DNA from: Candidatus Annandia adelgestsuga
Lineage (GTDB): Bacteria; Pseudomonadota; Gammaproteobacteria; Enterobacterales; Enterobacteriaceae_A
Assembly: GCF_003956045.1 (NCBI RefSeq)
Contig: NZ_CP026513.1
Coordinates: forward strand, 6,802 to 45,814
Length of the DNA stretch: 39,013 bases
Direction: 5' to 3'
Below, piece by piece: positions 1-39,013 of this stretch. Within the stretch, counting starts at the first letter, position 1; every line of letters begins with the position of its first letter. A program made the position numbers and the translations under genes. The notes under the pieces are model-generated. The model was given only the letters and a program-made list of their open reading frames with translations. It had not been told where the DNA came from and ran no database searches.

Positions 1-1553
1 TAATAAAAAAAAAAAAAAAAAAAAATATAATAGATTTTGAAGATATTATTAATAAAATTTATATAAATGTAAAAAATAATAATAATTTTTCTTATAAAAT
101 TTATAAAAAATATCCAGTTGCAATTATTGATGAATTTCATGATATTGATTATAAACAATATAAAATATTTGATTATATATATTCAAAAAATAGCAGATCT
201 CTAATATTAATGGGAGATCCAAAACAATCTATATATTCTTTTAGAGGTGTTGATATAAATAATTATTTTATTATAAGTAAGAAAATTAATAATAATTATT
301 ATATGAATATTAATTGGAGATCTTCATATAATATGATTAAAAGTGTAAATTTTATATTTTCTATAAATAAAAAACCATTTTTATCAAATAAAATTTTTTT
401 TATAAAAAGTAAAAAATCTATAATTAGTAATAATAAAATATTAATACAAAAAAAAAATATATGTGCAGGTTTAAAAATTTGGTTATATTCAAAAAAGAAA
501 ATAGATATTGAGAAATATGAAAATATTATGGCAAATCAATGTTCGTTAAATATCTATAATTTATTATTTAATAAAAAATATAAAACTATTTTAATTAATA
601 GTAAAAAAAAAATAAAACATTTAAAAAAATCTGATATAACTATAATTGTCAGAAATTATCATGAATCTTATATTATTCAAAATTTTTTAGATAAATATAA
701 TATTTCTTATGATAATTATGTTAATAAAAATGAAGAAATTTTTAATACTTCAGAATCTAAAGAAATTTTATATATATTACAAGCAGTTATTAATCCTAAT
801 AATAAAAAATTTTTATTAAATGCATTATCTACAAAAATTTTAAATAAAAATTTTAATGAAATATATAATATTAATATAAATAATAATATGTTTTTAGAAA
901 AATATAATGAATTTAATTATTATTATTTATTATGGGATAGATACGGTATATTATCTTTTATAAATTTATTAATTAAAAATTATAATATAGATATTAATAT
1001 TATAAATTTATATAATGGTTATAATAGATTTAAAAACTTTTTAAAATTAATAAAAATATTAAATAAAAAATTTTTTTATTTAAATGATAAAAAAAAATTA
1101 TTATATTGGTTATATAAAAAAAATGAATTATATTCTAAAAATAATATTTATAATAAATTAAATTATATAAAAAAAAATAATAGAGTTAAAATTATAACAG
1201 TACATAAATCAAAAGGATTACAATATCCATTAGTGTGGTTGCCATTTATATCAAATTTTTATAACATTAATAATAATAATTTTAAAAATAATACAATAAA
1301 AGAAAAAAAAAGATTATCAGAAGATTTAAGAATATTATACGTATCTTTAACAAGATCAATTTGGAATTGTAATATTGGAATTGCCCCAATTATAAAAAAT
1401 ATAAAAAATAAAAAAAATAAAAGTGATTTACATAAAAGCGCTATAGGTTATTTATTTCAAAAAGGAATTCCTATGAATGAGATTGAATTAAAAAAAAAAA
1501 TATTTAATTTAACAAAAAATATAAAATATATAAAAATAAAAAATATATTATAA
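1..1553 (+). CDS. recB: RecB exonuclease V beta subunit, C-terminal helicase part (5' end outside window)
   Basis: UvrD-like superfamily 1 helicase and subunit of RecBCD, which processes double-strand DNA ends. The frame is open from base 3, giving 516 visible residues. Seen in order: Walker B-like motif II IIDEFHDID (E. coli has DEFQD, so Q is replaced by H), motif III GDPKQSIYSFRG, motif V ITVHKSKGLQYPLVWLPF and motif VI EDLRILYVSLTRS. Similarity to E. coli RecB continues through the segment LHKSAIGYLFQKGIPM and stops shortly after. The roughly 300-residue C-terminal nuclease domain of the family is absent, and the next gene is a tRNA, so recD is also missing from its usual place. A 21-base A run (5-25) lies inside the frame. 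The identity as RecB is secure; whether the product is active is not known. Confidence 0.93.
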   Translation, partial: IKKKKKKNIIDFEDIINKIYINVKNNNNFSYKIYKKYPVAIIDEFHDIDYKQYKIFDYIYSKNSRSLILMGDPKQSIYSFRGVDINNYFIISKKINNNYYMNINWRSSYNMIKSVNFIFSINKKPFLSNKIFFIKSKKSIISNNKILIQKKNICAGLKIWLYSKKKIDIEKYENIMANQCSLNIYNLLFNKKYKTILINSKKKIKHLKKSDITIIVRNYHESYIIQNFLDKYNISYDNYVNKNEEIFNTSESKEILYILQAVINPNNKKFLLNALSTKILNKNFNEIYNININNNMFLEKYNEFNYYYLLWDRYGILSFINLLIKNYNIDINIINLYNGYNRFKNFLKLIKILNKKFFYLNDKKKLLYWLYKKNELYSKNNIYNKLNYIKKNNRVKIITVHKSKGLQYPLVWLPFISNFYNINNNNFKNNTIKEKKRLSEDLRILYVSLTRSIWNCNIGIAPIIKNIKNKKNKSDLHKSAIGYLFQKGIPMNEIELKKKIFNLTKNIKYIKIKNIL

Positions 1554-1655
1554 TTTTTTTTTATTTTATTAATTTATTTTATAAAATTTTATTAATATTA
1601 ATTTTAATATTATATTATATTAAATATTATAATAAAAAAAATAAAACGTTTTTTT

Positions 1656-1684
1656 TTGATTTTATATATTAATTAATATATGAT
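1656..1684 (+). promoter_or_regulatory. sigma70-type promoter of initiator tRNA
   Basis: A -35 element TTGATT (1656-1661) is followed after 17 bases by TATGAT (1679-1684). Predicted transcription would begin a few bases before the tRNA at 1695. The call rests on spacing and on similar elements before the other tRNAs in this window. Confidence 0.5.
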
Positions 1685-1694
1685 ATAAAATTAT

Positions 1695-1768
<74 letters not shown>

Positions 1769-1905
1769 ATATTTTTTAATTATTATTTAGTATATAAAAT
1801 TTTTATAATTTTAAAATTTTTTAAAAAAAATAATATATATAAGATATAAAATTTATATATTAATTAATTTAAAATAATTAAATAATATTAACTTAGTAGG
1901 ATTAT

Positions 1906-3174
1906 ATGTCTAAAATTATAAAAGTAATTGGTAGAGAAATAATTGATTCTAGAGGAAATCCAACTATAGAAGCTGAAGTACATTTAGAAGATGGTTCTAT
2001 AGGAATTTTTTCTTCTCCTTCAGGAGCATCTACTGGTTCTAGAGAAGCATTAGAATTAAGAGATAATGATAAAAATAGATTTTTTGGAAAAGGAGTTTTA
2101 AAATCAGTTAATTTTATTAATAATATAATTAATAATTCTATAAAAAATAAAAATTCAAAAAATCAAAAATTAATAGATAATATTTTAATAAATTTAGATA
2201 ATACAAATAATAAATCTAAATTAGGAGCTAATACAATATTAGCAGTTTCTTTAGCAAATGCTAAAGCTGCAGCTAAATCTAAAAAAATGGAACTTTATGA
2301 ACATATTGCAGAATTAAATAATAATAAAAATTTTTCTATACCATTACCTATGATAAATATAATAAATGGTGGTATACATGCAGATAATAATATTGATATT
2401 CAAGAATTTATGATTCAACCTATTAATATAAATAGTATAAAAGAAGCTATTAAAATGGGTTCAGAAATATTTCATAATCTCGCAATAATATTAAAAAAAA
2501 AAAATATGAATATTAATGTAGGTGATGAAGGTGGATATGCTCCTAATCTTAAATCTAATAAAGAAGCTTTAGAATGTATTAAAATTTCTATAAAAAAATC
2601 AGGATATAAAATTGGTAAAAATGTTGTTCTTGCTATTGATTGTGCTTCATCTGAATTTTTTAATAATAAAACTAAAAAATATGAATTAAAAGGTGAAAAA
2701 AAAAAATTTAATTCTAAAGAATTTACAAAATATTTAAAAAATTTATCTAAAAAATATAATATATCTTCTATAGAAGATGGTCAAAATGAAAATGATTGGG
2801 AAGGTTTTAAATATCAAACAAAAAAAATGGGAAAAAATATACAGTTAGTAGGTGATGATTTATTTGTAACAAATAATAAAATTTTACGTAAAGGTATTAA
2901 AGAAAAAATAGTTAATTCTATATTAATAAAATTAAATCAAATAGGTTCTTTGACTGAAACTTTAAATACTATTAATTTAGCAAAAAAATATGGATATAAA
3001 ATTATAATATCACATCGTTCTGGTGAAACTGAAGATACTACTATTGCTGATTTAGCAGTTGGAGTTTCTGCTGATCAAATTAAAAGTGGTTCCATGAGTC
3101 GTTCTGAAAGAATAGCTAAATATAATAGATTAATTAGAATAGAGGAATTGCTTAATAAACAATTAAATAAATAA
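1906..3174 (+). CDS. eno: Enolase (phosphopyruvate hydratase)
   Basis: Converts 2-phosphoglycerate to phosphoenolpyruvate in glycolysis; PEP also feeds the DAHP synthase and EPSP synthase encoded in this window. The 422 residues (E. coli 432) align throughout: N-terminal [14 protein letters not shown]-like segment, [16 protein letters not shown], metal-binding region [32 protein letters not shown], and the catalytic lysine and histidine region [14 protein letters not shown] and [18 protein letters not shown] Shine-Dalgarno lies before the ATG. NGGEHAD of E. coli is NGGIHAD here, at a position that varies in the family. The C-terminus is about ten residues shorter. The 201 bases between this gene and recA hold only A+T-rich spacer with no recognisable gene. 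Confidence 0.97.
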
Positions 3175-3375
3175 TGATAATAAAAATAAATAATTTTACT
3201 AAATTTATAATATTTTATATATTATTTTATATAATAATATATATTTTACCTTCATTAATATTTAAAATAATAAAATTTTTATTTAACTATTATTCTTAAT
3301 TATAATTTTAAAATAAAAATTTAATAAAAATAATTTATAAAAATTTAATTAATAAATATAAAATAGGATGATATT

Positions 3376-4380
3376 TTGATAGATTTAAAAAAAAAAAAAA
3401 AATTAAAAATAACAATTGATCAAATTGAAAAAAAATTTGGTAAAGGTTCTATTATGTGTTTAGGGGATAATCATTCTATGAACATAAAAACAATATCTAC
3501 TGGTTCTTTATCTTTAGATATTGCTTTAGGAGTTGGTGGTTTACCTATGGGAAGAATAGTAGAAATTTATGGTCCAGAATCATCTGGTAAAACTACTTTA
3601 ACTTTACAAATAATAGCTTCTGCTCAAAAAGAAAACAAAATTTGTGCTTTTATTGATGCAGAACATTCTTTAGATCCTTTATATGCTAAAAAATTAGGAG
3701 TAGATATTGATAATTTATTATGTTCACAACCAGATAATGGAGAACAAGCTTTAGAAATTTGTAATAAATTATCTAAATCAGGTATTGTAAAAGTTATTGT
3801 TATAGATTCGGTTGCTTCATTAACACCAAAAAAGGAAATAGAAGGAAATATAGAAGATTCTCATATAGGATTAACTGCAAGAATGATGGGAAAAGCAATG
3901 AGAAAATTATCAATTAATTTAAAAAAAACAAACACATTATTAATTTTAATAAATCAAATTAGAATTAAAATAGGAATCAATTTTGGTAATCCAGAAATTA
4001 CAACTGGTGGTAATGCTTTAAAATTTTATGCATCTATTAGATTAGATATTAGAAAAATAGGATTAATAAAAAAAGGAGAAAATATAATAGGAAATGAAAC
4101 TAGAGTTAAAGTAGTTAAAAATAAAGTTTCTTCTCCATTTAAACAAGCTGAATTTCAAATAATATTTGGTAAAGGTATTAATATATATGATGAGATTTTA
4201 AAACTAAGTATTAAACATAATTTAATATTAAAATCAGGTTCATGGTATAGTTATAAAAAAAATAAAATAGGTCAAGGAAAAAAAAATGTTTATCAATATT
4301 TAAAAAATAATCCAAAAATTTATATTAATTTAAAAAACAAAATTAAAAAAAAATTACTAAAAAATAATTTTTTAAAATAA
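3376..4380 (+). CDS. recA: RecA recombinase, TTG start
   Basis: ATP-dependent strand-exchange protein of homologous recombination. Seen: Walker [10 protein letters not shown], Walker B-like [11 protein letters not shown], loop L1 region around [17 protein letters not shown], and loop L2 with [18 protein letters not shown]. The frame is closed by TAG at 3364-3366, and the only start with a good ribosome-binding site is TTG at 3376, seven bases after AGGA (3365-3368). Codons 4-9 include a 16-base A run (3387-3402), so polymerase slippage next to the start is likely. The protein is 334 residues against 353 in E. coli. The acidic C-terminal tail that tempers RecA activity in E. coli is replaced by a short lysine-rich end. 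Confidence 0.96.
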
Positions 4381-4415
4381 TATTTATAATAATTAATATT
4401 TAAATGGAAATATTA

Positions 4416-7031
4416 ATGAAAAAAAGTATGCATGAAATTAGAAAAATATTTATTAATTTTTTTATTAATAAAAATCATGTTTTTATTAAAAGCAGTTCAT
4501 TAATTCCATATAATGATCCTACATTATTATTTACTAATGCTGGAATGAATCAATTTAAAGAAATTTTTTTAGGAAATTATAAAAATTTTAATTTTAAAAA
4601 AGTAGTAACATCACAAAGATGTATAAGAGTAGGAGGAAGACATAATGATTTAAATAATATTGGAAATGATGAATATCATAATACATTCTTTGAAATGTTA
4701 GGAAATTTTAGTTTTGGAAGTTATTTTAAAAAAGAATCTATATTATACGCATGGGAATTATTAACAAATAAAAATCTTTTTAATTTAAACCCTGATAAAT
4801 TATTAGTAACTGTATATTATAAAGATGTACAATCTTATAATATTTGGATTAAAAATATTGGTATTTCTAAAAAAAATATATTAAAAATTTATGATAATAA
4901 AAAATTAAATATATCTTCTAATTTTTGGCAAATGGGTGATACTGGTCCATGTGGACCATGTACTGAAATATATTATAATTATAAAAATGAAAATAATATT
5001 TCATTAATAAATAATGAATATTTAAAAAAAAATTGTTTAGAAATATGGAATATTGTATTTATACAATTTAATAAATTATCTAATGGTAAATTATTAAAAT
5101 TAGATAAACCTTTAGTTGATACAGGTATGGGTTTAGAGCGTATTACATCAGTTTTACAAAATGTTAAATCTAATTATAAAACTAATATTTTTAAATTAAT
5201 AATACAAGAAATTAAAAATTTATTTATTAAATTAACATTAAATAAAAAATTTTTATATATAATTTCTGATCATATAAGATCTTGTATATTTTTAATTTAT
5301 GATGGTATTTTACCTTCTAATGAAGGTAGGGGTTATATATTACGTCATATTATTAGAAGATGTATACAACAAGGATATATAATAAAATATTATAAACCAT
5401 TTTTATATAAATTAGTTATACCAGTTATAAATGTTATTAAATTATTACATCCTTATTTAATAAAAAAAAATATATACATAAAAAAAATTATTAAAAAAGA
5501 AGAAAAAAAATTTATAAAAACATTAGGATATGGTTTAAAAATTTTAAATAAAAAATTAAAAAATATAAATAATAAAAAATTAGATGGTAAAATAGCTTTT
5601 AATTTATATGATACTTTTGGTTTTCCATTAGATTTAACTTTAAATATTTGTAATAATCTTGGTATATCAATAGATAATAAAGAATATGAAAAACAAATGT
5701 TAAAACAAAAAAAAAAATCAAGAAATAATAAATTTAAATTAAAATATAGTAATAATATAATACCAAGTAGTATATTTATTGGTTATTATAAAAACAAATG
5801 CAAAACTAAAATAAATTATATTATAGTAAATAATAAATTTAAAAAAAAAATTTGTAATGGTGAAAAATGTATAATTTTTTTAGATAAAACACCATTTTAT
5901 GCTGAATCTGGTGGTCAAATAGGAGATAGTGGATATTTAAAAAATAAAAATTTTTTTTTTGAAGTACAAGATACACAAAAATATAGTAAATCTATAGGAC
6001 ATATAGGTATATTAAAAGTTGGTACAATTATTATTAATGATAATTGTATAGCTAACATTAATATAAAAAGAAGACATAATATTTGTATTAATCATTCATC
6101 TACTCATTTATTAAAAAAATCTTTAAAAAAAATTTTAAATAGTAATATTAAACAAAAAGGTTCTTTAATAAAAGAAAATTATTTTAATTTTGATTTTAAT
6201 TATAAAAAAAATATTTCTGATAAAGATTTATATAACATAGAATTACTTTTAAATAATTATATTAAAAAAAAAATAAATGTTAATATTTATTATAAAAAAA
6301 AAAAATTTATAAAATTTAAAAAAAAATTATTTATTTATAATTACAAAAATAATAATAATATAAGATTAATAAATATAGAAAATATTTTTCAAGAATTTTG
6401 TTGTGGAACTCATATTAAAAATACAAAAGAAATTGGAATATTTATAATAAAATCTAAAATAAAAAAATCTAAAAATATATATAGAATAAAAGCTATTACT
6501 GAAAAATATGCTATAAATTATATTATAAAAAAAAAAAATAATATGAACAAAATTTTAAAAAAATTAAAAATTGATGATAATAAATTAGATTCAAAAATAA
6601 AATTAATATTAAAAAATAATAAAAAATATAAAAAAAAGATAAAAGAAATACAAAAATTAAATATTAAAAATGAAATAAATTTAATAAAATATAAATCTAA
6701 AAATATAAATAATTACAAAATTATAATTAGTAAAGTTGATATTAATTATAAATTTTATAAAAGAATAATAAATTATATTAAAAATAAATTAAATTATACT
6801 ATTATATTTTTAATTTTTAATAATAAAAATAATTATTTTTTAATAATATATGTTAATGAATGTATTAAAGAAAAAATTAATTCAAAAATAATATTAAATA
6901 AATTTTATGAAGAGTATAAAAATATTTTTTTAAAAAATAAAAATTTTGTAAATAAAGATGGTATATTTTTAAAAAAAAATAATTTAAATTTAAATAAAAT
7001 TAAAAATTTTATTTTAAAAAAAATAATATAA
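4416..7031 (+). CDS. alaS: Alanyl-tRNA synthetase
   Basis: Class II synthetase charging tRNA-Ala. The start at 4416 gives MKKSMHEIRK, which matches the E. coli N-terminus, and GGA at 4406-4408 is well spaced; an in-frame ATG at 4404 would add four residues. Seen: motif 2 region TSQRCIRVGGRHNDL, HNTFFEMLGNFSFGSYF, GDTGPCGPCTEIYY, DTGMGLERI, and the editing-domain metal ligands NHSSTHLL and CCGTH (E. coli CGGTH; Cys and His ligands kept). The C-terminal C-Ala domain is badly eroded: the glycine-rich GGKGGG segment of E. coli is replaced by lysine- and asparagine-rich sequence. The next genes are tRNAs; csrA, which follows alaS in E. coli, is absent. Confidence 0.96.
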   Translation: MKKSMHEIRKIFINFFINKNHVFIKSSSLIPYNDPTLLFTNAGMNQFKEIFLGNYKNFNFKKVVTSQRCIRVGGRHNDLNNIGNDEYHNTFFEMLGNFSFGSYFKKESILYAWELLTNKNLFNLNPDKLLVTVYYKDVQSYNIWIKNIGISKKNILKIYDNKKLNISSNFWQMGDTGPCGPCTEIYYNYKNENNISLINNEYLKKNCLEIWNIVFIQFNKLSNGKLLKLDKPLVDTGMGLERITSVLQNVKSNYKTNIFKLIIQEIKNLFIKLTLNKKFLYIISDHIRSCIFLIYDGILPSNEGRGYILRHIIRRCIQQGYIIKYYKPFLYKLVIPVINVIKLLHPYLIKKNIYIKKIIKKEEKKFIKTLGYGLKILNKKLKNINNKKLDGKIAFNLYDTFGFPLDLTLNICNNLGISIDNKEYEKQMLKQKKKSRNNKFKLKYSNNIIPSSIFIGYYKNKCKTKINYIIVNNKFKKKICNGEKCIIFLDKTPFYAESGGQIGDSGYLKNKNFFFEVQDTQKYSKSIGHIGILKVGTIIINDNCIANINIKRRHNICINHSSTHLLKKSLKKILNSNIKQKGSLIKENYFNFDFNYKKNISDKDLYNIELLLNNYIKKKINVNIYYKKKKFIKFKKKLFIYNYKNNNNIRLINIENIFQEFCCGTHIKNTKEIGIFIIKSKIKKSKNIYRIKAITEKYAINYIIKKKNNMNKILKKLKIDDNKLDSKIKLILKNNKKYKKKIKEIQKLNIKNEINLIKYKSKNINNYKIIISKVDINYKFYKRIINYIKNKLNYTIIFLIFNNKNNYFLIIYVNECIKEKINSKIILNKFYEEYKNIFLKNKNFVNKDGIFLKKNNLNLNKIKNFILKKII

Positions 7032-7059
7032 TTAATTTATAGTTATATTAATTAAATAG

Positions 7060-7088
7060 TTGATAAATATAAATAAATTTGATATAAT
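7060..7088 (+). promoter_or_regulatory. sigma70 promoter of the tRNA-Ser/tRNA-Arg pair
   Basis: TTGATA (7060-7065), a 17-base spacer and TATAAT (7083-7088), with an extended -10 TG at 7080-7081. Predicted start is around 7095, about 37 bases before tRNA-Ser. This is the best-matching promoter in the window. Confidence 0.65.
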
Positions 7089-7131
7089 AAATTTAATAAT
7101 TTTAATATTAATATATTAATATTTTATAAAC

Positions 7132-7223
7132 AGATGAGATGGCCGAGTGGTTTAAGGCACTCTCCTGCTAAGAGAGTATACGAGTAAAATCCGTATCGAG
7201 GGTTCGAATCCCTCTCTCATCTT
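7132..7223 (+). tRNA. tRNA-Ser (GCU)
   Basis: Class II tRNA with a long variable arm (stem TACGAG/CCGTAT region) and anticodon GCU in the loop CTGCTAA. The acceptor stem is AGATGAG paired with CTCATCT. The discriminator base appears to be T rather than the usual G of serine tRNAs. Same place as serV after alaS-csrA in E. coli. Confidence 0.93.
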
Positions 7224-7229
7224 TAAAAA

Positions 7230-7303
7230 GCATCCGTAGCTCAGTTGGATAGAGTACTCGGCTACGAACCGAGCGGTCGAAGGTTCGAATCCTTCCGGGT
7301 GCA
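7230..7303 (+). tRNA. tRNA-Arg (ACG)
   Basis: Close match to E. coli tRNA-Arg with loop CTACGAA, so anticodon ACG, which needs A-to-I editing by TadA to read CGC. The acceptor GCATCCG pairs with CGGGTGC using one T-G wobble. E. coli has four copies after serV; here one is left, six bases after tRNA-Ser and probably co-transcribed with it. Confidence 0.95.
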
Positions 7304-7351
7304 AATTTTATAATTAAATAATATTTTTATATATTATAATAAGAAATAAAA

Positions 7352-8701
7352 ATGTTTAATAATCTATCTAAAAATTTAATAAAATTAATTAATAAAATTA
7401 AAAATAATAAAATTAATAACGATAAAAATATAAAATTAATTTTAGAAAAAATACGTCTTATTCTAATAGAATCAGATGTAGTTCTTAAAGTTGTTGATAT
7501 TTTTGTTAAAAAAATTAAAATTAAATTTAAAAAATATAAAAAATATAAAGATTTAAATTTAAATAAAATATTAATAAATATTATTAAAAAAGAATTAATT
7601 AATATTTTAGATTATAAAAATAATAATATTAATTTACCTAATCAAAAAAAATCTGTAATTTTATTAATTGGATTACAAGGTGTTGGTAAAACAACTACTG
7701 CATTAAAATTAAGTAAATTAATAAAAAATAAATATAAAAAAAAAATTTTATTAGTATCAACAGATGTTTATAGACCTGCAGCTATATCACAATTATGTAA
7801 ATTAGCTTTAAAAAATAATATTAGTTTTTTAAAATATAATAATAAAAAAGATCCAATTTATATAACTAAATCATCATTAAAAAAATTTAAAAAAAGTAAT
7901 TATGATATTTTAATAATAGATACTCCAGGAATATCATATCATAATAAAAAAATTGAATTTGAAATTAAAAATATTTATAATATTACTAAACCGATAGAAA
8001 CATTATTAATTTTAGATTCTATGATGGGACAAAGTTCTATTAAAATACCTAAATTTTTAGAAAAAATTTTAAAAATAACTGGTATTTTTTTAACTAAAGT
8101 AGATAGTGATACTAAAGGTGGTGTTGCTTTATCAGTATGTAGTATAATGAAAAAACCTATTAAATTTATAGGAACCGGAGAACATATTAATAATATTGAA
8201 AAATTTTATCCAGATAGAATAGTATCTAGAATTTTAGGTATAGGAGATCTTAAATCTCTTATGGAAGAAGTTAAAAATAAAATTGATCAAGAAAAATCAA
8301 ATAAAATAATTAATAAAATAAAATATGGATTAAACTTTGATCTAAATGATTTTTTAGAACAAATACAATATATAAAAAATATAGGTGGAATTAAAAGTAT
8401 TATAGATAAATTACCTTTTTTAAAAAATAAAAAAAAATTTAATGAAAAACAATTTTCAAATATTAAAAATATTATAAATTCTATGAATAAAAGAGAAAGA
8501 TCAAAACCTAATATTATTAATTGTTCTAGAATAAGAAGAATTTCTTTAGGTTCTGGAACAACAGAAAAAGATGTTATAAATGTAATTGATCAATTTAATT
8601 ATATGAATAATATGATGAAAAAAATTAAAGGAAATAATATAAAAGAAATATTTAAAAATTTAAAAAATATATTACCAAATAATATAAAAAATTTATTTTA
8701 A
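7352..8701 (+). CDS. ffh: Signal recognition particle protein Ffh
   Basis: GTPase of the SRP that brings nascent membrane proteins to the translocon. The N domain covers roughly residues 1-100, the G domain 100-295 and the M domain from about 325. Seen: G1 GLQGVGKTTT, TDVYRPAAISQL, G4 TKVDSDTKGG, GTGEHINNIEKFYPDRI, the FDLNDFLEQ start of the M domain, and the SRP RNA-binding motif SRIRRISLGSG. The G3 motif, almost always DTAGR, reads DTPGI (190-194), changing both the Ala and the Arg. Length 449 against 453 in E. coli. The methionine-rich signal-peptide groove is thin, with lysine and asparagine filling the end. Followed by rpsP as in E. coli. Confidence 0.96.
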   Translation: MFNNLSKNLIKLINKIKNNKINNDKNIKLILEKIRLILIESDVVLKVVDIFVKKIKIKFKKYKKYKDLNLNKILINIIKKELINILDYKNNNINLPNQKKSVILLIGLQGVGKTTTALKLSKLIKNKYKKKILLVSTDVYRPAAISQLCKLALKNNISFLKYNNKKDPIYITKSSLKKFKKSNYDILIIDTPGISYHNKKIEFEIKNIYNITKPIETLLILDSMMGQSSIKIPKFLEKILKITGIFLTKVDSDTKGGVALSVCSIMKKPIKFIGTGEHINNIEKFYPDRIVSRILGIGDLKSLMEEVKNKIDQEKSNKIINKIKYGLNFDLNDFLEQIQYIKNIGGIKSIIDKLPFLKNKKKFNEKQFSNIKNIINSMNKRERSKPNIINCSRIRRISLGSGTTEKDVINVIDQFNYMNNMMKKIKGNNIKEIFKNLKNILPNNIKNLF

Positions 8702-8731
8702 CAATTATTAAATTATTTTAGAGGAAATTTA

Positions 8732-8989
8732 ATGGTAATTATAAGATTAATTCGTCAAGGAAAAAAAAAAATACCTTTTTATCAAATAGTAGTATCAGAT
8801 AATAGATTTCCTTGTTACGGGCGTTTTATAGAAAAAATAGGTTTTTTTTATCCTTTAAATAATAATAAAGAAAATTTTAAAATTAATATGTTTCGTTTAA
8901 ATTTTTGGATTAAAAATGGTGCAAAAATTTCTAAACGTATTTATCATTTATTAAAAATATATAAAAATAAAAACAATGTAATATATTAA
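8732..8989 (+). CDS. rpsP: 30S ribosomal protein bS16
   Basis: Small-subunit assembly protein. The 85-residue product starts with the family signature MVIIRLIRQGKKKIPFYQIV, then SDNRFPCYGRFIEKIGFF. A strong GAGGAA Shine-Dalgarno lies seven bases upstream. First gene of the former rpsP-rimM-trmD-rplS operon, three bases before rimM. Confidence 0.96.
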   Translation: MVIIRLIRQGKKKIPFYQIVVSDNRFPCYGRFIEKIGFFYPLNNNKENFKINMFRLNFWIKNGAKISKRIYHLLKIYKNKNNVIY

Positions 8990-8992
8990 AAT

Positions 8993-9508
8993 ATGTTAAT
9001 AAATAATTATGAAATAATAGGTAAATTAGGAAAATTTTATGGCATTAAAGGATATTTAAAGTTATTTACTTTTACTAATATCAAAAAACAAATTTTTAGT
9101 TATATACCATGGTATATTAATATATTAAATAAAATTAAATATTTTTATATTAATTTTTGGAAATATAAAAATAAAAATTTTTTAGTTAAATTATATAACA
9201 TAAATAATATTAATAATTCATGTATTTTAACTAATTATAAAATTATTATACATAATATACAATTTCCAAAATTAATAAATAATGAAATATATTATTTTAA
9301 TTTAATAAATTGTAAAGTTTATAATTTAAATTTATCTTATTTAGGAATAATAATTAACAATATTAAAAAATGTATAAATTGTCCAATAATAATTTTATTA
9401 AATAAAAAAAAAAAATTATTATTTATTTCTATTAAAAATAATAATTTATTAAATATAAACTTACAACAAAAAAAAATTATATTAAATATAAATAATATAA
9501 AAAAATAA
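8993..9508 (+). CDS. rimM: Ribosome maturation factor RimM
   Basis: 16S rRNA processing protein that binds uS19 and helps mature the 30S head. The N-terminal RimM domain is recognisable from IIGKLGKFYGIKGYLKLFTFT and YIPWYI; the C-terminal PRC-barrel part is strongly diverged but keeps YYFNLINCKVYN, matching the family YYWxDLxGCxV pattern. Length 171 against 182 in E. coli. Identification rests on both the motif and the position between rpsP and rplS. Confidence 0.88.
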   Translation: MLINNYEIIGKLGKFYGIKGYLKLFTFTNIKKQIFSYIPWYINILNKIKYFYINFWKYKNKNFLVKLYNINNINNSCILTNYKIIIHNIQFPKLINNEIYYFNLINCKVYNLNLSYLGIIINNIKKCINCPIIILLNKKKKLLFISIKNNNLLNINLQQKKIILNINNIKK

Positions 9509-9527
9509 TAATTAAAAATAATTTTAT

Positions 9528-9881
9528 ATGAAAAAAAAATTTATATTAAAATTTGAAAAATCTAAAATAAATAAAAAAATACCGTATTTTCGTTCTGGAG
9601 ATATTGTTGAAGTTCAAATTAAAATTAAAGAAAATGAAAATATTAGATTACAATCTTTTGAGGGGATAGTTATTTCAAAAAGAAAAAATGGAATAAATTC
9701 TAATTTTACTGTACGTAAAATTTCTTATAATGAAGGAATAGAAAGAGTTTTTCCAATTTATTCACCTATAATTCATAAAATTATTGTTAAAAAACATAAT
9801 TTATTTAAAAAATCAAAATTATATTATATAAGAAAATCTTTTGGAAAAAATTTAAACTTAAAAAAAAAAAATATATATTAA
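9528..9881 (+). CDS. rplS: 50S ribosomal protein bL19
   Basis: Large-subunit protein at the 30S-50S interface. The 117 residues include FRSGDIVEVQIKIKE, LQSFEGIVISKRKNGINS, NFTVRKISYNEGIERVFPIYSP and the basic C-terminal KSKLYYIRKSFGK, all matching E. coli bL19. It starts only 19 bases after rimM, so the trmD gene that stands here in E. coli has been removed cleanly. Confidence 0.96.
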   Translation: MKKKFILKFEKSKINKKIPYFRSGDIVEVQIKIKENENIRLQSFEGIVISKRKNGINSNFTVRKISYNEGIERVFPIYSPIIHKIIVKKHNLFKKSKLYYIRKSFGKNLNLKKKNIY

Positions 9882-9977
9882 AAATAATTTTTAATATTTA
9901 AAAACTAAAAAAAAATTAATTAAAATTTTATTTTAAAAATTTAATTTTGTAATTAATTTATATAAATAAGAAAAATT

Positions 9978-11021
9978 ATGAAAAAAAATAAAAATTTTAG
10001 AATTTTAAGTCAAAAATCTTTAATTTCTCCTAAAAAATTAAAAAAAATATTTCCATTAAATAAATGTTTAAAAAATCAAGTTAAAAATTCTCGTAAAATT
10101 ATTTCTAATATTATTAAAAAAAAAGATAAAAGATTATTATTAGTATGTGGACCATGTTCTATACATGATATTGAATCTACTTTAGATTATGCTTATAGAT
10201 TAAAATCTATTGCAAAAATATTAGAAGATAAATTATATATTATTATGCGTGTTTATTTTGAAAAACCTAGAACAACTACTGGTTGGAAAGGTTTAATTAA
10301 TGATCCTTATATGGATAATTCTTTTAATATGGGTTCAGGTTTATATATTGCACGTAAATTATTAATTAATTTATTAAGTTTAAATATTCCTTTAGCAACA
10401 GAAGTTTTAGATTTAAATAATCCTCAATATATAGGAGATTTATTTAGTTGGGCAGCTATTGGTGCTAGAACTACAGAATCACAAATACATAGAGAAATTG
10501 CTTCTGGTTTATCAATGCCTGTAGGTTTTAAAAATGGTACTGATGGAAATTTAGAAACAGCAATTAATGCAATATGTGCATCTAAAATACCACATAGATT
10601 TGTTGGTATTAATCAATTAGGTAAAGTTTGTATATTACAAACTAAAGGTAATAAAGATGTTCATATAATTTTACGTGGAGGTAAATTACCTAATTATTAT
10701 AATAATGAAATAATAAAATGTGAAAAACAAATGTTAAAATCAAATTTAATACCATCTTTAGTAATAGATTGTAGTCATGGTAATTCTAATAAAGATTTTA
10801 ATTTACAACCAGAAGTTGCTAAAAATATTATTAAACAAATTAAATATAAAAATAATTCTATTATAGGATTAATGTTAGAAAGTAATATTAATGAAGGACA
10901 ACAAATTTTAACTAAAGACATTAATAAAATTAAATATGGTATTTCTGTAACAGATGCATGTTTAAATTGGAAAACTACTGAAAATTTATTATGTAATATT
11001 TATAAATCATTAATTAATTAA
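9978..11021 (+). CDS. aroF: 3-deoxy-D-arabino-heptulosonate 7-phosphate synthase, AroF type
   Basis: First step of the shikimate pathway: PEP plus erythrose 4-phosphate to DAHP. The 347 residues (E. coli AroF 356) show VCGPCSIHD, MRVYFEKPRTTTGWKGLIND, ATEVLD, GARTTESQIHREIASGLSMP, GFKNGTDGN, PHRFVGINQLG, HIILRGGK, DCSHGNSNKD and the metal-binding ESNINEG, so the active site looks intact. Assignment to the tyrosine-sensitive AroF paralogue rather than AroG or AroH rests on location directly before tyrA, as in E. coli, and on a similar N-terminus (LISPKKLKKIFPL). It lies 28 bases before tyrA and probably shares its transcript. I cannot tell whether tyrosine inhibition survives. Confidence 0.93.
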   Translation: MKKNKNFRILSQKSLISPKKLKKIFPLNKCLKNQVKNSRKIISNIIKKKDKRLLLVCGPCSIHDIESTLDYAYRLKSIAKILEDKLYIIMRVYFEKPRTTTGWKGLINDPYMDNSFNMGSGLYIARKLLINLLSLNIPLATEVLDLNNPQYIGDLFSWAAIGARTTESQIHREIASGLSMPVGFKNGTDGNLETAINAICASKIPHRFVGINQLGKVCILQTKGNKDVHIILRGGKLPNYYNNEIIKCEKQMLKSNLIPSLVIDCSHGNSNKDFNLQPEVAKNIIKQIKYKNNSIIGLMLESNINEGQQILTKDINKIKYGISVTDACLNWKTTENLLCNIYKSLIN

Positions 11022-11049
11022 TTATTTAAAAGGAATAAATTTAATTATT

Positions 11050-12093
11050 ATGGTATCTGAAATTTTATCTTTAAGAAATAAAATAGATATTATAGATAAA
11101 AATATTATAAATTTATTATCTAAAAGATTAAATTTAGTATCTAAAGTTGGTTTAATTAAAAGTAAATATGGAATACCAATACATGTTCCTAAAAGAGAAA
11201 AATCTATTATAAAATCTCGTTTTTTAATTGCTGACAAATTAAAAATTTCTAAAAAATTAATAAAAGATTTAATGTCAAGAATAATGTATGAATCTTATCT
11301 AAAAGAATATTCTCATGGTTTTAAAAAAGTTAATTGTAATATTAAATGTATAATTATTATTAGTGATAATAATTATACTGGTATTTTATTTAAAAAAATG
11401 CTTCAACTTTCAAAATATAATGTTTATCTATTTAAACCTAAAGAAATAAATAAAATAAATATTATTAAATATAAAATAGATATGATTATTATTAGTATAT
11501 CTAATGAATCTTTGAAAAAAATTATGTTATTTATATTAAAATTATCTAAAAATTGTATTTTAGTTAATTTAAATGTAATTTCATATAAATATTTAAAACT
11601 TATTCTTTATATTCATAAAGGACCTGTTTTATTATTACAACCAAAATTTAATTCACAAACTTATAATTTAACTAAAAAAAAAATATATTATTGTAATGGT
11701 AGAAATTTTAAATATTATAAATGGTTTTTAAAACAAATGAAAATTTGGGGATTAAACATTATATGTATAAAAAATTTAAATTTTAATAATGACGAAATTT
11801 TTATTAATTTTTTAAAAATTTTTATTAATTTTTTATATGGATTAAATAAAATTAAAAAAAAAAATAAATCAAATAATCCACTATTATTTAATAATTTTAA
11901 TTTAAAAGATACAATTTTATTTTTTAAAAATAATCCTAATTTTTATATAGATAATATTATATTTAATAAAAAAAATATAATATTATTTATTGAATCATAT
12001 TGTAATAAATTTAAAAAATTTATTTATTCAATAAAAAATAATCAAAAAATTTTTTTAAAAAAATTTAACAAAATAAATAAATTATTTTTATAA
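11050..12093 (+). CDS. tyrA: TyrA: chorismate mutase domain intact, prephenate dehydrogenase domain apparently inactive
   Basis: The E. coli protein is bifunctional: chorismate mutase (about residues 1-95) and NAD-dependent prephenate dehydrogenase. Numbering matches E. coli to residue 200 without gaps. The mutase domain keeps R9, R26, K37, R49, E50 and S82. In the dehydrogenase domain the glycine-rich GGGG at 105-108 is S-D-N-N, the DLASVK motif at 173-178 is N-V-I-S-like with K178 lost, and catalytic His197 of HPMF is Gln (LQPKF). The histidines around E. coli 245 and 257 and the prephenate-binding arginine region are also replaced. Even so, all 347 codons stay open. The likely role is chorismate mutase feeding prephenate to PheA. 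The stop codon abuts that of convergent pheA, as in E. coli order. Confidence 0.92.
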   Translation: MVSEILSLRNKIDIIDKNIINLLSKRLNLVSKVGLIKSKYGIPIHVPKREKSIIKSRFLIADKLKISKKLIKDLMSRIMYESYLKEYSHGFKKVNCNIKCIIIISDNNYTGILFKKMLQLSKYNVYLFKPKEINKINIIKYKIDMIIISISNESLKKIMLFILKLSKNCILVNLNVISYKYLKLILYIHKGPVLLLQPKFNSQTYNLTKKKIYYCNGRNFKYYKWFLKQMKIWGLNIICIKNLNFNNDEIFINFLKIFINFLYGLNKIKKKNKSNNPLLFNNFNLKDTILFFKNNPNFYIDNIIFNKKNIILFIESYCNKFKKFIYSIKNNQKIFLKKFNKINKLFL

Positions 12094-13086
12094 TAATTTA
12101 AAATTTTTTTTATTTATTTTATAATATCCTATAAATTTTATATAATTAGATTTTTTTTTTATTTTATCTAAAATTTTTTTAAATTTAATAAAATTAAAAT
12201 TGTTTTTAAAGTTTATATATAATACTTCTTGTGATTTAAAATTCTTAAATATTCTATATTCTAATTTATTTATTATAATATTATTTTTATTAAATAATAT
12301 TATAATATTTATAATTTTATTATTATTTTTATTAAAATTAATAATTAAAATTATAAATTTATAATCAAAATTTTTAGTTATCAAATTTTTATTTGATAAT
12401 AAAATAAATTTTGTAATATTATTATAGTTATTAATATTTTTTCTTAATATAAATAAATTATATAATTTTGCTCCATTTTTACTACCTATAGCAGCTACTG
12501 AAAAAGAATTAATTTTTGAAATTATTTTCATAGCTGTAGAAGTACTATTAGTATTTATAAGATTTAATTTAGAAAATTTTTTTATAAAATTACTACATTG
12601 TTGAAATGGTTGTGAATGGCTATATAAAAAAATAATTTTATTAATATTATTTTTTTTTGAAGAAAGTAAACAATGATTTATTTTCATATTAAATTCTTTT
12701 AAAATATATAATTTAGAATTTATTAGTAAATCATATATTTCATATATAGATCCTGAATTAGTATTTTCTATAGGTAGTAAAGCAAAACTTTTATTTATAT
12801 TTTCAGTTTTTATTATAATTTCTTTAAAATTATAACATAATTTTAATACATTATTTTTATATTTATTTTTTATATATTTAATATATGCTATATTTGAATA
12901 AGATCCTTTTGGGCCTAATAAAAAAAAATTTAATATTTTTGATTTATTATATTTTTTTTTGAATTTATTAACTATATTTTTTTTTTTATAATTTTTTTTA
13001 TATTTTTTAAAATAAAAATATAAAATATAAAAAAAATATATAAAATAATATTTAAATTTTTTATATAAAATTTTTAAAAAAAACAT
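12088..13086 (-). CDS. pheA: Prephenate dehydratase PheA lacking its chorismate mutase domain
   Basis: Converts prephenate to phenylpyruvate, the precursor of phenylalanine. The dehydratase domain starts near residue 54 with FFLLGPKGSYS, followed by PIENTNSGSIYEIYDLL, INHCLLSS, YSHSQPFQQC, STSTAM, VAAIGSKNGAKLY and the catalytic TKF (family TRF). The C-terminal ACT domain is present but its phenylalanine-binding motifs are altered: ESRP reads EYRI and GALV is not recognisable. In E. coli about 100 residues of chorismate mutase precede the dehydratase; here there are about 50 residues of Lys, Tyr and Phe with no mutase motif. The true start is uncertain, since no other Met occurs before the dehydratase domain. 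No pheL-like leader peptide or attenuator is visible upstream. Confidence 0.92.
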   Translation of the reverse strand: MFFLKILYKKFKYYFIYFFYILYFYFKKYKKNYKKKNIVNKFKKKYNKSKILNFFLLGPKGSYSNIAYIKYIKNKYKNNVLKLCYNFKEIIIKTENINKSFALLPIENTNSGSIYEIYDLLINSKLYILKEFNMKINHCLLSSKKNNINKIIFLYSHSQPFQQCSNFIKKFSKLNLINTNSTSTAMKIISKINSFSVAAIGSKNGAKLYNLFILRKNINNYNNITKFILLSNKNLITKNFDYKFIILIINFNKNNNKIINIIILFNKNNIIINKLEYRIFKNFKSQEVLYINFKNNFNFIKFKKILDKIKKKSNYIKFIGYYKINKKNFKLL

Positions 13087-13171
13087 AATATTTTAACCTT
13101 ATTTATAAAAAAATATATTACTTTAATATAACTAATATATTATTTTATAATGTAATTATTATATATAAATT

Positions 13172-14127
13172 ATGAAAACAAAAATTATAAAAATAAAATT
13201 ATCTATTTTAAAGATTAAAAAAAGATTAGATTATGTTTTATCAAAAATATTATCAAAATTTTCAAGATCATATATAAAATATTTAATTATTAATAAAAAA
13301 GTTAAACTAAATAATAATATTGTTAATAAACCTAATACTTATGTTTCAAGTTATGATAAAATAAAAATTTTTTTTATTATAATTATAATAAATATTTATT
13401 TCCAGAAAATATAAAATTAAAAATTTTATATAAAGATAAAGATATAATAATAATTGATAAACAAAAAAATTTAGTTGTACATCCAGGTTTTGGTAATTTA
13501 AGTAAAACGATGTTTAATGCTATTTTATATCATTTTCCTGATAACGCTTCTTTAGAAAAAGCTGGTTTAATACATCGATTAGATAAAGATACAACAGGTT
13601 TAATAATAATTGCTAGAAATATGCTTTCTATGTTTTTTTTAAAAAAAGAAATAAAATTTAAAAAAATAATTAAAAAATATGAAGCTATTGTAATAGGAAA
13701 TATAAAAAAAAATAATATTATTAATAAACCTATTTTAAGAGATAAAATTATAAAAAATAAAATGTCAATTAATAAAAATGGAAAAATTGCTATTACAAAA
13801 TATAAAATTTTAGAAAAATTTAATAATTATACTCATATTATAATAAATTTAAAAACCGGTCGTACTCATCAAATACGTATACATATGGCTAGTTGTAATT
13901 ATCCATTATTAGGTGATAAATTATATAACAAAAAAAAAAAAAAATATTATAAAAATATGAAAAAAATATATAAAAAAAAAATTAAAAAAATTATTAATTT
14001 TCCTAGACCAGCTTTACATTCTACTATAATAAAATTTAAACATCCTAATAAAAAAAAAAATATTAAAATAACATCTAAATTACCAAAAGATATGTCTATT
14101 ATAATAAATTTATTAAAAAAAATGTAA
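13172..14127 (+). CDS. rluD: 23S rRNA pseudouridine synthase RluD, split by a frameshift in a T8 tract
   Basis: RluD makes pseudouridines at 1911, 1915 and 1917 in helix 69 of 23S rRNA. The first frame (13172-13414) encodes the S4 RNA-binding domain (RLDYVLSKILSKFSRSYIKYLI, NKPNTYVSSYDKIKI). The rest lies in the frame one base back: LKILYKDKDIIIIDKQKNLVVHPG, catalytic HRLDKDTTGL with the active Asp, KKYEAIVIG, TGRTHQIRIHMA and the C-terminal RPALHST region. The two frames meet at eight Ts (13368-13375) after five As. One extra U in the transcript would restore one continuous protein of the usual length. A second long run, 15 As at 13930-13944, lies further on. Divergent from pheA. Confidence 0.85.
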
Positions 14128-14206
14128 AATATTTTTAAATATATAAAAATTAATAAAACAACAAAATTAAAATTATTATTAATTATATTAATTTTATTAA
14201 TACTTA

Positions 14207-14234
14207 TTGACTATAATATATAATACTATATAAT
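14207..14234 (+). promoter_or_regulatory. sigma70 promoter of tRNA-Glu
   Basis: TTGACT (14207-14212), a 16-base spacer and TATAAT (14229-14234). The predicted start is near 14241, so the transcript leader would contain the hairpin at 14240-14267 before the tRNA. Confidence 0.6.
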
Positions 14235-14239
14235 TATAT

Positions 14240-14267
14240 ATTACTTTAATTTTAATATTAAAGTAAT
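14240..14267. repeat. 11-bp inverted repeat in the tRNA-Glu leader
   Basis: ATTACTTTAAT (14240-14250) and its exact complement (14257-14267) are separated by six bases. It lies between the predicted promoter and the tRNA, where it could fold as a leader hairpin. The pairs are mostly A-T, so chance is possible. Confidence 0.5.
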
Positions 14268-14276
14268 AAATTATTT

Positions 14277-14349
14277 GTCTTCTTCGTCTAGAGGTCTAGG
14301 ACATCGCCCTTTCACGGCGGTAACAGGGGTTCAAATCCCCTAGGAGACA
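14277..14349 (+). tRNA. tRNA-Glu (UUC)
   Basis: Near match to E. coli tRNA-Glu: TTCGTCTAGAGG D-arm, anticodon loop CTTTCAC (UUC), and acceptor GTCTTCT pairing with AGGAGAC with one T-G wobble. CCA is not encoded. In E. coli this tRNA usually sits in rRNA operon spacers; here it stands alone with its own promoter. Confidence 0.95.
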
Positions 14350-14406
14350 AAATATTTATTTTATAAAAAAAATAAAAATTATTGATATGTTATATATTTA
14401 AAATAA

Positions 14407-14757
14407 TGGAGCTGGCGGGATTCGAACCCGCGTCCGAAATATATTACACTAAGGTACTACATATTTAGTTAGTCTTTATTTTTTTTTCTAAATTATAACG
14501 GAACTAACTCGTTATTAATAGAAATATCCTATAATATTTAACAATTTATCATTAGGAAATTAATAAAATGTGATCTCTTATAAAAAAATATTTTTGTTTT
14601 GTAAGAGAACAAAATCAAAAAAAATTATATGAATATTTTAAGCTGCTAAAGCATAGCTATTATTTTTTTCATTTATATTTTTTAGGTTTTTAACGAGGCA
14701 ACCTTCCTCGATATGCACCTTAAGTTTTATAAATTTCGTCAAATCCAAAACAGCCCC
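14407..14757 (-). ncRNA. ssrA: tmRNA (SsrA)
   Basis: Rescues stalled ribosomes and tags the incomplete protein for proteolysis. The tRNA-like ends are clear on the minus strand: a 5' GGGGCTG..TTGGATTTGACG-type start and a 3' GGACGCGGGTTCGAATCCCG T-arm ending CCAGCTCCA. The tag reading frame ends at TAA (14638-14640); the ten codons before it (14641-14670) read EKNNSYALAA, retaining the YALAA degradation signal of the E. coli tag ANDENYALAA. CCA is not encoded. Length is about 351 bases. It lies eight bases downstream of smpB on the same strand, as in E. coli, and converges with tRNA-Glu. Confidence 0.95.
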
Positions 14758-14765
14758 TATTTTTA

Positions 14766-15227
14766 TTAATTTTTATTTATATTTTTTAAATATCTTAATT
14801 TATCTATTTTCCATTTATTTTTTTTTAAAAATTCTCTTTTATCATATTTTTTTTTTCCTTTTACAATTCCTATTTTAATTTTACATAAATGATTTTTCAA
14901 AAATATAGATAAAACTACAGCAGTATAACCTTTAATGTTTATATCACTATTAATTTTTTTTATTTCTTTTTTATTTAATAAAAGTTTATATTTTTTATCA
15001 AAATTATATTTTATATTATTATAAAAATTAGATTGTATATTAAGTCCTTTTAAAAAAATTTCATAATTTTTTATAAATATATAACTGTTATTTAAACTAA
15101 TATTTTTAGATCTAATAGATTTAATTTCCCAACCTTTAAGGATAATTCCTGCATCAAAATAGTAATTTACTATAAAATTATAATTAACATTTTTATTATT
15201 TAAAATATTAATAATATTATTTTTCAT
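14766..15227 (-). CDS. smpB: SsrA-binding protein SmpB
   Basis: Binds tmRNA and brings it to stalled ribosomes. The 153 residues match the family: YYFDAGIILKGWEIKSIRSKN, LNNSYIFI, KLLLNKKEIKKI, GYTAVVLSIFLKNHLCKIKIG and VKGKKKYDKREFLK, with the basic C-terminal tail KIDKLRYLKN used in the decoding centre. The N-terminus lacks the first 15 or so lysine-rich residues of E. coli SmpB. The start ATG lies just outside the palindrome shared with ratB. Confidence 0.95.
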   Translation of the reverse strand: MKNNIINILNNKNVNYNFIVNYYFDAGIILKGWEIKSIRSKNISLNNSYIFIKNYEIFLKGLNIQSNFYNNIKYNFDKKYKLLLNKKEIKKINSDINIKGYTAVVLSIFLKNHLCKIKIGIVKGKKKYDKREFLKKNKWKIDKLRYLKNINKN

Positions 15228-15241
15228 ATAATTAAATTTTA

Positions 15242-15280
15242 ATATATAACATATAATATTAATAATTATATGTTATATAT
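15242..15280. promoter_or_regulatory. 16-bp palindrome, probable divergent promoters for smpB and ratB
   Basis: Arms 15242-15257 and 15265-15280 are perfect complements around a seven-base loop. Each arm carries TGTTATATA reading outward, an extended -10 element (TG, one base, TATATA), so one arm faces smpB on the minus strand and the other faces ratB on the plus strand. Predicted starts would fall about ten bases before each coding region. The promoter function is inferred. Confidence 0.45.
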
Positions 15281-15297
15281 AAATAAAAGATTAATCA

Positions 15298-15591
15298 ATG
15301 TCTTATATATTTATAAAAATAATATATGCTTTATCTAGAAAACAATATATTTTTAATATTAAAACAAAAAATGGAAATAACATAAATTATATACTAAAAA
15401 ATTACAATTTATATAATAAAATACCAAAAATTAAAATTAAAAAAAATAATATAGGAATATATGGAAAAATAGTTAATAAAAATTATATATTAAAAAATGG
15501 AGATCAAATTGAAATATATAGAGATTTATTAAAAGATCCTCGTGAAATTTTAAGAAAAAGAGCAAAATTGTTTAAAAATAAAAAAATATAA
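15298..15591 (+). CDS. ratB: RatB (RnfH family, UPF0125) protein
   Basis: Small beta-grasp protein of the RnfH/UPF0125 family, whose function is poorly known. It was once proposed as the antitoxin of RatA, but that pairing is not established. The 97 residues align with E. coli RatB through YALSRKQYIF, IGIYGKIV, NGDQIEIYRDLLKDPREI and RRKRA-like RKRAKLFK. In E. coli it follows ratA next to smpB; here ratA is gone and ratB stands alone opposite smpB, which suggests a role separate from RatA. Confidence 0.88.
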   Translation: MSYIFIKIIYALSRKQYIFNIKTKNGNNINYILKNYNLYNKIPKIKIKKNNIGIYGKIVNKNYILKNGDQIEIYRDLLKDPREILRKRAKLFKNKKI

Positions 15592-15672
15592 ATAAAAAAT
15601 ATATTAAAAATATAAATAAAAAAATAATTTATTAAAAAAAATTATATAATATTTATTAAATATAGGTATTAA

Positions 15673-16350
15673 ATGCGTCAAATTATATTAGATACAGAAA
15701 CGACAGGAATAAATAAAAATGGTAAATTATATAAAGGACATAGAATAATTGAAATAGGAGCTATAGAAATAATAAATCGTAAAATAACAGGAAATAATTT
15801 TCATACATATATTAATCCTGAAAGAAAAATAGAAATAGAAGCATTTAAAATACATGGTATTTCAAATAGTTTTTTAAAAAATAAACCTTTATTTAAAGAT
15901 ATTTATCATTTATTTTTAAAGTATATTTTAAATTCAGAATTAATAATACATAATGCTATTTTTGATATTCAATTTTTAGAAAACGAATTATATTTATTGT
16001 CTAATAAATATAGAAAAATATCAGATATATGTAATATTATAGATAGTTTAAATATAGCAAGAAAATTATTTCCTGGAAAAAAAAATAATTTAGACATTCT
16101 TTCAAAAAGGTTTAACATTAAAATTAAAAGAAAAAAACATAGCGCTTTAAATGATGCTTTAATTTTATCAAAAATATATTTATATATGACAAGAGGTCAA
16201 ACATCATTAAATTTATTAATAGATAATAAAAAAAAAATGATAATTAACAATAAAAAAAAAATAAATAAATTAAAAATAATATATGCTAATAAACAAGAAA
16301 TTTTACAACATGAAAAATATTTAAAATTAATAAATAAAAAGTTATTATAA
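15673..16350 (+). CDS. dnaQ: DNA polymerase III epsilon subunit (proofreading exonuclease)
   Basis: DEDDh 3'-5' exonuclease that proofreads for DnaE, also encoded in this window. All active-site motifs are present: Exo I DTETTG (7-12), Exo II HNAIFDIQFLE (near 98) and Exo III HSALNDA (near 158). The alpha-binding C-terminus beyond MTRGQTSL is diverged and shorter (225 residues against 243). The proofreading site therefore looks functional despite the biased base composition. Followed by tRNA-Asp, as dnaQ-aspV in E. coli. Confidence 0.95.
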   Translation: MRQIILDTETTGINKNGKLYKGHRIIEIGAIEIINRKITGNNFHTYINPERKIEIEAFKIHGISNSFLKNKPLFKDIYHLFLKYILNSELIIHNAIFDIQFLENELYLLSNKYRKISDICNIIDSLNIARKLFPGKKNNLDILSKRFNIKIKRKKHSALNDALILSKIYLYMTRGQTSLNLLIDNKKKMIINNKKKINKLKIIYANKQEILQHEKYLKLINKKLL

Positions 16351-16377
16351 AAATTATATTAATTAATAAAAAAAATA

Positions 16378-16411
16378 TTGACTTATATATATATTTGTGT
16401 ATATATATAAT
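16378..16411 (+). promoter_or_regulatory. Probable promoter of tRNA-Asp
   Basis: TTGACT (16378-16383) is followed by an alternating TA stretch in which TATATA at 16402-16407 gives an 18-base spacer, or TATAAT at 16406-16411 gives 22. The -10 choice is ambiguous. Confidence 0.45.
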
Positions 16412-16425
16412 ATATATATTATAAT

Positions 16426-16499
16426 GGTGCGGTAGTTCAGTTGGTTAGAATATCGGCTTGTCACGCCGAGGGTCACGGGTTCGAATCCCGTCCGCACCG
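16426..16499 (+). tRNA. tRNA-Asp (GUC)
   Basis: The 74-base cloverleaf has anticodon loop TTGTCAC (GUC), acceptor GGTGCGG paired with CCGCACC, and discriminator G as needed by AspRS. It matches E. coli aspV in sequence and in position after dnaQ. Confidence 0.96.
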
Positions 16500-16508
16500 T
16501 TAATATAA

Positions 16509-16970
16509 TTAATGTTCAGAAATAGGGGGAATATAAGATATTCCAGTTTCCCATGGTTGTTCTATCCATACATTTTGAGGTACATCTACTATATAATCAT
16601 CAACATATTTTTTTCCTTTAGGTTTAGCAAATATAGTTACAAATTTGGATTTAGGATATAAAGGTCTAATTAATTGAGCTGTCTTACCTGTATTAACTAA
16701 ATCATCTATTAATATAAAATTATTTCCTTTTATCTTAGGTTTTTTTATTATATTAATTTTTTCTATAGAATTTTTAATATTATAATTAGAAATACAAATA
16801 GTATCTATATACATTAAATTTAATTCTCTAGCGACCATAGCAGATAAAATTAAACCACCTTTATTAATTGCTAAAATTCCTTTCCATTGAGATGATGGTA
16901 ATAATCTATAAGATAATTGACGTGCATGAATTTGTATCATATACCAAGTAATTACATATTTATCTTTCAT
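16509..16970 (-). CDS. gpt: Xanthine-guanine phosphoribosyltransferase
   Basis: Purine salvage: joins guanine or xanthine to PRPP to give GMP or XMP. The 153 residues align end to end with E. coli Gpt (152): YMIQIHARQLSYRL, SSQWKGILAI, FVTIFAKPKGKK, VDDYIVDVPQNVWIEQPWE and PPIS. Two changes fall in key places. The PRPP motif DDLVDTG reads DDLVNTG, replacing the Asp equivalent to E. coli D92 by Asn (residue 93), and RGGL reads KGGL. The enzyme may be altered in rate or base preference. The gene ends nine bases from tRNA-Asp, on the other strand. Confidence 0.94.
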   Translation of the reverse strand: MKDKYVITWYMIQIHARQLSYRLLPSSQWKGILAINKGGLILSAMVARELNLMYIDTICISNYNIKNSIEKINIIKKPKIKGNNFILIDDLVNTGKTAQLIRPLYPKSKFVTIFAKPKGKKYVDDYIVDVPQNVWIEQPWETGISYIPPISEH

Positions 16971-17047
16971 TATATTCCTAATTTTAATATTTAATATTTT
17001 TATTTTAATATATTAATAATTTTAAATTATATGTAATTATTTAAAAT

Positions 17048-17266
17048 TTATCTGCTACGAAAAATTATACGTCCTTTATTTTTATCATATTTATTAATTT
17101 CTACAGTAACTTTATCTCCTGTTAAAATACGTATATAATTTTTTCTTATTTTTCCAGAAACATGAGCTAATATTATTTTACCATTTTCTAATTTTACTTT
17201 AAACGTAGTATTTGGTAGTGTTTCTACTATAACTCCTTGTGATTCTTTAAAATTGTTTTGATACAT
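17048..17266 (-). CDS. infA: Translation initiation factor IF-1
   Basis: Binds the 30S A site during initiation. The 72 residues form one S1-like OB fold and are nearly identical to E. coli in [29 protein letters not shown] and [10 protein letters not shown], ending RIIFRSR. It lies downstream of trxB on the same strand; aat and the cydCD genes found between them in E. coli are missing. Confidence 0.97.
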
Positions 17267-17281
17267 ATTTTACCCTTTTTT

Positions 17282-17311
17282 TAAAAAAATAAATTTTAAA
17301 TTTATTTTTTT
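17282..17311. terminator. Possible bidirectional terminator-like inverted repeat after trxB
   Basis: An A-rich arm ending ATAAATTT meets its complement AAATTTAT followed by a run of Ts, with a minimal loop. The T run and symmetry resemble an intrinsic terminator, but the stem is wholly A-T and overlaps the trxB stop, so this is weak. Confidence 0.25.
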
Positions 17312-18252
17312 TTTATACTATTAATATATTTAATTGCATCAATTGCAGACATACAACCACTTCCGGCAGCAGTAATTGCTTGTTTATAATTTTTATCAAT
17401 AACATCTCCTGCAGCAAAAACTCCTGGTATACTAGTTTGTGTACTATATATTTTATTTTTTTTAATATAAATATAATTATTTTTTAATTTTAATTGATTT
17501 TTAAATAAATAAGTATTTGGTTTATGTCCTATAGAAATAAAAACCCCAGATACTTTTATTTTTTTAATAATTTTTTTATTTTTATTATAACAAATATTTA
17601 TACTTTTAATATTTTTATCGTTTCCTATAATTTCTTTTAAAAAAAAATCAGTATGTATAATTACTTTATTATCAATAATTTTATTTTTTAATTGATTTAA
17701 AAGTATTTTTTCAGCTTTAAATATATTATTACGATGTATAATATGAATTTTTTTTACTATATTTGATAAATATAACGCTTCTTCTATAGCTTTATTACCA
17801 CCACCTACAATTGCTACTGTTTTATTACGATAAAAATAACCATCACAAGTAGCACAAGTAGATAAACCTTTTCCTTTAAATTTTTCTTCTGATTTTATTT
17901 CTAAATATTTAGGAGATGATCCTGTAGAAATAATTAATGAATCAGAATAATATTCATTATAATCACCTATTAATCTAAAAGGGTAATTTTTTAAATCTAC
18001 TTTATATATATTATCAAATATAATATTAGTATTGAATTTTTTAGCATGTATATACATACGATTCATTAAATCATTACCTGTAATATTTTTATAATCTCCT
18101 GGCCAATTTTCTATTTTTAAAGTTTTAGTTAATTGACCACCTTTTTCTAATCCAGTAATAAGTATTGGATATAAATTAGCTCTTGATGCATATATAGCAG
18201 CTGTATAACCAGCTGGTCCTGATCCTAAAATAATTAATTTAGTTTTTATCAT
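17302..18252 (-). CDS. trxB: Thioredoxin reductase
   Basis: NADPH-dependent flavoenzyme reducing thioredoxin in the cytoplasm. Seen: FAD-binding GSGPAGYTAAIYAS (near residue 10), the redox-active CATC within STCATCDGYFYRN (near 135), NADPH-binding GGGNKAIEEALYLS and C-terminal FAD motif GVFAAGDVIDKNYKQAITAAGSG. Length 316 against 321 in E. coli, with no key residue lost. Thioredoxin itself is not in the window. In E. coli lrp, ftsK, lolA and rarA separate trxB from serS; all are absent here. Confidence 0.97.
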   Translation of the reverse strand: MIKTKLIILGSGPAGYTAAIYASRANLYPILITGLEKGGQLTKTLKIENWPGDYKNITGNDLMNRMYIHAKKFNTNIIFDNIYKVDLKNYPFRLIGDYNEYYSDSLIISTGSSPKYLEIKSEEKFKGKGLSTCATCDGYFYRNKTVAIVGGGNKAIEEALYLSNIVKKIHIIHRNNIFKAEKILLNQLKNKIIDNKVIIHTDFFLKEIIGNDKNIKSINICYNKNKKIIKKIKVSGVFISIGHKPNTYLFKNQLKLKNNYIYIKKNKIYSTQTSIPGVFAAGDVIDKNYKQAITAAGSGCMSAIDAIKYINSIKKK

Positions 18253-18355
18253 TTTGTTTTAAAAAAAATATAATTTTATTTTAAATTATTAAAATTTTAA
18301 AATAAATACTTTATAAAAATTAATTTAAATTTTATTTATAAAAAAAGAAAAATAT

Positions 18356-19636
18356 ATGATTGATATAAATTTAATTAATAATAATTTAATATATATTGTA
18401 AAAAATTTAATAAAAAAAAATTTTTATTTTAAAACATCAAAATTTTTATATTTAGAAAAAAAAAGAAAAATTATTCAAATAAAAACAGAAAAATTATTAT
18501 TTAATCGTAATAAAAATTCAAAATTAATAAATAAAATAATAAAAAACAAAAATATTAAAAAAAATATTAATATAAATAATAAATTAAATATAAAAAAAAA
18601 AATATTAAAAAAAATAAAAAATAAAATTATTAATTTTATTAATAATATTCCTAATATTATTAGTAATGATATTATATATGGAAAAAATAATAAAAATAAT
18701 AAAAAAATATTATATTGGGGAAAAAAAAAAAAATTTTTATTTCCTATTTTAGATCATCTAAAACTTTGTAAAAAAAATAATAATATAGATTTAAAATCTG
18801 CTATTAAAATAACAGGTTCTAGGTTTGCTATTTTAAAAGGAAATATAGCAAAATTACACAGATCTTTAGGTCAATTTATGATTGATACTCATATTAAAAA
18901 ACATGGATATTTAGAAATAAATGTTCCTTATTTAGTAAATGATAAAAGTTTATATGGAACTGGACAATTACCTAAATTTGATCATGATTTATTTCATATT
19001 AAAAACAATAATTTTAATTGTTTTAACAAAAAAAATAATTATTATCTTATTCCTACTTCTGAAGTTCCTTTAACAAATTTATTTCGTAATAATATTATAA
19101 AAGAAAAAAAATTACCAATTAAAATGGTTTCACATACACCTTGTTTTAGACAAGAATCTAATTCATATGGAAAAAATATTTATGGTTTAACGAGAATGCA
19201 TCAATTTGATAAAGTTGAAATAATACAAATAGTAAAACCTAAATATTCAGTATTATCTTTAGAAAAAATAACTGAACATGCTGAAAATATATTAAAAATG
19301 TTAGATTTACCATATAGAAAAATTTTATTATGTACTGGAGATACAAGTTTCGGTTCATATAAATCTTATGATTTGGAAGTTTGGTTACCTTCTAAAAATA
19401 AATATTTAGAAGTTTCTTCTTGCTCACATATGTTAGATTTTCAAACAAGAAGAATGAAAACAAGATATAAAAAAAAAATTAATAAAAATATAAAATTATT
19501 ACATACTTTAAATGGTTCTGGTTTAGCAGTTGGAAGAACATTAATAGCTATTTTAGAAAATTATCAAAAACATAATGGTAAAATAATTGTACCAAAAGTT
19601 TTAACTCCTTATATGAATAATATAAAATACATATAA
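18356..19636 (+). CDS. serS: Seryl-tRNA synthetase
   Basis: Class II synthetase that charges both tRNA-Ser species found in the window. The catalytic core is well kept: TGSRFAILKG, GTGQLPKFDHDLFHI, YLIPTSEVPLTN, motif 2 FRQESNSYGKNIYGLTRMHQF, GDTSFGSYKSYDLEVWLP, CSHMLDFQTRRMKTR and motif 3 GSGLAVGRTLIAILEN. The N-terminal coiled coil (residues 1-110), which reads the long variable arm of tRNA-Ser, keeps its length but has become mostly Lys, Asn and Ile. Length 426 against 430. It starts the plus-strand run serS-serC-aroA-cmk-rpsA. Confidence 0.96.
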   Translation: MIDINLINNNLIYIVKNLIKKNFYFKTSKFLYLEKKRKIIQIKTEKLLFNRNKNSKLINKIIKNKNIKKNININNKLNIKKKILKKIKNKIINFINNIPNIISNDIIYGKNNKNNKKILYWGKKKKFLFPILDHLKLCKKNNNIDLKSAIKITGSRFAILKGNIAKLHRSLGQFMIDTHIKKHGYLEINVPYLVNDKSLYGTGQLPKFDHDLFHIKNNNFNCFNKKNNYYLIPTSEVPLTNLFRNNIIKEKKLPIKMVSHTPCFRQESNSYGKNIYGLTRMHQFDKVEIIQIVKPKYSVLSLEKITEHAENILKMLDLPYRKILLCTGDTSFGSYKSYDLEVWLPSKNKYLEVSSCSHMLDFQTRRMKTRYKKKINKNIKLLHTLNGSGLAVGRTLIAILENYQKHNGKIIVPKVLTPYMNNIKYI

Positions 19637-19726
19637 TTAAAAAATATTTTTAATATTTTAATAATAAAATTGAATTTAAATAAATGAAAATTTAATATCT
19701 TAATTAATAAAATTGGTATTTTGTAA

Positions 19727-20815
19727 ATGAAGATAATACATAATTTTAGTGCAGGTCCTGCAATTTTACCTAAAAGTGTTTTAAAACAAGCAAAAAAAGA
19801 ATTAAATTATGGTATAAAATATGGTATTTCAATACTTGAAATAAGTCATCGTAGTAAAGAATTTATTAAAATTGCAGAAGAATCTGAAAAAAATTTAAGA
19901 AAATTATTAAAAATACCTAAAAATTATAAAGTTTTATTTTGTCAAGGAGGAGCTCGTACACAGTTTTCTGCAATACCTTTAAATATAATAAATAAAAAAA
20001 ATATTAAAGCGGATTATATAAATAGTGGTTATTGGTCTTATAGTGCTATAAAAGAAGCAAAAAAATATTGTATTCCTAATATAATACCAGTAAAATATTT
20101 TATTAACAATAAAATTTCAATTTTACCAATGAAAAAATGGAAAATAAATAATAATTCTAAATATATTCATTATTGTCCAAATGAAACTATTGAAGGAATA
20201 TCAATAAAAGAAGAACCTAATTTTAAAAATAAAATAATAATAGCTGATTTTTCTTCTATTATATTATCATATCCTATAAATATAAAAAAATATGATATTA
20301 TTTATGCTAGTGCACAAAAAAATTTAGGCTTATCTGGAATAACTTTAATAATTATTAAAAAAAGTATTATAAATAAAAAAAATAAATATATACCATCAAC
20401 ATTAAATTATAAAATAATATCTTCTAATAAATCTATGTTTAATACACCTTCAATTTTTTCTTGGTATTTATCAAGTTTAGTACTTAATTGGATAAAAAAT
20501 AATGGTGGAGTAAAAAAAATATATAAAATTAATAAACAAAAATCAAATATAATTTATAATATTATTGATTCTAATAATTTTTATATTAACAATATAAATT
20601 TTAAAAATCGATCTATAGTAAATATTACATTTAAATTAAAAAATAAATATTTAAATAATTTATTTATAAAAGAATCATATGAAGCTGGTTTAATGTTTTT
20701 AAAAGGTCATTATATTTTTGGGGGAATAAGATCATCTATATATAACGCAATGTCTTTTAAAAGTGTAAAAAAATTAGCTGATTTTATGATATATTTTTCA
20801 AATCGTTATAGTTAA
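19727..20815 (+). CDS. serC: Phosphoserine aminotransferase
   Basis: PLP enzyme converting 3-phosphohydroxypyruvate to phosphoserine; in E. coli it also serves pyridoxal phosphate synthesis. Seen: NFSAGPAILP, ISHRSKEF, QGGARTQFSAIP, CPNETIEGI, the PLP lysine in ASAQKNLGLSG (near residue 190), TPSIFSWYLSSLV and GGIRSSIYNAM. Length 362 equals E. coli. It stands 20 bases before aroA, preserving the serC-aroA operon that links serine and aromatic synthesis in enterobacteria. Confidence 0.97.
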   Translation: MKIIHNFSAGPAILPKSVLKQAKKELNYGIKYGISILEISHRSKEFIKIAEESEKNLRKLLKIPKNYKVLFCQGGARTQFSAIPLNIINKKNIKADYINSGYWSYSAIKEAKKYCIPNIIPVKYFINNKISILPMKKWKINNNSKYIHYCPNETIEGISIKEEPNFKNKIIIADFSSIILSYPINIKKYDIIYASAQKNLGLSGITLIIIKKSIINKKNKYIPSTLNYKIISSNKSMFNTPSIFSWYLSSLVLNWIKNNGGVKKIYKINKQKSNIIYNIIDSNNFYINNINFKNRSIVNITFKLKNKYLNNLFIKESYEAGLMFLKGHYIFGGIRSSIYNAMSFKSVKKLADFMIYFSNRYS

Positions 20816-20835
20816 ATTTATAAATAAGGAATTAT

Positions 20836-22116
20836 ATGAATAAAATTTTAACAATTAATCCAATAAAAAAAATTAACGGTTTTATATATTTACCTGGATC
20901 AAAAAGTATTTCTAATAGAGTATTATTATTATCAGCAATGACTAAAGGTAAAACCAATTTAATTAATTTATTAAAAAGTGATGATACAGAATATATGATT
21001 AATGCTCTTAAAGTTATAGGGGTAAAAATAGTAAATACTATAAATAATAATTATGAAATTATAAGTAAAGGGGTATCAATTTTTAATAATATTAAAAAAA
21101 ATATTTTTTTAGGAAATGCTGGTACAGCTATGCGTTCTTTAACTGCATCATTTTGTTTAGGTTTAAATGATATAATATTAACTGGTGAAAATAGAATGAA
21201 AAATAGACCTATAAATCATTTAATAGATTCTTTAATACAAGGGGGTGCAAGTATTAAATATTTAGAAAAAAAAAATTTTCCTCCTTTACATATTAAAGGT
21301 GGTTATAAAGGTGGTAATATTTATATTAAAGGTAATATTTCTAGTCAGTTTTTAACTTCTTTATTGATAATATCTCCATTAGTAAAAAATGATACAAAAA
21401 TTATCATTAAAAATAAAATTGTATCTAAACCATATATTAAAATGACATTAAGTTTAATGAAAATATTTGGTATTTGTATTAAATTTAAAAATAATGTTTT
21501 TTTTATAAAAGGAAATCAAAAATATATTTCTCCTAAAAAATATTTAATTGAAGGTGATGCTTCATCAGCTTCTTATTTTTTAGCAGCTTCTGCTGTAAAA
21601 AATTTTTCTATTTCTTTATATGGAATAAATATTAAAAATAGTATTCAAGGAGATTCAAAATTTATATATATTTTAAAAAAAATGGGCGCATTAATTTATA
21701 ACAATAAAAATTTTATTTATTGTAAAAAAAATAAATTAAAAGGTATTAATTTAGATATGAATAATATGCCTGACGCGGCGATGACTATAGCTATAGTATC
21801 ATTATTTGCTAAAGGAGCTACAACTATTTATAACATATATAATTGGAGAGTTAAAGAAACAGATAGATTATATGCTATGTCTAAAGAATTACGTAAAATT
21901 GGTGCTATAATAGAAGAAGGTAATAACTATTTACGTATAATTCCTCCTAAAATAATTAAATCATCAGTTATAGAAACATATAACGATCATAGAATTGCAA
22001 TGTGTTTTTCTTTAATATCTTTATTTAATAAAAAAATAAAAATCATTAACCCTAAATGTGTAAATAAAACTTTTCCTAAATATTTTATAGAATTTGCAAA
22101 AATTAGTAATTTTTAA
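20836..22116 (+). CDS. aroA: 5-enolpyruvylshikimate-3-phosphate synthase (EPSP synthase)
   Basis: Sixth step of the shikimate pathway, joining PEP to shikimate 3-phosphate. The 426 residues align with E. coli (427) almost without gaps: LPGSKSISNR, the PEP-binding GNAGTAMR, ENRMKNRPINHL, ISSQFLTSLL, EGDASSASYFLAA, MPDAAMTIA, NWRVKETDRL and YNDHRIAMCFSL. Residue 101, Pro in E. coli and most bacteria, is Ser (codon TCT). The pathway product chorismate goes to the TyrA mutase described above. An AAGGA ribosome-binding site precedes the ATG. Confidence 0.97.
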   Translation: MNKILTINPIKKINGFIYLPGSKSISNRVLLLSAMTKGKTNLINLLKSDDTEYMINALKVIGVKIVNTINNNYEIISKGVSIFNNIKKNIFLGNAGTAMRSLTASFCLGLNDIILTGENRMKNRPINHLIDSLIQGGASIKYLEKKNFPPLHIKGGYKGGNIYIKGNISSQFLTSLLIISPLVKNDTKIIIKNKIVSKPYIKMTLSLMKIFGICIKFKNNVFFIKGNQKYISPKKYLIEGDASSASYFLAASAVKNFSISLYGINIKNSIQGDSKFIYILKKMGALIYNNKNFIYCKKNKLKGINLDMNNMPDAAMTIAIVSLFAKGATTIYNIYNWRVKETDRLYAMSKELRKIGAIIEEGNNYLRIIPPKIIKSSVIETYNDHRIAMCFSLISLFNKKIKIINPKCVNKTFPKYFIEFAKISNF

Positions 22117-22166
22117 TTATAAAATAAAAAAAAATTATAAATCTTAACTAATATAAGGATAATAAT

Positions 22167-22862
22167 ATTTTTAAAGAAAAAGTTCCAGTAATTGTTATAG
22201 ATGGTCCTAGTAGTACAGGTAAAAGTACTATGTGTCAAAAAATTGCTTTAAAATTAAAATGGAATGTTTTAAATTCTGGAGCGTTGTATAGATTATTAGC
22301 ATTTTTTTTAAACGGAAATAAAAACTTTTATAATCTAAATTATATTAAATTTATAGTATCAAATTTAAATGTAAAATTTGTTTATTCTCCTAAATATAAT
22401 GAAATGAGAACTACATTACATGGAGTAGATGTTTCAAATATACTTCAAGAATTAAATATAGGAGGATCTGCTTCTTATATATCTTCTTTTTATGTTGTAA
22501 GAAGATATTTAGTGCAAAAACAACATCAATTTTGTAAATTACCAGGATTAGTAGCTGATGGACGAGATATGGGGACTGTAGTTTTTCCTGATGCAAATGT
22601 TAAATTTTTTTTATATTCTGATATATATAAAAGAACTTATTGTCGTTTATTGCAATTAAAAAAAAAAAACCCTAATGTTAATTTTAAGGGTGTATTAAAA
22701 GATTTAAAAAAAAGAGATAAAAGAGATACAGAAAGAGAAGTATCACACTTAGAACCAGCTCTAGATTCTATTAAAATAGATAGTACTGATATAGATTCAG
22801 AAGAGTTATTTGATATAATAATGAAAAATATATATAAAAAAATTGATATAAAAAAAATATAA
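22167..22862 (+). CDS. cmk: Cytidylate kinase, probable ATT start
   Basis: Phosphorylates CMP and dCMP. The P-loop GPSSTGKST lies upstream of the first in-frame ATG (22230), so that ATG cannot be the start. The frame is open back to a TAA at 22149. A good AAGGA ribosome-binding site (22155-22159) stands seven bases before ATT at 22167, and starting there gives FKEKVPVIVIDGPSSTGKS, matching the E. coli N-terminus in length to within one residue. Also seen: LNSGALYRLLAF, LVADGRDMGTVVFPDA and KRDKRDTEREVS. The 231 residues compare with 227 in E. coli. Lies before rpsA as in E. coli. Confidence 0.92.
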   Translation: MFKEKVPVIVIDGPSSTGKSTMCQKIALKLKWNVLNSGALYRLLAFFLNGNKNFYNLNYIKFIVSNLNVKFVYSPKYNEMRTTLHGVDVSNILQELNIGGSASYISSFYVVRRYLVQKQHQFCKLPGLVADGRDMGTVVFPDANVKFFLYSDIYKRTYCRLLQLKKKNPNVNFKGVLKDLKKRDKRDTEREVSHLEPALDSIKIDSTDIDSEELFDIIMKNIYKKIDIKKI

Positions 22863-22892
22863 AATTTAAATAACTTTATATTATAAAAATAT

Positions 22893-22901
22893 ATGATATA
22901 A
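22893..22901 (+). promoter_or_regulatory. Possible extended -10 promoter of rpsA
   Basis: TGATATAAA (TG, one base, TATAAA) lies 35 bases before the rpsA ATG. No clear -35 element is seen. Such A+T-rich matches occur by chance, so confidence is low. Confidence 0.3.
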
Positions 22902-22936
22902 ATTATAAATTTATAACTAAATATAAAATAATTAAA

Positions 22937-24499
22937 ATGAATAATTTTTTTGATACGTTATTTAATAAATATATAAAGAAGAGAAGCATAAAAATTGGAT
23001 CAATTATAAAAGGAAAAGTATATAATATTGGTAATGAAAATGTTATAATTGATGCTGGATTAAAATCAGAATCTTATATTTCTATAAATGAATTTAGAAA
23101 TTCAAATGGTGATATTGAAGTTAAAAATGGAGATTTAATAGATGTAATTTTAGAATCTATAGAAGATGGTTATGGGGTAACAATTCTTTCTAGGGAAAAA
23201 GCAAAAAAATATAATTCATGGTTATTTTTAGAAAAAGCTAAAAAAAATAATATAATAATTAAAGGTATCATTAATGGTAAAGTTAAAGGAGGTTTTACTG
23301 TAGATATAAATGGAATACAAGCTTTTTTACCAGGATCTTTAATTGATATAAAACCATTTAAAGATTCTTCTTTTTTAGAAGGTATGCATTTATCATTAAA
23401 AGTTGTTAAAATAGATAAAAGAAGAAATAATATTGTTGTATCACGTAAATCTGTAATAGAATATAATAAAAGAATAAAAAAAAAAAAATCTTTATCTAAA
23501 ATTTCAGAAGGAAAAGAAATAGTTGGAATTATTAAAAATATAACAGAATATGGTGCTTTTATAGATTTAGGAAGTGTAGATGGATTATTACATATTACTG
23601 ATATTTCTTGGAAAAGAATAAATCATCCTAATGATATTTTAAATCCTGGAGAATACATAAAACTAAAAATATTAAAATTTGATAAAATTAATCTTAAAAT
23701 GTCTTTGGGGTTAAAACAATTAATATCTGATCCTTGGAAAAAAATTGATGAAAAATATCCTAAAAGAACTAAAACTTTAGGTAAAGTAACTAATATAACA
23801 GAATATGGTTGTTTTATAGAAATAGAAGATGGAATAGAAGGATTAGTACATAATTCTGAAATAGATTGGGTTAATAAAAATGTAAATATATCAAAAATAT
23901 TAAAATTAAATGATAAAGTAGAAGTAATGATATTAAATATAGATCATCCATGTAAAAGAATATCTTTAGGTATTAAACAATGTAAAATAAATCCTTGGTA
24001 TAAATTTTCTAAAAAATATAAATTTGGTGATAAAGTTAAAGGATATATTAAATCGATTACATCTTTTGGTATATTTGTATCTTTAGAAGATAAGCTTGAT
24101 GGTTTAATACATATATCTGATATATCATGGAAAACTAAAAATTTAGAAATTTTTAAAAAATATAAAAAAGGTAATAAAATATTATCTGTATTATTAAATG
24201 TTAATATTAAAAAAGAAAGGATTTCTTTAGGAATAAAACAACTTAAAAACAATCCAATTATTATGTATATGTCTTTAAATAAAAAAAATAAAATAGTAAA
24301 AGGTAAAATAATAAGAATAGATAATATTGGAATATTATTAGAATTAAAAAAAAATGTAAATAGTTATATTAAACGTTCTTTAATTACAAATAAAAAATTT
24401 TATGAAGAAAATATTTATTATAAAAATATTTTAAAATTAAGATTATTAGGTATTGATTATAAAAATCAAATGATAAGAACATATATAATTGAAAAATAA
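22937..24499 (+). CDS. rpsA: 30S ribosomal protein bS1
   Basis: Ribosomal protein that draws mRNA to the 30S subunit. Six S1 (OB-fold) repeats can be followed: repeats 1-2 (about 20-170) bind the ribosome, and 3-5 are the best preserved, with the repeated patterns TEYGAFIDLG..DGLLHITDISW, TEYGCFIEIEDGIEGLVH and TSFGIFVSLEDKLDGLIHISDISW. Repeat 6 (about 445-520) is degenerate and the E. coli C-terminus is missing, giving 520 residues against 557. Follows cmk as in E. coli; ihfB, which comes next there, is absent. Confidence 0.96.
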   Translation: MNNFFDTLFNKYIKKRSIKIGSIIKGKVYNIGNENVIIDAGLKSESYISINEFRNSNGDIEVKNGDLIDVILESIEDGYGVTILSREKAKKYNSWLFLEKAKKNNIIIKGIINGKVKGGFTVDINGIQAFLPGSLIDIKPFKDSSFLEGMHLSLKVVKIDKRRNNIVVSRKSVIEYNKRIKKKKSLSKISEGKEIVGIIKNITEYGAFIDLGSVDGLLHITDISWKRINHPNDILNPGEYIKLKILKFDKINLKMSLGLKQLISDPWKKIDEKYPKRTKTLGKVTNITEYGCFIEIEDGIEGLVHNSEIDWVNKNVNISKILKLNDKVEVMILNIDHPCKRISLGIKQCKINPWYKFSKKYKFGDKVKGYIKSITSFGIFVSLEDKLDGLIHISDISWKTKNLEIFKKYKKGNKILSVLLNVNIKKERISLGIKQLKNNPIIMYMSLNKKNKIVKGKIIRIDNIGILLELKKNVNSYIKRSLITNKKFYEENIYYKNILKLRLLGIDYKNQMIRTYIIEK

Positions 24500-24505
24500 T
24501 TTTTT

Positions 24506-25867
24506 TTAAAAATAAGCACTTTTTGGAGTTCTAGGAAAAGGTATTAAATCTTTTATATTTTTAATTCCAGTTATATAAGAAATTAATCTTTCAAAACCTA
24601 AACCAAAACCAGAGTGAGGAACAGTACCATATTTTCTTAAATCTCTATACCACCAATAATCTTTTTTTTTAAAATTCATTTCTTTTAATTTTAAATCTAA
24701 TATATTTAATCTTTCTTCTCTTTGTGAACCACCTATTATTTCTCCTACATTAGGAAACAATATATCCATAGCGGCAACTGTTTTATTATCATCATTTAAT
24801 CTCATATAAAATGCTTTTATTTTTTTAGGATAATTATTTATAATAATTGGACAATTAAAATAATTATTAGTTAAATAAATTTCATGTTCTTTATAAATTT
24901 CTGAACCCCAAAATATTTTTCTATTAAATAATTTATTTTTTTTATATAAAATTTCTATAGCTTCACTATAATTTATTTTAATAAATTCAGAATTAATATC
25001 TTTTTTTAATTTTTTGACAATGTTACAATTAATATTGTTTGACAAAAAATTAATATCACTGTCACATTTTTCTATTACTTTTTTAAATAAATGTTTTATT
25101 AATTTTTCTGATATAATATTAATATTTTTTAAATTAGAAAAAGATTTTTCTAATTCTAACATCCAAAATTCAGATAAATGTTTTCTAGTATTAGAATTTT
25201 CAGCTCTAAAAGTTGGTCCAAATGTATATACTTTAGATAAAGCACAAGCATATGTTTCTAAATGTAATTGTCCTGAAACAGTTAAAAATGCTTTTTTTTG
25301 AAAAAAATTATTTTTATTATCTTTTTTAGTATTAATATAAAATAAATCTCCAGAACCTTCAGTATTTAAAGTTGTTATTAATGGGGTATTGATTAAATAA
25401 TATCCATTATCATTTAAATAACTATGAATTTCGTATGATAAAAAATGACGTATTCTTGAAATAACACTAATTAAATTAGTTCTTGGTCTTAAATGGGCCA
25501 CACTTCTTAAAAAACTATTACTATGTTTTTTTAAAGATATAGGATAAGATTCTTTTTTATAAACCCAACCTATTATTTTTATAGTATTGGCATTTATTTC
25601 ATATTTTTGTTTTTTACCTATAGATAAAATTAGTTTTCCTTTTATTTCTACTGAGCAACCGGTAGTTAAATTTAATATATCATTATAATTTGATATTTTT
25701 TTTTTTGCTATAATTTGAATATTATTAATATGTGAACCATCATATACTGATAAAAAAGAAAAACCTAATTTAGAATTTCTTTTTGATTTAATCCAACCTT
25801 TTATTGTAATTAAACTATTTATTTTAATTTTATTATTCCATATATCTTTTATTGATATTTTTTTCAT
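24506..25867 (-). CDS. asnS: Asparaginyl-tRNA synthetase
   Basis: Class IIb synthetase for tRNA-Asn. An N-terminal OB anticodon-binding domain (residues 1-110; TIKGWIKSKRNSKLGFSFL) is followed by the catalytic domain: FLRSVAHLRPRTNLI, FLTVSGQLHLETYACALSKVYTFGPTFRAENSNTRKHL split over motif 2, NYPKKIKAFYMRLNDD, GEIIGGSQREERL, WWYRDLRKYGTVPHSGFG and motif 3 GLGFERLISY. Length 453 against 466. The high share of Asn codons in this genome makes this enzyme heavily used. Convergent with rpsA, stop codons seven bases apart. Confidence 0.97.
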   Translation of the reverse strand: MKKISIKDIWNNKIKINSLITIKGWIKSKRNSKLGFSFLSVYDGSHINNIQIIAKKKISNYNDILNLTTGCSVEIKGKLILSIGKKQKYEINANTIKIIGWVYKKESYPISLKKHSNSFLRSVAHLRPRTNLISVISRIRHFLSYEIHSYLNDNGYYLINTPLITTLNTEGSGDLFYINTKKDNKNNFFQKKAFLTVSGQLHLETYACALSKVYTFGPTFRAENSNTRKHLSEFWMLELEKSFSNLKNINIISEKLIKHLFKKVIEKCDSDINFLSNNINCNIVKKLKKDINSEFIKINYSEAIEILYKKNKLFNRKIFWGSEIYKEHEIYLTNNYFNCPIIINNYPKKIKAFYMRLNDDNKTVAAMDILFPNVGEIIGGSQREERLNILDLKLKEMNFKKKDYWWYRDLRKYGTVPHSGFGLGFERLISYITGIKNIKDLIPFPRTPKSAYF

Positions 25868-25950
25868 ATATATATATATATATTTTAAATTATTAAATAT
25901 AAATATTAAAAATTTTTAAATAAAATTTAATATAATATATTTTATAAATA

Positions 25951-25979
25951 TTGATTTAATAAAAAAAATAGATTATAAT
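25951..25979 (+). promoter_or_regulatory. sigma70 promoter of tRNA-Ser(UGA)
   Basis: TTGATT (25951-25956), 17 bases, then TATAAT (25974-25979). The predicted start near 25986 lies just before the tRNA at 25990. Confidence 0.6.
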
Positions 25980-25989
25980 AAATAATTAT

Positions 25990-26074
25990 GGAGGGGTGGC
26001 CGAGTGGTTTAAGGCAGCGGTCTTGAAAACCGCCGATAGGAAACTATCCGAGAGTTCGAATCTCTCCTCCTCTA
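25990..26074 (+). tRNA. tRNA-Ser (UGA)
   Basis: Class II tRNA with a long variable arm and anticodon loop CTTGAAA (UGA); the anticodon stem GCGGT/ACCGC matches E. coli serT. The acceptor GGAGGGG pairs with CTCCTCT using G-T at positions 1-72 and 6-67. The end coordinate could shift by a base because of these wobble pairs. Confidence 0.93.
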
Positions 26075-26095
26075 AAAAAAATTATTATTATATAA

Positions 26096-26911
26096 TTAAT
26101 TAATATTTCTTAATAATTCGTTTATATTTGTTTTTTTTAAAGTTTGTTGATCTACTTTTTTTACTATAACAGCACAATATAAACTATATTTATTATTTTT
26201 ACTCATTAAACTTCCTGGAACTACAACTGAACCAGAAGGAACTTTTCCATAATATATAATATCTTTTTGTCTATCATAAATTTTTGTACTTTGACCAATA
26301 TATACCCCCATTGAAATAACAGAACCAGATTCTATAATTACACCTTCTACTATTTCTGAACGTGCACCTATAAAACAATTATCTTCAATAATTGTAGGTT
26401 TAGATTGTAAAGGTTCTAAAACACCGCCTATTCCTACTCCTCCAGATAAATGTACATTTTTACCTATTTGAGCACAAGATCCTACAGTAACCCATGTATC
26501 TATCATAGTTCCAGTATCTATATAAGCTCCAATATTTATATATGAAGGCATTAATATTACATTTGAAGCTATAAATGAACCTTTTCTAGCTGTTGCTGGA
26601 GGAACTATTCTTATATTATCTCTTAAGAATTCATTTTTTTGATAATTTTTAAATTTTAAAGGTATTTTATCATAATAATTACTTTCCTTACCTTTAATAA
26701 ATTTATTTTTATTAATTAAGAAATATAATAGTATTGCTTTTTTAATCCATTCATATGATATCCATAAATTTTTTATTTTTTCTGCAACTCTTATTTTACC
26801 TTCATTAAGCATATTTATAACTTCATTTACACTATCAATTATTACTTTATTATAACTAATATTTTTATGATTTAAAAAAGCTTTATTTATATTTTTTTTT
26901 AAAATTTCCAT
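26096..26911 (-). CDS. dapD: Tetrahydrodipicolinate N-succinyltransferase
   Basis: Lysine and meso-diaminopimelate synthesis: succinylates tetrahydrodipicolinate using succinyl-CoA. The 271 residues (E. coli 274) show the N-terminal helical domain ([33 protein letters not shown]), then the left-handed beta-helix of hexapeptide repeats with [58 protein letters not shown] and [13 protein letters not shown], ending [12 protein letters not shown]. Very well conserved. No peptidoglycan gene is seen nearby, so its output probably serves lysine supply. Downstream of map on the same strand; glnD, which stands between them in E. coli, is lost. Confidence 0.97.
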
Positions 26912-26969
26912 ATTTTTCCATTTATATATTTTTATTAATATTTATATTAAATTTTATTTTTTTTAAATT

Positions 26970-27755
26970 TTATATTTTAATATAATCAATATTTTCATTT
27001 TTTCTTAAAGTTAATATTTCATAACTATTTTTTGTAACTAAAACAGTGTGTTCATATTGAGCTGAAAATTTTTTATCAATAGTTTTTACAGACCACCCAT
27101 CTTTATCTAAATAAGTTTCAAATTTTCCAATATTTAACATTGGTTCAATAGTAAAAATCATTCCTTGTTTTAAAATAATACCATTATCATAATCTTCATA
27201 ATGTAAAATTATTGGATCTTCATGAAAATTTTTACCTATTCCATGACCACAGTAATCACGAACTACAGAAAAACCTTTTTTTTCTGCATATTTTTGTATA
27301 GTTTTTCCTATTAATCCTAATCTAATACCAGGTTTTATTATTTTAATAGATATATATAAACTTTTAAGAGTTTCTTTACATAATTTTTTTATTTTTTTTT
27401 TATATTTATTACCAATTAAAAACATTTTAGATGTATCTCCATAAAAACCATTTTTATATAAAGTAACATCTATATTAACTATATCTCCTTCTTTTAATTT
27501 TTTATTATTTGGAATACCATGACATACTACATTATTAACAGATGTACATATTGATTTTAAAAAACCTTGATATCCTAAACAAGCTGAAATTGATTTTGTT
27601 TTATTTACAATAAAATTATGACATAAATAATCTATTTTTTCTGTTGTAATTCCTGGTTTAATATAATATTCAATCATTTCTAATATTTGAGAAGCTTTTT
27701 TACAAACTATTCTCATTTTATTTATATCTTCATTATTATTAATTGTTATTTTCAT
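26970..27755 (-). CDS. map: Methionine aminopeptidase type I
   Basis: Removes the initiator Met from nascent proteins; works after peptide deformylase. All five metal ligands and the active-site His are seen: VVCHGIP, NIDVTLYKNGFYGDTSKM (two Asp), GHGIGKNFHEDP, FTIEPML and AQYEHTVLV. Length 261 against 264. Divergent from rpsB, as in E. coli; the 123 bases between them are A+T-rich with no clear promoter that I can separate from background. Confidence 0.97.
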   Translation of the reverse strand: MKITINNNEDINKMRIVCKKASQILEMIEYYIKPGITTEKIDYLCHNFIVNKTKSISACLGYQGFLKSICTSVNNVVCHGIPNNKKLKEGDIVNIDVTLYKNGFYGDTSKMFLIGNKYKKKIKKLCKETLKSLYISIKIIKPGIRLGLIGKTIQKYAEKKGFSVVRDYCGHGIGKNFHEDPIILHYEDYDNGIILKQGMIFTIEPMLNIGKFETYLDKDGWSVKTIDKKFSAQYEHTVLVTKNSYEILTLRKNENIDYIKI

Positions 27756-27878
27756 TATTATTTTATAATTAATTTTATTTAAATATTTAAAATTAATTAA
27801 TTTTATTATTATTTAATTAATATTTTAAATTATTTAATATTATAAATTTTTATTCTAAAATAAATAAGGTTTTAATTT

Positions 27879-28559
27879 ATGATAAAAGTTTCTATAAAAG
27901 ATTTATTATTAGCTGGTGTTCATTTTGGACATCAAAAAAGTTATTGGAATCCTAATATGAAACCTTATATTTTTGGTACCAAAAATAAAATACATATTAT
28001 AAATTTAGATATAACTATAAAAAAAATAAATATTGCTTTAAAAGAAATTTATAAATTATCAACTAATAAATGTAAAATATTATTTATAGGAACTAAAAAA
28101 TCTGTAAAAAATATAATAAAAAAAACAGCAATAAAATGTAATCAGTTTTTTGTAAATCATCGTTGGTTAGGTGGTATGTTAACTAATTGGTGTACTGTTA
28201 ATAAATCTATCGAGTTATTAAAAAAATTAGAAATACAATCTAATAATGGTACTTTTAATAAATTAACAAAAAAAGAAGCATTAACTAGATATAAAGAACT
28301 TAATAAATTAGAAAAAAGTATTGGTGGAATTAAAAATATGGGTAGATTACCAGATGCTATATTTGTAATAGATGCATTATATGAAAGAATAGCAATTAAA
28401 GAAGCTATAAATCTTAATATACCTATTTTTGCAATAGTGGATACAAATTCTAACCCTGATGGTATAGATTTTGTAATTCCAGGTAATGATGATTCTATAA
28501 AATCAATAAATTTATATTTAAATTTAGTTTCTAATACAATTAATTGTATAAATTATTAA
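27879..28559 (+). CDS. rpsB: 30S ribosomal protein uS2
   Basis: Small-subunit protein that joins late and holds bS1. Seen: [78 protein letters not shown] and the C-terminal [26 protein letters not shown]. The 226 residues compare with 241 in E. coli, with the C-terminal tail lost. AAGG ribosome-binding site. First gene of rpsB-tsf-frr. Confidence 0.97.
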
Positions 28560-28595
28560 AATTATTTTAATAAATTAAATAATAAGAGATAAAAA

Positions 28596-29396
28596 ATGAA
28601 TAATAATTTAAATATAAATTTAATAAAAGAATTAAGAAATAAAACTAATGCTAAAATAATAGATTGTAAAAAAGCTTTAATAAAATCTAATGGTGATATA
28701 CAAAAAGCTATTTATATTATGAGAAAAGAAGGATTGATAAATATATATAAAAAATTAACTAATAAAACAATTAATGGACTTATTTTAATAAAATTAAAAA
28801 AAAAATTAGGAATAATGATTGAAATAAATTGTGAAACTGATTTTGTATCTAAAAATAATTTATTTATAAAATTTTGTAAAAAAGTAATTAATACTATTTT
28901 TGAAAAAAATATTTATGATATAAATATTATAAAAAAAAAATTTAAAAAAAATGTAGAAAGATTAATTTATACATTCGGGGAAAATATTAGAATTAATAGA
29001 TTAGGTGTTTTAAAAGATGATTATGTAGATTTTTATTTACATGATAAAAGAATAGGTGTATTAGTTTCTTCATATAATATTCCAAAATTGATATTAAAAA
29101 ATATAGCTATGCATATAGCAGCTAGTAAACCAGAATATATAAATATAAAAGATATACCATTAAATGTTATAAATAATGAAAAAAAAATACAATTAGAAAT
29201 TTTAAATAAAAGTAAAAAAAATAAAATTTTTTTTGAAAAAATAATTAAAGGAAGAATTAAAAAATTTATTAGTAATATAGTTTTATTAGAACAAGATTTT
29301 ATTTTTGAAACTTCTAAAAAAGTAAAAGAAATATTAAAAGATTATAATTCTGTAATTAAAAATTTTATTCGTTTTGAATTAGGTGATTCAATTTAA
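28596..29396 (+). CDS. tsf: Elongation factor Ts
   Basis: Nucleotide exchange factor for EF-Tu. The N-terminal UBA-like domain (LIKELRNKTNAKIIDCKKAL), the EF-Tu-contacting TDFV in NCETDFVSKN, the core domain with IAMHIAASKPEYI, and the C-terminal module (VLLEQDFIFETSKKVKEIL, FIRFELGD) are all present. The subdomain around residues 40-60 is diverged. Length 266 against 283, missing the last residues. The gene that follows tsf in E. coli, pyrH, is missing: frr comes next after 47 bases. Confidence 0.95.
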   Translation: MNNNLNINLIKELRNKTNAKIIDCKKALIKSNGDIQKAIYIMRKEGLINIYKKLTNKTINGLILIKLKKKLGIMIEINCETDFVSKNNLFIKFCKKVINTIFEKNIYDINIIKKKFKKNVERLIYTFGENIRINRLGVLKDDYVDFYLHDKRIGVLVSSYNIPKLILKNIAMHIAASKPEYINIKDIPLNVINNEKKIQLEILNKSKKNKIFFEKIIKGRIKKFISNIVLLEQDFIFETSKKVKEILKDYNSVIKNFIRFELGDSI

Positions 29397-29443
29397 AAAA
29401 TTTTTAATAATGTTAAAATTAATTATTTTTATTAAGGAATAAA

Positions 29444-30001
29444 ATGATAAATCAAGAAATTAAAAATACTAATATTAAAATGAAACAAAGTTTTAAATCT
29501 TTTAAAAAAAGTTTTATGAAATTACAAACTGGAAGAGCTTCTGTTAATATTTTAGATAATATTATGGTTATTTATTATGATAAATTAGTTCCGTTAAAAA
29601 AAATAAGTCATATTACAGTAGAAAATTATTACACTTTAAAAATTAGTGTTTTTGATCAATCATCAAAAAATAATATAAAAAAAGCTATTGTACAATCTAA
29701 TTTAGGATTAAATCCTATTGATGACAAAAATAATATACTTATAAATATACCACAATTGACAGAAGAAAGAAGAAAAAAATTTATTAAAATTGCTAAATTA
29801 AATGCAGAAAATTCACGTATATCTGTACGTAATCAAAGAAAAGATAAAAAAATATTTATTAAAAAATTGATTAAAAATAATAAAATTAATAAGGATGAAG
29901 AACATTTTTTATTAAAAGAAATACAAAATATTACTAATAAATATATAAAAAAAATTGATAATTTTTTAAAAAAAAAAGAAAAAGAATTAATGAAATTTTA
30001 A
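29444..30001 (+). CDS. frr: Ribosome recycling factor
   Basis: Works with EF-G to split post-termination ribosomes. The 185 residues equal the E. coli length and show FMKLQTGRASVNILDNI, the hinge domain with VPLKKISHITVENYYTLKISVFD, LGLNPIDDKNNILINIPQLTEERRK split around the second hinge, and the long C-terminal helix SRISVRNQRKDK. The ribosome-binding site is AAGGAA. In E. coli frr is followed by a long run of lipid and LPS genes before dnaE; here dnaE follows after 151 bases. Confidence 0.97.
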   Translation: MINQEIKNTNIKMKQSFKSFKKSFMKLQTGRASVNILDNIMVIYYDKLVPLKKISHITVENYYTLKISVFDQSSKNNIKKAIVQSNLGLNPIDDKNNILINIPQLTEERRKKFIKIAKLNAENSRISVRNQRKDKKIFIKKLIKNNKINKDEEHFLLKEIQNITNKYIKKIDNFLKKKEKELMKF

Positions 30002-30029
30002 TTTTTAAATTAATAAAATTTAATATAAA

Positions 30030-30072
30030 ATATGTTATAATAAATTTAAATAATTTTTATATTATAACATAT
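30030..30072. repeat. 13-bp inverted repeat between frr and dnaE
   Basis: ATATGTTATAATA (30030-30042) and its exact complement (30060-30072) are separated by 17 bases. The left arm contains an extended -10 element TGTTATAAT (30033-30041) that could start dnaE transcription. The repeat could otherwise end the frr transcript as a weak hairpin. It resembles the palindrome between smpB and ratB. Confidence 0.45.
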
Positions 30073-30152
30073 ATAAAATAAAAATTAAATAATTTTTTAA
30101 ATTATTTAATAATTTATATAAAATTTTTTTTAATTTAAATTATTATATAAAT

Positions 30153-33100
30153 ATGAATATATCGGATTTTGTTCATTTAAGAGTACATAGTGATTTTTCT
30201 TTGCAAGATGGATTAAATAAAGTTGATTTTTTAATACGAAAAGCAAAAAAAATGAATATGAAATCAATTGCAATTACAGATTTTACAAATATGTATGGAG
30301 TAATTAAATTTTATAATAAAGCACATTTTTATGGTATTAAACCTATTATAGGTGTAGATTTTAAAATAAAATGGAATATTTTTGGTATTAAGAATTCTAA
30401 AATAACAATATTAGCAATGAATATGATTGGATATAAAAATTTAATTAAAATTACTTCATTAGCTTATAAAAATATACATAATATAAATAATAATTTAGAA
30501 ATAAATTTTAAATATTTAGTAAAATATAATCAAGGAATTATCTTATTATCTGGAGGATGTTATGGAGATATAGGACAAAGTTTATTAACAAATAATAAAA
30601 AATCATTAATTTTTTTTTTAAATTTTTATAAAAAATATTTTAATAATAATTTTTATTTAGAAATAATGAGGACTGGTCGTATTAATGAAGAATTTTATAT
30701 AAATTTAGTATTAAATTTATCTATTAATAAAAAACTACCTTTAGTTGCAACCAATGAAGTTTGTTTTTTAAATAAATCAGATTTTTATATACATGAAGTT
30801 AGAGTAGCTATTTATAATAAATATAATTTAAATAATTATTATCATAAAATTTATAGTGAACAACAATATATGCGTAGTTCACAAGAAATGTGTTCAATAT
30901 TTTATGATATACCTTCCGCTATACAAAATTCTGTAGAAATATCTAAACGTTGTAATGTTATATTAAATTTAAATAAAAATTTTTTACCTAAATTTCATAT
31001 TACAAAATTAAGTGAAAAAAAAATATTAATTTTAAAATCTAAAAATGGATTAGAAAAAAAAATATCTAATAATTTAATTTTTAAAAAAAATAAAAGAAAA
31101 ATTTTTAAAAAATATAAAAAAAGATTATTAAAAGAATTAAATATTATAAACAAATCTAAATTTTCTGGATATTTTTTAATTGTTATGGAATTTATTCAAT
31201 GGGCTAAAAAGAATAAAATACCAGTTGGTCCTGGAAGAGGTTCTGGAGCTGGATCTTTGGTAGCTTATTCATTAAATATAACAAATTTAGATCCAATTAA
31301 ATTTAATTTATTATTTGAAAGATTTTTAAATTTAGAAAGAATTTCCATGCCTGATTTTGATATTGATTTTTGTATGAACAAAAGAGATAAAGTAATAAAA
31401 CATGTTATTAAATTATATGGAAAAAATAAAGTAGCTCAAATTATTACTTTTGGAACTATGACTGCTAAAGCAGTTATTAGAGATGTAGGTAGAGCTTTAG
31501 GTAATTCATATAGATTTGTTGATAGAATAGCAAAATTGATACCTATGAATCAAGGGATTAGTTTAAAAAAATCTTTTAAAAAATCAAAAAAATTATTAGA
31601 AATATATGAATATAATGATGAAGCAAGAATTTTAATAAATATAGCTATAAAATTAGAAGGTGTAATAAAAAATGTTGGTAAACATGCAGGAGGAATAGTA
31701 ATATCTCCAAGTAAAATTACTAATTTTGTTCCATTATATTGTGATCATAAAAGTAATAATTTAATTACTCAATTTGATAAATATGATATAGAAAAAATAG
31801 GTTTAATAAAATTTGATTTTTTAGGATTACGTACATTAACAACTATAAATTCTACAATAAAATTTATTAATAAAAAAAATAAAAAATATAATAATAATAT
31901 TATTAATATTAATAATATTTCTTTATCTGATAAAAAAGTATTTTTAAAATTACAAGAAATAAATACAACTTCTATTTTTCAATTAGAATCATATGGTATG
32001 AGAGAATTAATTTATAAATTAAAACCAGATTGTTTTGAAGATATTATAGCTTTAATATCTTTATTTAGACCTGGACCATTACAATCAGGAATGGTAGAAA
32101 ATTTTATAAACAGAAAACATGGTAAAGAAATTATTTATTATCCTAATATAAAATGGCAACATATAAGTTTAAAAAAAATATTAAAATCTACTTATGGGAT
32201 AATTTTATATCAAGAACAAATAATGGAAATTGCAAAAAAAATAGCTAATTATACTTTGGGTGACGCTGATATATTATGTAGATCTATGAGTAAAAAAAAT
32301 TTTTATGAAATGAAAAAACAAAAAAAATTTTTTGAATTAAAAGCTATTAAAAATGGTATTAATAAAAAATTAGCCATTAATATATTTAATTTAATATCAA
32401 AATTTGCAGGTTATGGTTTTAATAAATCACATTCTACTTCATATGCGTTATTATCTTATCAAACGTTATGGTTAAAAACTTATTATCCTGCAGAGTTTAT
32501 GTTGTCAGTTATGAATTCTGATATAGATAATATTGAAAAAATTGTTAAATTAATTTATGAATGTTATAATATTAATTTAAAAATTATTCCTCCTAATATA
32601 AATTATAGTGTTTATAAATTTAGTATTAATAAAAATGGTGATATTATATATGGTATGGGTGCTATTAAAGGAATACAAAAAAAATTAATTAATAATATTA
32701 TTTTATCTAGAAAAAAATTTGGTAAATTTATAAATTTATATGATTTATGTTTAAAAGCAAATATAAAAAAAAAACATATTAAAATTATAGAAAAAATTAT
32801 TAAATCTGGATCTTTGGATTCATTTAATATTAAACGTGAAATATTAATTAATTTATTATCTAATACGATTAAATCTTCAGAACAATATCACTATAATAAA
32901 AAAATTGGTCAATTACAAATTTTTCAAAAAGATAATAATATTATTAAAATAAATAAAATTTTAAAAAAAAATATTAAATATTTTAAATATTGGAATAATA
33001 GTTTAAAATTAGAAAATGAAAAAAAAACTTTAGGTTTGTATATTACTGATCATCCTATTAATAAATATAATAATATTTTAAAAAAATATATAAATTATAA

Positions 33101-33653
33101 TATAAAAGAAATATTAAATATTAAATATAATAAAGAAAAAATTATGATTTCTGGATTAATAACTTCTGTTAATTTTATAAATACTAATAAAAATGTAAAT
33201 ATATGTAAATGTATTTTAGATGATTGTTATAGTCAATTAGAAGTAATATTTTTTTCAAATATATTTAAAAAATATGTTAATATTATATCTAAAAATATTA
33301 TTGTAATTATTAAAGGTTTAATACAATATGATGTTTTTAAAAATAAAAATAAATTAATAGCATATAATTTAATACATATTAATAATTTAGAAAAATATAA
33401 ATTATTTTCTATAAATTTATATTTTATGGAATATCATATTAACAATATTTTTATTAAAAAAATATACAAATTATTAAATTTATATTCAAATGGTTATATA
33501 AAAATTATTTTTTTTTATAAAAAAAATAAAAAAATTAAAAAATTATTTTGTAATAATTATATTTATGTTAAATATAATTTAAATTTTATTAAAAAAATAA
33601 ATTTATTATTTGGATTAAATAAAATAAAATTAAATTCTATTTATAAAAAGTAA
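30153..33653 (+). CDS. dnaE: DNA polymerase III alpha subunit
   Basis: Replicative C-family polymerase. The N-terminal PHP domain (FVHLRVHSDFSLQDGL, IAITDFTNMYG, KPIIGVDFKI) is followed by the palm with GPGRGSGAGSLVAY and the catalytic aspartates in MPDFDIDFCMNKRD near residue 400, GTMTAKAVIRDVGRALG, KHAGGIVISP and KFDFLGLRTLT, and fingers with LFRPGPLQSGMVENF, GIILYQEQIMEIA and FAGYGFNKSHSTSYALL. An internal clamp-binding motif like QLQIF (E. coli QADMF) and the OB fold (ISGLITSVNF) follow; the tau-binding C-terminus is diverged. Length 1166 against 1160. Proofreader dnaQ is also in the window. Confidence 0.97.
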   Translation: MNISDFVHLRVHSDFSLQDGLNKVDFLIRKAKKMNMKSIAITDFTNMYGVIKFYNKAHFYGIKPIIGVDFKIKWNIFGIKNSKITILAMNMIGYKNLIKITSLAYKNIHNINNNLEINFKYLVKYNQGIILLSGGCYGDIGQSLLTNNKKSLIFFLNFYKKYFNNNFYLEIMRTGRINEEFYINLVLNLSINKKLPLVATNEVCFLNKSDFYIHEVRVAIYNKYNLNNYYHKIYSEQQYMRSSQEMCSIFYDIPSAIQNSVEISKRCNVILNLNKNFLPKFHITKLSEKKILILKSKNGLEKKISNNLIFKKNKRKIFKKYKKRLLKELNIINKSKFSGYFLIVMEFIQWAKKNKIPVGPGRGSGAGSLVAYSLNITNLDPIKFNLLFERFLNLERISMPDFDIDFCMNKRDKVIKHVIKLYGKNKVAQIITFGTMTAKAVIRDVGRALGNSYRFVDRIAKLIPMNQGISLKKSFKKSKKLLEIYEYNDEARILINIAIKLEGVIKNVGKHAGGIVISPSKITNFVPLYCDHKSNNLITQFDKYDIEKIGLIKFDFLGLRTLTTINSTIKFINKKNKKYNNNIININNISLSDKKVFLKLQEINTTSIFQLESYGMRELIYKLKPDCFEDIIALISLFRPGPLQSGMVENFINRKHGKEIIYYPNIKWQHISLKKILKSTYGIILYQEQIMEIAKKIANYTLGDADILCRSMSKKNFYEMKKQKKFFELKAIKNGINKKLAINIFNLISKFAGYGFNKSHSTSYALLSYQTLWLKTYYPAEFMLSVMNSDIDNIEKIVKLIYECYNINLKIIPPNINYSVYKFSINKNGDIIYGMGAIKGIQKKLINNIILSRKKFGKFINLYDLCLKANIKKKHIKIIEKIIKSGSLDSFNIKREILINLLSNTIKSSEQYHYNKKIGQLQIFQKDNNIIKINKILKKNIKYFKYWNNSLKLENEKKTLGLYITDHPINKYNNILKKYINYNIKEILNIKYNKEKIMISGLITSVNFINTNKNVNICKCILDDCYSQLEVIFFSNIFKKYVNIISKNIIVIIKGLIQYDVFKNKNKLIAYNLIHINNLEKYKLFSINLYFMEYHINNIFIKKIYKLLNLYSNGYIKIIFFYKKNKKIKKLFCNNYIYVKYNLNFIKKINLLFGLNKIKLNSIYKK

Positions 33654-33685
33654 AATAATTTAATTATTATTATTTTATTTAAACA

Positions 33686-33711
33686 TTAAAATTATGTTAT
33701 AATAATTTTAA
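33686..33711 (+). promoter_or_regulatory. Extended -10 promoter of tilS, overlapping a 10-bp hairpin
   Basis: TATGTTATAATAA contains TG, one base and TATAAT (33695-33703), 28 bases before the tilS ATG. Flanking TTAAAATTAT (33686-33695) and its complement (33702-33711) form a 10-bp inverted repeat. The 11 bases ATGTTATAATA are the same as in the repeat before dnaE. No good -35 is seen. Confidence 0.4.
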
Positions 33712-33731
33712 TTTTTATTATAATAAAAAAT

Positions 33732-34676
33732 ATGTTAAAATTTAAATTTATAAAAAATATAATTTATAATTATAATAAAATATTAATTGCATATAGCGGT
33801 GGTTTAGATTCAACTTTTTTACTTTATAATTTTATTATTTTTCGTAAATATTTTAATATTAATATTAGAGCAATTTATATCAATCATAAATTAAATTTTA
33901 ATTCTAATATTTGGATTAATCATTGTAAAGAACAATGTTATATTTGGAAAGTTCCTTTAATAATAAAAACAATAAATATAAAAAAAAATAATATTGAAAA
34001 TAATGCACGTATATTAAGATATAAAGTTATAAAAAAAAATTTATTAATTAATGAAATATTGTTAACAGCTCATCATATGGATGATCAATGTGAAACTTTT
34101 TTTTTATCTTTAAAAAGAGGAAGCGGGTCAAAAGGATTATCATCAATTCCATTTAAAAAAAAATTTTTTAATACAGTATTAATAAGACCTTTATTAAATT
34201 ATACAAAAAATAAAATTAAAAAAATATCTAAAAATAATTTTTTAACTTGGATAAATGATTCTAGTAATTTAAATAACAAATATGATAGAAATTTTTTGAG
34301 AAATAAAATATTGCCATTAATAAATAAAAGATGGTGTTATTTTTTAAAAAATGTTAACAAAAGTATTAATTTATATAGTAATCAAGAAAAATTATTAAAT
34401 AAATTATCTAATAATGATTTTAAAAAAATATGTCTAGGAAAAAATATGTTAAATATTTTATATTTAAAAAAAATAAATAAAATATATACATTTTATTTAT
34501 TAAAAAAATGGATTAAAAAAAAAACTAATTATATCCCTTCATATAATATAATTAATAGTATATATAAAGAAATAATTAATCCAAATTTTAATATTAAACC
34601 TAAATTTATTATTAAAAATTATATAATAAAAAAATATTCAAAAAATATTTTTATTATAAATTTATTAAAAATATAA
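33732..34676 (+). CDS. tilS: tRNA(Ile)-lysidine synthase, without the C-terminal domain
   Basis: Converts C34 of tRNA-Ile(CAU) to lysidine so that AUA is read as Ile; AUA is one of the commonest codons in this genome, so the enzyme should be vital. Seen: PP-loop ATP motif YSGGLDSTFLL, IYINHKLNFNSNIW, TAHHMDDQCETFFLSLKRGSG, LIRPLLNYTK, WINDSSNLNNKYDRNFLRN. The 314 residues end where the E. coli protein (432) enters its C-terminal TilS_C domain; about 110 residues are missing. Same order dnaE..tilS..proS as in E. coli. Confidence 0.94.
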   Translation: MLKFKFIKNIIYNYNKILIAYSGGLDSTFLLYNFIIFRKYFNINIRAIYINHKLNFNSNIWINHCKEQCYIWKVPLIIKTINIKKNNIENNARILRYKVIKKNLLINEILLTAHHMDDQCETFFLSLKRGSGSKGLSSIPFKKKFFNTVLIRPLLNYTKNKIKKISKNNFLTWINDSSNLNNKYDRNFLRNKILPLINKRWCYFLKNVNKSINLYSNQEKLLNKLSNNDFKKICLGKNMLNILYLKKINKIYTFYLLKKWIKKKTNYIPSYNIINSIYKEIINPNFNIKPKFIIKNYIIKKYSKNIFIINLLKI

Positions 34677-34701
34677 TTTTAATAAATTTATTATTAAAAA
34701 A

Positions 34702-36408
34702 TTAAATTTTTAAAAATAATTTTAAAATATTTTTAATATTCATAATTTGAATTGTATTATTAATTCTATTTAAATATTCAATATTTTTTTTTTTTAAATT
34801 AATATTATTAATTATTATAATATGAGGTATTCCTATTAATTTTATATCTTTTAACATAATTCCGGGACTTTCTTTTCTATCATCTAATATAATTTCAAAT
34901 TTATATTGTTTAAATATAATATATAAAAATTTAGCTATTTTTTTTACATTATTAAATTTATGCATATTTATAGGTATTAAAGCAATTTGAAATGGAGAGA
35001 TAGATATAGGCCATTTTATTCCATTTATATCATAATTTTGTTCAATAACAGCAGATACTATTCTTGTTATACCTATACCATAACAACCCATAATTAAATT
35101 TTTTTTTTTACCAAATTTATTTTGAAAATTACTATTCATAATTTTAGAATATTTATCACCTAACATAAATATATGTCCAATTTCTATGCTTTTTTTTATA
35201 TATATTTTTTCTTTATTTTTATAATTTGTATCTCCTGTAATTACATTTCTAATATTCTTAAAAATAGGTAAAGGTAAATCTATTTTCCAATTAATTCCTA
35301 TTAAATATTTATTATTAATATTAGAACCAGATATAAAATTATTCATTTTTGAAACAGAAAAATCAGCAATAATAGGAATTTTTAATCCTATAGGACCTAA
35401 AAAAATGGATTTTATACCTAAAAAATTATATATTTCTTTATCATTTAAAATATATAAAGGAGAAAATATATTTTTTATTTTTTCTGTTTTTAATAAATTT
35501 AATTTATGATCACCTCTTAATATTAACGCAATAAATGGATTACTTTTTTTAGATCCTTTTACAATAAATATTTTTAATATTTTTTTTATAGAAATATTAA
35601 TTTTATAAGATAATTCTTTAATATTTTTAATATTTTTAATATATATATAAAATAATTTTATAATTGGTAATGAAATTTTATTTATTTTTCTTATAAATTT
35701 TGTTAATTCAATATTAGAAGTATAATTTGAAGGTTTTGTTATAGAAATTTTATTATCTCCATTTTTTGAAAATGAATGAAATTCATGAGATTTAGTTCCA
35801 CCTATATAACCAGTATTAGCTTTTATTTTAACAAATTTTAATCCAATACGATTAAATATTTTTCTATAAGTTTTTTGAATTTTATAATATGTATTTTCTA
35901 AAGATTTATAATTTTCATGAAAAGAATAACTATCTTTCATAATAAATTCTCTTAATCTTATAGTACCAAATTTAGGTCTTATTTCATCACGAAATTTAGT
36001 TTGAATTTGATATAAATGTATAGGTAAAGATTTATAAGAATTAATTTCATTTTTAATTAAATAAGTAATTATTTCTTCATTTGTAGGACTTAATATAAAA
36101 GATCTATTATTTCTATCTTTAAATTTTATTAATTCATTTCCATATGTATTTAATCTATTACTTTTTTTCCATATATCTTTAGGTTGCATTATAGGTATTA
36201 GAATTTCTAAAGCACCTATTTTATTCATTTCTTCACATATAATTTTTTTAATATTATTTAAAACACGTAATCCTGTTGGAAGCCAAGTATATAATCCAGA
36301 AGCTAATTGTCTTATTAAACCTGCTCTAACCATTAATGTATGACTAATAGTATCTGTATAATAAGGTATTTCTTTTAAAGTTGATATTAAATATTTAGTA
36401 AAAAACAT
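34702..36408 (-). CDS. proS: Prolyl-tRNA synthetase
   Basis: Class II synthetase of the bacterial type with an editing insertion. Seen: HTLMVRAGLIRQLASGLYTWLPTG, LSPTNEEIITYLI, motif 2 region YQIQTKFRDEIRPKFGTIRLREFIMKD split over two strands, NTGYIGGTKSHEF, the INS editing domain (about 225-400; LILRGDHKLN, FISGSNINNKYLIGINW), GHIFMLGDKYS, MGCYGIGITRIVSAVIEQN and the anticodon-binding domain from ISPFQIALIPINMHK with DDRKESPGIMLKDIKLIGIP. Length 568 against 572. Convergent with tilS. Confidence 0.97.
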   Translation of the reverse strand: MFFTKYLISTLKEIPYYTDTISHTLMVRAGLIRQLASGLYTWLPTGLRVLNNIKKIICEEMNKIGALEILIPIMQPKDIWKKSNRLNTYGNELIKFKDRNNRSFILSPTNEEIITYLIKNEINSYKSLPIHLYQIQTKFRDEIRPKFGTIRLREFIMKDSYSFHENYKSLENTYYKIQKTYRKIFNRIGLKFVKIKANTGYIGGTKSHEFHSFSKNGDNKISITKPSNYTSNIELTKFIRKINKISLPIIKLFYIYIKNIKNIKELSYKINISIKKILKIFIVKGSKKSNPFIALILRGDHKLNLLKTEKIKNIFSPLYILNDKEIYNFLGIKSIFLGPIGLKIPIIADFSVSKMNNFISGSNINNKYLIGINWKIDLPLPIFKNIRNVITGDTNYKNKEKIYIKKSIEIGHIFMLGDKYSKIMNSNFQNKFGKKKNLIMGCYGIGITRIVSAVIEQNYDINGIKWPISISPFQIALIPINMHKFNNVKKIAKFLYIIFKQYKFEIILDDRKESPGIMLKDIKLIGIPHIIIINNINLKKKNIEYLNRINNTIQIMNIKNILKLFLKI

Positions 36409-36458
36409 TTTATACCTTATAAATTAAATTATATTATTAAATTAACAATATAAAAAAA

Positions 36459-37394
36459 ATGAAATTAGAAAAACATATTCCAGTATTATTAAAAGAATCT
36501 ATAAAATCTTTAAATATTAAAAATAATGGTTTTTATATAGATGGTACTTTTGGACAAGGAAATCATTCTAAATTAATACTATCAAAATTAGGAAATTATG
36601 GTAAACTATATGCTATAGATTGTGATTATAAATCTATAAAAATAGCTTCTTCAATAAAAAATAATAAAATTAAAATAATACATGGATCTTTTTCAAATAT
36701 TGAAAAATATATGAAAAAACATAACATGTTAGGAAAAATAAATGGTATTTTATTAGATTTAGGAATTTCTAATTTACAATTAAATAATTATAAAAGAGGT
36801 TTTTCTTTTATGAAAGATGAATTATTGGATATGAGAATGGATAATACTAATGGAATTCCTTTATATAAAATATTAAATAAAATTAATATTAATGAATTAT
36901 CATTAATATTAAAAAAATATGGTGAGGAAAAATTTTGTTATCGTATAGCAAAAAAAATTATAATATATAGAAAAAAAAAAAAAATTAGAACAACTTTTGA
37001 TTTATTAAAAATTATATCTAAAGCGATACCAATAAAAAATAAATTTAAACATTATGCTACTAAAAGTTTTCAAGCTTTAAGAATTTTTATAAATAATGAA
37101 TTAAACAATATTAAGAAATTATTAAAATCTTCATTATCGGTATTATCCAAAAATGGTCGTTTATCTATAATAAGTTTTAATTCTTTAGAAGATCGTATAA
37201 TTAAAAAATTTATGAAAAAATATAGTTCAAAAATAAATATACCTCAAGGTTTACCAATTAGTGAAAAAAAAATAAAAGAAATTAATTTTACAAAATTAAA
37301 AATTTTAAAAAAAATTATTCCTTCCCATAATGAAATAATTAATAATATTAAATCTAGAAGTGCAATATTAAGAATAGCTGAAAAAATTAATTAA
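36459..37394 (+). CDS. rsmH: 16S rRNA m4C1402 N4-methyltransferase RsmH
   Basis: SAM-dependent methylation of N4 of C1402 in the ribosomal P site. Seen: HIPVLLKESIKSL, the SAM-binding YIDGTFGQGNHS and AIDCDYKSI, GILLDLGISNLQL, RGFSFMKDELLDMRMD, FQALRIFINNELNNI, GRLSIISFNSLEDRIIKKFM (E. coli SFHSLEDR, His to Asn) and SRSAILRIAEK. Length 311 against 313. In E. coli this gene (mraW) opens the cell division and wall cluster; here the next gene is secA, so the whole cluster between them is gone. Confidence 0.96.
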   Translation: MKLEKHIPVLLKESIKSLNIKNNGFYIDGTFGQGNHSKLILSKLGNYGKLYAIDCDYKSIKIASSIKNNKIKIIHGSFSNIEKYMKKHNMLGKINGILLDLGISNLQLNNYKRGFSFMKDELLDMRMDNTNGIPLYKILNKININELSLILKKYGEEKFCYRIAKKIIIYRKKKKIRTTFDLLKIISKAIPIKNKFKHYATKSFQALRIFINNELNNIKKLLKSSLSVLSKNGRLSIISFNSLEDRIIKKFMKKYSSKINIPQGLPISEKKIKEINFTKLKILKKIIPSHNEIINNIKSRSAILRIAEKIN

Positions 37395-37451
37395 TTTATT
37401 TTTATAAAAATTTAATAAATTAATTTATTTTTTTAAATTAGAGAATTAAAT

Positions 37452-39013
37452 ATGTTTTATAAATTAATTACAAAATTATTTTGTAGTAAAAACATTAATA
37501 TAATAAATAAATTAAAAAAAGTTGTAATAAAAATTAATAAATTAGAAAAATTTTATTCAAAATTATCTAATAAAAAAATAATAGAAAGAAATAAAAAGTT
37601 ATATGTTATGTTAAAACAAAAAATTAATTTAAATATAATAATACCAGAATCATTTGCTTTAATTAAAGAAGTAAGTAAAAGAACTTTAAATATAAATTAT
37701 TTTAATACACAATTAATTGGTGGTTTAATATTATGTCAAGGAAATATTATAGAAATGTATACAGGTGAAGGAAAAACACTAACATCTATATTTCCAATTT
37801 ATTTAAATTTTTTACTTAATAAAAATACTCATGTAGTTACTATAAATGAATATTTAGCTAAACGTGATGCAAAAAATAATAAAATTTTATTTGATTTTTT
37901 AAATATTAGAGTAGGCATAAATTTAAAAAAAATGAATTATAAAGAAAAAAAAAATACATATAAATGTGATATTATTTATGGAACTAGTAGTGAATTTTGT
38001 TTTGATTATTTAAGAGATAATATGATATATAATTTTAAAAAAAAAGTACAAAAAAAATTAGATTGTGTTTTAATAGACGAAGTTGATTCAATTTTAATAG
38101 ATGAAAATATAAATCCATTAATTATTTCAGGAAATTTAAATAAAAAAAAAAAAATATATTATGAAATAGATAAAATAGTTAATTTTTTAAAAAATGATAA
38201 AAATAATTATTTTTTAAATAAACAAAATGGTCAATTATATTTAAAAAAAAAAGGATTAATAATTATAGAAAAAATTTTAATTAAAAAAAAATTTATAAAA
38301 AAAAAAAAAGATTTATATCTTAATAAATATATTTTTTTAATAAATCATATTATATTATCTTTAAAAGCGCATTTATTATTTAAAATTAATATAGATTATA
38401 TTATAAAAAAAAAAAAAATAGTTATTATAGATAAAAATACTGGAAGACTAGTATATAATAAAAAATGGTCTGATGGATTACATCAAGCTATAGAAGCAAA
38501 AGAAAATTTAAAAATTGATAATGAAAGTAAAATATTTGCTTCTATTACAATAAAAAATTATTTTCTTTTATATAAAAAAATATCAGGAATGACAGGAACA
38601 GCTATAACTGAATCTTCTGAATTTTATAATATTTATAATTTAGAAACATTTGTAATACCTACTAATTTACCTATAATAAGAAAAGATTTACCAGATTTAT
38701 TATATATGACAAAAGAAGAAAAATATAATTCTATTGTATCAGATATTAAAAATAGAATTAAAAAATTTCAACCTGTTTTAATTGGTACTACATCTATAAT
38801 AGAATCAGAAATAATTTCAAAAAAATTAAATAAAGAAAATATATATCATCAAGTATTAAATGCTAAATTTCATGATAAAGAAGCATATATTATATCTCAA
38901 GCAGGAAAACCTGGTAATGTAACAATTTCTACTAATATGGCTGGTAGAGGAGTTGATATTATATTAGGAGGAAATTTTAAAAATAAAATATCAAATTGTT
39001 TAAATAATAAAAA
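37452..39013 (+). CDS. secA: Protein translocase ATPase SecA, N-terminal part (runs off the window)
   Basis: Motor that pushes preproteins through SecYEG. The frame starts at ATG 37452 and stays open to the window end, about 520 residues of roughly 900. Seen: Walker A MYTGEGKTLT, HVVTINEYLAKRDAKNN, GTSSEFCFDYLRDNM, DEAD-like Walker B LIDEVDSILIDE, the preprotein cross-linking domain reduced to lysine-rich sequence (about 225-315), KWSDGLHQAIEAKE, SGMTGTA, PTNLPIIRKDLPDL, and NBD2 with LIGTTSIIESE, LNAKFHDKEA and NMAGRGVDIILGG. Long A runs occur (13 at 38142-38154 and 14 at 38405-38418), both in frame. Confidence 0.96.
   Translation, partial: MFYKLITKLFCSKNINIINKLKKVVIKINKLEKFYSKLSNKKIIERNKKLYVMLKQKINLNIIIPESFALIKEVSKRTLNINYFNTQLIGGLILCQGNIIEMYTGEGKTLTSIFPIYLNFLLNKNTHVVTINEYLAKRDAKNNKILFDFLNIRVGINLKKMNYKEKKNTYKCDIIYGTSSEFCFDYLRDNMIYNFKKKVQKKLDCVLIDEVDSILIDENINPLIISGNLNKKKKIYYEIDKIVNFLKNDKNNYFLNKQNGQLYLKKKGLIIIEKILIKKKFIKKKKDLYLNKYIFLINHIILSLKAHLLFKINIDYIIKKKKIVIIDKNTGRLVYNKKWSDGLHQAIEAKENLKIDNESKIFASITIKNYFLLYKKISGMTGTAITESSEFYNIYNLETFVIPTNLPIIRKDLPDLLYMTKEEKYNSIVSDIKNRIKKFQPVLIGTTSIIESEIISKKLNKENIYHQVLNAKFHDKEAYIISQAGKPGNVTISTNMAGRGVDIILGGNFKNKISNCLNNK

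Follow-up and report, generated by a model that had tools for sequence, protein, structure and literature searches.

Chorismate mutase on TyrA and prephenate dehydratase on PheA: reciprocal domain loss in Candidatus Annandia adelgestsuga

Introduction

Candidatus Annandia adelgestsuga and Candidatus Annandia pinicola are old symbionts of adelgids (PMC8857208, PMC8692619), and the genome of the former, a single contig of 334,746 bp, carries tyrA and pheA side by side. The locus raises the question of which activities the two enzymes retain, and whether together they could still form one route to phenylalanine. An earlier note, made from the sequence alone, had proposed that TyrA keeps its chorismate mutase (CM) part while its prephenate dehydrogenase (PDH) part is ruined, that PheA is a prephenate dehydratase (PDT) without a recognisable mutase, and that the two half-enzymes supply phenylalanine and no tyrosine. 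The locus was analysed by profile searches, residue tables and structure models, and by comparison with the sister species and with other reduced genomes.

The tyrA–pheA locus

The window (the whole stretch of DNA analysed, 39,013 bp) comprises bases 6802–45814 of the contig and has a GC content of about 16.6%. The genes tyrA (11050..12093, + strand, 347 aa; open reading frame, profiles and residue table), predicted to encode an intact CM domain and an inactive PDH, and pheA (12088..13086, − strand, 332 aa; open reading frame and profile matches), encoding PDT without a CM domain, are convergent and lie 3′ of an aroF-type gene, an arrangement that E. coli K-12 shares. The aroF-type DAHP synthase gene upstream of tyrA (9978..11021, + strand) was identified by PF00793 (272 bits), TIGR00034 (491 bits) and alignment. 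Synteny around the locus is complete in the sister species (G001, 348,580 bp), the only congener in the collection and the second of the two species of the genus. At their 3′ ends the two genes share 6 bases (12088–12093), which leaves no space for a terminator between them.

Two further observations were made on the flanking genes. Position 148 of AroF (9978–11021; E. coli numbering) is Leu in the window species and Pro in the sister; P148L is a classical tyrosine-insensitive allele of E. coli AroF. An rluD-like pseudouridine synthase gene (13172–14127) is broken by a frame change at an A/T run near 13370–13420, and the sister gene (L031:6870–7819) has the identical break in the identical place, so the split gene is perhaps not dead but still read, by slippage.

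Mutase and dehydrogenase parts of TyrA

TyrA was compared, residue by residue, with the E. coli enzyme and with 44 TyrAs from non-symbionts, none of which varies at any position listed here. The CM (AroQ) domain (residues 1–90; 11050..11319, + strand) was matched by CM_2 over residues 8–85 with 62 bits (cut-off 27), and R9, R26, K37, R49, E50 and S82, the catalytic residues named in the earlier note, are all retained in both sister species. In the AlphaFold2 model this domain has a pLDDT of about 90 or more.

The remainder of the protein gave a different result. Searched with Pfam profiles, the nucleotide-binding half of PDH (residues 97–240; 11338..11769, + strand) was not detected by PDH_N, and the C-terminal, dimerisation half (residues 241–347; 11770..12090, + strand) reached only 14 bits with PDH_C, under the cut-off of 22. 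The T-protein model NF008400 was aligned to residues 1–346 with 250.1 bits, short of its curated cut-off of 273; an end-to-end alignment that stays below the cut-off marks the PDH part, judged by sequence, as a recognisable but failed homologue. All 13 PDH residues checked are lost in both species (G105, D173, K178, H197, M199, H245, D246, R256, H257 and S281, and further S282, R286 and R294). The NAD glycine loop GGGGQMG reads SDNNYTG, the SSPIYRLE segment is wholly missing, and HPMFGP has become QPKFNS, a derived motif common to both sister TyrAs that includes H197Q (codon 11638–11640). H197 is otherwise invariant in the TyrA family (review PMC1173090).

The AlphaFold2 model had pLDDT values of mostly 75–96 in the nucleotide-binding half and of 37–68 in the eroded C-terminal half, and its nearest solved structure was H. 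influenzae TyrA (2pv7; Z 22.8, rmsd 4.5, 193 residues). The model supports retention of the PDH fold, with a confidence that is partly borrowed, the underlying alignment consisting mostly of active relatives.

PheA

The PDT domain of PheA (residues 54–236; 12379..12927, − strand) was matched by PF00800 with 164.7 bits (cut-off 25.2), and its predicted fold matches the PDT structures 2qmx and 6vh5. No CM_2 match was found in PheA by Pfam profile search, and the CM residues R11, R28, K39, D48, R51 and E52 have no counterpart; the description of PheA as a PDT lacking a recognisable mutase thus held. The P-protein model NF007910 gave 214.7 bits (cut-off 577) with an alignment that starts only at model position 105. 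Where the CM domain belongs there is a low-complexity stretch (residues 1–50; 12937..13086, − strand) with a pLDDT of about 50, 32% identity to the sister and no CM residues. Residues 1–53 were also considered as a CM remnant, since they align beside the last CM helix, but the similarity is within chance for a sequence of low complexity. This N-terminal stretch is a leader and not a domain, and a mutase fold of residues 1–53, which would have contradicted the earlier note, found no support.

Residues and motifs were assigned the roles that they have in E. coli PheA. E159, N160, Q215 and T278 of the PDT site (E. coli numbering) are retained; R279, beside the retained T278, has been replaced by Lys in both species, and E232 by Asn; on this evidence PDT activity is probable but not assured. 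In the ACT-like region (residues 237–332; 12091..12378, − strand; alignment and residue table) the phenylalanine-binding motifs are gone in both species, GALV being replaced by NKII and ESRP by EYRI in the window species. Their loss fits a supply route that would run unregulated.

Conservation between the sister species

The sister carries the same TyrA, with the same PDH lesions and derived motifs, and the same CM-less PheA. Lesions and architecture being common to both, both losses predate the split of the species; the two host lineages separated more than 87 million years ago (PMC8692619). Since synonymous sites are near saturation (GC3 about 5%), dN/dS was rejected, and the neutral expectation was instead simulated with the substitution frequencies observed at 1,967 fourfold sites. 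By this rough yardstick, in which the sister sequence is the starting point and sites change independently of one another, the nucleotide-binding half of PDH is 70% identical between the species versus 22 ± 3% under neutrality, with 0 stops versus about 13 expected. Sister identity is 69% in the TyrA CM domain and 73% in the PDT domain; it is lower in the ACT region (59%) and in the C-terminal half of PDH (50%), still above neutral, and in the PheA leader (32%) it is near the neutral value of 23 ± 6%. The dead nucleotide-binding half is under purifying selection and is not decaying. Of the claim that the dehydrogenase was ruined, the loss of the catalytic site therefore stands, whereas the reading frame and the sequence proved to be conserved.

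These values bear on two other readings of the domain. It might be a pseudogene tail that awaits loss without selection, as decay is the rule in such genomes, no Pfam PDH model reached its cut-off and the C-terminal half diverges fast; yet the lesions are older than the split while the frame is open in both species, and the identity and stop counts of the nucleotide-binding half are far from neutral drift, which makes this reading improbable. Purifying selection would also be expected of a divergent PDH that is still a dehydrogenase or has a new activity (another substrate or a binding role), and PapC is an example, within this family, of a new substrate signalled by the loss of H197 (PMC1173090). 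The loss of the NAD loop, K178, H245, D246, R256 and SSPIYRLE argues against NAD-dependent chemistry, however, and we likewise give this reading little credence.

The route in the genome

Searches of the whole genome returned exactly one CM_2 locus and one PDT locus, no AroH-type CM (CM_1), no PDH_N match even at E<=1 and no PF00155 aminotransferase; chorismate synthase (aroC) is encoded. With these genes, the conversion of chorismate to phenylpyruvate within the genome must, as far as gene content can indicate, pass through TyrA and then PheA, and no tyrosine precursor would be formed. Both proposals of the earlier note on the route, that TyrA feeds prephenate to PheA and that no tyrosine is made, agree with this inventory: the sole CM within the genome is that of TyrA, and with the TyrA PDH site lost there is no PDH elsewhere to replace it. 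As no PF00155 aminotransferase is present, the final transamination must occur elsewhere. An annotation by presence or absence, which would score tyrA and pheA as 'present', would credit the symbiont with tyrosine synthesis beyond its capacity.

The route itself might be non-functional, both genes being remnants and a co-symbiont making the phenylalanine. The Pseudomonas partner of Annandia has redundant phenylalanine genes (PMC8692619), and tyrA and pheA diverge faster than most genes in the window. Against this, all CM catalytic and the key PDT residues are retained in both species, identity in the CM and PDT domains is far above the neutral level, and both aroC and the aroF-type gene have stayed intact; we consider a dead route unlikely. 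For a working route, the partner symbiont could still be a phenylalanine maker too. Tyrosine might be made from phenylalanine by the host, as the earlier note supposed, or come from a co-symbiont, which could even be a source of prephenate.

Proposed history and a role for the dead domain

We infer the following order of events. In the ancestor of both species the N-terminal CM of PheA would have been lost first, with TyrA still covering the step, and the TyrA mutase would thereby have become the only CM of the cell. Tyrosine synthesis would then have been abandoned by inactivation of the PDH site of TyrA. The gene would have had to stay, its mutase domain being needed for prephenate, and so would the dead PDH domain, without which the mutase probably cannot fold or function as it should. 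At present chorismate from AroC would be converted to prephenate by the TyrA mutase and to phenylpyruvate by the PheA dehydratase, and the last transamination would be left to the host or a partner. That the PheA CM went first is suggested by two other reduced genomes (G046 and G400) that show the intermediate, with the PheA CM gone and TyrA complete. Taken as a whole, the present-day route included, we regard this account as likely to be correct.

The dead PDH domain is probably a scaffold that the mutase needs. This is the leading explanation because in E. coli TyrA both activities drop when the domains are separated (Chen et al. 2003, as reported in the review PMC1173090). The nucleotide-binding half has diverged to a similar extent as the CM domain (70% versus 69% identity), far from neutral; the erosion of the C-terminal half (50% sister identity) weighs against the scaffold account. 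The locus offers a natural test case of whether the TyrA mutase needs its partner domain.

Comparison with E. coli, Buchnera and other reduced genomes

With E. coli the Annandia locus shares aroF–tyrA facing pheA, a full-length TyrA alignment, the PDT and the TyrA CM residues; it differs in a TyrA without the PDH active site and a PheA without the CM domain and the phenylalanine-binding motifs. In E. coli and the aligned non-symbiont TyrAs and PheAs all mutase residues are kept. Buchnera aphidicola keeps its CM on PheA. Like Annandia it makes a phenylalanine precursor and no tyrosine and is without tyrB; unlike Annandia, in which the CM sits on TyrA and PheA has lost its own, it has discarded TyrA (loss of TyrA and tyrB: PMC1173090).

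Ten reduced genomes with a CM were examined (G000, G001, G046, G065 and G395–G400), which are not independent samples. All ten retain exactly one intact CM copy, and either copy may be the one kept. In G046 (1.1 Mb) and G400 (0.8 Mb), both reduced Enterobacterales, PheA is a PDT and the only CM is on TyrA at the same locus, as in Annandia; a frame-broken CM remnant lies just upstream of PheA in G046. Unlike in Annandia, their TyrA is complete, including the PDH site, so a tyrosine precursor is still possible and loss of the PheA CM does not require loss of PDH. In G065 (1.0 Mb) the one good CM is in TyrA and there is no PDT.

G400 is one of six genomes (0.8–0.9 Mb) in a genus that also includes Pantoea sp. 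SoEX (G395), and the mirror image was found among its other members. At the same locus, G395, G397 and G399 have also lost one redundant CM inside a fused enzyme, but here the CM of PheA is intact (with V at D48 in G397) and that of TyrA lacks R9, R49 and more, while H197 and the NAD loop of PDH remain. In the stinkbug symbiont Pantoea sp. SoEX itself (L045:4598–6882) the TyrA CM carries R9H, R26K, R49K and E50D, with PDH kept. In G396 and G398 PheA is intact and the locus lacks TyrA. At a minimum, the PheA CM would have been lost in the genus of the window species, in G046 and in G400, and the TyrA CM in the SoEX group. A five-protein tree of the locus, which was not used for rooting as long AT-rich branches distort it, speaks only against a sister relationship of G046 and G400.

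The complementary split of two bifunctional genes, which the earlier note did not know to be described, is thus present in Annandia; it is no one-off, as resolution to a single CM recurs, and in both directions. No description of a reciprocal TyrA/PheA split was found in the literature searched, the original genome paper lying outside that search. As a phenomenon the split is of a known type, in which genome reduction removes redundancy within fused enzymes. Such hidden redundancy is resolved by domain and not by gene, and the first domain loss constrains later losses. Shrinking Enterobacterales symbionts may follow a rule of keeping exactly one CM, with an accidental outcome between TyrA and PheA; where TyrA wins, tyrosine synthesis would then be dropped and PDH trapped as a maintained pseudoenzyme scaffold. 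We give this generalisation an even chance.

Minor observations were made on further genomes. All three CM-damaged TyrAs (L045, L149 and L151) also carry R286K and H257Y/Q in PDH, a coincidence that may reflect an altered substrate or altered tyrosine control. No relative was recovered when the contigs were scanned with the PheA protein; a scan with an alignment returned mainly free-living Enterobacterales and Pantoea sp. SoEX, and no Buchnera sequence. Two larger genomes of one genus (G016 and G285; L135 and L136) have a single CM_2 in a frame of TyrA length and a separate PDT frame of about 280–300 aa; a TyrA-borne mutase with a free PDT may thus also occur outside symbionts.
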